NCBI GenBank assembly: GCA_003213115.1
Contig: QCNU01000001.1
Span: 1 to 64,000, forward strand
From: Pelagibacteraceae bacterium AG-426-L23
Lineage (GTDB): Bacteria > Pseudomonadota > Alphaproteobacteria > Pelagibacterales > Pelagibacteraceae
Direction: 5' to 3'
DNA length: 64,000 nucleotides
Shown here: one piece after another, positions 1 through 64,000 of the stretch
Layout: every line of letters begins with the position of its first letter
Numbering within the stretch: position 1 is the first letter of the stretch
The notes under the pieces: generated by a model
What the model saw: only the letters and a program-made list of their open reading frames with translations
What the model was told of the DNA's origin: nothing
Databases searched by the model: none
Program-made: the position numbers and the translations under genes

Positions 1-2
1 AT

Positions 3-104
3 ATTGGAAACGAATACTCAGATAAGAAAGAAAATTATAACATGAAAGATTTAATCAAACCTGATTTGAAAAATCTTCCTAATGGGAATTATTTCTTTTT
101 TTAG
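3..104 (+). CDS. possible C-terminal end of a gene cut by the window edge
   Basis: An open frame runs from the window edge to a TAG at 102-104, about 33 residues ending in Asn-Tyr-Phe-Phe-Phe. The other two plus-strand frames are closed by stops within about 45 bases. The residue mix (Lys, Asn, Asp, Ile) is like that of the real genes here, but the stretch is too short to recognise a family and it may be chance. If real, it ends directly before the RNA-like region that follows. Confidence 0.25.
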   Translation: MGNEYSDKKENYNMKDLIKPDLKNLPNGNYFFF

Positions 105-106
105 AT

Positions 107-238
107 TTGTACATTCTCAATTCAAATTATTCCCGAATAATGGTACAAAGTTTGAGGCACCTGACAACAGAACGCACCTTCATACTTTGTTGTTTATCCT
201 AATGGTTTTTAGTCGCAGTGGCAATCTTGAGAATTAAA
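107..238 (+). ncRNA. ssrS: possible 6S-like RNA (SsrS)
   Basis: No convincing frame crosses this stretch. Its ends pair: ATTCTCAA at 113-120 is the exact complement of TTGAGAAT at 227-234. Inside, ACAAAGT (145-151) pairs with ACTTTGT (184-190) to make a central hairpin, and ATTATT/AATAAT (126-141) form a short one. The result is a rod with closed ends and an open middle, the general shape of 6S RNA, which binds sigma70 RNA polymerase. The 3' arm GTCGCAGTGGCAATCTTGAG resembles the 3' end of enterobacterial 6S RNA (TGCGGCGGCATCTCGGAG) as I remember it. At about 130 nt it is shorter than usual, so it could be another structured RNA. The strand is inferred from that 3'-end likeness. Confidence 0.5.
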
Positions 239-267
239 TAATTAAACTTTTGAACTACATTGTAGTT

Positions 268-696
268 ATGAAAAGAATAATTTTAATAATTACATTTATT
301 TTGCTTTTTGTTAACCCTGCTCGCAGCGCAGACCAAAATATAGATATGCTTAACAAGTCTGGAAGAGAAATTAATGTTTACTCGAAAAAAATTGTTAATA
401 TAGAAGTAGGTGATACAGTTTTTTGGAAATCAGTAAACCCTGGCCATAATGTAGAATTTATAAAGGGTGGCGTTCCTGAGGGAGTAGAAAAATTTAAAAC
501 TACTTATAGTAAAGATACCAAGTATACATTTAAAATTCCTGGGATATACGCATATTGGTGTACGCCGCACAAAAGCATGGGAATGATAGGTTTCGTGATA
601 GTAGGTAACGATAAGTCTAATTTGGAAGCAATCAAAAAAATTAAATTCTACGGCAAATCAAAAAAAATTGCTGAAAATCTAATTAATTCTTTATAA
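268..696 (+). CDS. pseudoazurin-like cupredoxin
   Basis: This is a small secreted blue copper protein that should carry electrons in the periplasm. A signal peptide (Met-Lys-Arg, then a hydrophobic core, ending near Ala-Arg-Ser-Ala) is followed by one cupredoxin domain. The copper ligands are visible: the His of GHNVEFI, and the Cys, His and Met of WCTPHKSMGM. The Glu-Gly-Val-Glu-Lys-Phe-Lys stretch is also as in pseudoazurins. I chose the ATG at 268 because it gives a normal signal peptide; a TTG at 250 would add six residues. A copper carrier could take electrons from the cytochrome bc1 complex encoded at 59-62 kb, but that link is inference. The family call is fairly sure; the electron partner is unknown. 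Confidence 0.85.
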   Translation: MKRIILIITFILLFVNPARSADQNIDMLNKSGREINVYSKKIVNIEVGDTVFWKSVNPGHNVEFIKGGVPEGVEKFKTTYSKDTKYTFKIPGIYAYWCTPHKSMGMIGFVIVGNDKSNLEAIKKIKFYGKSKKIAENLINSL

Positions 697-734
697 ATTT
701 TATTTAAGATTATACGCCTAGCAAAAAACTCTCC

Positions 735-1415
735 TTAATATTTATATATAATCTTTAGAATTTTTTTTAATTCTAGTTCAGTTGTACTTGCCATTATATC
801 GAAAAGAATAATTCTTAAGACATCTTTGTAATGTTGATAATTTTTTTCATTTCCAATTTTGATAAATTGCATATTTGATAGCTTAACCTCAGAAGGCATA
901 GGAAGTGTAGAAACTTTTATAAAAGCTTTGGCGCCAGTTATTTTAGCTTTTAATATTAAAAAATTTATATCTCTCCTTTTTTCTGGCCAAATTTTATCTG
1001 GGGAATTTTCATTAATTTTTTTTGCCAATCCAATGTTATCTTCAAAAATTTTTGATAAATTAGTATTATCTGTTTTGGTTTTATTGTTTTCAAAAATATC
1101 AAGAAAGAACCTAGGATTTTCAATTATTAAGCTTTGAACAATAATTAAGTTACTAAAAAAAAGTGAGTTTAATTCAAAAACAATAGTCACTTTGTCTGAC
1201 TCAAAAATATTATCATAGAAAAGATTCTTTGAATTTTTTAATTTAATTCCACTGATTTCTATTTTATTTGGATAGTCTATATCAAATTTATCAAAAACTA
1301 ATTCTCTTTCGGTCCATTTTGAAAATTTGTATGAATAATAATATGATATTAATTGTTTATTAAAAATTAAGATTAGAACGAATAGTAAAAAAAAAAGTTT
1401 AATAACTTTTAACAT
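735..1415 (-). CDS. membrane-anchored protein, possibly AsmA-like
   Basis: I do not recognise this gene firmly. The 226-residue product has one N-terminal membrane segment (about residues 5-25) and a body of alternating beta-type stretches. Phrases such as 'ISGIKLKNSKN', 'VQSLIIENPRFFLDI' and 'ITGAKAFIKVS' look like AsmA/DUF748-type proteins, which lie in the periplasm anchored to the inner membrane and are linked to lipid transport or envelope upkeep. No catalytic residues are evident. The C-terminus is short for AsmA proteins, so this may be a minimal relative. It lies downstream of the MazG-like gene and the small peptide gene on the same strand and could share their transcript. Confidence 0.55.
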   Translation of the reverse strand: MLKVIKLFFLLFVLILIFNKQLISYYYSYKFSKWTERELVFDKFDIDYPNKIEISGIKLKNSKNLFYDNIFESDKVTIVFELNSLFFSNLIIVQSLIIENPRFFLDIFENNKTKTDNTNLSKIFEDNIGLAKKINENSPDKIWPEKRRDINFLILKAKITGAKAFIKVSTLPMPSEVKLSNMQFIKIGNEKNYQHYKDVLRIILFDIMASTTELELKKILKIIYKY

Positions 1416-1464
1416 TACAGGAAATTATATAAGCTTCAAAGGCACTTGAAAATAGATCCTCTAT

Positions 1465-1545
1465 TTAAAAAAGATATTTATCACCTAGGTATAAAACAAG
1501 GCCTAAAGCTATACCAAGAAGTATCCAGTAATAATATTCTTTCAT
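1465..1545 (-). CDS. 26-residue single-span membrane peptide
   Basis: This is a short frame of 26 codons. Its ATG (1545-1543) shares a base with the TAA of the upstream MazG-like gene (TAATG arrangement), a classic sign of coupled translation. The product starts Met-Lys-Glu-Tyr-Tyr-Tyr-Trp, runs through about 15 hydrophobic residues (ILLGIALGLVLYLG) and ends Asp-Lys-Tyr-Leu-Phe, as expected for one membrane helix with charged ends. I know no named family for it. The start/stop overlap and the clean helix are what support it; length alone would not. It may be a regulator or assembly peptide, or a chance frame. Confidence 0.45.
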   Translation of the reverse strand: MKEYYYWILLGIALGLVLYLGDKYLF

Positions 1546-1916
1546 TATCTCAAAAGCTTTCCTAGATCAGGCTCAAAAAAATTAGGACCCTTCATAACCT
1601 TTCCTTGTTCATTGTAAATAGGCTTGCCATCTTTACCTAGTTTACTCATGTTAGAATTTTGAACTTCTGTAAAACACTTATCTAAATCTATACCAAATGC
1701 ATGTCCTGCTCCATAGGTCACGTAAAGAATGTCAGTTAACGCATCTGCTACATCTGTTATATTTTTTTTATCTATAGCTTCTTTTAATTCTTTTAGTTCC
1801 TCGTCAATTAAGTCATACCTCAATTTTACAATCTTCTCATTGGGGTATTCAGGTTTATTTTTTACTTCTTGACCAAAAGTTTGCATAAATATTTTAACAC
1901 TTTCAAAATTGCTCAT
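1545..1916 (-). CDS. MazG-type nucleoside triphosphate pyrophosphohydrolase
   Basis: A 123-residue cytoplasmic protein of the all-alpha NTP pyrophosphohydrolase superfamily (MazG / HisE / dimeric dUTPase-like). The metal-binding helices show as YDLIDEELKELKEAI (E-E-x-x-E pattern) and DVADALTDILYVTYG (D-x-x-D pattern). Family members hydrolyse NTPs or phosphoribosyl-ATP to the monophosphate and PPi, often to clear damaged nucleotides. It is not a clear HisE, since no his genes are nearby and the C-terminal 'FFEPDLGKLL' tail is typical of stand-alone MazG-like proteins. Its stop codon overlaps the start of the small peptide gene. It is divergent from fumC, with about 60 bases between them. Confidence 0.75.
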   Translation of the reverse strand: MSNFESVKIFMQTFGQEVKNKPEYPNEKIVKLRYDLIDEELKELKEAIDKKNITDVADALTDILYVTYGAGHAFGIDLDKCFTEVQNSNMSKLGKDGKPIYNEQGKVMKGPNFFEPDLGKLLR

Positions 1917-1934
1917 TTTGTCTCCAATTGTAAT

Positions 1935-1963
1935 TTGTTTTAATTCTAATCAGGGTGTATTAT
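1935..1963 (+). promoter_or_regulatory. candidate sigma70 promoter of fumC
   Basis: TTGTTT (1935-1940) and TATTAT (1958-1963) are 17 bases apart. Transcription would start near 1970, about ten bases before the ATG at 1979. That also argues against the upstream GTG at 1955 as the fumC start. Confidence 0.4.
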
Positions 1964-1978
1964 ATATTAGAATCACTA

Positions 1979-3367
1979 ATGAAATACAGAACTGAATTTG
2001 ATAGCCTAGGTAAAATTAAAGTGCCTGGTGATAAGTATTGGGGAGCTTCAACTCAAAGATCTAATAAATATTTTGATATTGGCGATTTTTTAGTAAGACC
2101 TATATTAATTCAATCTATCGCCATTGTAAAAAAAGCTGCAGCTATAGTTAATGCAAAAAATAAAGATTTAGACAAAAAGATAAGTAAATACATAATAAAA
2201 GCGGCAGATGAAATAATTAAAGGTAAACATAAAGAAAACTTTCCTTTAAAGGTTTGGCAAACTGGTTCGGGAACTCAAACGAATATGAATGTTAATGAGG
2301 TAATAGCTAACAGAGCAATTCAGATGATGGGCGGTAAAATGGGAACCAAAAAGCCAGTTCATCCAAACGATCATGTAAATAAATCTCAATCAACTAATGA
2401 TGTATTTCCTACGGGTATGCATATTGCAATAGCTCTAAAAGCTAATAAAAAATTGTTGCCCTCGCTAAAACTGTTAGAAAAAGAACTTAAAAAAAAAGTA
2501 AAACAATTTAAAAAAATTGTTAAAATTGGAAGAACCCATTTGCAAGATGCTACACCATTAACTTTGGGCCAAGAGTTTTCAGGCTATCACTCACAACTTA
2601 AAAAATGTATTGAAAGAATTGAAGGAGCTTTAGAGGAAATATATTGTTTAGCGCAAGGAGGCACAGCTGTTGGGACAGGTTTAAATACAAAGAAAAATTT
2701 TGATAAAAAGATTGTTAAGGAAATTAGAAGAATAACGAAGCTACCTTTTAAAATTGCACCAAATAAATTTGCTGCCTTAGCAGCACATGATTCAATTGTA
2801 AATTTTTCCGGCACTATGAACACGACTGCGGTGTGTTTAATGAAGATTGCTAATGATATTAGGTTTCTTGGATCAGGTCCTAGAGCTGGTTACGGAGAAT
2901 TAATACTTCCTGAAAATGAGCCTGGATCTTCCATAATGCCAGGAAAAATAAATCCAACTCAATGTGAGGCAGTAACAATGGTTTGCGTAAAGGTAATTGG
3001 TAACCACAATGGAATAACAATGGCTGGTTCTCATGGACATTTCGAATTAAATGTTTTTAAACCCTTGATTATCCATAATATACTTCAATCAATTAATATC
3101 ATGTCAGACTCTTCTAAGGCTTTTGCTAAATATTGCATAAAAGGCATTGAGGCAGATAAAAAAAGAATTAAGTCTTTGTTGGATAATTCTCTTATGCTAG
3201 TAACAGCATTATCACCTAAGATTGGATACGATAAAGCAGCTCAAATCGCAAAAGCTGCTCACAAAAACGGAACTACTTTAAAACATGAGGTAATAAAATC
3301 TAAGGTGCTTACTGAAAAAGAGTACAACAAGATAATGAACCCAATGTTAATGACAAAGCCAAAGTAA
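1979..3367 (+). CDS. fumC: class II fumarate hydratase
   Basis: This enzyme interconverts fumarate and malate in the TCA cycle; it is the iron-free, heat-stable class. The product of about 462 residues matches the usual FumC length. It has the superfamily signature [16 protein letters not shown], the substrate-binding stretch [12 protein letters not shown], the [18 protein letters not shown] loop and the [17 protein letters not shown] region with the catalytic His. The ATG at 1979 gives the standard start [11 protein letters not shown]; a GTG at 1955 lies inside the likely promoter. It stands alone on the plus strand, with a 64-base gap before uvrD. Confidence 0.95.
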
Positions 3368-3388
3368 TTAACATTAGGTAAACTCGAT

Positions 3389-3416
3389 TTAAGATCTCAT
3401 AAAAATGAAGTATAAT
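3389..3416 (+). promoter_or_regulatory. candidate sigma70 promoter of uvrD-pepP
   Basis: A perfect TATAAT lies at 3411-3416, with TTAAGA (3389-3394) 16 bases upstream. Transcription would begin about ten bases before the uvrD ATG at 3432. The -35 is weak (four of six). Confidence 0.45.
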
Positions 3417-3431
3417 TATTAAAATCATTTT

Positions 3432-5461
3432 ATGAAGTCAGAAGAATTACTAAAAAATTTAAACGAAGAGCAAAAAAAAGCTGTTCTTAGCACTGAAGGT
3501 CCTAACCTAGTTGTAGCCGGTGCTGGATCAGGTAAAACCAAAGTTTTAACCACAAGATTGGCTTATATAATTAATCAAAAAAAAGCATGGTCGAATCAAA
3601 TACTCTGTGTAACCTTTACTAATAAAGCAGCAAAAGAAATGCAAAATAGGGTTTTAGGTTATTTGAAAGAAAAATCTAACTCTGTACCTTGGCTTGGAAC
3701 CTTTCATTCAATAAGTGTAAAATTTTTGCGAAGACACGCAGAAGCTTTGGGGCTTAAAAGTAATTTTACAATATTAGATACAGATGATCAAAAAAAATTA
3801 ATAAAAAAAATTTGTACCGCTGAAAATATAGATGCTAAAAAAATTTCTCCTCAATTTATAATAGCTTTTATAGATCAATGGAAGAATAAAGGATTTTTAC
3901 CAAAAGATGTTAGCGTTAAAAAAAGTAACCTATTAGAAAAATCAATATTAAGGGTTTATAAAATTTATCAAACTAAAATTAAAGATTTGAATGCTTGTGA
4001 TTTTGGTGATCTTCTTCTTTATTGTGTAAAACTTTTTGAAGAACATAAAGATATAAGAGATATTTATAGAAAAAACTTTAAATATATTCTAGTCGATGAA
4101 TATCAAGACACAAACTTCATACAAAATAAATGGCTAAATCTTCTTGTTAATGAGAAAAAAAATATATGCTGTGTTGGTGATGATGATCAGTCGATCTATA
4201 GTTGGAGGGGTGCTGAAATTAAAAATTTTCTTACCTTCGATAAAATTTATGATAATTGCAAAATATTCAAACTCGAACAAAACTACAGATCAACTAAAAA
4301 TATTCTTGCTACAGCTTCGTCTATTATTTCAAACAATGATAAAAGACTGGGAAAAACATTATGGTCATCCAGTGATCAAGGAGAGTTAGTAAAATTAAAT
4401 TGTTACCAAAATGGCAAAGAAGAAGCTGAAGGAATATCAGATTCAATTGAACATAATTTAAAAAAAAAATATTCATTAAATAATATTAGTATTTTAGTTA
4501 GAGCTATTTACCAAACAAGAGAATTTGAAGAAAGATTTTTAAAGGTTGGAATAGGTTATAGAGTTCTTGGAGGAATAAAATTTTATGAGAGAGCTGAAAT
4601 TAAAGATGCAATTTCTTATCTTAGAATAATTAATCAAAAATTTGATGATTTGGCTTTGGAAAGAGCTATTGGTACTCCTCGTAAAGGAGTTGGAGAAAGC
4701 AGCATAAATCAATTGTATACGTTTGCTAGTAAAAATAAGTTGTGCCTTGAGGATTCCATTATAAAAAATATTGAACTAAATCTATTAAAACCCAAGATTA
4801 AAGCTAGTTTATCTCAATTCTTAAACTTGGTTAAAAAATGGAGAACAGACTTAAAAACAAAAAAACATTATGATTTGTTAAAATTAGTTCTAGATGAGTC
4901 TGGATATTCTCAGATGTTAAAAAATAAAAAAGACCTAGAAAATGAAAACAGATTAGAAAATTTAAAAGAACTTTTAAGAGCTATGCAGGATTATGATAAT
5001 CTTCAAAGTTTTCTAGAGCATGTCGCACTCGCAACATCGATTGATCAAGAATGGGAAGGTGAAAAAATTAATTTAATGACTATGCATGCAGCTAAAGGAT
5101 TAGAATTTGATGTAGTTTTTTTACCAGGTTGGGAAGAGGGACTTTTTCCACATCAAAAGTCGCTTGAAGAAAAAGGAGATTTTGCTTTAGAAGAAGAAAG
5201 AAGATTGGCGTATGTGGGAGTAACAAGAGCAAAAAAAGAAGCATTCATATCGTTTGCCATGAGAAGAGCTTATCATGGTGATTGGATGGATGCTCTACCT
5301 TCAAGATTTGTGAATGAGATCCCAGAGGATAATGTAGAAAAAAATGAGGAAACTTTAAAAGAAGTAAGGAATGACTTTGATTTTAACCAAGACCAAGATT
5401 TTGAGTCAAATGAGGGATATCGTAGTCCCGGTTGGGAAAGATTAAAAAAAAAATTACTTAA

Positions 5462-5465
<4 letters not shown>
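3432..5465 (+). CDS. uvrD: UvrD/PcrA-type superfamily 1 DNA helicase
   Basis: A 3'-5' DNA helicase used in nucleotide excision and mismatch repair and in clearing replication blocks. All SF1A motifs are readable in order: Walker A VAGAGSGKTKVLTTR, TFTNKAAKEM, Walker B LVDEYQDTN, GDDDQSIYSWRGA, QNYRST, MTMHAAKGLEFDVVFLPG and YVGVTRAK. At 677 residues it is a little shorter than E. coli UvrD (720), with a short acidic, Asn-rich C-terminal tail. Excision-repair partners uvrB and uvrC are at 44-49 kb. Its last four bases (ATGA) overlap the start of the aminopeptidase gene, so the two are probably co-translated. UvrD, PcrA and Rep are hard to separate by motif alone. Confidence 0.93.
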
Positions 5466-10037
<4,572 letters not shown>

Positions 10038-10082
10038 AATTAAACATATCAAAAAAAATTAATTAGGTAAATTTTTAGATTA

Positions 10083-11006
10083 TTAGACACCCATAGCAAA
10101 AGCTCTTTTGTTCAAGCTCTGTTTGTGGCTTTTGCCATCATCTGAAAAACTTTCTAGACTCCAATTACTTTTATCAGCAAAAAACTTTCTTAAAAGTGTA
10201 TTTGTAAGTAAATGACCGCCTTGAGAAGTTTTTATATGACCGAAAATTCTATATCCTGAAAGCATAATATCACCTAAACAATCTAATATTTTATGTTCAA
10301 CAAACTCATGTCTGCTTCTAAGTCCATCTTCATTTAAAATTTTATCACCTTGTACAACGATTGCATTGTCTAGGGACCCGCCTTGGGCTAATCCTTTGCT
10401 TTTTATAAAATCAATATCTTCATACAAACAAAAAGTCCTTGCATTATATATTGGTGTCAGATTCCCTTCACTCAGTTTAAATTCTTTTCTCCTAGTTCTG
10501 ATCAAAGGATTATTAAAAACAATCTCAAAATCAATAATTAAATCTCTGTCTAACGGTTCAATAGAAATATATTTTGGTCCATCTTTAATTTCTATTTTTT
10601 TTAGCACTTTAATAAATTTTCTCGGCTTATTTTGCTCTTTTATACCTGAACTTTTAATTGCCTCAACAAAGTCAAAAGCTGACCCATCCATAATAGGAAT
10701 CTCAGGCGCATCTATTTCTACTAAAGCATTGTCTATTCCTTCGCCATAAAAAGCTGCCATTAAGTGTTCAATTGTAGAGACAGAAATTCCATCAGAGTTT
10801 TTTAATTTAGTACACAAAACTGGTTCAATAACATTATCAAATTTTGCTTTAATAATATTGTTACCATCTAGGTCTACTCTTTTAAAAATAATGCCAGTAT
10901 TGGGATCAGCGGGTTTAACTACAAGATTTACTTTGACTCCATTATGCAAACCTATACCTTGAAGCTCTATAGTTTCATTAATAGTTTTTTGAGAATAATT
11001 TTGCAT
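10083..11006 (-). CDS. lpxC: UDP-3-O-acyl-N-acetylglucosamine deacetylase
   Basis: LpxC is the zinc enzyme of the first committed step of lipid A synthesis. The 307-residue protein is standard length. Zinc ligands are in STIEHLMAAFYG and VEHKILDCLGD, and GKSHKQSLN contains the catalytic His near the end. The N-terminus (QKTINETIELQGIGLHNG) is typical. It follows ftsA after 69 bases, the largest gap inside this long minus-strand run, so it may have its own promoter; a TATAAA lies about 12 bases before the ATG but its -35 is poor. Presence of lpxC shows that the organism makes lipid A. Confidence 0.95.
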   Translation of the reverse strand: MQNYSQKTINETIELQGIGLHNGVKVNLVVKPADPNTGIIFKRVDLDGNNIIKAKFDNVIEPVLCTKLKNSDGISVSTIEHLMAAFYGEGIDNALVEIDAPEIPIMDGSAFDFVEAIKSSGIKEQNKPRKFIKVLKKIEIKDGPKYISIEPLDRDLIIDFEIVFNNPLIRTRRKEFKLSEGNLTPIYNARTFCLYEDIDFIKSKGLAQGGSLDNAIVVQGDKILNEDGLRSRHEFVEHKILDCLGDIMLSGYRIFGHIKTSQGGHLLTNTLLRKFFADKSNWSLESFSDDGKSHKQSLNKRAFAMGV

Positions 11007-11075
11007 AAACTTTTATACAAAACCCTTTTTGACACTTGAAAACAACTAATGTTTCAAAAAAATACAAAATTAGTT

Positions 11076-12275
11076 TTAACCAAAAATAGTATTAAAAATT
11101 CTTGAAATTATTGACTTTTTAGTTTGAATAATAGGTATAGCTTCTCTCTCCCAACCCTTACCAATAAGTTCAGCAGACCCTATGCATGCTCCAAGGTTTT
11201 CGTCTTTATCAAGTTTATCAAAAAAAACTTTTTTGTTTTTTGGGAATTTACTTGCAAAACTTTTCTTAAAATTTTTAAACATATTTTCATCCTCAAAAAA
11301 AAGATAAATATCAATATTTTCATCCTTTAAATATTTTAAGTTAACATTTTTTGAAAAAATTAAATTTATAATTTCCTCTATTCTTGCTGAAATTATCTCA
11401 TCTAAGTGGCTTAAGCTAATTTTTCTAAATTTATCACCTTGAAAAAAATTTTCATCTAAATAATCATTTTCTTTTTCATTTAAGTTTTCAAAAGATATAT
11501 TTTTGAAAATATTTTTAACAATATTAGGATTAAGAGAGCAAACTTTTTCAACATCAGACATTATAATATCACTTCCAAAAGAAAAATTATCAGAATAAAT
11601 AAAAGATAAATTTTTGAAGATTGAAATTTTACTTCTTTTTTTATTTATATTTATAATTCCTATAGATTTAGAAATCCTTTTTTTGTTAATCAAGTTTATA
11701 CCATCTGCAAAATTTTTAAAAACTACTCTTTCAATGTTAATGTGGCAGTTATTAAAAATTAATTTTAAATTTTTTAAATCATTTTTTGGTAACAAAAAAA
11801 AGGTTAAATGTTGATTATAAAACTCTCCATATAAACCAATAGGTATTTTCTCGATATTATTTTTATCTAAAACAAATTTTGAATTAAATAAATGTATTAA
11901 AGATTCATTGGGTTGATTATCTAAAATAATCTTTTTTATATCATTTAATATAAAAGAAATATCGTCATCGGTAACTTGAGAGCCTAATAAATTTTTATAA
12001 CCTGAAACATTTATGCATTTGTATGTATTTTGATCGCTAATTATTGTAGCACTTTTAAAAGTAAAACTTATTTTATTTTCTATCAAGTTCAGAATTTCTT
12101 TGATAATTTTTGATATGTTTATTAAGTCAATAACTTTACCATCAGAGATACCTTCAGATTTTACTGTCTCGGAATGAACAATTTTAAAGTCAAAATTTTC
12201 GTCATACTTAACAACTAGAAAATTAAAATTTTTATCATTAATTTCAACAAATAAGTAAGGTTGGTCAATTTCCAT
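11076..12275 (-). CDS. ftsA: cell-division protein FtsA, divergent, nucleotide-binding motifs not visible
   Basis: FtsA is the actin-like protein that tethers FtsZ to the membrane. Position after ftsQ and features support the call: the 'ISDGKVIDLINISKIIKEIL' helix, a 1C domain with 'INVSGYKNLLGSQVTDDDI', 'DLKNLKLIFNNCHINIERVVFKNFADG', and a C-terminal amphipathic helix (SIISRIFNTIFG) like the FtsA membrane-targeting sequence. The actin-fold sites are degraded. The first phosphate loop (usually D-I-G-T) reads EINDKN at 11-16, the second (usually D-I-G-G-G-T) reads ININKKR at 208-214, and no T-G-G-G adenosine motif is seen near 321-333. It probably no longer binds ATP in the normal way. Length of 399 residues is near normal. 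Confidence 0.85.
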   Translation of the reverse strand: MEIDQPYLFVEINDKNFNFLVVKYDENFDFKIVHSETVKSEGISDGKVIDLINISKIIKEILNLIENKISFTFKSATIISDQNTYKCINVSGYKNLLGSQVTDDDISFILNDIKKIILDNQPNESLIHLFNSKFVLDKNNIEKIPIGLYGEFYNQHLTFFLLPKNDLKNLKLIFNNCHINIERVVFKNFADGINLINKKRISKSIGIININKKRSKISIFKNLSFIYSDNFSFGSDIIMSDVEKVCSLNPNIVKNIFKNISFENLNEKENDYLDENFFQGDKFRKISLSHLDEIISARIEEIINLIFSKNVNLKYLKDENIDIYLFFEDENMFKNFKKSFASKFPKNKKVFFDKLDKDENLGACIGSAELIGKGWEREAIPIIQTKKSIISRIFNTIFG

Positions 12276-12280
12276 AAAAT

Positions 12281-12949
12281 TTAATTTAAGATTAATTGAT
12301 TTTTTATTCTGTAATCAAAAATTTTATATTTTTCAAAATCATCATCATTATATACCAAAAGAAATTTCTGTAAAATGTCTCGATAGTTTTCTTTCGGTAA
12401 TTTGACAATTATTTCATTTTTTAAAATTATATCCCACCTTCCAATATCCAAATAATGTAAGCTCTCAATTTCATTAATAGGAAAATTAATTTTTTTTAAA
12501 TCATCAAAGAAACTTTTAAATTTAATTTTTTTACCAAAAACAATTGGTAGGTTTGAAAATTCTTGTAATTCAATGTAATTTATCACTTTGCCTTTTTCAG
12601 ATATAAAAAGTCTTTTTTTACCATCCATGTAAATAGCTACTGGCTTTTTCTCATTAATTATTATTTCAAGGGTTTGTGGATAAATTTTTTTTATCTTAAA
12701 ACTTGATACAAAATCAAATTTCATTATTGTAAATTTTATTTTGTCCTTATCTATTAAAAGAATATTTTTTCCTATTAAATAAGATAAATTTTCAATAAGT
12801 AATCTTTCGTCTATAATTTTAGTATTCTTAACCTTAATGCTCTTAATTGGTAATACTAAACTTTTTGTTTCATTTTCATTCTTCGGGACATAAGTGGAAA
12901 AAATTAACAATAAAAAAAATAAAAATGTAAATTTAAATGACTTGCTCAT
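12281..12949 (-). CDS. ftsQ: cell-division protein FtsQ
   Basis: FtsQ is a bitopic divisome protein that joins early and late division proteins (FtsB/FtsL). The 222-residue product has a short cytoplasmic N-terminus, one membrane span (about residues 7-21), a POTRA domain starting 'IKSIKVKNTKIIDERLLIENL' and a beta domain containing 'IIINEKKPVAIYMDGKKRLFI'. Sequence identity to well-known FtsQ proteins is low, and the call leans on the POTRA pattern and on its place between ddl and ftsA, the normal order. Its first bases overlap the end of ddl (ATGA type) and ftsA starts five bases after it. Confidence 0.85.
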   Translation of the reverse strand: MSKSFKFTFLFFLLLIFSTYVPKNENETKSLVLPIKSIKVKNTKIIDERLLIENLSYLIGKNILLIDKDKIKFTIMKFDFVSSFKIKKIYPQTLEIIINEKKPVAIYMDGKKRLFISEKGKVINYIELQEFSNLPIVFGKKIKFKSFFDDLKKINFPINEIESLHYLDIGRWDIILKNEIIVKLPKENYRDILQKFLLVYNDDDFEKYKIFDYRIKNQLILN

Positions 12950-13875
12950 TTGTTAATATTTGCATCTAGAACAATAAGTTTAACCAGATTTTCAAATGAA
13001 ATGCCTTTGTACGATGCTATTTCAGGGACTAAAGATAAATCTGTCATTCCAGGCTGAGTATTAATTTCAAGCAAGTAAAATTTATTTTTGAAATATTTAA
13101 AATCACATCTTGTTACGCCTCTACATCTTAAAATTCTATGGGTTCTTTCTGCAATTTTTAAAACTTCTGTATATTTTTTATTTGGTAAGTTTGCTGGCAT
13201 AATGTGAGAAGTTTTTGCAGACTTTTCATATTTAGCTTTATAGTCATAAAAGCTTCGCTTTGGTTTTAATTCTATCGCTCCCAAAGCTTTATTATTTAAA
13301 ACGGCAACCTGTACCTCTTGACCTCCTATAAATTTTTCAAAAATTAAATTTTCATATTTTTTTTTAAGAACACTAACAGCTTTCTTTATTGTCTGGAAAT
13401 TTGTACATATTTTGACACCTATACTTGATCCTTCGTTTGATGGTTTAATAACCACAGATGGGCCCAGTGAATGTTTCTTTATTAATGATTTTAAATTTTT
13501 TTTTTTAAAATCTGATGATTTTAAAACAAAATACTTTGGAGAAAGAATTTTATTATCTTTAAATATTTGTTTAGAAACTGTTTTGTCCATAGCATTCATT
13601 GAGGCGATGACGCCAGAATGAGTATAAGGTATTCTCAAATACTCAAAATAACTTTGTGCATTACCATCTTCACCATCTTTGCCATGTAATGCATTAAAAA
13701 TTAAATCAACTTTGGATTTATTGACCTCATTTAATAGTTGTTTAGCAGGATCAAATTCATTTACTTTATAACCAATTTTTTTAAGGGCTTTTATACAAGC
13801 TCTCCCAGTAGCTAAACTTATTTTTCTCTCTTTGGAGGTGCCGCCTAAAACAACTAAAACATTTTTCTTTTTCAT
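12946..13875 (-). CDS. ddl: D-alanine--D-alanine ligase
   Basis: This ATP-grasp enzyme makes the D-Ala-D-Ala dipeptide that MurF (here the C-terminal half of a fused protein) adds to the cell-wall precursor. The 309 residues contain VVLGGTSKERKISLATG at the N-terminus, NALHGKDGEDGN, VIKPSNEGSSIGVK for ATP binding, LEINTQPGMTDLSLVPE near the end and the RCDFKYF stretch. This is the short DdlB type that normally lies inside the dcw cluster. It follows murB by six bases. Confidence 0.94.
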   Translation of the reverse strand: MKKKNVLVVLGGTSKERKISLATGRACIKALKKIGYKVNEFDPAKQLLNEVNKSKVDLIFNALHGKDGEDGNAQSYFEYLRIPYTHSGVIASMNAMDKTVSKQIFKDNKILSPKYFVLKSSDFKKKNLKSLIKKHSLGPSVVIKPSNEGSSIGVKICTNFQTIKKAVSVLKKKYENLIFEKFIGGQEVQVAVLNNKALGAIELKPKRSFYDYKAKYEKSAKTSHIMPANLPNKKYTEVLKIAERTHRILRCRGVTRCDFKYFKNKFYLLEINTQPGMTDLSLVPEIASYKGISFENLVKLIVLDANINK

Positions 13876-13881
13876 ATACTG

Positions 13882-14787
13882 CTATCTTTCACCTATAATC
13901 TTAATTTCTAATTCCAATTTTATCCCAGTTTTTTTAAAAACTTGTTCTTTTGTTTTATGAATAAGTTGTTCAATTTCAGTGGCTTTGGCATTTCCCTCGT
14001 TAACAAAAAAATTACAGTGCTTTTGAGAAATTTTTGCCTTTCCAACGAACATTTTTTCACAATTGGACTTTTTAATTAATTCCCAGGCTTTGTAGTTTTT
14101 TGTATTTTTAAATGTGCTTCCACAAGTTTTAATTTGACTTGGTTGAGATTGTTCCTTTTTTTTTATAAATTCACTTTGTTTTTTTTCAATTTTTGATTTA
14201 TCTAATTTTAAACCTTTTAATTTTGCACTTAAAATTATAAAATTATCAGGTAAGTCACATCCTCTATAAAAAAAGTTAATCTTATCTTTTTCTATTTCAA
14301 ATATTTTACCATTTTCATCAATGACCTCAACTGAAACTAAAATTTTTGATATTTCATTTTCATAACATCCGCTATTCATAACAATGCCACCACCTAAAGA
14401 TCCGGGTATACACGACAAAAATTCAAAATTTGATAAAGAGTTATCCTTAGCAAAGTTTGATATTTTTTTATCAAGGGTGGCAGCTCCTGCATGAATCGTG
14501 TCATTATTTATTAAATTTAAAAATGAAAATTTTGATCCCAATTTAATAGTGACTCCCTTTACCCCTGAGTCTCTTATTAAAGTATTAGATCCAGCACCTA
14601 TAATAGTGGTCTTATTTTTTGTTTTTTTTATTTCTTGCAAAAATGAAGATAGTTGAGCAACACTATTTGGTCTAAAAAAAATTTCGGAAGGGCCTCCAAG
14701 ATTAAACCAACTATATTTAGACAAAATTTCATTTTTGTAGATGTTGTCACCGTATATTTTTTTTAATTCATCAAATTTTAGGCTCAT
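13882..14787 (-). CDS. murB: UDP-N-acetylenolpyruvoylglucosamine reductase
   Basis: MurB reduces UDP-GlcNAc-enolpyruvate to UDP-MurNAc with NADPH and FAD. The FAD-binding region shows as TTIIGAGSNTLIRDSGVKG, LSCIPGSLGGGIVMNSG and FFYRGCDLPDN. SQPSQIKTCGSTFKN and the closing HCNFFVNEGNAKATEIE stretch are typical of the type II (no extra Tyr loop) MurB found in alphaproteobacteria. Length is 301 residues. Its ATG overlaps the murC stop by four bases. Confidence 0.95.
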   Translation of the reverse strand: MSLKFDELKKIYGDNIYKNEILSKYSWFNLGGPSEIFFRPNSVAQLSSFLQEIKKTKNKTTIIGAGSNTLIRDSGVKGVTIKLGSKFSFLNLINNDTIHAGAATLDKKISNFAKDNSLSNFEFLSCIPGSLGGGIVMNSGCYENEISKILVSVEVIDENGKIFEIEKDKINFFYRGCDLPDNFIILSAKLKGLKLDKSKIEKKQSEFIKKKEQSQPSQIKTCGSTFKNTKNYKAWELIKKSNCEKMFVGKAKISQKHCNFFVNEGNAKATEIEQLIHKTKEQVFKKTGIKLELEIKIIGER

Positions 14788-16181
14788 ATTTTACCTTTAA
14801 GCTCACTCATCCATTTTGAAATTGATCCTGCTCCCATACCAATGACAATTTCATTTCCAACTAAACATTTATTTAGATATTTTTGTACATCTAGCTGATT
14901 TTTAATAATTACAACTTGAGTTTTTGAGTTTTGAGAAATTAGTTTTGCTAAACTATCTTGATTGTAAGACAGATCTTTTTTTTCGCCCGCTGCATAAATT
15001 GGGCATAATAAAACTAAATCAGACATTGAGAAGGATGAAGCAAATTCTTTTTTTAAGCTTTTCAATCTTGAGTATCTATGGGGTTGAAAAATAGATATAA
15101 TTTTTCTATTTTCATAAACTTGTCTTAATCCCATCAGCACCGAGAGAATTTCTGTAGGATGATGAGCATAATCATCATAGAATTCCTTGCCGTTTATATC
15201 AAAAATTTTAGTTAATCTTCTTTGGACTCCAGAAAACATTTTTAAAGATTTTTTAATAGTTTTAATTTGAATACCTAAATTTAAACAAATAATTACAGCA
15301 GCGGTTGAATTCAGGACATTATGTTTTCCAATTAAATTTAAAACTATATTTTTAATTATTATTTTTTTCGATTTATGATCCTTAAATTTTAAATCAAATT
15401 TAGAGTATTTTTTTTCATATTTAGTATTAAGAATTTGGAAATCAGCATTTTTATTAAAACCATAAGTTAAGTAATTTTTAGTTTTGATCTTTTTTAAAAT
15501 ATTTTTTAAATTTAAATCATCTAAACATATAATTGCCTTTCCTATTGGCGGGGTCTTATTTATAAATTTTACAAAAGCATTTTTAAGATTATTAAAATTA
15601 TTATAAAAGTCTAAATGTTCATTATCTAGGTTTGTGACCACTGAATAATTAATTGGAAGTTTTAAAAAACTACCATCTGACTCATCTGCTTCCAAAACTG
15701 TCCAATCTCCTTTTCCAAATTTTGCATTACTTTTAATTGAATTTATCACTCCACCGTTAATAATGGTTGGATCTAATCTTGCTTCAGATAAAATCTTACC
15801 AATTAATGAGGTAGTTGTAGTTTTTCCATGCGAACCTGTAATTATAATATTTTTTTTTAACGCAACAATATTTGCTAACATTTCTGCTCTCTCATAAACA
15901 GGAAGTCTTTTTGCTCTAGACTCGGTCAATTCAACATTATTGTTTTTTATAGCTGTTGATTTAACTACTATTGTTGCGTTTGACACATTTTTTTTAGAAT
16001 GTCCTAAAATTATTTTTATTCCCAATCTTTTACAATTGTCAGTATTTTTATTTTTATACAAATCACTACCTTGAACATTAAGTCCCATGGTTTTCATAAT
16101 TTGAGCTAAACCACTCATTCCAATTCCTCCGATACCAACGAAATGAATAATTTCTTTTTTCCCAATATTGATTCTATTCAC
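14784..16181 (-). CDS. murC: UDP-N-acetylmuramate--L-alanine ligase
   Basis: MurC adds the first amino acid (L-Ala) to UDP-MurNAc using ATP. The N-terminal Rossmann fold starts IIHFVGIGGIGMSGLAQIM, the P-loop is ITGSHGKTTTTSL, and YDDYAHHPTEILSVL and FQPHRYSR are in the C-terminal domain, all typical of Mur ligases. It begins with GTG at 16181, inside the end of murG (8-base overlap); no nearby ATG keeps the Rossmann fold intact. 465 residues is a standard length. Confidence 0.95.
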   Translation of the reverse strand: MNRINIGKKEIIHFVGIGGIGMSGLAQIMKTMGLNVQGSDLYKNKNTDNCKRLGIKIILGHSKKNVSNATIVVKSTAIKNNNVELTESRAKRLPVYERAEMLANIVALKKNIIITGSHGKTTTTSLIGKILSEARLDPTIINGGVINSIKSNAKFGKGDWTVLEADESDGSFLKLPINYSVVTNLDNEHLDFYNNFNNLKNAFVKFINKTPPIGKAIICLDDLNLKNILKKIKTKNYLTYGFNKNADFQILNTKYEKKYSKFDLKFKDHKSKKIIIKNIVLNLIGKHNVLNSTAAVIICLNLGIQIKTIKKSLKMFSGVQRRLTKIFDINGKEFYDDYAHHPTEILSVLMGLRQVYENRKIISIFQPHRYSRLKSLKKEFASSFSMSDLVLLCPIYAAGEKKDLSYNQDSLAKLISQNSKTQVVIIKNQLDVQKYLNKCLVGNEIVIGMGAGSISKWMSELKGKI

Positions 16182-17262
16182 TAGTTATCTCCTTAATATG
16201 CATATCAACTTTCTTAAAAACAGATTTATCAGAGTGGTTTTTTTGTTTTTCTTTTATCCGTGTTAAAAGATTTTTATCTTTATGAATCATTTTAATCAAT
16301 GTAAATAGCTTTAACTCGATATCCTGCTCTTCAACTAAAAATCCATATCCCTTTTTTTCAAAGTATTCAGCATTTTTAAGTTGATGTTTCTCTGCAGAAT
16401 AGGGAAATGGAATTGAAATAAATGGTATATTACAGTTTATCAATTCTGCGATCATAGAAGACCCTGCTCTAGTGATGGCGACATCAACTTTTGAAAAATA
16501 ATCTAAGATATTTTCACTAAAATTAAATAATTCAAACTCTATATTTTGAGATTTATAAAACTTTTCTAATTCCAAATTTTGATTATGCAAACATTGTTGA
16601 AATAATTTTAATTTAATTTTTTCTTTTATACATTGGCCTACTATCTTTGGTAGTTTTTCTGCAAAAGATTTTGCGGCTTGACTACCGCCCAATATTAAAA
16701 CACTTAATTCATCACTTTTCAATAAATCTTTATTAGACTGAAAATTTAAAATTTTTTCTCTAATTAGATTCCCAATTTCAAATTTTTTGAAATTATATTT
16801 CGATTTTAATCCCTCCAAATCAGAATAAGATACAAATATTTTATTAGCAAAAGGTAAAAGAAATTTATTTGCTTTACCTAATAACAAATTATTTTCATAG
16901 ATAATAAAAGGAATTCTAAGCAATTTAGCTGCAAGACAAACAGGAAATGAGGAATAACCACCCATACCAAAAACTAATTTTGGTTTAGAATTAATCAATA
17001 AGATAAAAGATTTTATTAGAGCAAACGTTATTTGTAAAAAAGAGTAAATAACCTTAATAGGATTTTTTTGAAAAATTGTGCCAGAGTTAATAAGTTTTAA
17101 ATTTATTTTGCTATTTTTAAGAAACTTCATACCTCTTGCGTCAGTTACAATCTCTATAGAATAATCTTGATTAGCCAAATATTGCGCTAAACTATAGGCT
17201 GGAAAAACATGCCCACCAGTTCCTCCGGTTGATATTAAAATTTTCTTATTCGATTTCTTCAT
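16174..17262 (-). CDS. murG: lipid II synthase glycosyltransferase MurG
   Basis: MurG transfers GlcNAc from UDP-GlcNAc to lipid I, making lipid II on the inner face of the cytoplasmic membrane. GTGGHVFPAYSLAQYL at the N-terminus is the family signature. LVFGMGGYSSFPVCLAA, LILGGSQAAKSFAEKLP and AITRAGSSMIAELINCNIPFISIPFP complete the GT28 fold. The 362-residue length is usual. Its ATG overlaps the end of ftsW by 17 bases, which couples lipid II synthesis to the SEDS polymerase gene. Confidence 0.95.
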   Translation of the reverse strand: MKKSNKKILISTGGTGGHVFPAYSLAQYLANQDYSIEIVTDARGMKFLKNSKINLKLINSGTIFQKNPIKVIYSFLQITFALIKSFILLINSKPKLVFGMGGYSSFPVCLAAKLLRIPFIIYENNLLLGKANKFLLPFANKIFVSYSDLEGLKSKYNFKKFEIGNLIREKILNFQSNKDLLKSDELSVLILGGSQAAKSFAEKLPKIVGQCIKEKIKLKLFQQCLHNQNLELEKFYKSQNIEFELFNFSENILDYFSKVDVAITRAGSSMIAELINCNIPFISIPFPYSAEKHQLKNAEYFEKKGYGFLVEEQDIELKLFTLIKMIHKDKNLLTRIKEKQKNHSDKSVFKKVDMHIKEITSE

Positions 17263-18379
17263 CTTTAAATCTACTTTTAGTGTAATTTAAAATAATACCT
17301 GCCAATATTGAGCTTCCAAGCAAAGATGAACCTCCATAGCTTAAAAATGGTAGTGTCATTCCAGTAGTTGGTAGTAAGCTGGTGTTTACCCCTATATGAA
17401 TAAAAGTTTGAAAAATTAATAATGAAGCCAACCCACATAAAGATATTTTTAAATTTTTATCTAATTCAATGACGGTTATCTTTATAATCCTATAAGCAAT
17501 AAACAAAAAAATTAAAGTGATAATAACAGAGACTAATGACCCAAACTCCTCTGTGATAACTGCTATAATATAATCAGTGTGAGCTTCTGGAACACTATCC
17601 TTCAAGATTCCTTCTCCCATTCCTTGACCTGTCAATCCTCCCTGTTTTATTGCATCCAATGCCTTTTGAGACTGGAAGCTGTCGCCTTTAGATGGATCTA
17701 AAAAGGAAGTTAAACGATTAGTAATATATCCTAATTTTTCTGGTAAAATTATTAAAAGGGAGGCAAATGAAGTAATAGCTAAACCAAAAAAGGCAATTAT
17801 ATAAAAAATACTTATACCAGAGATAAAGACTACAGAAATCCATGTTCCAATAATTAAAATTGATTGCCCTAAGTCAGGTTGATTAATTAATAATATCACT
17901 ATTGATAATAAAATTATAAAACTCAAAAAGTATGAGCTATTAGATGTTTTTAATTCAGAAGATGATAAAATTTTTGCGATTACTAAAATAAAGAAGGGTT
18001 TAACAAGTTCAACAGGTTGAAGTTGGAAAAAATAAAGGTTTAACCATCTTTTAGATCCTTTTACTTCAATGCCAATTATAGGAACTAAAATCAAAGTTAT
18101 TAATAAAAAAGTAAAAATAGGAATTACTGTTTTAATTAAAAATTTTCTTTCAATGAATGAAATGATAAACATTGAAAATAGAGATAGAAAAACAAATGTA
18201 AGATGTTTTGAAAAAAAAAAGTAATAATCTTTATTAAGTCTCTCGCCAGCTAGTGAAGAAGTAGATGAAAAAGAGAAAAAAAGCCCTAAAAGAAACAAAA
18301 CTATAAAACTAAAAAAAATTTGTTTATCAATATTACGCCAATAAATGTTAAATTTTTCTTTATAGATATTTTTTTCCAT
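17246..18379 (-). CDS. ftsW: SEDS-family division protein FtsW
   Basis: FtsW is a multi-pass membrane peptidoglycan polymerase that works with FtsI at the septum. The 377 residues form about ten hydrophobic spans. Diagnostic stretches are LQPVELVKPFFIL, LLINQPDLGQSILI, the loop DAIKQGGLTGQGMGEGILKDSVPEAHTDYIIAVITEEFG, and GMTLPFLSYGGSSLLG. The gene overlaps both murD (20 bases) and murG (17 bases). RodA is the closest alternative, but the position inside the dcw operon supports FtsW. Confidence 0.94.
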   Translation of the reverse strand: MEKNIYKEKFNIYWRNIDKQIFFSFIVLFLLGLFFSFSSTSSLAGERLNKDYYFFFSKHLTFVFLSLFSMFIISFIERKFLIKTVIPIFTFLLITLILVPIIGIEVKGSKRWLNLYFFQLQPVELVKPFFILVIAKILSSSELKTSNSSYFLSFIILLSIVILLINQPDLGQSILIIGTWISVVFISGISIFYIIAFFGLAITSFASLLIILPEKLGYITNRLTSFLDPSKGDSFQSQKALDAIKQGGLTGQGMGEGILKDSVPEAHTDYIIAVITEEFGSLVSVIITLIFLFIAYRIIKITVIELDKNLKISLCGLASLLIFQTFIHIGVNTSLLPTTGMTLPFLSYGGSSLLGSSILAGIILNYTKSRFKDEEIE

Positions 18380-19655
18380 AAAATTTCACCAACTTTTTAA
18401 AAAAATTTCCTCTTTCCTCAAAATTTTTAAACTGATCAAATGAAGCACTGGCGGGGCTTAAAAGTATACTCACCTTTCTATCTGGTATTTTGGTGACTAT
18501 TTTAAATATTGAAACTAAAGCTTTTTTAATTGTTCTTGAAATTTCAAAATCAACTTTTCCAGCGAGTTGATTTTTAAAGAATTTTAAATTTTTACCAATC
18601 ACGAAGGTTTTTATAATATTATTGTTTAACCCTTTTAATTTAAATCTATCATTTAACTTTGGTAGTCCTCCAACAATCCAGAATATATTTTTATTGTTAG
18701 AAAGTGCAAGTCTGCTAGCTTCAAAGCTTGTAGCTTTTGAGTCGTTAATGAAAGAGATATTTTTTTTCTTTAAAAAAATTTCATGTCTATGATTTAATCC
18801 TTTAAAACTTTTTAAAACTTTAAAAAGATTTTTATGTTTTATTCTTAGAATTTTTATTAATTCATATATAAAAATCATATTCTCTTTATTGGATTTAAGA
18901 CTCAAATGAGGATTTTCAATTTTATTACTCAGTTTCTCATAATAAATTGATTTTATTATTTTTAGTTTACTTGAAAATTTATTTTTTCTAAAAATATTAA
19001 TCAAATTCTTATCTTTTAATAATGCATAATCGAATTTGTCTTGTTTCGAAAAAATTTTCATTTTGGCATTACGGTAATTTTTAAAATTACCGTGCCAATC
19101 TAAATGGTCTTTACTGATATTTAAAATAAGAGCGTAATTAGGCTTAATATTTTTTGAGTTTGATAACTGATAAGATGAGGCTTCAATAATATAGAAAGAT
19201 TTTTTTTTGATATTCAGATTTAAAATTGGTTTTCCAATATTGCCTCCAACTTGAACTTTTTTCTTATTTTTTTTTAATATGTGTTCAATTATTTTGCATG
19301 TGGTAGATTTTCCATTTGTTCCTGTTACTACTATTGTTTTTCCTTTAATATTTTGTTGATAAAAAAGATCTAGATCTGTGATGATTTTTTTTTTATTCTT
19401 TTGTAATTTATTACTAAATTTATTTTTTTTTAAATTTATACCTGGACTTATCACAATGTGATCTACTTTATCCAATTTTTTTGAAAAATTATCTTTACTT
19501 AAATATTTTTTAAACTTTAACCTTTTACCTTTATCATCATCCCAAACACAAAAATCTTTAATACTATTTTTTTTAAAATGATTAATTACAGATAAACCTG
19601 TTAACCCAAGACCATAAACTGCAAAACTTTTTTTACTTAATTGTGATAAGTTCAT
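18360..19655 (-). CDS. murD: UDP-N-acetylmuramoylalanine--D-glutamate ligase
   Basis: MurD adds D-Glu to UDP-MurNAc-L-Ala. The N-terminal domain starts KSFAVYGLGLTGLSVINHF, the P-loop is VVTGTNGKSTTCKII, and GLNHRHEIFLKKKNISFINDSKATS carries the usual D-S-K-A-T motif. LLSPASASFDQFKNFEERGNFF near the end is the family C-terminal motif. At 431 residues it is normal in length but very rich in lysine. It starts three bases after mraY and overlaps ftsW. Confidence 0.94.
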   Translation of the reverse strand: MNLSQLSKKSFAVYGLGLTGLSVINHFKKNSIKDFCVWDDDKGKRLKFKKYLSKDNFSKKLDKVDHIVISPGINLKKNKFSNKLQKNKKKIITDLDLFYQQNIKGKTIVVTGTNGKSTTCKIIEHILKKNKKKVQVGGNIGKPILNLNIKKKSFYIIEASSYQLSNSKNIKPNYALILNISKDHLDWHGNFKNYRNAKMKIFSKQDKFDYALLKDKNLINIFRKNKFSSKLKIIKSIYYEKLSNKIENPHLSLKSNKENMIFIYELIKILRIKHKNLFKVLKSFKGLNHRHEIFLKKKNISFINDSKATSFEASRLALSNNKNIFWIVGGLPKLNDRFKLKGLNNNIIKTFVIGKNLKFFKNQLAGKVDFEISRTIKKALVSIFKIVTKIPDRKVSILLSPASASFDQFKNFEERGNFFKKLVKFYGKKYL

Positions 19656-19658
19656 CGA

Positions 19659-20744
19659 CTATCTTAATTTAAGTGTGGCTAAACCCACCAAAGCTAATAT
19701 TATTGCGATTATCCAAAATCTGATTACTATTGTGGACTCTGCCCACCCTTTCTTCTCAAAATGATGGTGAATAGGTGCCATTTTAAATACCCTTTTTCCT
19801 GTCAACTTGAATGAAACCACTTGAATTATTACTGAGACGGTTTCTAAAACAAATAATCCTCCGATAATCGCTAATACGATTTCATGTTTAACAATAATTG
19901 CGACTGCAGCTAACGAACCTCCTAAAGAGAGTGAGCCAGTATCACCCATAAATATTTTTGCTGGGGGCGCGTTATACCAAAGAAAACCTAGGCAGGAACC
20001 AACAATAGAACCACAAAAAATAGATATTTCTCCAACCCCGGGAATATATTGAAGTTGTAAATATTCAGAAAAAATAGTGTTACCAACTATATAGCTTATG
20101 AAAGTAAATGAAAGAGCAACCAACATAACTGGAACAGTAGCAAGACCGTCAAGGCCATCTGTAAGATTTACCGCGTTTGATGATCCAATTATAACAAAAA
20201 GTGCAAATGGTATAAAAAATAATCCCATTTGTAATATTAAGTTCTTAAAAAAAGGGAAATATAAATTATATAAATATTGATGATCGGAAAATTCAATTAA
20301 GATATACAATGCTATTAGGGCTATAATCAACTGACCTAAAAACTTTAATTTTGAATTTAAACCTCTTGAATTTTTAAGATTTATTTTTAATAGATCGTCT
20401 ATAAAACCCAAAGCACCGAGACTTAAAAATACAAAAATAAGAGTCCAGATAAATACATTTGATAAATCAGCCCAAAGCATTGTCCCTGACATCATTCCAA
20501 TAATAATTATTATTCCTCCCATTGTTGGGGTCCCACTTTTTTTGATGATATGGTCTATTGGACCATCTTGTCTGATAGGTCCTGAAATTTGTTTTTTTGA
20601 GAAAACACTAATTAAAGGTCCACCTACTAGAAAAACTACAGCAAGTGAAGTGATAACTGAAAGTCCGGTTCTAAAGGTCAAGTACTTGAATACGTTTAAA
20701 AATGAGTACTGCTCTACTAATGAAGTTAAGAAACTATATAACAT
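19659..20744 (-). CDS. mraY: phospho-N-acetylmuramoyl-pentapeptide transferase
   Basis: MraY joins phospho-MurNAc-pentapeptide to undecaprenyl phosphate, making lipid I in the membrane. It has about ten transmembrane helices in 361 residues. The conserved cytoplasmic loops are clear: GTPTMGGIII, LGALGFIDDLLKI, GSSNAVNLTDGLDGLA, NAPPAKIFMGDTGSLSLGG, and FKMAPIHHHFEKKGWAE near the end. The gene begins 11 bases inside the murE/F fusion gene. Confidence 0.96.
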   Translation of the reverse strand: MLYSFLTSLVEQYSFLNVFKYLTFRTGLSVITSLAVVFLVGGPLISVFSKKQISGPIRQDGPIDHIIKKSGTPTMGGIIIIIGMMSGTMLWADLSNVFIWTLIFVFLSLGALGFIDDLLKINLKNSRGLNSKLKFLGQLIIALIALYILIEFSDHQYLYNLYFPFFKNLILQMGLFFIPFALFVIIGSSNAVNLTDGLDGLATVPVMLVALSFTFISYIVGNTIFSEYLQLQYIPGVGEISIFCGSIVGSCLGFLWYNAPPAKIFMGDTGSLSLGGSLAAVAIIVKHEIVLAIIGGLFVLETVSVIIQVVSFKLTGKRVFKMAPIHHHFEKKGWAESTIVIRFWIIAIILALVGLATLKLR

Positions 20745-23517
20745 GAATAGTTCCTTTTATTATACTACTAGAAATTTTATTTAAACCAGTAGCGTTTGAA
20801 CCTTTAATCATCAAATAATCATTTTTTTTTACAACATTTGAAAAAACATCATCAAAATCATTTTTGTTTAGCAAAATATTTCCCTGTTTTTTTTTTGATA
20901 TATACTTATAAGTCTTTAATACTTTTTCTCCATATACAAATAGTTTATCTATATTAGAGCTGTTAATAATTTTTGACAGATTTTTATGGTAAAAATCCGA
21001 CTTGTTTCCCAATTCAAGCATATCTCCAAGTAAAACATACTTTTTATGATCTTTATCTTTTATTTTAGATAAATTCATAATTGCATTTTTTACTGAAAGT
21101 GGGTTTGCGTTATAGCTTTCATCTATAAGCTTGAACTGAGTTTTGTATCTTTTTACTTTATGAGTTTTACCCCTTCCTTTAAGTGATAATGTTTGATTGA
21201 AAAAATTTTTAATCTTATTAAAATCTAAATTTAAAATCTTTAAAACAGTAATACTGCAAAGAATATTATAAATATTTGATGCTTCAGTATTTCTAACTTT
21301 AAGCAATAAGGTTTCATCAAATATTCTTATTTTTAAATTTTTATATTTTTTATAATTTAAAATCTTTACTAAACGAACGTCTGATTTATTTGAATTACCA
21401 AATGATAAAACTTTTATTCCTCTTTTTTCAGCTAAACTTTTTAAAAAACTAAAAAATTTATCATCTCGATTTAAAATTAAACTTCCATCTTTATCAATAT
21501 TATTTATTATTTCCCCTTTTGCTTTTGCAATTTCTTTTACATTTTTAAAATTTTCAATATGAGCTTCGGCTATATTAGTAATGATACCTACATTTGGTCT
21601 TACTAATTTGGATAAATTGTTGATTTCTCCTTTTTTACTCATACCAATTTCAAAAACTCCGAATTTATGATTATTTTCCAAATTTGATAGACTAAAAGGC
21701 ACTCCATAATGGTTATTAAAAGATTTTGGAGAAAAACAAGTATCACCAAAAATTTTTAACATCTTTCCTAAAAGGGTCTTTACTGTAGTTTTCCCAGAAC
21801 TACCTGTTACCGCAATTATTTTTGCTTTTGAAAGAGTTCTTTTTAAAAATGCTAAATTGTTTAAAAATTTTATCGTGTTGTTACATTTTATTAGAAGACT
21901 TTTATTTCTAACTTTAATATTTTTCGATATCACGCAAAAATTTGCACCTTTTTTAATAGCTTCATTTACAAATTTATGTCCATCATTTCTGATACCCTTA
22001 ATAGCAATAAAAAGATTTCCCCTCTTTACTTCTTTTGAATTAAAAGAGACACCCTCAAAAGAAAATTTTTTATTTTTATTAACTATTTTTTTTAAAATTT
22101 CTGAATTAAGATGCTTGTTGTAATTACTTTTACTAAATTTTTTACCAATAAATTTCACATTTTTAATAATTGATCTATCAGATATATTTAAAATTTTTTT
22201 TCCATAATCTTGAGTTGTTTCATGACCTTTTCCGGCTATTAAAATTATTTCTTTAGGTTCGGATTTTTGCATTGCAAACTTTACCGCCTTGCTTCTGTTG
22301 CCAATTTCTAAATAATTAGCTTTTTTTAATTTTTTTATTATCATCTTTCTTATTTTTTTTGGACTTTCCCTTCTTGGATTGTCATCAGTTACATATATCT
22401 TATCAGTGAGTCGTCGAGCAATTTTAGCCATTTCTCCTCTTTTCCTTTGATCTCTCTCTCCACCACAACCAAACACTAAAGAAATTTTGCCTGTATAATT
22501 TTTTCTCAGTGATTTAAGAACTGTTGATAAGGCACCGGGTGTATGTGCAAAATCTATATAAACTTTAGAGTTATTTGGTAAAATTTTTATTAATTCCAAT
22601 CTGCCATCAACACTCTTAATTTTTTTAAGAGCTAAATCTATTTCTTTTTTTTTTAAACCACAAAGTTTTGCAGCTGCTATGGACATTAATAGATTTTTAA
22701 TTTGGAAACTTCCTATTAAAGAAATTTTTTGTTTTTTTATTTCAAAAAACTTGTTTGCCTTAATTATTTTTAAATTCCTATTATTTGCTATTTTTTTGAG
22801 CTTAAAATATTCTTTTATTTCGTCATCAACAATCATGCTTCTTTGTTTTTTTAACAAACGAGAAAAAAGTATCATTTTTGAATTAAAATAATTTTTCATA
22901 TTTTTATGATAATCCAAATGATCTTGGCTAAAATTAGTGAAAATTCCTGCTTTAAAATCAATTTTATTCAATCTTCCTTGCACTAAACCATGACTTGATG
23001 CCTCAAGAATTACGTTATTTATTCCAAGTTTTTTTAAATTATATAATTCTTTATGCATAGTAACTATATCAGGGCTGGTGAGATTCAACTTTTTTATAGC
23101 TTTATTCTTTTTAATACCTAGTGTTCCAATAGTTGCTACGGGAATTTTATTGGTATTTAAAATTTGATAGAAGAAATCAGCCACTGAGCTTTTTCCATTA
23201 GTGCCTGTGACTGCAAAAATATTTTTTGGCTTTTTTTCAAAAAATATTTCACAAACACTTGCTAATAATATTTTAGGATCTTTAGATTTGATTAAAGGTA
23301 TTTTTGTGTTTTCCTTTTTTACATTTCTAGAACAAACTACAGCAGCTGCTCCTTTTAAAATGGCGTCCTTTATAAACAAATTTCCATTAAATTCTCTCCC
23401 CTTAATTGCAAAAAAAATGTCTCCTCTTTTAACTTTTCTGCTGTCAAGAGATATGCCTTTAATTTTAATATTTCTAATATTTCGAGGTAAATTTTTAATT
23501 AGTTTTTTTAACAACAT
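20734..23517 (-). CDS. murEF: fused MurE-MurF ligase (two Mur ligases in one protein)
   Basis: One 927-residue frame carries two complete Mur ligases. Residues 1 to about 460 are MurE, which adds meso-diaminopimelate: P-loop VTGTNGKSS at 103-111, Mur fold IDFAHTPGAL near 321, and DDNPRRES at 378-385, the meso-DAP-recognising motif. Residues of about 470 to 927 are MurF, which adds D-Ala-D-Ala: N-terminal FEGVSFNSKEVKRGNLFIAIKG-type domain, P-loop VTGSSGKTT near 570, SFNNHYGVPFSLS, DESYNANPLSVKNAI and VLLGDMLELG. A short Lys/Asn-rich linker (about 455-485) joins them, with no stop. Such fusions are reported from a few other bacteria. The two enzymes act in turn in the pathway, so fusion could help pass the intermediate on. 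Confidence 0.93.
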   Translation of the reverse strand: MLLKKLIKNLPRNIRNIKIKGISLDSRKVKRGDIFFAIKGREFNGNLFIKDAILKGAAAVVCSRNVKKENTKIPLIKSKDPKILLASVCEIFFEKKPKNIFAVTGTNGKSSVADFFYQILNTNKIPVATIGTLGIKKNKAIKKLNLTSPDIVTMHKELYNLKKLGINNVILEASSHGLVQGRLNKIDFKAGIFTNFSQDHLDYHKNMKNYFNSKMILFSRLLKKQRSMIVDDEIKEYFKLKKIANNRNLKIIKANKFFEIKKQKISLIGSFQIKNLLMSIAAAKLCGLKKKEIDLALKKIKSVDGRLELIKILPNNSKVYIDFAHTPGALSTVLKSLRKNYTGKISLVFGCGGERDQRKRGEMAKIARRLTDKIYVTDDNPRRESPKKIRKMIIKKLKKANYLEIGNRSKAVKFAMQKSEPKEIILIAGKGHETTQDYGKKILNISDRSIIKNVKFIGKKFSKSNYNKHLNSEILKKIVNKNKKFSFEGVSFNSKEVKRGNLFIAIKGIRNDGHKFVNEAIKKGANFCVISKNIKVRNKSLLIKCNNTIKFLNNLAFLKRTLSKAKIIAVTGSSGKTTVKTLLGKMLKIFGDTCFSPKSFNNHYGVPFSLSNLENNHKFGVFEIGMSKKGEINNLSKLVRPNVGIITNIAEAHIENFKNVKEIAKAKGEIINNIDKDGSLILNRDDKFFSFLKSLAEKRGIKVLSFGNSNKSDVRLVKILNYKKYKNLKIRIFDETLLLKVRNTEASNIYNILCSITVLKILNLDFNKIKNFFNQTLSLKGRGKTHKVKRYKTQFKLIDESYNANPLSVKNAIMNLSKIKDKDHKKYVLLGDMLELGNKSDFYHKNLSKIINSSNIDKLFVYGEKVLKTYKYISKKKQGNILLNKNDFDDVFSNVVKKNDYLMIKGSNATGLNKISSSIIKGTIHVI

Positions 23518-25237
23518 AATTTTTATAAAACTCGTTGTTATTTATGGCTAAAATAGGTCCAATTTTTTCTATTATTTTGCCAGCCACATGCACAGAATTC
23601 CAACCAGCCTCGTTCCTTTTGATATTAGTCACTTTATAGCCACGATAATTATAAACCAATTCTGGCGCTGGTTTGGGCTCATCTAAAAGAACTAGTAAAA
23701 CATATTTTGGCTCATTCATAGGGAAAACGGATATAAAAGTATTAAGTTTCTTTTTTGAGTATTTGCCATAAAAAGATTTTTTAGCTGTTCCAGTCTTTCC
23801 ACCTACATCAAAACCAAAAACATCAGCTAAACTAGCGGTACCATTCTTATTAGTTACAACTTCCCTTAAAATCATATTTATTTGATTGCTTGTTGAATTT
23901 GATAAAACTTTTTCTTTAATATTTTTGCTAATTTTATTAAAATGTAATGTTGGAGTTACCAAAAACCCTCCATTAGTCATTGTAGCATACGCTGATGCTG
24001 CCTGAAGAGGAGTTGTAGTTATTCCATGACCAAAAGATATTGTTTCTAATTTACATTTATCCCATTTAAAGCTTAATGGTGTGCCAACCTCATCTAATTC
24101 GAAGTCTAACGTATTTAATAAATTAATATCATTAAGAAATTTTTTATATTTTTCTTCTCCGATTTTTTGAGCAACAATTGTCGAACCAATATTAGAAGAT
24201 CTTATAAGAATATCTTTTACCGATAAATCTTTTGGAAGCTCATCATGCTCTGATATCTTAAATTTTGAGCAATTTATACTTGATGGAATATTTTCTATGA
24301 TAGTTTCAGCGGTAAATAATTTCTCTTCCAAGGCTAGTGCTATCGTAAAAGTTTTAAATATCGAACCTAGTTCAAAAACTCCTTTTGTTATTTTATTAGT
24401 GTATTCTAGATTTGATATATCATTTCTTAAATTTATATTATAATCTGGCAAGGAAACTAGGGATAATACCTCTCCATTGTTAACATCCATAAGTAGACCC
24501 GCAGCTCCTATAGCATCAAAATCATTTAAAGATTTTTCTAACTCTTTTTTGATTAAAAATTGAATATTTGTATCTAATGTTAATTTTAAAGGTTCTTTTA
24601 TTTTCTCTAAGTTTTTAAGTTTTTTATCAAAATATTTTTCTACTCCAGAAATACCGTAATTATCATCATCTATCTGACCAAGAATATGGCTATATAATTC
24701 AGCATGAGGATATACCCTAGACTGAATAGGCTCAAATTTAATTCCCTTTTCACCCAAAGACCAAAGTTTATTTTTTTCATCATTTGTAATACGTTTTTTT
24801 AAATAAAAGTATTTATTATTTTTTAAATTTTTTTTAAGTGCGTCTTGAGAAATTTCAGGAAAATTTAATTGTATATTAATCAAAAATTTTTTTTTGTCTA
24901 AAATAAGATTTGGTTTTACTGCTGCATGGTACGACTTGATATTTCTAGAAATTAATTCTCCATTTCTATCAACTATATCTCTTCTTAAAGGTAAAAAATT
25001 TAATTCATTTTTTTTTGTCTCAAAAAAGTTTGGATTTTTTACAGATACGAATGTTATTTTAAGTGAGAAAATAGCTATTAAACAAAAAAAGAAGAAAAAT
25101 AAAATATAAACTCTATCTTCAGAAATTGGTGATTTATGAATTTTTTTTTGTTTTAAATTCGTTGCGATATAATCTTGAAAGTAAAAACTTCTTTGATTTT
25201 TATTAGCGCTTTTACTTTTCCTGTATTTTTTTATCAT
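23495..25237 (-). CDS. ftsI: septal peptidoglycan transpeptidase FtsI (PBP3)
   Basis: FtsI crosslinks peptidoglycan at the division site. The protein has a cytoplasmic N-terminus, one membrane span (about residues 45-68), a non-catalytic domain starting FLPLRRDIVDRNGELIS and a penicillin-binding transpeptidase domain. The active-site motifs are all present: S-x-x-K in LGSIFKTF, S-x-N in IRSSNIGST and K-T-G in GGKTGTAKKS. Length is 580 residues. It overlaps ftsL upstream by 26 bases and the murE/F gene downstream by 23. Confidence 0.95.
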   Translation of the reverse strand: MIKKYRKSKSANKNQRSFYFQDYIATNLKQKKIHKSPISEDRVYILFFFFFCLIAIFSLKITFVSVKNPNFFETKKNELNFLPLRRDIVDRNGELISRNIKSYHAAVKPNLILDKKKFLINIQLNFPEISQDALKKNLKNNKYFYLKKRITNDEKNKLWSLGEKGIKFEPIQSRVYPHAELYSHILGQIDDDNYGISGVEKYFDKKLKNLEKIKEPLKLTLDTNIQFLIKKELEKSLNDFDAIGAAGLLMDVNNGEVLSLVSLPDYNINLRNDISNLEYTNKITKGVFELGSIFKTFTIALALEEKLFTAETIIENIPSSINCSKFKISEHDELPKDLSVKDILIRSSNIGSTIVAQKIGEEKYKKFLNDINLLNTLDFELDEVGTPLSFKWDKCKLETISFGHGITTTPLQAASAYATMTNGGFLVTPTLHFNKISKNIKEKVLSNSTSNQINMILREVVTNKNGTASLADVFGFDVGGKTGTAKKSFYGKYSKKKLNTFISVFPMNEPKYVLLVLLDEPKPAPELVYNYRGYKVTNIKRNEAGWNSVHVAGKIIEKIGPILAINNNEFYKNYVVKKTN

Positions 25238-25547
25238 TCAAAAGCTTTTTAGTTGTCTTTCTTTTTTCTTTTTTAAAATCATCAATGCTAAAATAAATTT
25301 TTGAAAAATTTATACTCAAATATTCATCGTCGCTATATTCCAGAATTTTATTTGATAAATTTTCTGGAGATGAAAGATAAAAATATTCTAGTTGGGCTTC
25401 ATATAGATTATTATTAAGCTCACTAATTTTAATCTGTTGAGAATTAATATTTTTTTCTATTATTCTGGTTTGAGTTTTTATAAGTGCAGTTAAAAACATA
25501 AGAATAGAAAAAATAGTTATTGAAATAAATACCTTTTTTTTAAACAT
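25212..25547 (-). CDS. ftsL: FtsL-like bitopic division protein
   Basis: A 111-residue protein with a membrane span at about residues 5-23, followed by a helical, coiled-coil-like stretch ('RIIEKNINSQQIKISELNNNLYEAQLEYFYLSSPENL'). FtsL proteins are poorly conserved and are called by this layout and by position between rsmH and ftsI, which is exactly the place here. It should form a complex with FtsQ and an FtsB protein; no ftsB is seen in this window. The phrase 'YFYLSSPENLSNKIL' fits the end of the FtsL coiled coil in alphaproteobacteria. Confidence 0.8.
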   Translation of the reverse strand: MFKKKVFISITIFSILMFLTALIKTQTRIIEKNINSQQIKISELNNNLYEAQLEYFYLSSPENLSNKILEYSDDEYLSINFSKIYFSIDDFKKEKRKTTKKLLNDKKIQEK

Positions 25548-26556
25548 TTATCTTCTCCAAATCCAAATATCTTTTAAATTTTTTTTTAAGTTCGTCAGGA
25601 TTTTTAAATTGTTCATTATTTCTAATAATAAATCTTAATTTTGCTGATCTAGATTTTGGATTTATCTTTATTTCTTCAGGACTTGCTTTTAAGAATTTAC
25701 TATTATTTTTTTTAAATAAAATTGGAAATTGTGTTTCATCTTCTGGTAAATATCTTGATGGTTTAGACCTATTTTTTGAGTAATGATTAAAAAAAAATTT
25801 AATTATTTTATCTTCTATTGAATGAAATGTAACAACAACTATTTTTCCGTCTGTTTTTAAAAATTTGGTAGCCTTTGCTATTCCCTCAACTAATTCAGTA
25901 ATTTCTTTATTTACAAATATCCTTAAAGCTTGAAAAGTTTTAGTGCAAACATTAATTTTTTTCTTAAAAATTTTTCTTTTACTTGTTTCTATTATTTTAA
26001 CAAATTCTGGTACCAAGGAAATTCTTTTTTTTTCTCTAGCTCTTACAATATTTTTTGCAATACGTGATCCTTCTTTTTCTTCCCCGAAGGTTTTTATAAT
26101 TAATTTTAAATTTTTTTCATCAATTTCATTTAATACTTCTTCTGCTGATATTTCAGATAAACCCATATTCATGTCTATCTTTTTATTTGACTTAAAAGAA
26201 AAACCTCTATCTAAATCTAAAAGTTGATTAGTAGAAATTCCTAGATCAAATATAAAAGTATCTATATCGTTTTTCTTATTTACAATTAAATCAAGATTAC
26301 TAAATTTTTCATTATAAAATGAAAAACGTCCAGAAAATTTTTCTCTTAATTTTTCTGCTTCTGCTATTGCTCCCTTGTCTCTGTCTAAAGCTATAACTTT
26401 TGTGTTTGGAAATTTTAATAATTCTTTAGAATAACCGCCACCACCGAATGTACAATCAACAAAATTACCGCCCTTTTTTGGTGAGCAAATTTCAATTACT
26501 TCTTTTAACATCACTGGAAAATGAGGGGGATCCAGTGATGTTTGAGCGGCATTCAT
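25540..26556 (-). CDS. rsmH: 16S rRNA (cytosine1402-N4)-methyltransferase RsmH
   Basis: RsmH (MraW) methylates C1402 of 16S rRNA with S-adenosylmethionine. Family motifs: HFPVMLKEVIEICSPKKGGNFVDCTFGGGGYS at the start, ALDRDKGAIAEA, FIFDLGISTNQLLDLDRGFSF, TFQALRIFVNKE and VVTFHSIEDKIIKFFF. The length of about 338 residues is normal. I start at the ATG at 26556; a TTG three codons earlier is less likely. It follows ftsZ by 18 bases, whereas it normally follows mraZ directly. Confidence 0.95.
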   Translation of the reverse strand: MNAAQTSLDPPHFPVMLKEVIEICSPKKGGNFVDCTFGGGGYSKELLKFPNTKVIALDRDKGAIAEAEKLREKFSGRFSFYNEKFSNLDLIVNKKNDIDTFIFDLGISTNQLLDLDRGFSFKSNKKIDMNMGLSEISAEEVLNEIDEKNLKLIIKTFGEEKEGSRIAKNIVRAREKKRISLVPEFVKIIETSKRKIFKKKINVCTKTFQALRIFVNKEITELVEGIAKATKFLKTDGKIVVVTFHSIEDKIIKFFFNHYSKNRSKPSRYLPEDETQFPILFKKNNSKFLKASPEEIKINPKSRSAKLRFIIRNNEQFKNPDELKKKFKRYLDLEKINV

Positions 26557-26574
26557 TTTTGGCAAAATAAAACA

Positions 26575-28059
26575 TTAAAATTTTTGTTTTCTTAAAAAAG
26601 CAGGAATCTCAAATTCCTCTTCTTCGTTTACATTCTCTTGATCAAATAGTTTTTCATTTTGATCTTCTTTTTCAATGTTTGTGTCATTTGTTGAATCTTC
26701 TAGAGCATCGTTATCAACTGAAAATAATCTAGGTGTATTTTCGTCTTGCGCGGTATGAAGATTGTTTGTTGCAGGTGTGTCAGAAATTTTTGCACTCTCA
26801 TTGTTATTCTCAATGTAAGATGCATTTTCTAAAGAAACACCTGAGGTAGTATCGATTGACTGTTCATTACTTGCTTCTAAAGATTGGCTAGATTCCGTCT
26901 CTATATTAGTCAAATCCTCTTTCTGACTTTCCGACTCAAAAGTTTCCTCTAACTTTAAAGCTGTTGCGCCACTTATTGAATTAATGGCATTGCTCTCGAT
27001 ATGAGTGCTTTTAGAGAATAAACCATCTGAATAACCTGGGTTTCTATTTTGCATTCTGCTAACCATATTAAGAACAGTTTTTGAGTGTGGAGCTTCTCCA
27101 TCAAGAGCGGTTGCTACTATAGAAACTCTCATCTTCCCATTAAGACTTTCATCTTTAATAGCTCCAAATATTAATTCAGCTTCAGGATCAACTTCAGCTC
27201 TTATTTTATTTACAGCTTGATCTACCTCAAATAATTTTATGTCATCTCCGCCAGTTATGTTTACAAGTAAACCTTTAGCTCCTTTAAGAGAATAATCATC
27301 AATTAATGGATTATTCAAAGCAAGTTCAGTAGCAGCAAGTGCTCTATTTTCTCCTTCGCCCTCACCTGTTCCCATCATTGCTTTTCCCATTGAGCTCATA
27401 ACAGTTTCAACATCGGCAAAATCTAAATTTATTAAACCAGGTCTTACCATTAAATCTGTTACACTTTGGACTCCTTGTTTAAGAACATCGTTAGATAGCT
27501 CAAAAGATTGCTCAAAACCTGTGGACTCATTTGCGATTTTAAATAAATTTTGGTTTGGAACCAAGATTGAAGTATCAAGATGTTTTTTTAATTCTTCCCA
27601 CCCTTGCATTGCTCTACGCATTCTTTTTGGGCCTTCATAAGAAAATGGAAGAGTGATTACTCCCACGGTTAAAATATTTAATTCTTTAGCTGCACGCGCT
27701 ATAATATGTGAGGCGCCAGTACCTGTTCCACCGCCCATACCTGCAGTAATAAAAATCATATTACTTCCTTGAATGTAGCTCACTATCTCATTTAAAGACT
27801 CGTCTGCAGCAGCTTGACCGATATCGTGTTTAGCTCCTGCACCTAATCCTTTGGTAAGATTCATACCAATTTGGATTTTTGCATCTGCCTTGTTCATTTT
27901 TAGGTCTTGAGCATCAGTATTTACTGCAACAAACTCAACGCCTTGTAAACCTGCCTCTATCATTGCATCGATGGCATTACCCCCTGCACCGCCAACTCCT
28001 AAAACCAAAATTCTTGGTTTAAGCTCCTTAAGCTCTCCTCCTCCTATATTTATCGTCAT
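26575..28059 (-). CDS. ftsZ: cell-division GTPase FtsZ
   Basis: FtsZ is the tubulin-like GTPase that forms the division ring. The GTPase domain has VLGVGGAGGNAIDAMI, NTDAQDL, the tubulin signature GGGTGTGAS and NLDFADVETVMSSMG. A long acidic, Ser/Asn-rich linker (about 320-480) leads to the conserved C-terminal peptide EFEIPAFLRKQ, the docking site for FtsA and other partners. I start at the ATG at 28059. It overlaps the mraZ stop (ATGA) and has a strong AAAGGAGGGGG ribosome site just before it; the upstream ATG at 28086 would lie inside mraZ. Its place right after mraZ is unusual, since ftsZ normally follows ftsA at the far end of this cluster. Confidence 0.96.
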   Translation of the reverse strand: MTINIGGGELKELKPRILVLGVGGAGGNAIDAMIEAGLQGVEFVAVNTDAQDLKMNKADAKIQIGMNLTKGLGAGAKHDIGQAAADESLNEIVSYIQGSNMIFITAGMGGGTGTGASHIIARAAKELNILTVGVITLPFSYEGPKRMRRAMQGWEELKKHLDTSILVPNQNLFKIANESTGFEQSFELSNDVLKQGVQSVTDLMVRPGLINLDFADVETVMSSMGKAMMGTGEGEGENRALAATELALNNPLIDDYSLKGAKGLLVNITGGDDIKLFEVDQAVNKIRAEVDPEAELIFGAIKDESLNGKMRVSIVATALDGEAPHSKTVLNMVSRMQNRNPGYSDGLFSKSTHIESNAINSISGATALKLEETFESESQKEDLTNIETESSQSLEASNEQSIDTTSGVSLENASYIENNNESAKISDTPATNNLHTAQDENTPRLFSVDNDALEDSTNDTNIEKEDQNEKLFDQENVNEEEEFEIPAFLRKQKF

Positions 28060-28517
28060 TCCCCCTCCTTTGTTTGTTTTTCCCATTTTAATGATGATCT
28101 ATTTTTAAAAGCTTTTTTCTTTGCCAGTATTTTAAATTTTTCAAAATTTTTTGGCTCCCAAATTTGAAATGTTTTTCCAAGACCTACGAACAAAATCTCG
28201 TTTTTAATCTTTGCATGTTTAAGTAATTTGTCAGGAAACAAAACTCTTCCCTCACTATCAAACTGTAAGCTAACACTTTCAGACAAAACTGAAGTGGCAA
28301 AATAGTCTCTTTTTTCTTCAAATGGATTAAGTGTGTCTATGGTATTCGAGAGTTTTTCAATTCTATCCTGAGAACAGCCCTCTAAAGCTGAATAATTAAA
28401 TGACGGATAAGTTACAAAACCATTGTAGCCAAGAGAATTTAAGTGAGATCTAAAGGTTGCAGGCACTGAAACCCTCCCTTTTTTGTCTAATTTGTTTTCG
28501 TAACTTGATAAAAACAT
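28056..28517 (-). CDS. mraZ: transcriptional regulator MraZ
   Basis: MraZ is an AbrB-fold DNA-binding protein that controls its own division and cell-wall operon. The 153-residue protein has both half-motifs: SYENKLDKKGRVSVPATFR near the start and LQFDSEGRVLFPDKLL about residue 80. It is the first gene of the minus-strand operon. Repeats that match known MraZ boxes overlap a promoter about 100 bases upstream. The end of mraZ overlaps the start of ftsZ by four bases, so MraZ and FtsZ are probably made from the same message by coupled translation. Confidence 0.94.
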   Translation of the reverse strand: MFLSSYENKLDKKGRVSVPATFRSHLNSLGYNGFVTYPSFNYSALEGCSQDRIEKLSNTIDTLNPFEEKRDYFATSVLSESVSLQFDSEGRVLFPDKLLKHAKIKNEILFVGLGKTFQIWEPKNFEKFKILAKKKAFKNRSSLKWEKQTKEGE

Positions 28518-28607
28518 AATTTTTTAATTTTGGAGCGTAAAAAGACTCAATCAAAAAGTGTCTTGATAAAATCTCTTTATTTAACTTATCCAAATAACCC
28601 TCCTTAT

Positions 28608-28650
28608 TGGGATTTCATGGGATAGTATGGGTTTTATGTGGGGTAGTCAA
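28608..28650 (-). promoter_or_regulatory. mraZ promoter with overlapping MraZ operator repeats
   Basis: Read on the minus strand, TTGACT (28650-28645) and TACTAT (28627-28622) are exactly 17 bases apart, a good sigma70 promoter; transcription would start near 28615, about 100 bases before mraZ. On the plus strand, TGGG occurs at 28608, 28618, 28628 and 28639, three steps of 10, 10 and 11 bases. MraZ is known to bind TGGG-type direct repeats spaced about one helical turn, next to its own promoter. Here the repeats fill the spacer and flank the -10, so binding should block polymerase and repress the operon. In this case the TGGG strand is opposite to the mraZ coding strand. Confidence 0.7.
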
Positions 28651-28710
28651 TATAATAGTTTTTGTCAAAAGTGATACAAAAATAGAACATTTAAAGAGGA
28701 TATGAAGTTT

Positions 28711-29071
28711 TGCCAGACAGACTATAAGCCGGGTTCTGTCATTTAAGATATCATTTATCTAGCCTTTAATTCGCATTAAAGATCAAGCGGCTAACCCAGA
28801 TGACAAACTAAAGACTGTTTTTAGCATCATAAGATGCAGTGTCATCTCTATTTAGCCTTGCTCCGAGTGGGGTTTGCCAAGCGTTTTTTGTTACCAAAAA
28901 ACCGGTGTGCTCTTACCACACCTTTTCACCCTTGCCTTGATTAGGCGGTCTATTTTCTGTGGCACTATCCCTAAGGTCACCCTCGCCAGTCATTAACTGG
29001 CACTGTGTCTTTACGGAGCCCGGACTTTCCTCTATTAAAATAATTAATAGCGATAATCCATCTATCTGGCA
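28711..29071 (-). ncRNA. rnpB: RNase P RNA (bacterial type A)
   Basis: RNase P RNA is the catalytic part of the enzyme that trims the 5' ends of tRNA precursors. On the minus strand the gene has the universally conserved GAGGAAAGTCCGGGCTCC (near 29037-29018), a GGGTGAAAAGGTG-type stretch, ACAGAACCCGGCTTATAG near the 3' end, and P1 closing pairs TGCCAGATAG (29071-29062) with CTGTCTGGCA (28720-28711). About 360 nt is a normal size. The exact ends are set by P1 pairing and could be off by a few bases. It lies between ampD and the mraZ operon. Confidence 0.95.
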
Positions 29072-29076
29072 GACAC

Positions 29077-29105
29077 TATGTATTTGCTTGTTTAAGCAAA
29101 ATCAA
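29077..29105 (-). promoter_or_regulatory. candidate rnpB promoter
   Basis: On the minus strand TTGATT (29105-29100) and TACATA (29082-29077) are 17 bases apart, and the expected start (about 29070) coincides with the first base of the rnpB P1 stem. The spacer holds a 7-bp inverted repeat (TTTGCTT-N4-AAGCAAA). The -10 is weak. The good fit of the start point is the main support. Confidence 0.4.
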
Positions 29106-29106
29106 G

Positions 29107-29835
29107 CTAAATCTTTGTATTTCTTGCTAAATTTTCACTAATTTTAAGACACTCCAAGTCTATTGACCCACTTATCTTGCCTTGTCTAAATCGACTTTGA
29201 AAAGATTTTACTATTAACTTATCTGTTTTTTTAGGATTTTTTTTACTGAAATATCGATAACCAAATTTATGAAGATTCTGAAAAAATTCGTTTCTAATTT
29301 TTTTATTATTTAATTTTTTTTTTACTTGGTATTTTTTTTTAATCTTATACCAAATACCTAAGCCTTTTTTCTGAAGTTTTAACCATGGGAATTTTTCTCC
29401 AGGATCATTTTTTCTTAAGGGTGAAATATCAGAGTGCCCTAAAATATTTGATCTTTTTATTTTATATTTTCTTTTTAATTTATGACTTAGTCTTACAAGT
29501 TGGTTTATTTGATCCTTGGAAAAAGACTGATAGCCCCATTTATGTCCTCTATTAACCAACTCTATTCCAAGAGAGCTACTATTCAAATTTATAAAATTCT
29601 TCCATTTAGATTTTCCCGCGTGCCAGGCAATTTTGTTCTCATCAACCATTTGAATTATTTTGCCGGATCTATCTATTAAATAATGACAACTTACTTTGTG
29701 TTTTTTAGAAATTAATCTTTTAATAGATACACGTTTAGATTGCATTCCTGTATAATGAATAACTAAAAATTTTATTTTGCTCAGTTTTCTTGTTCTTTTT
29801 GAGAAACAAGGTGAATTTATGCGTGTTATGTTCAT
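29107..29835 (-). CDS. ampD: N-acetylmuramoyl-L-alanine amidase, AmpD type
   Basis: AmpD-type amidases (amidase_2, zinc) cut the bond between MurNAc or anhydro-MurNAc and the peptide during cell-wall recycling. The zinc ligands are the His in FLVIHYTGM and the His and Asp region of NILGHSDISPLRKNDPGEKFPW; HYLIDRSGKIIQMVDENKIAWHAG is also typical. The product is 242 residues, longer than core AmpD. Its C-terminal part ('KTDKLIVKSFQSRFRQGKISGSIDLECL') looks like a peptidoglycan-binding repeat. No signal peptide is obvious, so it is probably cytoplasmic. It lies just upstream of rnpB. Confidence 0.88.
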   Translation of the reverse strand: MNITRINSPCFSKRTRKLSKIKFLVIHYTGMQSKRVSIKRLISKKHKVSCHYLIDRSGKIIQMVDENKIAWHAGKSKWKNFINLNSSSLGIELVNRGHKWGYQSFSKDQINQLVRLSHKLKRKYKIKRSNILGHSDISPLRKNDPGEKFPWLKLQKKGLGIWYKIKKKYQVKKKLNNKKIRNEFFQNLHKFGYRYFSKKNPKKTDKLIVKSFQSRFRQGKISGSIDLECLKISENLARNTKI

Positions 29836-29905
29836 TTTTTCTTTAATTTACTGACAAATATAATCAAACTTTAGTGTAAAATCCCATTAAAATTAATAAA
29901 AATTT

Positions 29906-29938
29906 TGTATGCAAAATACACATAATTTCTGTATACAG
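29906..29938. promoter_or_regulatory. two inverted repeats before mlaA, possible operator
   Basis: TGTAT-GCAAA-ATACA (29906-29920) is an inverted repeat with 5-base arms. Nine bases on, CTGTATACAG (29929-29938) is a perfect 10-base palindrome ending five bases before the mlaA ATG at 29944. Both contain TGTAT/ATACA half-sites, as if one dimeric regulator bound twice. No promoter pair could be fixed here, so this is a candidate only. Confidence 0.3.
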
Positions 29939-29943
29939 CGCAT

Positions 29944-30684
29944 ATGTCGTCTAAAATTTTAAAAATATTTGTTTTTGTAGGGTGCTTATTTATTGCTAGC
30001 GTAGCTAATGCAAGCGAAAAGGAGTGCTTTGAAAAAGTTAGTAGAGGAATTTTTAAATTTAACCAAGGTTTTGACAATGTAATTTTGGAACCTTTAGCAA
30101 AAGGTTATAATAAACTTCCAGAGCCTGTAAGAAATGGAACAGGCAATTTTACCTCGAATATCGCTACTCTCTTATCTATACCAAATCATGTTTTACAAGG
30201 TGAATTTAAAATGGCAGGACACGCAACTGGTAGTTTTTTAATTAATACAACGGTGGGAATACTTGGTCTAGGCAATCCAGCTTCTGCCATGGGACTTAAA
30301 AATCAAAAAGAAGATGTAGGACAGACACTAGGAACGTACGGTGTTGGTGGTGGTTGTTATTTTGTTTTACCAATTTTGGGTCCAACAACTGTAAGGGATA
30401 CTGTGGGGATGGTTGGAGATAATTTAGTAGACCCTTTTGCAAGAGTAACTTGGCATGAAAAAGAAATTAAAAATATTTCCGGTACTAAAGTTGATTATGT
30501 AGGTGTTAGGGCAGCTACAGCTATTGATTTCAGAGGAGATAATATGACAAACTTTGAAAGTTTAGAAAAAAACTCAATTGATCTTTACGCTGCAACTAAA
30601 AGCCTTTATTTGCAGAATAGAGATAAAAAAATAAATAATTCTTCAGAATCAGATGATGATGACTGGGGAAATTTAGATAATTAG
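29944..30684 (+). CDS. mlaA: MlaA/VacJ-family outer-membrane phospholipid transport protein
   Basis: MlaA removes misplaced phospholipids from the outer leaflet of the outer membrane and passes them to MlaC. The 246-residue product has a signal sequence ending near Ala-Asn-Ala-Ser, then the family core FNQGFDNVILEPLAKGYNKLPEPVRNG, NFTSNIATLLSIPNHVLQG, QTLGTYGVGGGCYFVLPILGPTTVRDTVG and DPFARVTW. E. coli MlaA is a lipoprotein; here no clear lipobox Cys is at the cleavage site, so it may be a plain secreted protein. It ends in an acidic tail. mlaC follows after 16 bases, forming a mlaA-mlaC pair. Confidence 0.9.
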   Translation: MSSKILKIFVFVGCLFIASVANASEKECFEKVSRGIFKFNQGFDNVILEPLAKGYNKLPEPVRNGTGNFTSNIATLLSIPNHVLQGEFKMAGHATGSFLINTTVGILGLGNPASAMGLKNQKEDVGQTLGTYGVGGGCYFVLPILGPTTVRDTVGMVGDNLVDPFARVTWHEKEIKNISGTKVDYVGVRAATAIDFRGDNMTNFESLEKNSIDLYAATKSLYLQNRDKKINNSSESDDDDWGNLDN

Positions 30685-30700
30685 AAATTATAATTCGGAA

Positions 30701-31300
30701 ATGAAAAAATTATTTTTTTTAATAATTTCGGTGTTTTTAATCTCTAAAATAGCCTTTGCAGTTACTTATAATTCAGACCCAAAAATTTTTATAACTGAAC
30801 TTGTTGAAGATGCAATTAAAACCTTAGGTGATAAAAGTATAACCAAACAGGAAAAAGACCAATTTATAGAAAAGATCGCCAAAGAAAACGTTGATATAAA
30901 AGGTATAGGTTTATACACACTAGGAAAAATAAGGAAGGATTTAGATGAAAAAACAATGTCAGAGTATCAGGATTTATTTGAGAAATACTTTTTAAAAAGT
31001 CTGACATCAAGACTCACTGATTATTCTGATCAAAAATTTAAAGTAGTAGAATCCACACAAAAAAATGCCAAGTACACAATTGTACACTCCAAAATTGAAG
31101 AAAGTTCTGCTCAACCAGAAATCAAAATAGATTGGAGAGTTTACACGAAAAATCCTCAAAAGCCCTTGATAAGAGATTTAATTGTTGAAGGATTAAGTTT
31201 AGCTAAAACACAAAAAGAAGAATTTGCATCCATACTTAATTCTAATGACATGGATATTAATGCTCTTTTAAACAAACTGAAAGAATTTGTTTCAAGTTAA
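30701..31300 (+). CDS. mlaC: MlaC-like periplasmic phospholipid-binding protein
   Basis: MlaC (Ttg2D/tolC-type ABC auxiliary family) shuttles phospholipids between the outer-membrane MlaA and the inner-membrane MlaFEDB transporter. The 199-residue product has a signal peptide (MKKLFFLIISVFLISKIAFA) and core stretches 'ELVEDAIKTLGDKSITKQEK', 'IGLYTLGKIRKDLDEKTMSEYQDLFEKYFLKSL' and 'IKIDWRVYTKNPQKPLIRDLIVEGLSLAKTQKEEF'. The last two are well conserved in this family. No mlaFED genes are in the window. The TAA stop touches the 3' end of the tRNA gene on the other strand, with no spacer. Confidence 0.9.
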   Translation: MKKLFFLIISVFLISKIAFAVTYNSDPKIFITELVEDAIKTLGDKSITKQEKDQFIEKIAKENVDIKGIGLYTLGKIRKDLDEKTMSEYQDLFEKYFLKSLTSRLTDYSDQKFKVVESTQKNAKYTIVHSKIEESSAQPEIKIDWRVYTKNPQKPLIRDLIVEGLSLAKTQKEEFASILNSNDMDINALLNKLKEFVSS

Positions 31301-31377
31301 TGGTGGGCCCGCCTGGATTCGAACCAGGGACCCTACCATTATGAGTGGCATGCTCTAACCAGCTGAGCTACAGGCCC
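31301..31377 (-). tRNA. tRNA with CAU anticodon (Ile2 or elongator Met)
   Basis: A 77-nt cloverleaf is readable on the minus strand: acceptor GGGCCTG pairs with CGGGCCC, the D-arm is GCTCAGCTGGTTAGAGC, the anticodon stem TGCCA/TGGTA encloses loop CTCATAA (anticodon CAT), the T-arm contains GGTTCGAATCC, and the encoded 3' end is ACCA. CAU tRNAs may be initiator Met, elongator Met or Ile2, where TilS turns C34 into lysidine. The paired G1 and C72 exclude the usual initiator. Acceptor pairs C4-G69 and C5-G68 are known positive signals for E. coli TilS, so I lean to tRNA-Ile2, but elongator Met remains possible. Confidence 0.93.
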
Positions 31378-31382
31378 AATAT

Positions 31383-31413
31383 TTATTCTTTTACAACAGA
31401 ATAATTTATTTTT
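31383..31413 (+). terminator. weak candidate terminator for the mlaA-mlaC transcript
   Basis: TTATTCT (31383-31389) and AGAATAA (31398-31404) make a 7-bp stem with an 8-base loop, followed on the plus strand by a T-rich run at 31405-31413. If used, mlaAC message would run across the tRNA gene in antisense before stopping here. The stem has only one G-C pair, so it is weak. On the minus strand it lies between rpoD and the tRNA without a T run. Confidence 0.27.
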
Positions 31414-33262
31414 CTAGGAAACTTTTTAATTGTTTAGAACGACTTGGATGTTTGAGTTTTCTTAGAGCTTTAGCTTCTATTTGTCTTATTCTCTCTCTTG
31501 TAACTGAAAACTGAAGTCCAACTTCTTCTAAAGTATGGTCTGTATTCATACCTATTCCAAATCTCATTCTTAAAACTCTCTCTTCTCTAGGTGTTAATGA
31601 AGCTAGTATTTTAGTTGTAGACTCGCTTAGATTTGATTGAATTGCTGTGTCCAAAGGCTGTAAAGCATTTTTATCTTCAATAAAATCACCCAGACTACTG
31701 TCTTCTTCATCTCCTACAGGAGTTTCTAATGAAACAGGCTCTTTAGCAATTTTTAAGACTTTACGAACTTTTTCTAAAGGCATTGCTAATTTTTTAGCTA
31801 GTTCTTCTGGAGTTGGTTCTCTTCCAAATTCACTCATTATCTGTCTTTGAGTTCTAACTATTTTATTTATTGTTTCTATCATGTGGACAGGTATCCTAAT
31901 TGTTCTTGCTTGATCAGCTATAGATCTAGTAATAGCTTGCCGAATCCACCATGTCGCATATGTACTGAATTTGTAACCACGGCGATATTCAAATTTATCT
32001 ACGGCTTTCATTAATCCAATGTTTCCTTCCTGAATTAAATCTAGAAACTGGAGACCTCTATTTGTATATTTTTTTGCTATAGAAATTACTAATCGTAAAT
32101 TAGCTTCAACCATCTCTTTTTTAGCAATACGAGATTCTCTTTCTCCTTTTTGTATTCTGCTTACTAATCTTTTAAACTCACCAACTGATAGCCCAATTTT
32201 TTCACTAAACTCTACTAGCCGGTCTCTTATTTCTTTAAAATCTTTTTTAAATTTTTTAAAAAAAGCTTTCCAGGTAGGATTTTCAGTTAAAAAGCTCTCA
32301 AATTTGGGATTTATTTCATTTCCTAAATAGTATTTTAAAAATTCTTCTCTACTAATTTTATTATCTATTGCCAATCTTAGTAGAACTCCTTCCAAAGAAA
32401 CTATTCTTTTATTTTCTTTGTAATGTGATTGTACTAATTCCTCAACAATATACGGAGCTAATTGTAAACTTTTAAAATTTTCCACTAAAACTGATTGTAT
32501 TCTTTTAAAATTTTTGTTTTTAGAAACTGAAAGATCTTTAGAAGCTAATATACAGTTTAATTTCTCTCTTTGGTATTTTTGAAGTTTTTGATAATTTTTA
32601 CTAAGAGTATCAATTATATTTACTATTCTAGGTTTTATTTCCTCTTCCATCTTTGCCAGGGATACATTGAATTCATCATCTTCGGTGCTTACTTCTTCTG
32701 TCTTTTTTTCATCCTCTTCAGTATTTTTCTTCGATTTTACTTCCTTAACTGTTTTTTCTTCATTCTCATTTTCAGACTCCTCAAAATCTTCATAAGTAGA
32801 ATCAATATCGATAATATCTCTAACTAAAAGTTCATTTTTTTCTAATTTTTCTTTCCACTCATAAATTTTTTTTGCAACTAAAGGACTTTGTGTTAAAGCG
32901 TTTATCATAACATCTTTCCCAGCCTCTATTCTTTTTGCTATGGCGATTTCACCTTCTCGTGAAAGTAACTCTACACCCCCCATTTCTCTTAAATACATTC
33001 TTATAGGATCATCACTTTTATCTGACGATTTATCTTCTGTGGTATTGGCAGGTTCTTTTTTTCTATTACTTTGAAATTGAGATTTTTTCTCAACAAGAGT
33101 AACGCTATTATCGGCTATGATAACAAATGCCTTTTCAGTATTTTCAACTGAACCCCCTCTTTTTCCAAGAGACTTACCTAGCTCTTCATAAGTAATAAAA
33201 CCTCGATTAATTCCTTTATCGAGAAGCCTTTCAAATGATTTTGTAATTAGTTTTTCAGCCAT
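31406..33262 (-). CDS. rpoD: primary sigma factor RpoD (sigma70)
   Basis: RpoD directs RNA polymerase to housekeeping promoters. The 618 residues contain region 1.1 at the N-terminus, region 1.2 ([29 protein letters not shown]), a long acidic non-conserved region with Glu/Lys runs, region 2 ([57 protein letters not shown] in sequence), region 3 and region 4.2 ([30 protein letters not shown]). It is downstream of dnaG, the usual macromolecular-synthesis order yqeY-dnaG-rpoD. A perfect TATAAT (33299-33294 on the minus strand) in the 70-base gap suggests an extra promoter of its own. Confidence 0.97.
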
Positions 33263-33332
33263 TTAAACTTTAAATAATTTTAAGATACCGTTAATTATAT
33301 ATAGTAAGAATTTTCTAAAAATCTATCTATAT

Positions 33333-35120
33333 TTAATCCCTATTTAACTGACTTTTAAGCTTAATAAGCTCAGAATACAAACCTTCATCCAAATTTTTCG
33401 CTACTTTACTTTCCAAATATTCAATTTTTTTTAGTTGGTTAATTTCCTTTAGCTCTTCTATAAGTTCAATTAATAAAATTTCTCTCTCTTTTTCATTTTT
33501 TTTAAATATAATATTTTTAACACTCGAATTTTTTTCTATAAGGTCGATCAAATCTTTGAACTTATTTTTAATAAAAGACTTGATTTCATCAGGATCTAAA
33601 TTTTCAGAAAATTTTTTAATTATTTCATTTTTTAAACTTTCATTTTTTTCAGATGAGAACTTCAACTCTGAAAGTTCTTCGATTTTAAGTTGAGCGGTTA
33701 AACTATAATTTATCATGACAAAAAGTATAGAGAATTCTTTTAATTGCTCCTTTGTTAAATTATCTGATTGTTTATGTAAATTTCTTGTTTCTTGCAGTAC
33801 GCTAAAGTTTTTAACTTTAAATCTGTTAAAGTTTCTTTTATTGCTTTGAATAGGGGTTAAATTTTTAATTTTTTCCAAAAATTCCTCTAAAATGTACTTT
33901 TTAAGCACCTCATCTTTAATCGTATAGCACAGACTCTTAATTTTTTTTTCAAATTTAGATATCGCATAAGGATCATTTTTTTTAATTTCAGTTGAATATG
34001 TTTCCCAAATATAATTTTGGATTATTTTTTTTGAATTTAAAAATGATAAGAAATTTTCTTTACCGTTTTTTTTTATAAAATCATCTGGATCTTGTCCTTT
34101 AGGTAAAATTGAAAAATAAATTTTATTATCTTCGTTAATTAATGTAATCAATCTCTCAGCTATCCTAAGTGCTGCCCTCTGACCACTATCATCACCATCT
34201 AAACAAATTATTGGGTCAGAAAAAAATCTCCAAATTAAACTTATTTGATTTTCTGTAAGCGCTATACCTGAATTTGAGATAACACTTTTAAATCCAAAAG
34301 AGTTTAAACTTAAAACGTCCATATATCCTTCTACTATTAAAACCTGTTTAGTTTCTGATCTTAGAGACTTAACTTTATCTAAATTAAAAAGAACTCTTCC
34401 TTTTTTATAAAACTCTGTTTCAGGTGAATTAATATATTTTGCTAACTTAAGCTCTTTTTTTATTATTCTTCCCCCGATAGCTATCGGGTCTCCGTTTAAA
34501 TTATTTATTGGAAAGATTATCCTTGAGTTGAACCTATCGACAAAGTTCCCTGTTTTATCGTTTTTATAATAAATTTTTGTTAGTTCGATGTCTTCTGGGG
34601 AATATTTCTTTTTCAATTCATTATAAAAATTATTTTGTCTTGGAACAAAACCGATTTTAAAATTTTTTAAAGTTGAATTGTTTATTTTTCTATCCGCTAA
34701 ATATTGTTGAGCTTCTGCGTTTTCTTTTAAAAATAATTGATCATGAAAAAAGTTTACATAATCGTTAAAAATATTTTTATAAATTTGATATCTTTTTTCT
34801 TTTTTTTCATCAAATTTTGAAAATCTGTAGGGTTCCATACCAGCCTCCGCAGCTAAAATTTTGACTGCTTCTCCAAATCCTACTGACTTAGTTTTCATTA
34901 AAAAATCAAAAATATTTCCGTGCTCTCCAGAACTGAAACAGTGATAAAATCCTTTTTCATCGCTCACAGTAAATGAAGGTGTCTTTTCATTTTTAAAGGG
35001 TGATAATCCTATAAATTCTTTGCCTCTTTTTTTTAATTGAACTGATTTACCAACAACTTGGGAAACTTTAATTCTTAATTTTATTTCTTCGAGGTATTCT
35101 TTAGGATATTTCATGCTCAT
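33333..35120 (-). CDS. dnaG: DNA primase, zinc-ligand positions substituted
   Basis: DnaG makes RNA primers for replication. The TOPRIM catalytic domain is intact (VLIVEGYMDVLSLNSFG and PIICLDGDDSGQRAALRIAERL). The N-terminal CHC2 zinc-binding region is recognisable (FIGLSPFKNEKTPSF and KGFYHCFSSGEHGNIFDFL), but ligands usual in other bacteria are changed: C40 to Ser, H43 to Lys and the fourth Cys (64) to Ser, leaving only C61. I recall similar S-P-F ... H-C-F-S-S-G forms in other alphaproteobacteria, so this may be a lineage trait and not damage. Length is 595 residues. Its ATG overlaps the yqeY stop by four bases. Confidence 0.94.
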   Translation of the reverse strand: MSMKYPKEYLEEIKLRIKVSQVVGKSVQLKKRGKEFIGLSPFKNEKTPSFTVSDEKGFYHCFSSGEHGNIFDFLMKTKSVGFGEAVKILAAEAGMEPYRFSKFDEKKEKRYQIYKNIFNDYVNFFHDQLFLKENAEAQQYLADRKINNSTLKNFKIGFVPRQNNFYNELKKKYSPEDIELTKIYYKNDKTGNFVDRFNSRIIFPINNLNGDPIAIGGRIIKKELKLAKYINSPETEFYKKGRVLFNLDKVKSLRSETKQVLIVEGYMDVLSLNSFGFKSVISNSGIALTENQISLIWRFFSDPIICLDGDDSGQRAALRIAERLITLINEDNKIYFSILPKGQDPDDFIKKNGKENFLSFLNSKKIIQNYIWETYSTEIKKNDPYAISKFEKKIKSLCYTIKDEVLKKYILEEFLEKIKNLTPIQSNKRNFNRFKVKNFSVLQETRNLHKQSDNLTKEQLKEFSILFVMINYSLTAQLKIEELSELKFSSEKNESLKNEIIKKFSENLDPDEIKSFIKNKFKDLIDLIEKNSSVKNIIFKKNEKEREILLIELIEELKEINQLKKIEYLESKVAKNLDEGLYSELIKLKSQLNRD

Positions 35121-35572
35121 TTTAGTAATCCTTTAATTATTGAACTCACTTTTGAAAAATCTAAAGTGTCTGCGTGCTTAGATTTTAAAACTCCCATAAC
35201 TTTACCCATATCTTTCATAGAAGTAGCCCCAACAGTTTTAATTATTTCTTGACAAATTTTTTTGGTATCTTCCTCACTTAATTGTTTTGGTAAAAAGAGG
35301 CTAATCACAGCTATTTCTTTTTTCTCGTTCTCCAAGAGTTCAGTTCGTCCAGCTTTTTCGTAAACCTCACACGACTCATTTCTTTGTTTTATCATTTTTT
35401 TTAACAGTGAGATAATGTCACTATCCTTGATCTCTTTTTTATCTTTAGAACGGGCTGCTATTTCTGCATCTTTTATTGCTGAAACTACAAGCCTTAAAGT
35501 TGGATAAGTGTTTTTGTCTTTAGCCTTTAGGGCTCCATTAAGCTTATCATCTATTTGTTTTTTAAGAGACAT
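35117..35572 (-). CDS. YqeY/GatB-domain protein
   Basis: A 151-residue protein of the YqeY family, related to the tail domain of the tRNA-amidotransferase subunit GatB that binds tRNA. Family stretches: SLKKQIDDKLNGALKAKDKN, LRLVVSAIKDAEIA, MIKQRNESCEVYEKAGRTELLENEKKEIAVISLFLPKQLSEED and DMGKVMGVLKSKHADTLDFSKVS. Its precise role is not known; it commonly sits before dnaG and rpoD. I start at the ATG at 35572, which gives the standard MSLKKQI beginning; a GTG at 35596 would add eight residues. It is divergent from carA. Confidence 0.88.
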   Translation of the reverse strand: MSLKKQIDDKLNGALKAKDKNTYPTLRLVVSAIKDAEIAARSKDKKEIKDSDIISLLKKMIKQRNESCEVYEKAGRTELLENEKKEIAVISLFLPKQLSEEDTKKICQEIIKTVGATSMKDMGKVMGVLKSKHADTLDFSKVSSIIKGLLK

Positions 35573-35625
35573 TGTTTGATGAGTTAATTTAATCACAATT
35601 CTTATATGAAATAAAAAGAACTTTC

Positions 35626-35654
35626 TTGACGATTTTGTAACTATTTCATATCTT
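35626..35654 (+). promoter_or_regulatory. candidate carAB promoter
   Basis: TTGACG (35626-35631) and TATCTT (35649-35654) are 17 bases apart, predicting a start near 35661, about 35 bases before the likely carA start codon. The -35 is good and the -10 moderate. The divergent yqeY promoter must lie in the same 124-base gap. Confidence 0.4.
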
Positions 35655-35696
35655 GCGCAAAATCATGTTTATAAGTTTTTTACTTTAACTTATGAG

Positions 35697-36905
35697 TTGT
35701 ATTTGAAGAAGATTAGTCAAAATATAAACTCTAATAAAAATCTTAAAAAGATCGATTCCACAGCTATTTTAGTTCTTCAGAACGGTAAGTTTTTTAAAGG
35801 CATTGGTTTAGGTTACCAAGGCACCTCTACTGGAGAGGTTTGCTTTAATACGTCAATTACTGGTTACCAAGAAATAATTTCTGATCCTTCATACGCTGAT
35901 CAAATCATTAATTTTACTTTTCCTCATGTTGGGAATGTAGGCACAAATAAAGAGGATCATGAGTCCGATAAAATATGGACAAAAGGAGTAATCATTAATA
36001 CTGAAATAACTAATCCCTCTAATTATAGATCTCTAAAACACTTGGATGAATGGTTAAGAAAAAATAAAATTATTGGAATTACTGGTATTGATACTAGAAG
36101 TTTGACAAATATAATAAGAGACAAAGGAGCTCCTAAAGGAACAATATCTTTTTTTAAAAAAAACAAATTTAATATAAAAAAACTACTTAAGATTACTCAA
36201 AATTGGAGTGGACTTAAAAATTTGGATTTGGCTGAAAAAGTAACAACTAAAAAGAATTATGTTTGGAAAGATTTTAAAACATGGAAAAAAGGCGATGGTT
36301 TTAAAAAAAATAAAAAAAAATTATTACATGTTGTAGCAATTGACTATGGAATTAAAAAAAATATTTTAAGATACTTTTCTGATTTCAACTGCAAGGTTAC
36401 GATTGTTTCATGCAAAACAGATGCTCTAGACATACTTAAGCAAAAACCTGATGGAATATTTTTGTCAAATGGACCTGGGGATCCTGCTGCAACTGGAAAA
36501 TATGCGATACCAATAATTGAAACATTAATTAAAAATAATTTACCAATTTTTGGTATTTGCTTAGGTCATCAACTATTAGCTTTGACATTAGGTGCTAAAA
36601 CAGAAAAAATGAAACTGGGTCATAGAGGCGCCAATCATCCTGTTAAAAATTTAGTTGAAGGCAATGTCGAAATAACTAGCCAAAATCATGGATTTGAAGT
36701 TGTTAAAAAGAATTTACCAAAGAGCATAAGAGTTACTCATCAATCTCTTTTTGACAACAGTATTGAAGGTATTCAATTAAAAAATAAACCTGTTTTTTCA
36801 GTTCAATATCACCCAGAGTCCAATCCTGGTCCTCAAGATAGTGTCTATTTATTTAAACAATTTATAATGAGTATGAAAAAAAATGCCAAAAAGAAAAGAT
36901 ATTAA
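35697..36905 (+). CDS. carA: carbamoyl-phosphate synthase small (glutaminase) subunit
   Basis: CarA splits glutamine and feeds ammonia to CarB for carbamoyl phosphate, the precursor of pyrimidines and arginine. The N-terminal domain reads [19 protein letters not shown] and [21 protein letters not shown]. The class I glutaminase has the nucleophile Cys in [15 protein letters not shown] and the His and Glu in [12 protein letters not shown]. No ATG fits the N-terminus; TTG at 35697 (or 35703) appears to be the start, so the exact first residue is uncertain. About 402 residues is normal. It overlaps carB by 23 bases. Confidence 0.94.
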
Positions 36906-39900
36906 AAAGATACTAGTTGTAGGAGCTGGTCCAATTATTATTGGACAAGCTTGTGAATTTGATTACTCAGGTACTCAAGCTTGTAAAGCTCTTAAAGATG
37001 AAGGCTATAAGGTAATCTTAATTAATTCTAATCCAGCAACAATTATGACAGATCCTAACGTTGCTGACAAAACTTACATAGAGCCTATAACATTAGAAGT
37101 TCTTGAAAAAATTCTTATTAAAGAAAAACCTGATGCTATTTTGCCGACCATGGGAGGTCAAACTGCATTAAATTTAGCAATGGAGGCCAAAAAAAAGGGG
37201 GTACTTAAAAAATATAAAATTGAATTAATAGGAGCAAACTCAAAAGCAATATCAAACGCTGAAGATAGAAAAAAATTTAGAAAAAATATGATTGAAATTG
37301 GCTTAGATTTACCAAAATCAAAAATTGTAAATAATTTTAATCAAGCTTCCAAAGTTTTAAAACAAATAGGATTACCGGCTATAATAAGGCCAGCTTTCAC
37401 CTTAGGTGGTCTTGGAGGAGGAATTGCTAAAAGCAAAAAAGAATTTTTCAAAATTATAAAAAATGGTCTTCATGAGTCACCCGTAAGTCAGGTTCTGGTT
37501 GAAGAATGTTTAGAAGGTTGGAAGGAATTTGAAATGGAGGTTGTAAGAGACAAAAGAGATAATTGTATAATAATTTGTTCAATTGAAAATTTGGATCCAA
37601 TGGGAATTCATACAGGAGACTCAGTTACGATAGCTCCTGCACTAACTTTAACAGATAAAGAATATCAAGTAATGAGAAACGCCTCTATAGCTTGCCTAAG
37701 AAAAATTGGTGTAGAAACTGGTGGATCAAATGTTCAATTTGCCATCAATCCTAAAAATGGGAGAATGGTGATTATTGAAATGAACCCAAGGGTTTCAAGA
37801 TCATCAGCTTTAGCCTCTAAGGCAACTGGTTTTCCAATAGCAAAAGTGGCTGCAAAATTAGCAATTGGATACACTTTAGATGAATTAAAAAATGAGATTA
37901 CTAAAGTTACGCCAGCATCTTTTGAACCAACGATAGACTATGTTGTAACAAAGGTCCCTAGATTTACATTTGAGAAATTTTCAACTTCAGCGGCAGTTTT
38001 AGGAACATCAATGAAATCTGTTGGTGAAGCTATGGCTATAGGAAGAAACTTTAAAGAGTCCTTGCAAAAAGCTCTGGTTTCCCTTGAAACAGGTTTCTCA
38101 GGATTGGATCAAATATTTGATTTAAGTTTAAAACAAATTGAAAAAAAATTAAAAGAAAATATACCCAACAAAATTTTGCTTGTAGGTGAAGCTATTAGAA
38201 AAAAAATCAATTTAACAAAAATACATAAACTTTCAAAGATTGATCCTTGGTTTTTGAGTCAAATAAAAGAGATAATAGATAATGAAATCAAAATTAAGAA
38301 AAATGGACTTCCAAAAAATTTTAATGAATTTAATTATATTAAATCAATTGGATTTTCTGATAAAAAATTATCAGAACTCACCAATATTTCAGAAGTAATA
38401 ATTAGAAGGAAAAGAGAAGCTCTAAAAGTTTTACCTGTTTACAAAAAAGTTGACACTTGTGCTGCAGAATTTAAATCTTTTACTCCCTATATGTATTCTA
38501 CTTATCAAAGAAATTTTTCTTTAAATTCAGAGTGTGAAGCTGACCCGTCTAACAAAAAAAAGATAATTATTCTTGGAGGAGGTCCAAATAGAATTGGTCA
38601 AGGGATAGAATTTGATTATTGTTGCTGTCAAGCTAGTTTTGCTCTTAAAGAAGCTAAATATGAAACAATAATGGTTAATTGCAATCCAGAAACTGTTTCG
38701 ACAGATTACGATACTAGTGACAGGTTATATTTTGAGCCTTTAATTGACGAATATGTTTTCAATATTATTAAGAGAGAAAAATCTAAAGGTAATTTAAAAG
38801 GAGTAATTACTCAATTTGGCGGCCAAACTCCCATTAAGCTAGCAAGATTTTTATACGAAAATAAACTTCCAATTTTAGGAACTCAGTATTCATCAATTGA
38901 CCTAGCAGAAGATAGAGATAGATTTAGAAATCTTTTAAATAAGTTAAATTTAAAACAAGCTGAAAGTGGAATAGCAAAAACTTTTCCTCAAGCTGTTAAA
39001 ATTGCAGGAAAAATTGGATTGCCTTTGATGGTCAGACCATCTTACGTTTTAGGAGGTAGGGCTATGGAAATAGTTTATGAAAAAAAACAACTTAAAGAAT
39101 TTGTAAAAGAAGCTTTTAGAGTAGCTGAAAAAAACCCAATATTAATTGATAAATTTATAGACAATGCAATGGAGGTAGATGTAGATGCAATATCAGATGG
39201 TAAAAAAGTATTTGTTGCTGGTATAATGCAACATATAGAGGAGGCAGGTATTCATTCTGGGGACTCTGCGTGTAGTTTGCCTCCAGTGTCAATTAAACCT
39301 TTTTTAATTAAAGAAATTGAAAATCAAACTAAAAAATTGGCTTTAGCTTTAAAAGTTAAGGGCTTTATGAATGTACAGTTTGCAATAAAACAAGATAAAA
39401 TCTATGTGATAGAGGTTAATCCAAGAGCAAGTAGAACAGTGCCTTTCGTTTCAAAAGCTAAAAATTTACCTCTTGCTAAAATTGCATCTAGAGTAATGGC
39501 AGGTGAAAAATTATCTAACTTTAACTTAAAAAGTAAAACCAAAGGTATGTTTGCAGTAAAAGAAGCTGTTTTCCCATTTAATAAATTCCCTAACAGCGAT
39601 CTATTGCTTGGACCGGAAATGAAATCCACTGGTGAAGTTATGGGCTTCGATAAAAACTTTGGTATGGCGTTTGCAAAAAGCCAAATTGCTGCATCTAATT
39701 CTCTTCCTACAAAAGGATTAGCTTTTATTTCTTTAAAAAATAGTCATAAAGAGGAAGGGGTTCAATTAGCTAAACAATTAATTAAGTTAAATTTTAAAAT
39801 TTGTGGAACCAGAGGTACTGCAGAATACATAAGTAAGCATGGAATAAAGTGTAGAGAGATTAATAAAGCAAATCAAGGATCGCCAAATATAGTCGATGTG

Positions 39901-40107
39901 CTTAATGCAAAAAAAATAGCTTTAGTTATCAATACTGGAGGAGGAAATAGTGAGAGCCAACTTAATGATGCTATAACTTTAAGAAGAACTACTTTGGCAA
40001 ATAAAGTGCCTTATTGCACAAATATGTCTACTGCAAAAGTATGTATTGAAGGAATAAGATCACTTAATTTAAAGAATTTAACTGTTACTTCCCTGCAAGA
40101 TATTTAA
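36883..40107 (+). CDS. carB: carbamoyl-phosphate synthase large subunit
   Basis: CarB joins ammonia, bicarbonate and two ATP into carbamoyl phosphate. The 1074 residues hold two related ATP-grasp halves: [33 protein letters not shown] and [19 protein letters not shown] in the first, and [32 protein letters not shown] and [17 protein letters not shown] in the second. The C-terminal MGS-like allosteric domain ('[22 protein letters not shown]') is present. Start and stop are set by a 23-base overlap with carA and a 4-base tail-to-tail overlap with the next gene. Length is normal. Confidence 0.97.
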
Positions 40108-40769
40108 ACTTTAACTTTCCAATCAGTCTCAAAAGTTACATAATTAATTTGTATACATCTTCTCTCTTTTTTAATTTCTTTTTTTTCCATTCCATGCCAA
40201 GTGTTAGGTCCACTTGTAAAAAAGTATCCATAATTATGTTTGTAAGGCACTGTCTTGACTTTATTTAATTTTGCATCGTAAAAATCTGTACCTAAATTTT
40301 CAGACTCATTATGTAGATTTACAAAAACAATTGATGACATTAGTTTTTCCTTAATATCGCAATGCGGTTTAAGCCAAAAGCCCTCACGATCACAGATTAC
40401 TTCTAATCTGACATAAGAATTTGTTAAATCTTTTCCAATTAGTGATCCTATTTTTTTATAAACTTCTGGTGATCTTAACTCATCTATAAAATTTGTAAGT
40501 TCTGGAAATTTATTTGAATTTTCTTTAGTAACATAACATCTTAATTTTTTTGCTTTACCGCCATCTTTTATTCCAGCTCGAAAAGTTCCTTCGCCGCCAT
40601 CTAAAGCTCTTGTACCATCATAATTTAAATTTTGTTTTCTTGGATCTGCTATTTCTGCTTTACAAATTTCATCAATAGCTTTTTGAGTCAAAGGTTGGTT
40701 GATCTCAAAATGCTTAAATGGATCACTAAATAGTTTAGTTCTAGTTTCTAAAGATTTAAATAATTCCAT
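40104..40769 (-). CDS. 2-oxoglutarate/Fe(II)-dependent oxygenase-fold protein
   Basis: A 221-residue protein with the marks of the 2OG-Fe(II) oxygenase (cupin/DSBH) fold. The iron-binding His-x-Asp is in [20 protein letters not shown]. The distal His is in [24 protein letters not shown], where an Arg eight to ten residues on could bind 2-oxoglutarate. The substrate is unknown. Its first 14 bases overlap the end of the ELM1-family gene, so the two are co-transcribed. Its stop shares a TTAA with the carB stop on the other strand. Confidence 0.7.
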
Positions 40770-41706
40770 TTTTTTTCATATTTTCTTTAATAATTGGTGC
40801 TATTCGATTTACTTCATCTAACTTATTATAGCTCCACAAGTCAATACTATTTTCTAAATCCCTTATTATATTCATTTTTTTAAATTCTGAAAAAAAATTT
40901 TTGAACCTGAAATTATTTTTTTCTGGCCTCATGTTCGCGACATAAATTGGCTTACCCGTTAATGCTGCTTCAGATATCATTGATATTGAGTCACAAGTTA
41001 CAATTATAATCTCTCCTAAATTAAGTGCAGAAAGGTAAGCTTTTTTATCTATCGTTTTTATAACTAAGTGATTATCACCAAATGCGTTATTAGCTTTTTT
41101 AATTATTTCTTTAGGAGTTCTATATGAAGGAATAATTATTAATTTATATTTATCTGGACTAAAGAGATTTTTAATTTTGTTAAATAATTGATTAATTTGT
41201 TTATCGCTGTAACTATAATAGTTATTTGGACCTCCTATTATTAAAGATACAATTTTTTTGTTTTCTTTTTCAATTTTTAAATATCCTGAGGACTGATTTA
41301 TCTCTTTAGAAGTTAAGTAATGTATAGCTCCTGTTGTGGTTAAAACATTTTTCCCTTTAAGTCCATCGTGTTCAGGACATATTACTAAATCAAAATTTGA
41401 AGTAGAAACTTTTGGGTCTTGAATGTGAATATTAAAAATTTTTTCTTTAAATTTTCTTTTTAAAGCTATAGAAGAAATGACACTTTTTCTTCCACATGAT
41501 ATAATAACTCTGGAGTCGCAGATTATCTTTTCTGTTAATAAGTTCTCTGATACGGGAGTTAAAATTGGGGGTACAAAATTCCAAAATGTCTTAAGTTTAA
41601 TTGTATGGTGTTGAAATTTTAAATTTAAAGCTTTTGCTAAGCCCTCAGCTTGACTAACCATGCCGTGCATACCCTGGGTTAAAAGAAGTGCTTTTAATTT
41701 TAACAT
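40756..41706 (-). CDS. ELM1/DUF1022 family protein
   Basis: A 316-residue protein of the ELM1 family, first known from plant mitochondrial fission and widespread in alphaproteobacteria. The fold looks like a GT-B glycosyltransferase. Recognisable stretches: LLLTQGMHGMVSQAEGLAKALNL, VISCGRKSVISSIALK, NIHIQDPKVSTSNFDLVICPEHD, SLIIGGPNNYYSYSDKQINQL and ITCDSISMISEAALTGKPIYVANM (near the end). Bacterial function is not known; a sugar-transfer role in envelope building is a guess. It is paired with a 2OG oxygenase and is divergent from trxB with only 24 bases between the start codons. Confidence 0.8.
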   Translation of the reverse strand: MLKLKALLLTQGMHGMVSQAEGLAKALNLKFQHHTIKLKTFWNFVPPILTPVSENLLTEKIICDSRVIISCGRKSVISSIALKRKFKEKIFNIHIQDPKVSTSNFDLVICPEHDGLKGKNVLTTTGAIHYLTSKEINQSSGYLKIEKENKKIVSLIIGGPNNYYSYSDKQINQLFNKIKNLFSPDKYKLIIIPSYRTPKEIIKKANNAFGDNHLVIKTIDKKAYLSALNLGEIIIVTCDSISMISEAALTGKPIYVANMRPEKNNFRFKNFFSEFKKMNIIRDLENSIDLWSYNKLDEVNRIAPIIKENMKKNGII

Positions 41707-41730
41707 TTGTTACTATATATCTTTTATAAA

Positions 41731-42681
41731 ATGATTAATAAATCACCTAAACATACAAAAGTGTTGATTCTTGGATCGGGACCTGCTGGTTATACAGCAG
41801 CTATTTATGCTGCAAGAGCTATGCTTAAGCCAATTTTAGTTTTTGGTGCAGAGCCTGGTGGTCAATTAACTACTACAACAGATGTAGAAAATTACCCTGG
41901 TTATTCAAAGGTGATACAGGGACCTTGGCTTATGGAGGAGATGAAAGGTCAGGCAAAAGCTGTTGGGACTGAAATGATTCAAGATCATATAGGTAAAGTA
42001 GATCTCTCAAAAAAACCATTTCAAGCATTTGGAGATAGTGGTCAGGTATACACTGCAGATAGCATTATTATATCAACTGGTGCTCAGGCTAGATGGCTTA
42101 ACTTAAAATCAGAGAAAGAGTTTAGGGGTTTTGGTGTGTCTGCCTGTGCTACTTGTGACGGTTTCTTTTTTAAAGAAAAAGAAGTTGCAGTCGTAGGGGG
42201 TGGCAACGCTGCTGTCGAAGAAGCAATGTTTTTAACTAAATTTGCATCAAAAGTAAAACTTATACATAGAAGAAATGAATTACGAGCTGAGAAAATGTTA
42301 CAGGCTAAATTAAAGTCTAACAAAAAAATTGAAATAATTTGGGACACAGTTGTAGAAGATATAATTGGAACCAAAGATCCAAAAGCAGTGACTGGAATTA
42401 AAATTAAAAATGTTAAAGATAATAAAATTTCTGAATTAAAGGTTGATGGTTTATTTATAGCAATAGGACATGACCCAGCTACATCTGTCTTTAAAGGTCA
42501 GATTAAAATGGATAAAGAGGGTTATATAATTACAAATCCTGATTCAACCATCACAAATGTGCCTGGAGTATTTGCAGCTGGAGATGTCAAAGATAAAATA
42601 TTTAGACAAGCTGTTACAGCTGCAGGAATGGGATGTATGTCTGCACTTGAAGCAGAGAAATATCTTTCAGACTCTAAATAA
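41731..42681 (+). CDS. trxB: thioredoxin reductase
   Basis: TrxB passes electrons from NADPH via FAD to thioredoxin. The FAD site LILGSGPAGYTAAIYAARA, the redox Cys pair in SACATCDGFFFKEK, the NADPH site VVGGGNAAVEEAMFL and the late FAD motif PGVFAAGDVKDKIFRQAVTAAGMG are all present. I start at the ATG at 41731, since an upstream start gives an atypical leader. The product is about 316 residues, as expected. It overlaps the aminotransferase gene tail to tail by eight bases. Confidence 0.96.
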   Translation: MINKSPKHTKVLILGSGPAGYTAAIYAARAMLKPILVFGAEPGGQLTTTTDVENYPGYSKVIQGPWLMEEMKGQAKAVGTEMIQDHIGKVDLSKKPFQAFGDSGQVYTADSIIISTGAQARWLNLKSEKEFRGFGVSACATCDGFFFKEKEVAVVGGGNAAVEEAMFLTKFASKVKLIHRRNELRAEKMLQAKLKSNKKIEIIWDTVVEDIIGTKDPKAVTGIKIKNVKDNKISELKVDGLFIAIGHDPATSVFKGQIKMDKEGYIITNPDSTITNVPGVFAAGDVKDKIFRQAVTAAGMGCMSALEAEKYLSDSK

Positions 42682-43861
42682 GATTTTCACAAAAAGATTT
42701 TATTCTTTCCATAGCTTTTTTTAAATTATCCATGGACGTTGCATAAGATATCCTAAAATATCCATCTAGACCAAAGGCTGAACCTTGAACAACGGCAACC
42801 TCAGCTTTTTCTAACAATTTTTCAACAAAGTCTTTGTCGGTTTTCAATTTTGTTTTTTTTCCTAATAAATTTTTGCAATTTGGAAAAATATAAAAAGCAC
42901 CATTTGGATTCAAACAACTAAGACCTTTAATATTATTTATACTTTCAACCACAAAATCTCTTCTCTCTTTGAATGAATTAGATCTAATTTTTATAAAGTC
43001 TTGAGTTCCATTCAAAGCTTCTACGGCAGCAGCTTGACTTATTGATGATGGGTTAGTTGTAGATTGAGACTGAATTTTTGCCATAGCTTTAATTATTTCT
43101 TTTGGTCCGGCTCCATATCCTATCCTCCAACCAGTCATAGAATAAGATTTGCTTACACCATTCATAGTCAAAGTTCTGTCTTTTAAAGCATTAATCTGTG
43201 CGATAGTAAAAAATTTGAAATTATCATAAGTGATATGTTCATAGATATCATCACTAAGAATATAAATTTTTTTATTTTTTAATAATATTTTTGATAGCTC
43301 TGTTAATTCATTTTTAGTGTAACAAGAGCCTGTTGGATTTGAGGGAGAGTTAATTATAATCCATTTAGTTTTTTTATTTATTGCTTTTTTAAGCTCTTTT
43401 GAAGTAATTTTAAATTCATTTTTTTCAGAACATTTAATAATTCTAGGTTTTCCCCCAGCCAATAAAACCATATCTGGATAAGACACCCAATAAGGAGCCG
43501 GAATAATTACCTCGTCACCTGGATTTAATGTTGCCATAAAAGCATTGTAAAGAACTTGCTTACCTCCTGTGCCAACAGATATTTGATCTAAATCATAATT
43601 TAAATTATTCTCTCTTAAAAACTTTTCTTTAATAGCTTGTTTAAGTTTTGGTGTTCCATCTACTGCAGTGTATTTTGTTTCTCCGTTTTTAATTGCCTGA
43701 ATTGCCGCTTCTTTTATGTTATCAGGAGTATCAAAATCAGGCTCCCCCGCCCCTAAGCCAATTACATTCTTGCCGGCAGCCTTCATTTCCCTAGCTTTTG
43801 AGGTAACAGCTATAGTTGGTGACGGTTTTATTCGCTTTAAACTATTGGAAACTATGCTCAT
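42674..43861 (-). CDS. aspC: aspartate-type (class I) aminotransferase
   Basis: A PLP enzyme that moves amino groups between aspartate (or a related amino acid) and 2-oxoglutarate. The 395-residue product has GLGAGEPDFDTPDNIKEAA, GTGGKQVLYNAFMATLNPGDEV, NSPSNPTGSCYTKNEL and the PLP-binding Lys in GVSKSYSMTGWRIGYG. This is the Ib-subgroup type common in alphaproteobacteria, which may also use prephenate. The exact substrate cannot be fixed from sequence. It is divergent from uvrB with 35 bases between the start codons. Confidence 0.92.
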   Translation of the reverse strand: MSIVSNSLKRIKPSPTIAVTSKAREMKAAGKNVIGLGAGEPDFDTPDNIKEAAIQAIKNGETKYTAVDGTPKLKQAIKEKFLRENNLNYDLDQISVGTGGKQVLYNAFMATLNPGDEVIIPAPYWVSYPDMVLLAGGKPRIIKCSEKNEFKITSKELKKAINKKTKWIIINSPSNPTGSCYTKNELTELSKILLKNKKIYILSDDIYEHITYDNFKFFTIAQINALKDRTLTMNGVSKSYSMTGWRIGYGAGPKEIIKAMAKIQSQSTTNPSSISQAAAVEALNGTQDFIKIRSNSFKERRDFVVESINNIKGLSCLNPNGAFYIFPNCKNLLGKKTKLKTDKDFVEKLLEKAEVAVVQGSAFGLDGYFRISYATSMDNLKKAMERIKSFCENLI

Positions 43862-43896
43862 TGAAATTTATAATATTTTGTTATTATTAACACAAA

Positions 43897-46068
43897 ATGC
43901 AAAATACGTATCAAGAAAAAATACTAGAAATAGAAAATACTAACAACTCTATAAATAAAAAATTAGAGGGTGGTATTAAGTTTAAAATTAAAAGTAGTTT
44001 TCAACCTGCTGGAGACCAGCCTCAAGCTATAAAAAAACTTATTTCAAATCTAAAAGGTCAAAAAAATGAGCAAGTCTTACTAGGCGTCACTGGCTCTGGA
44101 AAGACCTTCACAATGGCTAAAGTTATTGAGGCATCAAATAGACCTGCTTTAGTGTTGGCTCCTAATAAGACTTTAGCCGCTCAGCTTTATGGTGAATTCA
44201 AAAATTTTTTTCCAAATAACGCTGTAGAGTATTTTGTTTCATATTACGACTACTATACTCCAGAAGCATATGTTCCAAGATCTGATACTTATATTGAAAA
44301 AGAAGCGTCCATCAATGAGCAAATAGATAGAATGCGACACTCAGCAACCAGGTCTTTATTAGAGCGGGATGATGTAATTATTGTAGCTAGTGTTTCATGT
44401 ATTTATGGTTTGGGTTCAGTTGAAGCTTACTCCAAAATGACAATAACTTTAAAAAAAAATTATGAATATGATAGAGATGAGCTGATCAAGGCTTTTGTAA
44501 GACTTCAATATAAAAGAAATGATCAAAATTTCTTTAGAGGAACTTTTAGGGTAAGAGGAGAAAATCTAGAAATATTTCCATCTCATTTAGAAGATAGAGC
44601 TTGGAGAATAAGTTTAAATTTAAACAAATTAGAAAGATTAGAGGAGTTTGATCCATTAACAGGTGATAAAACAAATAACTTTTCAATTGTAAAACTATAC
44701 GCAAATAGCCATTACATCACACCAAAGCCTACTATAGATCAGGCGATCAAAGAAATTAAAGATGAACTTGAAAAAACTTTAAAAAAACATGAGTCAGAGA
44801 ATAAACTTCTTGAAGCGCAAAGATTAAGAGAAAGAACCAAATTTGATTTAGAGATGATTGAAGCTACAGGGACTTGTGCTGGAATTGAAAATTACTCAAG
44901 ATTTTTATCTGGAAGAAAACCTGGTGAACCGCCTCCAACGTTGTTTGAGTATTTTCCTGATAATACAATTATTTTTGTAGATGAAAGCCATGTAACAGTT
45001 CCACAACTTAATGGAATGTACAAAGGTGATAGGACAAGAAAAAGTACTTTAGCAGAATATGGTTTCAGACTGCCCTCATGTATGGATAATAGGCCTTTAA
45101 AGTTTGAAGAGTGGGATTTAATGCGAACACAAACAATATTTGTATCAGCAACTCCTGGGCCTTGGGAATTGAAACAAACAAAGAATGAACACATAGATCA
45201 AATTATTCGTCCAACAGGTTTGATAGATCCTCCTGTAGAAATAAGGCCAGCAAAAACTCAAGTTGATGATTTAATGCATGAAGCAAAGGAAATAGTAAAA
45301 AAAGGTTTTAGAATTTTGGCAACAACTTTAACAAAAAAGATGGCTGAGGATTTAACTGAATATCTTCATGAAAATGGTTTAAAGGTAAGATATATGCACT
45401 CTGATATCGACACTTTAGAAAGAATAGAAATAATAAGAGATTTGAGAATGGGGGTATTTGATATCTTGGTCGGAATTAACTTATTAAGAGAAGGTTTAGA
45501 CATCCCAGAATGTGCTTTGGTTGCGATACTTGATGCTGACAAAGAAGGTTTCTTGAGATCTGAAACATCTTTAATTCAAACTATAGGAAGAGCTGCAAGA
45601 AACATAGATGGAAAGGTAATTTTATACGCCGACAAAGTCACTAAAAGTATTGATAAAGCTATAAAAGAAACAAATAGAAGAAGAGATAAACAATTAAAGT
45701 ATAATAAAAAAAATAAGATTACAGCAGAGTCAGTAAAAAAAGAAATTAGTGATATTTTAGAGTCTGTATATGAGAAAGATTACGTAAAAATAAGCGAAGG
45801 TTCCAATGTTGGGGGCAATCTTAAAAAGCATTTAAAAGCTCTTAATAAAAAAATGAAAGACTCTGCTGCCAATTTAGAATTTGAAGAAGCTGCTAAAATT
45901 CGGGATGAAATAAGAAAATTAGAGGCAAGTGAGTTAGAGATATCTCTGAATCCAAAAATTAATCAATACAAATTAAAAAATAAAGTATACCCTAAAGGAA
46001 GATCAACTATGGGTATGCCAGGCACTAAGCCCAGAAAAACAATTAAAAAATGGAAGCCAAAAAAATAA
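43897..46068 (+). CDS. uvrB: excinuclease ABC subunit B
   Basis: UvrB is the damage-verifying helicase-like subunit of nucleotide excision repair. The 723 residues have Walker [14 protein letters not shown], the beta-hairpin [71 protein letters not shown] and a C-terminal UVR domain for UvrC binding ([17 protein letters not shown]). uvrC lies two genes downstream and UvrD is at 3.4 kb, so most of the pathway is in this window. Its end overlaps the start of the SDR gene by 19 bases. Confidence 0.97.
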
Positions 46069-46805
46069 TAATTACCGGTGGAGCTACTAGGGTCGGCGCG
46101 GCTATAGCAAAAAGTTTAGCAGGATATGATGTAGATATTACAGTGCATTTTAATAAATCTAGGAATTCAGCTAACAAATTAAAAAAAGAATTAGAAGATT
46201 TAGGTAGTAAGGTATTCTTAATAAAAGCTGATCTAAACAAATCTTACCAGGCACAAAAATTAGTTAGAGATGCATTTAAAAAAATGAAAGGATTAGATTG
46301 CTTGATAAATAATGCTTCAATTTTTGAAAATGATAGCTTAATTAATTTTAATGATAAAAGCTTTTCAAAACATATGAATGTTAATTTAAAAGCTCCAGCC
46401 TTACTTACTCAAAATTTTAAAAAATATGTTAAAAATAACCATGGGAATATCATTAATATTATTGATCAAAGAATCGAGAAATTAACTCCTTATTTTTTTT
46501 CTTATACTCTAAGCAAATCCGCTTTAGGAATACTAACTTTAACATCTGCAATGAAATTAGCTCCAAATATCAGAGTAAATGGAATATCTCCTGGTCCCAC
46601 TTTAAAGAATAAAAGACAATCAGAATCACATTTTAAAAAACAATGGAAGTCTGTTTTATTAAAAAGGAAAGTAAATTTAGAAAATATATGTGAAACTGTA
46701 CAGTTTCTTATTAAAAATGATAACATAACAGGAGAAATAATAAATGTTGATAGCGGTCAAAGGCTTGCATGGTTAACTCCAGATATTATTAACATAAAAG
46801 AATGA
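46050..46805 (+). CDS. short-chain dehydrogenase, pteridine/dihydromonapterin-reductase type
   Basis: A 251-residue NAD(P)-dependent oxidoreductase. The cofactor motif [14 protein letters not shown] is followed by [12 protein letters not shown] and catalytic Tyr-x-x-x-Lys in [13 protein letters not shown], then [11 protein letters not shown]. The T-R-V-G cofactor loop and the S-G-Q-R-L-A-W close to the C-terminus resemble FolM and pteridine reductases. The folB gene follows directly (ATGA overlap), which supports a role in reducing pterins or folate. I did not fix the substrate. It begins inside uvrB. Confidence 0.78.
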
Positions 46806-47200
46806 AAATAATAAAATTTAAAGATAAAAAAAAATACAAATATAATAGAAAAGTTAGTGTTAAAAATTTAATACTTAAAATTTCTATAGGTCTTCATGAT
46901 TTTGAGAAAAAGAAAAAACAGAGAGTAAGATTTAATATTGACATTATAACTGACTCAAATATTAAACCTGACAATAATAATTTATTATCTATTGTGAATT
47001 ATGAGGATACTATAAACAAAATAACATCTTTAACAAAATCGGAACATCACGAGTTATTGGAAGATTTGGCAGAAAATATTTTTGATATAATTTTTAAAAG
47101 TAAAATAGTAAAGAAAGTAAGTCTTAAATTAGAAAAGTTAGATATTATCAAAAACACTGAGTCCGTAGGAATTGAGGTATCGAAAAGGAGAGATGAATAA
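46802..47200 (+). CDS. folB: dihydroneopterin aldolase-like protein
   Basis: FolB cleaves dihydroneopterin to the hydroxymethyl pterin used for folate. The 132-residue product is short and basic but keeps the family pattern: [26 protein letters not shown] near the start, [35 protein letters not shown] in the middle (Tyr, His-Glu-Leu-Leu-Glu) and '[25 protein letters not shown]' at the end. It overlaps the SDR gene upstream and uvrC downstream. An N-terminal extension of about 20 residues is unlike most FolB. Confidence 0.8.
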
Positions 47201-49031
47201 TAGTTTAGAATTAGGAAAAAAAATTATTAAAGAAAAAATACCATTAATTTCAAAAAATCCTGGTATTTATAGAATGATAAGTGTCTCTGGAGAAATTTTG
47301 TACATTGGTAAAGCCAAAAATATTCCAAATAGATTAAAAAGTTACGTTACAGAGTCAAACTTACCGATAAGAACAGAGCGAATGCTCTCTTTAACACATA
47401 ATCTTGAAGTAACTACCACTAACAATGAAAGTGAGGCTCTTCTTCTCGAGGCAAACTTAATAAAAAAACATAAACCAAGATTCAATATTTTATTAAGAGA
47501 TGATAAGTCATTTCCTTATATTTATATCGGTCATAAAGATAAATGGCCTCAACTGACTAAGCTCCGAGGGAAAAAATCGAAAAATGGATATTATTTTGGT
47601 CCTTTCGCCTCAATAGGGTCAGCAAATTGGACAATAAAAATTTTACAAAAAATCTTTCAGATAAGGGTTTGTGATGATACCGTTTTTAAAAACAGAGAGA
47701 GACCTTGTATTTTATATCAAATTAAAAGATGTTCGGCTCCTTGTGTTGGCAACATTGAAGAAGCTCAATATAAAAAAACAGTTTCGGATGCTATAGATTT
47801 TATTTCTGGAAAATCTAGAAGAATACAAAAATCTTTATCAAAAGATATGGAGCTAGCCAGTAAAGAATTAGATTTTGAAAAAGCTGCAGTAGCAAGAGAT
47901 AGAATAAAGGCTTTAACTCAAATTCAAACCTCTCAAAAAATAAACCAAACAAATTTAAATGAGGCTGATGTTGTAAGTATTTACAAAGAATCTGGAAAAA
48001 CTTGTATTCAAGTATTTTTTTTTAGATCGAAACAAAATTGGGGAAACCAAGCTTTTTATCCAAAACATGATAGTGATGATGATGTGAGAGAAATAATAAC
48101 TTCATTTTTAACTCAATTTTATGAAAATAAAGTAGTCCCAAGTATGATTATAACAAATACCGAAGTTAAAGATCTTAAGCTATTAGAAAAAGCTTTTTCA
48201 CAAAAAGAAAAAAAGGATGTATTAATAAAAAAAGCAAAAAGTAACGACGAGATCAATATATCTAAACTTGCTGAGAAAAATGCTAAACAAGCTTTAACTC
48301 AAAAACTTTACCAAACAGAGAGCAACAACAACCTGATAGAAAATTTAGCAAATAAATTCGATTTAAATAATAATATAAATCTTATTGAAGTTTACGATAA
48401 TAGTCATATCCAAGGTAGTGACTCCATTGGAGCTCTAATATGTTTTGGTAATGAAGGTTTTGTAAAAAAAAGATATAGAAAATTTAATATAAGGAATGAA
48501 AATGTACAAAATGACGATTATGGTATGATGAAAGAAGTTTTATTTAGACGGTTTTCAAAAGCGATTAAAGAAAAATCTGGCTCTTTGTCTTTACCAGAGT
48601 TAATTCTAATTGATGGAGGCAAAGGTCAATATTCAGTAAGTAGAGAAGTATTAAATGAACTTGGTTTACATGATTTGCCTATATTGGCGGTCGCTAAAGG
48701 CAAAAATAGAAATGCAGGCGAAGAAAAAATATATCATGAAAATAAAGAATATATTTTAAAAAAAAATGACCCACTGTTGTTCTTTATACAAAGATTAAGA
48801 GATGAGGCTCATAGGTTTGCAATAAGTACGCATAGAGCTAAAAGGAAAAAGGGATTAAGCAAATCGTTATTAGATCAAATCGATGGGATAGGAAAACAAA
48901 GAAAAAGGTCTTTGCTAAATCATTTTGGATCAGCTAGATCAGTAGAATCAGCTAGTTTAGAAGATCTAAAGTCCGTAGATGGTATAGAGGAAAGTATAGC
49001 AAAAAAAATATATGATTACTTTCATGAATAA
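47193..49031 (+). CDS. uvrC: excinuclease ABC subunit C
   Basis: UvrC makes both incisions in nucleotide excision repair. The N-terminal GIY-YIG nuclease shows as [22 protein letters not shown], the UVR domain as [19 protein letters not shown], the C-terminal RNase H-like nuclease as [21 protein letters not shown] and [18 protein letters not shown], and the HhH repeats at the end. I start at the ATG at 47193, with AAAGGAG just before it; a TTG at 47172 is less likely. This start overlaps the end of folB by eight bases. Length of about 612 residues is normal. Confidence 0.96.
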
Positions 49032-49034
49032 AAA

Positions 49035-49616
49035 ATGAAATTTAAAATTCCAAATATCTTAACAATAGGAAGAATAATTATCGTTCCTATTTTTGTATTA
49101 ACTTTTTTTCTGCCTGGTTTCTTTGGTGACCTTATTCCCTTTTTTCTTTTTGTTTTAGCTAGTTTTACTGATTATTTGGATGGTCTTTTAGCAAGAATAT
49201 TTAAAGAAGAGTCTAAACTTGGAGAATTATTGGATCCCATTGCTGATAAAATTTTAGTTTCAACAGCTCTTCTTCTGCTTATAATGAATGGAGCAATAAA
49301 AAACTTTGAAGTAATTGCAGCAATTATTATTATCACACGAGAAATTTTAATTTCAGGCCTAAGAGAGTTTTTGGCCAAAGGAAGTATAGCAATGCCGGTA
49401 ACAAGTTTATCAAAACTCAAAGCCTTTATTCAAATGTTTGCAATTTCAGTTCTTCTAACTGGAGATTTTGGTAATAAAATTATAAATTTTCAAGATTATA
49501 ATGCGCAAACTATTGGTATTATTCTTTTATGGTTATCTGCTTTTTTAACTTTATATACCGGATATGACTATTTAGTTAAAGGAATAGATCACGCAATTAA
49601 CGAAGATAAGAAATAA
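49035..49616 (+). CDS. pgsA: CDP-diacylglycerol--glycerol-3-phosphate phosphatidyltransferase
   Basis: PgsA makes phosphatidylglycerol phosphate, the first step to phosphatidylglycerol and cardiolipin. It is a membrane protein of 193 residues with several spans and the CDP-alcohol phosphotransferase signature DYLDGLLARIFKEESKLG...LDPIADK (D-G-x2-A-R-x8-G-x3-D-x3-D) near residues 45-72. It starts three bases after uvrC. Phosphatidylglycerol is also the donor for Lgt (53.3 kb). Its TAA abuts the ilvE stop of the other strand. Confidence 0.94.
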   Translation: MKFKIPNILTIGRIIIVPIFVLTFFLPGFFGDLIPFFLFVLASFTDYLDGLLARIFKEESKLGELLDPIADKILVSTALLLLIMNGAIKNFEVIAAIIIITREILISGLREFLAKGSIAMPVTSLSKLKAFIQMFAISVLLTGDFGNKIINFQDYNAQTIGIILLWLSAFLTLYTGYDYLVKGIDHAINEDKK

Positions 49617-50504
49617 TTAAGCTGCAGTTTTTTTTCTAACTAAGTTTTGATAACTATCTGATAATTCTCTTACAAGATTACAAACTTCAAACTTATACTT
49701 TCCAATTTGAGAAACTGGTGTTACTTCAGCAGCAGTACCAGTCAAAAAACATCCTACAAAATTTTTCATCTCATCAGGCTTAATCTTTCTTTCAATAACT
49801 TTTATTCCTTTAGACTTAGCAATTTCAATTACACATCTTCTTGTAATTCCATCTAAAAAAGAGTCTGGAGTCGGTGTGTGTAATTCTTTTTCACTATTTT
49901 TAAAAAAAATATTTGCCCCTGTTGCCTCTGCAATATTTCCTTCGTGATCTAACATTAAAGAATCGGTATAACCTTTACTTTCTGCCTCATGTTTAGAAAG
50001 TGTACAAATCATGTATAAACCTGAAGCTTTAGTATCCCATGGAACTGATTGGGGAGATGGTCTTCTCCACGAAGAAATATCAAGTCTGATACCTTCCAGT
50101 TTTAGTTTAGGATCAAAATAAGAGCCCCATTCCCATGTCGCTATCGCAACATTAATTTTATTTTTCTGAGCTGAAATTGCCATCATTTCGCTGCCTCTCC
50201 AGACCACAGGCCTCACATATCCATTTTTTACTTTTTGGACTGCAATAATTTGCTTAGATGCATCATTGATTTCTTTTTTGGTGTATGGAATGTTTATTCC
50301 CATTCTTTTAGCCGAGTAAAATAATCTTTCTGTGTGTTCTTCCAGTTTAAATATTTCACCATCGTAAACTCTTTCACCTTCAAAAACACAACTTGCATAA
50401 TGTAATCCATGGCTCAAAATGTGAATTTGTGCTGATCCCCAGTCTACATTTTCACCGTTAAACCAAATTTTGCCCGATCTTTTATCGTAAGGTATTGTTT
50501 CCAT
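49617..50504 (-). CDS. ilvE: branched-chain-amino-acid aminotransferase
   Basis: IlvE does the last step of Leu, Ile and Val synthesis. The 295-residue product belongs to class IV aminotransferases, with IWFNGENVDWGSAQIHILSHGLHYASCVFEGERVYDG at the start, the PLP Lys in WDTKASGLYMICTL, LDHEGNIAEATGANIFF and FLTGTAAEVTPVSQIG. The order fits ilvE; D-amino-acid transaminase is the main alternative but less like this. It is divergent from the MarR gene across a 77-base gap that holds a strong palindrome. Confidence 0.93.
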   Translation of the reverse strand: METIPYDKRSGKIWFNGENVDWGSAQIHILSHGLHYASCVFEGERVYDGEIFKLEEHTERLFYSAKRMGINIPYTKKEINDASKQIIAVQKVKNGYVRPVVWRGSEMMAISAQKNKINVAIATWEWGSYFDPKLKLEGIRLDISSWRRPSPQSVPWDTKASGLYMICTLSKHEAESKGYTDSLMLDHEGNIAEATGANIFFKNSEKELHTPTPDSFLDGITRRCVIEIAKSKGIKVIERKIKPDEMKNFVGCFLTGTAAEVTPVSQIGKYKFEVCNLVRELSDSYQNLVRKKTAA

Positions 50505-50523
50505 AAGAATTAAATTAAACGAT

Positions 50524-50540
50524 TTTTTTGTTACAAAAAA
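50524..50540. promoter_or_regulatory. palindromic candidate operator between ilvE and the MarR gene
   Basis: TTTTTTGTTACAAAAAA is a perfect palindrome with 8-base arms around one central base. It lies between two divergent start codons (ilvE at 50504, MarR gene at 50582). MarR-family proteins bind palindromes of about this size near their own genes. The repeat is made mainly of T and A runs, so a chance origin is not excluded. Confidence 0.35.
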
Positions 50541-50581
50541 GTATATTTCTTAATACAATAAGTCAATATAACTTACCAATT

Positions 50582-51025
50582 ATGAAAGATTTACTTTACC
50601 TTAAAGATGAACAAATAAAGGATTTTATTCAATTGCTATTTTATGCCTATAAGGAAACGTTTTCTGACCCTAAAGAGATATTATCAAAAAAATCTTTTGG
50701 GTCGGCTCATCTTAGAGCGTTAAATCTTATAGAGAGAAATCCTGGTATCAATCAAAGTGATCTTCTATTTAAACTTAAAATTACCAAACAAAGCCTTAAT
50801 AGAGTTTTAAGAGATCTAATAAAATCTAAAATGATTAAACAAGAAAAAAATGATAGTGATACAAGAAAGAAAAATTTGTATTTAGATAAAGATGGTAAAA
50901 TTTTTTTTAATAAAATTTATGAAACTCAAAAAAAAAGAATATTTAATGCTTTAAAAAACTCTGAACCTGACTCTGTAATTAAATTTAAAAGAGTTTTAAA
51001 TAAGATAATAGATGGAAAAAAGTAA
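50582..51025 (+). CDS. petP: MarR-family regulator (PetP-like)
   Basis: A 147-residue winged-helix DNA-binding protein. The core is SAHLRALNLIERNPGINQSDLLFKLKITKQSLNRVLRDLIKSKMIKQEKNDSDTRKKNLYLDKDGK in sequence, with the D-T-R-K-K wing typical of MarR. I start at the ATG at 50582; the upstream TTG at 50528 would fall in the divergent regulatory gap. The next two genes, a response regulator and a kinase, overlap in series. The same MarR-regulator pair (PetP-PetR) precedes petABC in Rhodobacter; here petABC is 8 kb away, so the name is by likeness only. Confidence 0.75.
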   Translation: MKDLLYLKDEQIKDFIQLLFYAYKETFSDPKEILSKKSFGSAHLRALNLIERNPGINQSDLLFKLKITKQSLNRVLRDLIKSKMIKQEKNDSDTRKKNLYLDKDGKIFFNKIYETQKKRIFNALKNSEPDSVIKFKRVLNKIIDGKK

Positions 51026-51689
51026 AACACATATATTAGTTGTAGATGACGATAATAGAATAAGAGAATTATTAAAAGAGTATTTGGAAGATAATAATTT
51101 TATAGTATCTACATCAATTGACTCAGATAATGCTAAGATTAAATTAGAACAATTTACATTTGATCTAATAGTATTAGATGTAATGATGCCTGGACAAAGC
51201 GGATTCGACTTAACTAAAGAAATTAAAAAAAAATTAAATGTCCCAATAATTTTATTAACTGCAAAAGGTGAAGTTGAAAATAGAATTATAGGCTTAGAAC
51301 TAGGTGCAGATGACTATATTGGCAAGCCTTTTGAACCAAAAGAATTGCTTTTGAGAATAAAAAATATTATTAAAAAGAGTAAAAAAATTGATACAAAAAA
51401 AGTCAGCAAGATTGGGTTTGCAAAAGTAGATTTAAATAGAATGACGATTCAATTAAATAATAAAACAAATAAAATTAACTTGGCAGAGAAAAAAGTTCTT
51501 ATGGAAATGATGTCTAATCCTGGAAAAACATACAGTAGGACACAGATAGGGAATATTTCTAAAATAATGCAAGAAAGATCAATTGACGTAATGATAACTA
51601 GACTTAGACAAAAAATTGAGTTGGATCCAAAAAATCCAAAATACTTACAAACAATAAGGGGCTCAGGATATGTTCTCTGGATTGAATAA
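51012..51689 (+). CDS. petR: OmpR-type response regulator (PetR-like)
   Basis: A 225-residue two-component regulator. The receiver domain (1-125) has acidic residues D12-D14, the phosphorylated Asp 56 in IVLDVMMPG and Lys in DDYIGKPF. The C-terminal winged-helix DNA-binding domain ends 'RSIDVMITRLRQKIELDPKNPKYLQTIRGSGYVL', as in the OmpR family. It overlaps the MarR gene by 14 bases and the kinase gene by 20, so the three make one unit. Its DNA target is unknown. Confidence 0.9.
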   Translation: MEKSKTHILVVDDDNRIRELLKEYLEDNNFIVSTSIDSDNAKIKLEQFTFDLIVLDVMMPGQSGFDLTKEIKKKLNVPIILLTAKGEVENRIIGLELGADDYIGKPFEPKELLLRIKNIIKKSKKIDTKKVSKIGFAKVDLNRMTIQLNNKTNKINLAEKKVLMEMMSNPGKTYSRTQIGNISKIMQERSIDVMITRLRQKIELDPKNPKYLQTIRGSGYVLWIE

Positions 51690-52983
51690 ATTTTTCAAAT
51701 TAATTTTACCTAAAGGATTATTTTATAGATCTTTAATAATAGTAGCTGCACCTATCATTATATTACAGATTCTTGTCACTACAGTTTTTTTTGATAGCAT
51801 CTGGATAAAAGCTAATAAAGGGATGACTAGATCCCTGGTTGGTGAGTTAAAAACTTTAACTGATTTTTATAATGAAAATAAAGAAATAGACTTACTAACG
51901 AACATATACAAAAAGAATTTTGATTTTGTAATTAATATTAAAGAGGAAAACTTACCTAAAATTGAATCAGAAAGAAAGTTTAGTCCAATGGATAGATCTT
52001 TAAGAAGAGAACTAAAATCTGCATTTGGGAGTGGAAACTATTGGTTTAATACAACAAAATATAAAGATGTTGTTGAAGTAAGGATAAGATCTAATAATAG
52101 AGTTATTCAATTTTTCTTTCCTAGAGAAAAAATAGCTACATCATCTGTAAGATTATTTTTATTATGGGTGAGTGTGCCCTCTTTTCTTCTCATCTTTATT
52201 GCAATAATTTTTTTAAAAAATCAAACGAGACCTATAGTTAATTTAGCAAAAGCAGCTGAGAGATTTGGAAAAGGTGATTATGTTAATGAATTTAGACCGT
52301 CAGGAGCTTCGGAAATAAGAAAAGCAGCTTATGAATTTGATAGAATGGTTAAAAGAATAAATAGACACTTAAACCAAAGATCAGAAATGCTCTCAGGTAT
52401 AAGTCATGATCTAAGAACACCTCTTACTAGACTTAAACTTCAACTAGCCATGCTAAATCAAAAAGAAATTTCTGATAGGATGTCTAAAGACATTGATGAA
52501 ATGGAGAGAATGCTTGATGATTACCTTCAGTTTGCAAAAACTCAAACACAAGAAAGTACTTCCACTATAGATTTAAATATTTTTTTTCAAGACATATTAA
52601 AAGAATTTAAATATAAAAATTTGCATCTTACAACCGAAGAAAACTATAAATTTGTAGGTAGGAAAAATGCTTTAAAAAGATGTTTTAATAATTTAATTCA
52701 AAATGGCCTATCGTATGGAAAAAATGTTTATGTTAGCCTTAATAGAGCTCCTAATAGATTAAGTATCTTAGTGGAGGATGATGGTCCAGGAATACCTAAA
52801 GATCAACATCGAAATGTTTTTAAACCTTTTTATAGATTGGACAAAAGCAGAAGTCTCAATAAATCTGGTGTAGGCCTAGGCCTATCAATTTCTGAGGACA
52901 TTATAAATTCTCATGGTGGAAGTATTCAGCTTTCTAAAAGTAAGTACAGTGGCTTACTTGTTAAGGTTTCTTTGCCGATTTAG
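51670..52983 (+). CDS. sensor histidine kinase, EnvZ-like
   Basis: A 437-residue membrane kinase that should control the adjacent response regulator. Two membrane spans (about 15-38 and 160-182) flank a periplasmic sensor of about 120 residues with no named domain. HAMP follows ('NLAKAAERFGKGDYVNEFRPSG'), then the phospho-acceptor His in LSGISHDLRTPLTRLKLQL, the N box FNNLIQNGLSYG, and the G boxes DDGPGIPKD and GVGLGLSISEDIINSHGG. The signal is unknown. It overlaps the convergent ubiK gene by 23 bases at its end. Confidence 0.92.
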   Translation: MFSGLNKFFKLILPKGLFYRSLIIVAAPIIILQILVTTVFFDSIWIKANKGMTRSLVGELKTLTDFYNENKEIDLLTNIYKKNFDFVINIKEENLPKIESERKFSPMDRSLRRELKSAFGSGNYWFNTTKYKDVVEVRIRSNNRVIQFFFPREKIATSSVRLFLLWVSVPSFLLIFIAIIFLKNQTRPIVNLAKAAERFGKGDYVNEFRPSGASEIRKAAYEFDRMVKRINRHLNQRSEMLSGISHDLRTPLTRLKLQLAMLNQKEISDRMSKDIDEMERMLDDYLQFAKTQTQESTSTIDLNIFFQDILKEFKYKNLHLTTEENYKFVGRKNALKRCFNNLIQNGLSYGKNVYVSLNRAPNRLSILVEDDGPGIPKDQHRNVFKPFYRLDKSRSLNKSGVGLGLSISEDIINSHGGSIQLSKSKYSGLLVKVSLPI

Positions 52984-53206
52984 ATTTTTTATTTTTTTTC
53001 AAAGATTTTAATTCTTTTCCTTGTTTTTGAACAATATTTTTTAAAACTTCAAACTCCTCTCTAGAAACTACTTCTAATTTTTCTAATAAGTTTTCTTTTT
53101 GAAATTTAAGATTAGTTAATATTTCTTTCTTAGCATCTTTAGACGATAAGATTCCATTTTCAATAATATCAGATATTGCTTTCAAAAATCTTTCAGAGTT
53201 GTTCAT
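52961..53206 (-). CDS. ubiK: UbiK/BMFP-family accessory protein
   Basis: An 81-residue protein of the BMFP (YqiC/DUF526) family, called UbiK in E. coli, where it helps ubiquinone synthesis in the membrane-associated Ubi complex. It is one long helix with a coiled coil: KNLKFQKENLLEKLEVVSREEFEVLKNIVQKQGKELK-like, the middle 'VSREEFEVLKNIVQKQ' being the family signature, then a Lys/Ser-rich tail. I use the ATG at 53206. Its end overlaps the kinase gene. A ubiquinone link fits an organism with the bc1 complex in the same window. Confidence 0.8.
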   Translation of the reverse strand: MNNSERFLKAISDIIENGILSSKDAKKEILTNLKFQKENLLEKLEVVSREEFEVLKNIVQKQGKELKSLKKNKKSKSAKKP

Positions 53207-53259
53207 AACCAATCTTAATTCATAAGAAATATAATATCAATTATGTTATAAATCCTAAG

Positions 53260-54054
53260 ATGTATATTCATAATTTTGACCCAGTTATAGTTAATTTCGG
53301 ATTTATTGAAATTAGATGGTACTCTTTAGCTTATATTTTTGGAATTTTATTAGGTTGGTGGTTAGCTAAAAAAATTTTAAATTACAGATCAAACATTGAG
53401 GATAGAACATTTCTTCAAGGAGCATTTGACGACCTCATAGTCTATTTAATTGTATCAATAATTTTAGGTGGAAGATTAGGATATGTTTTATTTTACAATC
53501 CTAACTTTTATTTAAATAACTTAGTTGAAATTATTAAAGTATGGGAAGGCGGTATGTCTTTTCATGGTGCTTTGATTGGAGTTATCGTCGGTACATTTCT
53601 TTTTACAAAAAAAAGAAAGATTCATACTTTTATTTTTTTAGATGTTGTTGCTTGTGTTTCGCCTATAGGATTATTTTTTGGAAGAATTGCAAATTTTATT
53701 AACGCAGAATTATACGGTAAACCAGCACAAGTTTTTTGGTCTATTATCTTTCCTACTGTCGATAATATCCCAAGACATCCCTCACAAATTTATGAGGCTC
53801 TTATGGAAGGGGTTATTCTTTTTTTAATACTTATAACCTTTGTTTATAATAGAAAAATTAAAATAGGTATTTGCTCAGCTTTATTTTTAATTTTTTATGG
53901 TGGTTTTAGGATTATTGGAGAACAGTTTAGGGAGCCAGACGAACATATAGGTTATTTGTTTAATTTATTTAGCATGGGAACGCTCTTAAGTTTAATAATG
54001 ATGGTTCTGGGATTTTTTTTGTTATTAAAAATTAATAAAAGCAAGGAAGTATAA
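53260..54054 (+). CDS. lgt: prolipoprotein diacylglyceryl transferase
   Basis: Lgt attaches diacylglycerol from phosphatidylglycerol to the lipobox Cys of lipoproteins such as BamD. The 264-residue polytopic protein has IRWYSLAYIFGILLGWWLA, the loop GGRLGYVLFYNPNFY, WEGGMSFHGALIGV and the signature GRIANFINAELYGKP. Later HPSQIYEALMEG and GGFRIIGEQFREPDEHIG are typical. It heads the lgt-DUF185-pgeF order that is common in alphaproteobacteria. The ATG at 53260 gives the standard N-terminus. Confidence 0.95.
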   Translation: MYIHNFDPVIVNFGFIEIRWYSLAYIFGILLGWWLAKKILNYRSNIEDRTFLQGAFDDLIVYLIVSIILGGRLGYVLFYNPNFYLNNLVEIIKVWEGGMSFHGALIGVIVGTFLFTKKRKIHTFIFLDVVACVSPIGLFFGRIANFINAELYGKPAQVFWSIIFPTVDNIPRHPSQIYEALMEGVILFLILITFVYNRKIKIGICSALFLIFYGGFRIIGEQFREPDEHIGYLFNLFSMGTLLSLIMMVLGFFLLLKINKSKEV

Positions 54055-54059
54055 AAAAA

Positions 54060-55103
54060 GTGAAAGAAGCTCAAATTATACCATTAGACAAATTTGTTGA
54101 AAACGCACTTTATAATGAAAACTATGGGTATTATTCAAAAAAAAATCCCTTTGGGAAATCTGGAGATTACGTAACAGCTCCTAACATATCTTTTTTGTTT
54201 AGTGAGATGATTGCAATATGGATAATTTCCTACTGGGAAAATTTACAAAAACCTAAAAAATTTAATATTGTAGAATTAGGTCCTGGAAATGGAGATCTAT
54301 GTAAAGTTTTGATAAAAACTTTTAAAAATTTCCCTGATTTTTATAAAAATGTAAAAATTTTTTTATATGAAAGAAGTAAATATTTACAAAAAATACAGAA
54401 AAATAAAATAAAAGAAAAAAAAGTTAGTTGGCTTAAAAATATAAATGATATTAAAAGTGGTCCAGTTCTTTTCTTTGGAAATGAATTTTTTGATGCGATA
54501 CCAATTAAGCAATTTAAAATAGATAAAAATAAAATTTACGAAAAATATCTCTCTGTTAATAAAAAGGATAAAATAAAAATAATTTTAAAAAAAGCTAAAA
54601 AAAAAACCATATTTAAATTAAAAAAGTTTGGTCTATTTAATAATAAAGGAGTAATAGAATATCCAGATCTAGGAATAAAGGAATTAGATAAGATGATACA
54701 AGTTATTAGAAAATTTAATGGAGGTATACTGTTAATCGACTATGGTTTTTTAGATAAAAAGAATGTTAGTACTTTACAATCTGTAAAATCTCATAAAAAA
54801 AATGAAGTATTTGAAAATTTAAGTGACGCTGATATTACCTCTTTAGTAAATTTTACTCTTTTGAAGGACTATTTTTTAGAACAAAATTTTAATCTTAACC
54901 AAGTTGTTTCACAAAGCTTTTTCTTAAAGAGAATTGGTATTTTGCATAGAGCAGAAATGTTAAGTAAAAAAATGAGTTTTAGTGCAAAAGCCAATTTATA
55001 CTCAAGATTAAGAAGGTTGCTGGACTCAAGATATATGGGAAATCTTTTTAAAGTAATTTTTGCTTATAAGAATAAAAAAAAATTTAGGTTGGGATTTAAT
55101 TAA
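54060..55103 (+). CDS. NDUFAF7/MidA-like SAM-dependent methyltransferase (DUF185)
   Basis: A 347-residue methyltransferase whose human relative, NDUFAF7, methylates an Arg of complex I subunit NDUFS2 in assembly. Family features: LYNENYGYYSKKNPFGKSGDYVTAPNISFLFSEMIAIW, NIVELGPGNGDLCKVLIKTF for SAM binding, FFGNEFFDAIPIKQF, GGILLIDYGF and TLQSVKSHKKNEVFENLSDADITSLVNF. The start is GTG at 54060. The bacterial substrate is probably the same complex I subunit (NuoD), but this is inference. It lies between lgt and pgeF and overlaps pgeF by one base (TAATG). Confidence 0.88.
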   Translation: MKEAQIIPLDKFVENALYNENYGYYSKKNPFGKSGDYVTAPNISFLFSEMIAIWIISYWENLQKPKKFNIVELGPGNGDLCKVLIKTFKNFPDFYKNVKIFLYERSKYLQKIQKNKIKEKKVSWLKNINDIKSGPVLFFGNEFFDAIPIKQFKIDKNKIYEKYLSVNKKDKIKIILKKAKKKTIFKLKKFGLFNNKGVIEYPDLGIKELDKMIQVIRKFNGGILLIDYGFLDKKNVSTLQSVKSHKKNEVFENLSDADITSLVNFTLLKDYFLEQNFNLNQVVSQSFFLKRIGILHRAEMLSKKMSFSAKANLYSRLRRLLDSRYMGNLFKVIFAYKNKKKFRLGFN

Positions 55104-55867
55104 TGTTTTTTTCAAATAAATTAAATAAATTTAAAAACATAAATCATTGTTTTTTTTCAAAAAAAGGTGGCTATTCATCAGGGATATATGAAAGTTTAAA
55201 CTGTGGACTGGGGTCAGATGATAATAAAAATAATGTGATAAAAAATTTAGAGTTTGTAGCAAAAAAAATGGAAATCAATAATGTAGAGAACTTAAAGCTA
55301 ATGAATCAAACACATAGTAACAAAGTATTTTTTCTTGACGAAAAAAATAGGAATTTGAATAAAATTAAATCTGACTCACTTGTCACCAATGTCAATGGTG
55401 TTGCTCTGGGTGTTCTTACTGCTGATTGTGTCCCTATAATTTTATATGATGAAGTTAATAAATCAATTGGTTGTATACATGCAGGTTGGAAGGGTTCTAT
55501 TTCTGGAATAATTGAAAACACTATAAAAAAATTTAAGGAAATAAATAATAAAGTTAAAATTACAGCTTGTATTGGTCCATGTATTGGAATCAAAAGTTAT
55601 GAGGTAGGTGAGGATTTTTATAAGAATTTTTTGGCAGAATCAAAAAATAATATTAATTTTTTTTTAAAGCAAAACCATAATAAGTATAATTTTGACATAA
55701 GAAAATATGTAAATTTTAAGTTGAATAATTGTGGCGTGGAAGAAGTTGAAAATATCGATTTTGATACATTTGAGGATAAAGACAACTTTTATAGTTACAG
55801 ACGATCTCAAAAATTGGGTCAAACGGACTATGGAAGGTGTATTGCAACTATTAGTTTGAAAACTTAA
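55103..55867 (+). CDS. pgeF: PgeF/YfiH-family (laccase-domain) protein
   Basis: A 254-residue protein of the Cu-oxidase_4 / YfiH family, also called polyphenol oxidase or PgeF. Members act on purine nucleosides and, in E. coli, correct wrongly added Ser in peptidoglycan precursors. Zinc/copper-site residues show in NQTHSNKVF (His), LTADCVPIILYD (Cys) and CIHAGWKGS (His). ACIGPCIGIKSYEVGEDF and YRRSQKLGQTDYGRC are also typical. A link to the cell-wall genes here is possible but not shown. Confidence 0.88.
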   Translation: MFFSNKLNKFKNINHCFFSKKGGYSSGIYESLNCGLGSDDNKNNVIKNLEFVAKKMEINNVENLKLMNQTHSNKVFFLDEKNRNLNKIKSDSLVTNVNGVALGVLTADCVPIILYDEVNKSIGCIHAGWKGSISGIIENTIKKFKEINNKVKITACIGPCIGIKSYEVGEDFYKNFLAESKNNINFFLKQNHNKYNFDIRKYVNFKLNNCGVEEVENIDFDTFEDKDNFYSYRRSQKLGQTDYGRCIATISLKT

Positions 55868-55884
55868 AAAAATAATTGTATAAA
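55856..55884 (+). promoter_or_regulatory. candidate prs promoter
   Basis: TTGAAA (55856-55861) and TATAAA (55879-55884) are 17 bases apart, each a five-of-six match to sigma70 elements. The -35 overlaps the end of pgeF. A start near 55891 leaves a very short leader before the prs ATG at 55898. Confidence 0.5.
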
Positions 55885-55897
55885 TAATTATATTTTC

Positions 55898-56830
55898 ATG
55901 AAAATATTATCTGGAACTAGCAATAATAAGCTCAGTAAGGATATCTCAAAAAAATTAAAATCTAAATTAGTCAATACAAATATCAAAAGATTTGCTGACG
56001 GAGAGATTTATATTGAAATCAATGAAAATATAAGAGGCAATAGTGTATTTGTAATACAGTCTACATCAACACCTGCTAATGACAATTTAATGGAACTTCT
56101 TCTATGTCTAGATGCATTGAAAAGATCATCCGCAAAAAGTATTACAGCAGTCATTCCATATTTTGGTTATGCTAGACAAGATAGGAAGGTTGCACCTAGA
56201 ACTTCTATTTCTGCTAAGGTTGTTTCAAATTTAATCTCAATGGCTGGAGCAAATAGAGTTGTGACAGTTGACTTGCATGCTGGTCAGATCCAAGGTTTTT
56301 TTGATATTCCAGTTGATAACTTATTTACTACTCCGTTATTTGCAAGATTTATTAAGAAATCTTTTAAAAACAAAAAACTAATTTGTGTTTCTCCAGACGT
56401 TGGTGGAGTTCAAAGAACTAGAGGATTAGCTACAAAGCTCAAAACAGACCTTGCAATAATTGATAAAAGAAGACCAAAACCTGGAAAATCTCAAGTAATG
56501 AATTTAATTGGTGATGTTAGAGGAAAAACTTGTCTAATTGTTGATGATATTATCGACAGTGGTGGAACAATCGTTAACGCTGCTGAAGTTTTAAAAAGAA
56601 AAGGAGCAACTGAGATTTATGTATTTATAACTCATGGAGTGTTAAGTGGAGATGCGTCAAGAAAAATTAAAAATTCTAAAATTAAAAAGCTTTTTATTAC
56701 AGACACGATAGATAATTCAAAAAAAATAAAAAATAACAATAAAATTGAGGTATTATCTATATCTTCACTAATGGCGGAAGCAATTAAAAGAATTTCTAAC
56801 TCTACTTCTGTGTCTGATTTATTTAATTAA
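55898..56830 (+). CDS. prs: ribose-phosphate pyrophosphokinase
   Basis: Prs makes PRPP from ribose 5-phosphate and ATP, used for nucleotides, His and Trp. The 310-residue product has FADGEIYIEINENIRG, PYFGYARQDRKVAPRTSISAKVV, TVDLHAGQIQGFFDIPVDNL, VSPDVGGVQRTRGLA and the PRPP-binding LIVDDIIDSGGTI. This is the classic class I enzyme and its length is standard. prs is followed by rplY and pth, a common alphaproteobacterial order. Confidence 0.97.
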   Translation: MKILSGTSNNKLSKDISKKLKSKLVNTNIKRFADGEIYIEINENIRGNSVFVIQSTSTPANDNLMELLLCLDALKRSSAKSITAVIPYFGYARQDRKVAPRTSISAKVVSNLISMAGANRVVTVDLHAGQIQGFFDIPVDNLFTTPLFARFIKKSFKNKKLICVSPDVGGVQRTRGLATKLKTDLAIIDKRRPKPGKSQVMNLIGDVRGKTCLIVDDIIDSGGTIVNAAEVLKRKGATEIYVFITHGVLSGDASRKIKNSKIKKLFITDTIDNSKKIKNNNKIEVLSISSLMAEAIKRISNSTSVSDLFN

Positions 56831-56884
56831 TACTTGTTTTATTTTCAAAGTTGAGTTAAATAGCTCATCCATTTGAATTAAAAA

Positions 56885-57667
56885 ATGAATAATTTAAAAG
56901 CAATAAAAAGAGAGAGCGCCTCTACCGGAGAGACAAATAAATTAAGAGCCAAAGGCTTAATACCTGCTATCTTATACGGAGGGAAAGATCCTAATGCAAA
57001 AATCTCTATAGAAAAAAAATCTATAGAAAGTATACTCAATTCAGAGTCTTTCCTATCTACTGTCATAGAATTAGAAATAGAGGGGAAAAAACAAAAAGTA
57101 TTGCCTCGAGATGTTGCGTATCATGTAGTATCAGATGAACCAATTCATATAGATTTCATGAGAGTGGTTTCTGGTTCAAAGATTGTTATTGAGATACCAG
57201 TAAAATTTAAAAATCAATCTGAGTCTCCAGGCCTTAAAAGAGGTGGAGTTTTGAATATAGTAAGAAGAAAAGTTGAATTGAATTGTCCTGCTGACCAAAT
57301 CCCAGATGATATTGAAATAGATTTAGCCGGCACGGATATTGGAACAAGCATCAAAATTTCCTCTGTCACGTTACCCAGCAATGTAGTTCCAACAATAACT
57401 GGTAGAGATTTTGTAATTGCTACAGTAGCAGCGCCAACAATCGTAAAAGAACCAGAGAAACCAGCTGAGGAAGTGGCAGCAGAAGGTGCAGATGGTGAAG
57501 CTGCAGCTGGCACTGATGGAGCAGTAGCTGGGGATGCAGCCCCTGCAGGTAAAGAAGGTGAAGCTGCCAAAAAAGATGACAAAGGAAAAGATCAATCTGG
57601 AGATAAAAAACAAGCTGGCAGTGATAAAAAATCACCTTCTGAAAAAAAACCACAAGAGAAGAAATAA
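56885..57667 (+). CDS. rplY: ribosomal protein bL25 (Ctc type) with long C-terminal tail
   Basis: bL25 binds 5S rRNA in the large ribosomal subunit. The N-terminal bL25 domain (ASTGETNKLRAKGLIPAILYGG) is followed by the TL5/Ctc beta domain (VEIPVKFKNQSESPGLKRGGVLNIVRRKVELNCPADQIPDDIEID in sequence). From about residue 190 the protein turns into a low-complexity tail: first acidic and rich in Ala, Gly, Glu and Asp, then rich in Lys, Asp, Ser and Gln. The tail is coded by clearly more GC-rich DNA (about 57450-57560) than its surroundings. Alphaproteobacterial bL25 often ends in such a tail, but this one is long. Confidence 0.93.
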   Translation: MNNLKAIKRESASTGETNKLRAKGLIPAILYGGKDPNAKISIEKKSIESILNSESFLSTVIELEIEGKKQKVLPRDVAYHVVSDEPIHIDFMRVVSGSKIVIEIPVKFKNQSESPGLKRGGVLNIVRRKVELNCPADQIPDDIEIDLAGTDIGTSIKISSVTLPSNVVPTITGRDFVIATVAAPTIVKEPEKPAEEVAAEGADGEAAAGTDGAVAGDAAPAGKEGEAAKKDDKGKDQSGDKKQAGSDKKSPSEKKPQEKK

Positions 57668-57673
57668 TTTAAT

Positions 57674-58246
57674 ATGATGTTGTTAGTTGGATTGGGAAAC
57701 CCTGGACCTAATAATTTAAACACACGCCATAATATTGGATTTAAAATTATAGATGCAATAAATCAACATTTTAAACTTTCTAAACAAAAACCTAAATTCA
57801 AAGGACTCTTAACAACAGGTAATATAGATACAAAAAAAGTTTATGCGATAAAACCTTTAACTTTTATGAATAATTCTGGAACTGCTGTAAAAGAATTGAT
57901 TGATTATTTTAAGATTGACGCAAAAGATGTGATTGTTTTTCATGATGATATGGACATAGACTTTGGAAAAATAAAAGCTAAATTTGGGGGAAGTAGCGCT
58001 GGACATAATGGTATTGAATCTATCGATAAGTTTATCGGAAAAGATTATTCAAGAGTAAGAATAGGTATAGGGCATCCAAAAGAAAAAAAGAAAGTCAATA
58101 ATCATGTGCTCGAGGATTTTAAAGAGGATGAAGAAGAAAAAATTAAAGAAATAACTGATATTATTGTTAAACTTATTCCAACTTTAATAGAAAAAAAAAT
58201 AGATTTATTTTCAAGTAAAGTTAATCAAAATCTTAATGGGATTTAA
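57674..58246 (+). CDS. pth: peptidyl-tRNA hydrolase
   Basis: Pth recycles tRNA from peptidyl-tRNAs that have dropped off ribosomes. The 190-residue protein has LLVGLGNPGPNNLNTRHNIGFKIID with the catalytic His, KPLTFMNNSGTAVKELI, VFHDDMDIDFGKIKAKFGGSSAGHNGIESID and RVRIGIGHPKE. These are all family motifs. It starts seven bases after rplY and its end overlaps ychF by 11 bases. Confidence 0.96.
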   Translation: MMLLVGLGNPGPNNLNTRHNIGFKIIDAINQHFKLSKQKPKFKGLLTTGNIDTKKVYAIKPLTFMNNSGTAVKELIDYFKIDAKDVIVFHDDMDIDFGKIKAKFGGSSAGHNGIESIDKFIGKDYSRVRIGIGHPKEKKKVNNHVLEDFKEDEEEKIKEITDIIVKLIPTLIEKKIDLFSSKVNQNLNGI

Positions 58247-59309
58247 GTGTGGAATAGTTGGTTTGCCAAATGTAGGTAAATCAACTTTGTTTAACGCTCT
58301 TACCGCATCTAAAAATGCAGAAGCAGGTAATTTTCCTTTTTGTACAATTGATCCTAATGTTGGTATTGTTGATGTTCCTGACAAAAGACTTGATGATCTT
58401 CATGGATTATCCAAATCAAAAAAAAAGATCTACACCAATATTACTTTTGTTGATATTGCAGGTTTAGTAAAAGGTGCATCAAAAGGAGAAGGTTTAGGTA
58501 ATAAATTTTTATCACACATTAGAGAGGTAGATGCAATTATACATTTGGTAAGATGTTTTGACTCTGAAAAGATTCAACATGTTAACTCGAAAATCAATCC
58601 CTTGAATGATTTAGAGTCCATTAAAACAGAACTAATACTTTCTGATATAGATATTATCCTTAAAAAATTAGAGAAAAGTAAAAAAAAATTACTAAAAGCA
58701 GAAGAAATATCATTATTAGAAAAAAGTTTAAAATCTTTAAATGACGGTAAAGAAATAATTTTACCTGAAGTTAAACAAGAGAGAAAGTTTTTATCAACTT
58801 TAGGTTTGTTAAGCATAAAGCCAAAAATAATAGTATGTAATGTTGATGAAAGTAGTCTTTCTATTGGAAATAAGTACACTGCAAATATTAAAGAGAATTA
58901 TTCAAATGAGAGGATTGTTATCATTTGTGCCGATATAGAGGATCAGATAATGGGTCTAGACAGAAATGAAAGAGAAAGTTTTATGAAAGAGGTTGGATTA
59001 GATAAAACTGGGTTAAATAAATTAATAAGAGCTGGTTATGATCTTTTAAATTTAGATACATTTTTTACATCTGGTCCCGAAGAAAGCAGAGCTTGGACAA
59101 TAAAAAAAGATACCTCAGCGCCAAAAGCTGCTGGAGTAATTCATTCCGACTTTGAGAAAAATTTTATTAGAGCTGAAGTGGTTTCTTATGAGGATTTTAT
59201 TAAATATGGAAGTATGGAGAAATGTAAAGAAATAGGTAAATTAAGAATTGAAGGTAAAGATTATCAAATAAAAGATGGGGACGTTTTACATTTCAGAGTC
59301 AATCCTTGA
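58236..59309 (+). CDS. ychF: YchF-type (OBG-like) ATPase
   Basis: YchF is a conserved P-loop protein that prefers ATP and binds ribosomes; it is linked to stress response. The 357 residues have G1 [63 protein letters not shown], a G4-like CNVDESS in place of N-K-x-D, and the C-terminal TGS-like domain ([19 protein letters not shown]). Its end overlaps petC, on the other strand, by 24 bases. Confidence 0.96.
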
Positions 59310-60062
59310 CCAAATTTTTTTCATACTTAAATAAACTAATACAGTTAAAATTATCAAAAAAATCATAACTTTTATTCCCATTTTATGTCTAGCTTCTAAA
59401 TGAGGTTCTGCTGCCCAAGTTAAGAAGGTAGTAACATCCTTTGCCATCTGCATTTCAGTTGCTTTTGTTCCATCAGCGTAAGTAATGATGTCGTCCATAA
59501 GCGGTTTGGACATTTTAATTTTATTTCCATCCATATATTTGTTGTAGTAAACCCCATCATCAAGTTTTATATTAGCAGGAGGATCTTCATATCCCATTAG
59601 AACTGAATAAATATAATCTGCACCACCTTTTCTTGATTTTACTAAAACAGACATATCGGGTGGATACGCGCCTCCATTCGCTGCTATCGCAGCATTTACA
59701 TTGGGATAAGGAGATACAAATTTATCCGATGGTCTTCCAGGTCTTGTGAACATCTCTCCTTGGTCGTCAGGACCATCTGTTACTTCGAAACTTGCTGCTA
59801 TATTCTTTACTTCATTAAGAGGAAATTCTGGTCCACCTGGTTCGCCTAAATTTCTGTAACTTAAAAGACTCATTGAATGACAGCCTGCACATACCTCATT
59901 ATAAACTTGATAGCCTCTTTGAAGAGAAGATCTATCAAATTTACCTGTGAAACCTTTAAAGCTCCAATCTACATGAAGAAGTTTTTTTTCAGCAGCTAAT
60001 AAATTTGAATTGAAAATAATAAAAACAAATAGGAATTTAGCAAATAGTTTTTTTTTTAACAT
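59286..60062 (-). CDS. petC: cytochrome c1 of the bc1 complex
   Basis: Cytochrome c1 takes electrons from the Rieske protein and gives them to a soluble carrier. The 258-residue product has a signal peptide, the haem-c site VCAGCHSMSLLSYRNLGE (C-x-x-C-H), the Met-ligand region near 'VLMGYEDPPANIKL' and a C-terminal membrane span (KVMIFLIILTVLVYLSM) followed by Lys/Arg. It ends the petABC operon, four bases after petB. The pseudoazurin at 268 could be its electron acceptor, by inference only. Confidence 0.95.
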   Translation of the reverse strand: MLKKKLFAKFLFVFIIFNSNLLAAEKKLLHVDWSFKGFTGKFDRSSLQRGYQVYNEVCAGCHSMSLLSYRNLGEPGGPEFPLNEVKNIAASFEVTDGPDDQGEMFTRPGRPSDKFVSPYPNVNAAIAANGGAYPPDMSVLVKSRKGGADYIYSVLMGYEDPPANIKLDDGVYYNKYMDGNKIKMSKPLMDDIITYADGTKATEMQMAKDVTTFLTWAAEPHLEARHKMGIKVMIFLIILTVLVYLSMKKIWSRIDSEM

Positions 60063-60066
60063 ATAA

Positions 60067-61284
60067 CTATCCTTTGAGAACAGGTTCTGAAATACTTACC
60101 GGTAAAGGTTCTGTTTTTTCATATGAACTTAAAACTGGGAGAATTACTAAAAAATGTAAAAAATAATATGCTGTTCCTATTCTAGCAATTAATAAATATA
60201 GTCCCTCTGCAGGCATAGCTCCCATGTAACCCAAAACTAAAACATCGATTACCAAAATCCAAAAGAATTGTTTATAGATTGGTCTAAAAATTGCTGATCT
60301 TACCTTGCTTTTATCTAGCCAAGGTAAAGCAAGTAAAATAAATATAGAGGCGAATAGTAAAATTACTCCTCCAAGTTTGTCAGGAACAGACCTCAAAATT
60401 GCATAGAAAGGCAGTAAATACCATTCTGGAACGATATGTTTCGGAGTAACTAAAGGGTTGGCCTGAATATAGTTGTCTGGGTGACCCAAAGTGTTAGGAG
60501 AGAAAAAAACAAAGGCTGAGAAAATTATTATAAAAATTAGTAAAGCAAATAGATCTTTTATAGTTATGTAAGGATGAAAAGGTACTGTATCTTTTGAAGG
60601 TTTTTTAATATCTATGCCCACAGGATTATTATTTCCAGGAACGTGTAGAGCCCAAATATGTAATACGACTAAACCTAAAATTATAAAAGGGAAAAGGTAA
60701 TGAAGACTAAAAAATCTTGTTAAAGTTGGGTTGTCAACTGAGTAACCGCCCCACAACCAAGTAGTTATACTTTCCCCAACAAATGGTATTGCGCTAAAAA
60801 GATTTGTGATTACTGTCGCTCCCCAAAAACTCATTTGACCCCAAGGCAAAACGTACCCCATAAATGCTGTAGCCATCATTAAAATATAAATTAGCATTCC
60901 TAGTATCCATATTATTTCTCTTGGTGACTTATAAGAACCATAGAACAAAGATCTGAATATGTGTATATAAACTGCAAGAAAAAACATTGAGGCACCATTT
61001 GCATGAATATATCTTAATAACCAACCATAATTAACATCTCTCATAATATGCTCGATGCTATTAAAAGCTAGATCAGCGTGCGCAACATAATGCATAGCCA
61101 AAACCAACCCGGTAATAATTTGTGTAACCAAACAAAAAGTTAAAATTCCACCAAATGTCCACCAGTAATTTAAATTTTTTGGAGTTGGATAATCTTGTAG
61201 ATGCTTACTCAAAGTTAGGAGTGGCAATCTATCATTAAACCATTTTCCAAATTTAGATTCTGGTACGTATGTATGTTCGCTCAT
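60067..61284 (-). CDS. petB: cytochrome b of the bc1 complex
   Basis: Cytochrome b is the membrane core of the bc1 complex, where ubiquinol is oxidised and protons are moved. The 405 residues have eight membrane spans. The haem-ligand His are in [18 protein letters not shown] and [21 protein letters not shown] (first pairs) and [23 protein letters not shown] (second). [21 protein letters not shown] is the Qo-site PEWY motif. Length is typical of the alphaproteobacterial form, with b and c1 as separate genes. Confidence 0.97.
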
Positions 61285-61290
61285 TATATT

Positions 61291-61806
61291 TTATCCAATC
61301 TTTATAGTGTTGCTATCTACAAACTCATATTTCGGTATTTCCATATTTGTAGGAGCAGGTCCCTTTCTGATTCTTCCTGATGTATCATAGTGTGATCCAT
61401 GGCAAGGACAAAACCAGCCATTATATTCTCCTTTGTCTGCCAAGGGAACACAACCAAGATGCGTGCAAACACCTAGCATGACTAACCACTCGGATTTTTT
61501 AACTCTGTCTTGATCCTTTTCAGGATGTATTAATTCATTTAAACTAACTGACTCTGCCTCAGAAATCTCAGACTCGGTTCTTCTTTTAATAAAAACAGGT
61601 TTCCCTCTCCAAAGAACTGTAATTGATTTACCTGGCTCGATTTGACTTATGTCTACTTCAGTCGTTGCTAAAGCTTTGACTGAACGATCAGGATTCATTT
61701 GAGCAATAAACGGCCAAATAGTCGCTCCTATGCCAACAGCGCCAACTGTATAACTAGCGGTAAATAAAAAGTCTCTTCTATTAGTTTTTTTATCAGGCTT
61801 ATCCAT
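61291..61806 (-). CDS. petA: Rieske iron-sulfur subunit of the bc1 complex
   Basis: The Rieske protein carries a [2Fe-2S] cluster that moves between cytochrome b and c1. The 171-residue product has a twin-arginine export signal (TNRRDFLFTASYTVG) that anchors it in the membrane. Cluster ligands are in CTHLGCVPL and CPCHGSHYD. It is the first gene of petABC and is divergent from hemF; an inverted repeat lies in the 85-base gap between them. Confidence 0.96.
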   Translation of the reverse strand: MDKPDKKTNRRDFLFTASYTVGAVGIGATIWPFIAQMNPDRSVKALATTEVDISQIEPGKSITVLWRGKPVFIKRRTESEISEAESVSLNELIHPEKDQDRVKKSEWLVMLGVCTHLGCVPLADKGEYNGWFCPCHGSHYDTSGRIRKGPAPTNMEIPKYEFVDSNTIKIG

Positions 61807-61837
61807 ATATGATATTTAGTATGTTAATATCAAAATT

Positions 61838-61857
61838 AAACCTATTTTTAAAGGTTT
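61838..61857. promoter_or_regulatory. inverted repeat between petABC and hemF, possible operator
   Basis: AAACCT (61838-61843) and AGGTTT (61852-61857) are inverted 6-base half-sites separated by eight bases, in the 85-base gap between the divergent petA and hemF starts. Both genes serve haem-based respiration, and a shared regulator is plausible. I could not fix promoters on either side. A 6-bp repeat could be chance. Confidence 0.25.
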
Positions 61858-61891
61858 CGCAGGGGCACAATGACACACAAATTAAATAAAA

Positions 61892-62743
61892 ATGATTAAA
61901 AACATTGAGATAAAGAAAAAATTTGTGAGTAATTGGTTTGTTTTTTTACAATCACAAATATGTGAACAATTCGAAGCTTTTGAAAAAAAATTTTCTAAGA
62001 AAAAAACAAAAAAAAATAAAAAATTTTCAGCTAGAAAATGGTTTAAAAAGAATAAAGATGAAGGGGGCGGACTATCTTTAATTTTAGAAAATGGGACTAT
62101 ATTTGATAAAGTAGGAATTAATCAGTCAACAGTTTCTGGCATATTCAAAAAAGAGTTTAGATCTAAAATACCAGGAGCCAAAAAAGATGGTAAATATTGG
62201 GCCTCTGGAATATCAATAGTTGCTCATATGAAAAATCCTAAAATCCCAGCTTTTCATTTTAATACTAGATTTATTGTAACTACAAAAGAATGGTTTGGAG
62301 GAGGAATAGATGTCACTCCCAGTTATAAAGATTTGAAAGAGAAAACGAAAATTCATAGTAAGCTAAAAGCAATTTGTTTAAATAATAACAAAAATTATTT
62401 AAAATATAAAAAATGGTGTGATAAATACTTTTATTTACCACATTATAATGAAACAAGAGGAATAGGAGGAATTTTTTTTGATTATGAAACCAAGGATTGG
62501 GTCAATAATTTTGAGTTTGTAAGAAATTTAGGTATTTGTTTTATGGATTTAACTAAAGAAATTATTGATAAAAAAGGTAAATTAAAGTGGACCAAAAAAG
62601 AAAAAGAAAAACAAAGTTTTAAAAGAGGAAAATATGTTGAGTTTAACCTTTTGTATGATAGGGGTACAAAATTTGGGTTAAATTCAGGAGGCAATATTGA
62701 GGCTATATTAATGTCAATTCCTCCAAAACCGAAATGGAAATAA
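61892..62743 (+). CDS. hemF: oxygen-dependent coproporphyrinogen III oxidase
   Basis: HemF decarboxylates coproporphyrinogen III on the way to haem, using O2 in the cytoplasm. The 283-residue product has GGGLSLILENGTIFDKVGIN, the HFNTRFIVTTKEWFGGGIDVTPSY stretch with the conserved His and Arg, TRGIGGIFFDYE and FNLLYDRGTKFGLNSGGNIEAILMS. It is slightly shorter than E. coli HemF. Haem made here would feed the neighbouring bc1 complex. greA follows immediately after its stop codon. Confidence 0.95.
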   Translation: MIKNIEIKKKFVSNWFVFLQSQICEQFEAFEKKFSKKKTKKNKKFSARKWFKKNKDEGGGLSLILENGTIFDKVGINQSTVSGIFKKEFRSKIPGAKKDGKYWASGISIVAHMKNPKIPAFHFNTRFIVTTKEWFGGGIDVTPSYKDLKEKTKIHSKLKAICLNNNKNYLKYKKWCDKYFYLPHYNETRGIGGIFFDYETKDWVNNFEFVRNLGICFMDLTKEIIDKKGKLKWTKKEKEKQSFKRGKYVEFNLLYDRGTKFGLNSGGNIEAILMSIPPKPKWK

Positions 62744-63220
62744 ATGGAAAAAGAACCAATTACGATATCAGGACTTCAAAAATTAAAATTAGAATTAGAT
62801 AATCTAAAGAATATTAAAAGACCAAAAATAGTTTCAGCAATTGCAGAGGCTCGGTCTCACGGGGATTTAAAAGAAAACGCAGAATATCATGCAGCTAAAG
62901 AGCAACAAGCTCAATTAGAAAGTAGAGTTATTGCAATAAACGATATTATTGCTAGAGCAAATGTAATAGACGTAACAAAAATTGAAAACAATGGAAACGT
63001 TATATTTGGATCCACAGTAACAGTAAAAGATCTCAAACTAGATAAAAAAATAGAGCTTAAAATAGTAGGTAAAGATGAAGCTGATATAGCCAAAAATCTT
63101 ATCTACTTTAAATCTCCGATAGGAAAAGGATTGATTGGGAAAAATAAGGGGGGCTTGGTAGAGGTAACCACTCCTTCTGGAATAAGAAATTTTGAAATAT
63201 TAGAAGTTAAATATATTTAA
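62744..63220 (+). CDS. greA: transcript-cleavage factor GreA
   Basis: GreA rescues backtracked RNA polymerase by stimulating cleavage of the transcript. The 158-residue product has the N-terminal coiled coil (ITISGLQKLKLELDNLKNIKRPKIVSAIAEARSHGDLKENAEYHAAKEQQ in sequence) with the conserved acidic tip (Asp-Leu-Lys-Glu-Asn-Ala-Glu-Tyr) and the C-terminal FKBP-like domain ('FGSTVTVKDLKLDKKIELKIVG', 'SPIGKGLIGKNKGGLVEVTTPSG'). It starts right after hemF (TAAATG) and its stop shares TTAA with the convergent gene. Confidence 0.96.
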   Translation: MEKEPITISGLQKLKLELDNLKNIKRPKIVSAIAEARSHGDLKENAEYHAAKEQQAQLESRVIAINDIIARANVIDVTKIENNGNVIFGSTVTVKDLKLDKKIELKIVGKDEADIAKNLIYFKSPIGKGLIGKNKGGLVEVTTPSGIRNFEILEVKYI

Positions 63221-64000
63221 TTTTTAACTTTTTCTAAAATAGTATTGATACTGTCTTCCGAAAGAGAAAAGTTATTTTTAACCCAATCATTCTCCAATTC
63301 TTTTAAGGCTAAACCAATTTTTTTTCCCTCTATAAAACCCCTTTTTTTAATAAATTCCCCATCAAAAGGGAATTTTGGAACTGAAATTATTTCAATATCT
63401 CTGAAAATTGAGTTCAGTTCTTTGTATTTGAAACTTTTATTTTCAAAAAACAAGAAAATCGCCAAATTTTTAAGAAAATCTTTGCCCAAAAAATAGGTAT
63501 TTTTTTTAAGATTCTTTTTGAAAAAGTTCTTATCTCCCTTAACCTCTTGAGAAGATCTCGATAATAACTCTAGTTTATTTTTAGTTAAATTTGGTACTTT
63601 GTATTTATGACAAAAGTACAAAAAATTGTCTGAGTCATCTATTAACAAAATTGCTAGAATCATATTTGTATCAATTCTTAATAAATGTTCCTCAGAAAAA
63701 TGAGAAAGTTTTTTAATACGGTCTAAATTTTTAAATTCTGGAAAAATTATTAAAAAAATATTTTTTAATTCTTGATTTTTAAATATGTTTAAAAAGTTTT
63801 TGAGGCTTAAAATTTTTAAAAGTTCCTGTAAAATTCTTTCTTTAGATAATTTTTTGATACCTATTAAATTTAATTTAATAGCATTTATGGTTGAAGACTC
63901 TAAAGTATTATGGTCGTATTGAATAGAAAACCTTATAAATCTGATTATTCTTAAATAATCCTCCTCTATTCTTTTACCCGGATCTCCGATGAACTTAACT
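63217..64000 (-). CDS. tRNA nucleotidyltransferase / poly(A) polymerase family, C-terminal part
   Basis: The frame is open from the window edge to the TAA at 63219-63217, about 260 residues, and has lost its N-terminus beyond 64000. The first visible residues (FIGDPGKRIEEDYLRIIRF) are the hallmark of the tRNA CCA-adding enzyme/poly(A) polymerase family, just after its catalytic domain. The rest is all helical RNA-binding region, with the late motif 'PKFPFDGEFIKKRGFIEGKKIGLALKELENDWVKNNFSL'. That last motif is typical of alphaproteobacterial CCA-type enzymes, so it may add CCA to tRNAs. The catalytic Asp residues are outside the window. It shares the TTAA with greA. Confidence 0.85.
   Translation of the reverse strand, partial: VKFIGDPGKRIEEDYLRIIRFIRFSIQYDHNTLESSTINAIKLNLIGIKKLSKERILQELLKILSLKNFLNIFKNQELKNIFLIIFPEFKNLDRIKKLSHFSEEHLLRIDTNMILAILLIDDSDNFLYFCHKYKVPNLTKNKLELLSRSSQEVKGDKNFFKKNLKKNTYFLGKDFLKNLAIFLFFENKSFKYKELNSIFRDIEIISVPKFPFDGEFIKKRGFIEGKKIGLALKELENDWVKNNFSLSEDSINTILEKVKN

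Follow-up and report, generated by a model that had tools for sequence, protein, structure and literature searches.

The window analysed here, a stretch of 64,000 nucleotides from Pelagibacteraceae bacterium AG-426-L23, carries a cluster of division and cell-wall genes on its minus strand, in which mraZ, ftsZ, rsmH, ftsL, ftsI, murEF, mraY, murD, ftsW, murG, murC, murB, ddl, ftsQ, ftsA and lpxC were named by reading. The ftsA frame lies beside ftsQ and lpxC (Table 1); without its stop codon it spans 11079–12275, and the plus strand over 11076–12275 is full of stops. In E. coli, ftsZ stands between ftsA and lpxC; in the window it lies elsewhere, by reading between mraZ (28056–28517) and rsmH (25540–26565), at about 15 kb from ftsA. 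Similar distances between the two genes were seen in G067 (genus g6), G106 (g1), G065 (g7) and G061 (g5), where g1 denotes the window's own, MED-G40-like genus. Within the same cluster, MurE and MurF are apparently fused in a single frame of 927 aa (20734–23517, minus strand; by reading).

Table 1. Genes and features of the ftsA locus in the window
Feature	Position	Strand	Remarks
ftsA	11076..12275 (stop included)	minus	399 aa, ATG start; FtsA without nucleotide-site residues
ftsQ	12281..12949	minus	upstream neighbour of ftsA; named by reading and gene order; similar frame at this place in relatives
lpxC	10083..11006	minus	downstream neighbour of ftsA; anchor of the survey
ftsZ	26575..28086	minus	C-terminal docking peptide EIPAFLRKQKF intact
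Phosphate-1 loop, degenerate	12222..12245	minus	residues 11-18, EINDKNFN; aligned with E. coli FtsA E14-T17
Subdomain 1C	11823..12020	minus	residues 86-151, Pfam match
Phosphate-2 loop, degenerate	11634..11654	minus	residues 208-214, ININKKR; aligned with E. coli V209-T215
R298 and E301, kept	11373..11384	minus	equivalent to E. coli R300/E303
Lost adenosine-loop region	11280..11318	minus	residues 320-332, NIDIYLFFEDENM; aligned with E. coli 331-345
C-terminal amphipathic stretch, putative	11079..11117	minus	residues 387-399, KSIISRIFNTIFG

Among family models, TIGR01174 (ftsA) matched the window protein best by far (residues 11–316, 108.3 bits, E 4.5e-31), with a score below its curated cut-off of 175.85. 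The 1C domain, which the earlier note had described as still present, passed the cut-off of the Pfam model SHS2_FTSA (26.9 versus 25.4 bits). The ATPase model PF14450 gave no match to the window FtsA, and its sole match in the window's genome was MreB. The best relatives among solved structures were FtsA chains (E 1.5e-9, or 4.9e-14 with a profile of the genus). An AlphaFold2 model built from 17 sequences of the genus reached a pLDDT of 77.0 and a pTM of 0.79; prediction from the single sequence was of no use (pLDDT 32). The first 16 Foldseek matches of the model were FtsA chains (3wt0 among them), and FtsA also filled rows 1–11 of the structural alignment (Z 22.6–23.9, rmsd 5.1–6.2, 334–349 residues aligned), at an identity to solved FtsA of 13–16%. 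A complete FtsA fold is thus predicted for the protein. With canonical FtsA of E. coli, Thermotoga maritima and Vibrio maritimus it shares this fold over residues 3–377, 1C in the FtsA position, the ftsQ/lpxC neighbours, the R300/E303 pair and a putative amphipathic C-terminal stretch; it differs from them in lacking G16, T17, D210, G212 and G336/G337.

Other members of the actin fold were considered. PilM resembles the window protein in its 1C-bearing actin fold, in weak profile matches and in Z scores of 16.5–20.8 with the model; however, it stands below the FtsA rows, the PilM models score far under their cut-offs (PilM_2, 12.7 versus 27 bits; TIGR01175, 16.5 versus 133), and the window gene occupies the cluster position of ftsA. 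The protein is not the MreB of the genome either, as the MreB-type frame (345 aa) lies at another locus (G000:C5). The nuclear actin-related proteins Arp7 and Arp9 also appear in the fold list through their actin fold (Z 17.1–17.2), but they are eukaryotic and of a function unrelated to FtsA. Both serve as scaffolds and are not known to have an ATP cycle or a 1C subdomain. Hence, the window protein is FtsA by fold, gene order and descent, though it fails the curated score and lacks the three ATP loops in the alignment.

The weak score is a mark of Pelagibacterales, since FtsA exceeded the TIGR01174 cut-off in 12 of 297 genomes from this order versus 167 of 190 in the class sample. Many proteins of f2, another family, and many long forms of g6 also fail it, so that a low score is found more widely than a missing ATP site. 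Among 30 g1 genomes searched, FtsA exceeded the cut-off in none. A second canonical FtsA was not found in the window's genome, where the best of three TIGR01174 matches was the ftsA locus itself, below cut-off; this genome is 84% complete, so that the absence is not strict.

For comparison, the frame directly upstream of lpxC was collected across Pelagibacterales, identical proteins were counted once, and the resulting 119 distinct full-length FtsA were aligned with E. coli FtsA (120 rows). Left out were frames cut by the contig start (L088, L098, L099, L113, L128), loci without an upstream frame (L114, L132, L139, L142, L147), non-Pelagibacterales or wrong frames (L146, L149–L151) and loci without LpxC (L001, L034); set A2 also omits L136, a row with unknown residues. 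The g1 label of 13 named FtsA was assigned from LpxC identity. One locus labelled in this way, L142, from which the set contains no FtsA, is placed among g10, and one other g1-labelled terminal of the five-gene tree described below sits near g10.

The earlier note had read EINDKN and ININKKR in place of the two phosphate loops and had seen no adenosine loop near 321–333. All three readings stand on the 120-row alignment, with the gene on the minus strand, and wrong placement of the motifs is rejected: EINDKN occupies residues 11–16, ININKKR is found opposite V-D-I-G-G-G-T (E. coli 209–215), and NIDIYLFFEDENM opposite a segment ending in I-V-L-T-G-G-A-A-Q. One detail has to be corrected. The replacement of D-I-G-T by EINDKN includes true losses of G16 and T17, but the change from D to E is no loss, because E. 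coli FtsA itself has a glutamate (E14) at the first position of this loop. In total, the true losses in the window FtsA are G16, T17, D210, G212 and the glycines of the adenosine loop.

Four markers were scored: G16 for phosphate loop 1, D210 and G212 for phosphate loop 2, and GxG for the adenosine loop. E. coli FtsA has GGAA and fails the last of these, so that G336 is the better marker. None of the four was kept in 38 of the 45 distinct g1 proteins and one in the other seven; the corresponding numbers in g9 were five and two of seven. In g10, four markers were kept in 5/9, two in 3/9 and one in 1/9. All four were present in 19/19 proteins of g5, g7, g8, g12, g13, g15 and g16, and long FtsA of g6 kept four (13/17) or three (4/17). 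Single residues gave the same picture: G16, D210, G212 and G336 were kept in 1, 1, 5 and 0 of the 45 g1 proteins, and each in 18/18 of six related genera (g5, g7, g8, g12, g13, g16), while G336 was present in 0/7 of g9. The loss is thus fixed in the window's genus and the loops intact in these six genera, as the alignment proposed in the earlier note was to decide. The single g14 protein (L166 of G325, one genome) lacks all four markers and stands apart from g1 and g9 on the tree.

In f2, three markers were kept in 2/21, two in 17/21 and one in 2/21. This family (L031, L041–L043, L045–L061) has fixed pocket changes of its own, G16 to R in 19/21, G212 to Q in 17/21 and G337 to Y in 19/21, and its second phosphate loop and adenosine loop are highly conserved; it may bind nucleotide in another way.

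The phosphate-1 glutamate (E14 of E. coli) is still E in 41/45 g1 and 7/7 g9 proteins, and asparagine occupies the G16 site in 35/45 of g1. As stated in the portion of PMC10213515 drawn on here, E14 is needed for the ATP-dependent work of E. coli FtsA, and a kept glutamate would not be predicted by total loss of the ATP site. At the D210 site, g1 mostly has K, E, N or Q. The adenosine-loop region became acidic in g1 (mean net charge −1.27 versus +0.06 in intact genera), but this does not hold for all three loops, since phosphate loop 1 has −1.20 versus −1.06 in intact genera and phosphate loop 2 went from −0.78 to +0.42. A salt bridge between E14 and K210 in place of Mg-ATP was considered as well; E is found with K or R in 20/45, yet the pairs E-E (6) and E-N (8) indicate that such a bridge is not general. 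In the model of the window FtsA, the elements bearing the loops are still predicted (E7–12/E16–24, E205–210/E215–221 and E322–327/H330–343), and a cleft therefore exists in the model. At the level of predicted elements, the structural model that the earlier note had proposed to inspect shows a full FtsA fold with the loop-bearing turns kept as turns, which counts against total loss of the site.

To compare constraint, the pairwise identity of alignment segments was ranked separately for every group. Percentiles of phosphate loop 1, phosphate loop 2 and the adenosine loop were 95/99/95 in the six intact genera (18 proteins), 90/92/96 in the g6 long form, which serves as single-genus control, and 72/93/98 in f2. 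They were 64/48/18 in g1 and 35/65/34 in g9, and in g10 they were 60/9/14, although the markers are kept there in 5/9. The percentile of 1C moved in the opposite direction, from 40 in intact genera, 32 in the g6 long form and 45 in f2 to 95 in g1, 97 in g9 and 97 in g10. The stretch with R300/E303 was at the 93rd percentile in intact genera and the 83rd in g1, and the conservation of 2A/2B in g1 was 0.39 versus a protein mean of 0.43.

The window FtsA and that of MED-G40 are 88% identical, with a dS of 0.52 and a dN/dS of 0.107, which rejects a pseudogene. Three other g1 pairs gave 0.11–0.15, six full-length pairs outside g1 0.075–0.25, and two pairs of short FtsA (see below) 0.19 and 0.28. 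Thus, ftsA of g1 is under purifying selection, and constraint has shifted from the nucleotide loops towards 1C. Together with the alignment, this shift upholds the central claim of the earlier note, that of an FtsA which seems to have lost the residues of its ATP site.

In a FastTree phylogeny of five neighbouring genes from 146 genomes, rooted on f2, g9 falls inside g1, g1 and g9 stand beside g10 and g15, and g6 groups with g12 and g16. Support was weak for g1 with g9 (0.35) and strong for g1, g9, g10 and g15 together (1.00). This pattern is most simply explained if the ATP site was lost once, in the line of g1 and g9, with erosion visible in g10, and if f2 and g14 changed separately.

A different alteration was found in g6. 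In four single-contig genomes of this genus (G062, G063, G067, G070), the interval between ftsQ and lpxC holds a frame of only 222–233 aa. Profile comparison of 14 short FtsA, including a broken 174-aa frame of G073, with 17 long FtsA of g6 matched the two termini (E 8.3e-43) and left one gap of some 160 residues between them, and the junction lies at the same alignment place across all these forms. By homology, short FtsA comprises an N-terminal portion of 1A followed by 1C and by the middle portion of 1A, which leads directly into the last 1A helix and the amphipathic end; domain 2 (2A and 2B) is missing. The short profile also matched E. coli FtsA (residues 55–196, E 3.3e-4) and the g1 profile (residues 1–192, E 5.9e-16). 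Domain 2 has not been split off as a separate gene, as its profile matched in 0/14 genomes with the short form versus 3/3 long-form controls (E 1.1e-42 to 6.5e-53).

Complete short frames (220–248 aa) number at least 102 among 298 genomes of the family that are at least 80% complete, and all 102 among the matches listed belong to g6; 17 further short, cut or broken frames are left out of this number. Among the matches listed, any match to the short profile was counted in 176 g6 genomes, and the profile also matched 54 g1 genomes, the window's own not included. One short form, that of G074, nests with long forms: outside domain 2 it is 45% identical to those of G290 and G066, and its identity to the other short forms does not exceed 32%. 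The five-gene tree calls for three excisions of domain 2 and the FtsA tree, on which G069 and G078 join the main short clade, for two, and we therefore state the loss as at least twice. The short ftsA of G073, a single-contig genome of 100% completeness (L090/L110), is disrupted, by stop codons or a shift of frame, which may be a sequencing error or a real loss. Family models recognise the short form badly, with the Pfam FtsA domain found in one of four proteins tested and TIGR01174 in two of three, none over cut-off; in many genomes the label 'hypothetical' is therefore expected.

The R300/E303 pair, which we take to belong to the FtsZ-docking face of 2B, is present in 45/45 g1 proteins and in 119/119 full-length FtsA, and is invariant in A2. 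On the side of FtsZ, the ending EIPAFLR[RK]Q plus two residues was read in 28 of 29 genomes, among them 13 with short FtsA; the 29th, from f2, has a different ending at a contig end, and a thirtieth genome (G081) gave no FtsZ match. The peptide in the window is the one that the earlier note had seen. It had also named an amphipathic C-terminal helix, and the stretch has an amphipathic moment of 0.68 (0.78 in E. coli), with modest statistics (mean shuffle frequency in g1, 0.095); a helix at 389–398 is predicted at the low-confidence end of the model.

Partners that might replace or complement FtsA were searched for. SepF as a substitute tether was found in 0/20 genomes, six of them with short FtsA, with positive controls in 7 of 14 named genomes. 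SPOR matches were obtained in 8/20 genomes, and the two loci read, L208 and L205, encode RlpA-like lipoproteins, not FtsN. No FtsN-like partner of 1C was recognised at these two of the eight, and an FtsN without recognisable SPOR domain is possible. The RlpA-like SPOR lipoprotein gene of SAR11 lies between MltB-like and DacA-like genes (L208, 1006–1740, plus strand; L205, 1459–2220, minus strand).

Published work on the subdomains helps to weigh these results. A section of PMC7613929 describes the longitudinal contact of FtsA filaments as IIA–IIB and lateral contacts by IC, and has the FtsN tail bound in the IA–IC cleft, as PilN is in PilM. According to an excerpt of PMC4281207, deletion of 2B abolishes the interaction with FtsZ, and 1C mediates self-interaction and recruits FtsQ and FtsN. 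The same excerpt says that mutations in the FtsA ATP site abolish self-interaction and FtsZ binding, a statement that, on our analysis, speaks against an ATP-less FtsA still docking FtsZ. The pocket mutants E14R, S84L and A188V of E. coli, reported in part of PMC10213515, alter the same pocket as in g1, with the difference that activity is impaired and division suffers in the mutants, whereas the change is fixed genus-wide in g1.

On this evidence, the window protein is a true FtsA, maintained by selection, that has probably ceased to bind ATP and would serve as an adaptor free of nucleotide with its docking of FtsZ preserved. Without nucleotide, it would lack the ATP-driven polymerisation and the cycle of membrane release described for E. 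coli. The loops might instead have been rewired, with the kept glutamate, asparagine-rich turns and substitutes for the glycines still holding a nucleotide. Glutamate in 41/45 and asparagine at the G16 site in 35/45 agree with this reading, as do the loop-bearing strands kept in the model and the 64th percentile of phosphate loop 1. Conservation would, however, be expected of a working site, and is seen in the long form of g6 and, on different residues, in f2; in g1, phosphate loop 2 is at the 48th percentile and the adenosine loop at the 18th, the latter acidic, and D210 has mostly become K, E, N or Q, which makes rewiring improbable. Even less probable is a decaying gene, that is, an FtsA that does little and is being abandoned by SAR11. 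Such decay would fit the graded erosion seen across the order, the repeated excision of domain 2 and the one broken short form (G073), but dN/dS is 0.107 for the window pair, 0.11–0.15 for other g1 pairs and 0.19 and 0.28 for short pairs, full length is kept in 45 distinct g1 proteins with strongly conserved 1C, and at least 102 short frames are complete.

What such an adaptor does is a further question. The earlier note proposed a plain membrane tether, with the FtsZ peptide on 2B, the helix in the membrane and nothing else. The parts it requires are all retained: R300/E303 in 45/45, an FtsZ face that ranks at the 83rd percentile, the docking peptide of FtsZ and the putative amphipathic stretch. 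SepF, moreover, was found in 0/20 genomes. However, 1C (95th percentile) ranks above the FtsZ face (83rd), and many g6 species that have lost the FtsZ dock keep 1C. Since 1C, the subdomain that binds partners, has become the most conserved part and g6 deletes the docking half, the protein probably does more than tether FtsZ, and a pure tether is a doubtful reading. Constitutive filaments, formed independently of ATP around a cleft closed without nucleotide, are less probable still; 2A/2B, to which a passage of PMC7613929 assigns the longitudinal contact, are kept in g1, but their conservation there (0.39) is below the protein mean (0.43), and the short form lacks them.

With a probability of roughly 0.7, SAR11 bacteria are dismantling the actin of FtsA by two roads. 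In g1 and g9, the ATP site would have been erased and the shell kept. In many species of g6, the same trend would have taken the other road, excision of domain 2 at the hinge at least twice, leaving an adaptor of 1A, 1C and the helix. Domain 2 contributes one half of the ATP site, makes the longitudinal contact of the filament and bears the dock for FtsZ, and the short adaptor would hence be without inter-domain ATP, IIA–IIB contact and 2B dock. Division would then proceed without an FtsA actin filament, with the FtsZ peptide bound by 1A/1C or another protein, and where 2B is gone the peptide should have some binder. The common denominator of the g1 and g6 forms is a membrane-bound 1A/1C adaptor, and SAR11 FtsA, once an actin driven by ATP, is probably being remodelled around this core into a protein that works without nucleotide. 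What SAR11 cannot dispense with in FtsA seems to be membrane-bound 1C and not the actin ATPase.

FtsA is regarded as an actin that depends on ATP. In the open-licence literature of PMC, we found no report of an FtsA without its ATP site or without domain 2. In E. coli, as given in part of PMC10213515, losing the nucleotide-dependent activities of FtsA leads to failed assembly of the Z-ring. An entire genus of these abundant marine bacteria apparently manages without the ATP site, many species of a second genus lack half of the FtsA actin, and division in g1 and g6 may take place with no functional FtsA actin. These proteins are natural separation-of-function forms, one with domain 2 and no nucleotide residues and one without domain 2, and they make the roles of ATP and filament, and the essential part of FtsA, directly testable. 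Beyond the order, six Alphaproteobacteria with genomes of 0.6–1.4 Mb (G414, G545, G465, G584, G427, G491) have weak best matches to TIGR01174 (E 1e-38 to 1e-22) and are possible further cases of FtsA erosion.
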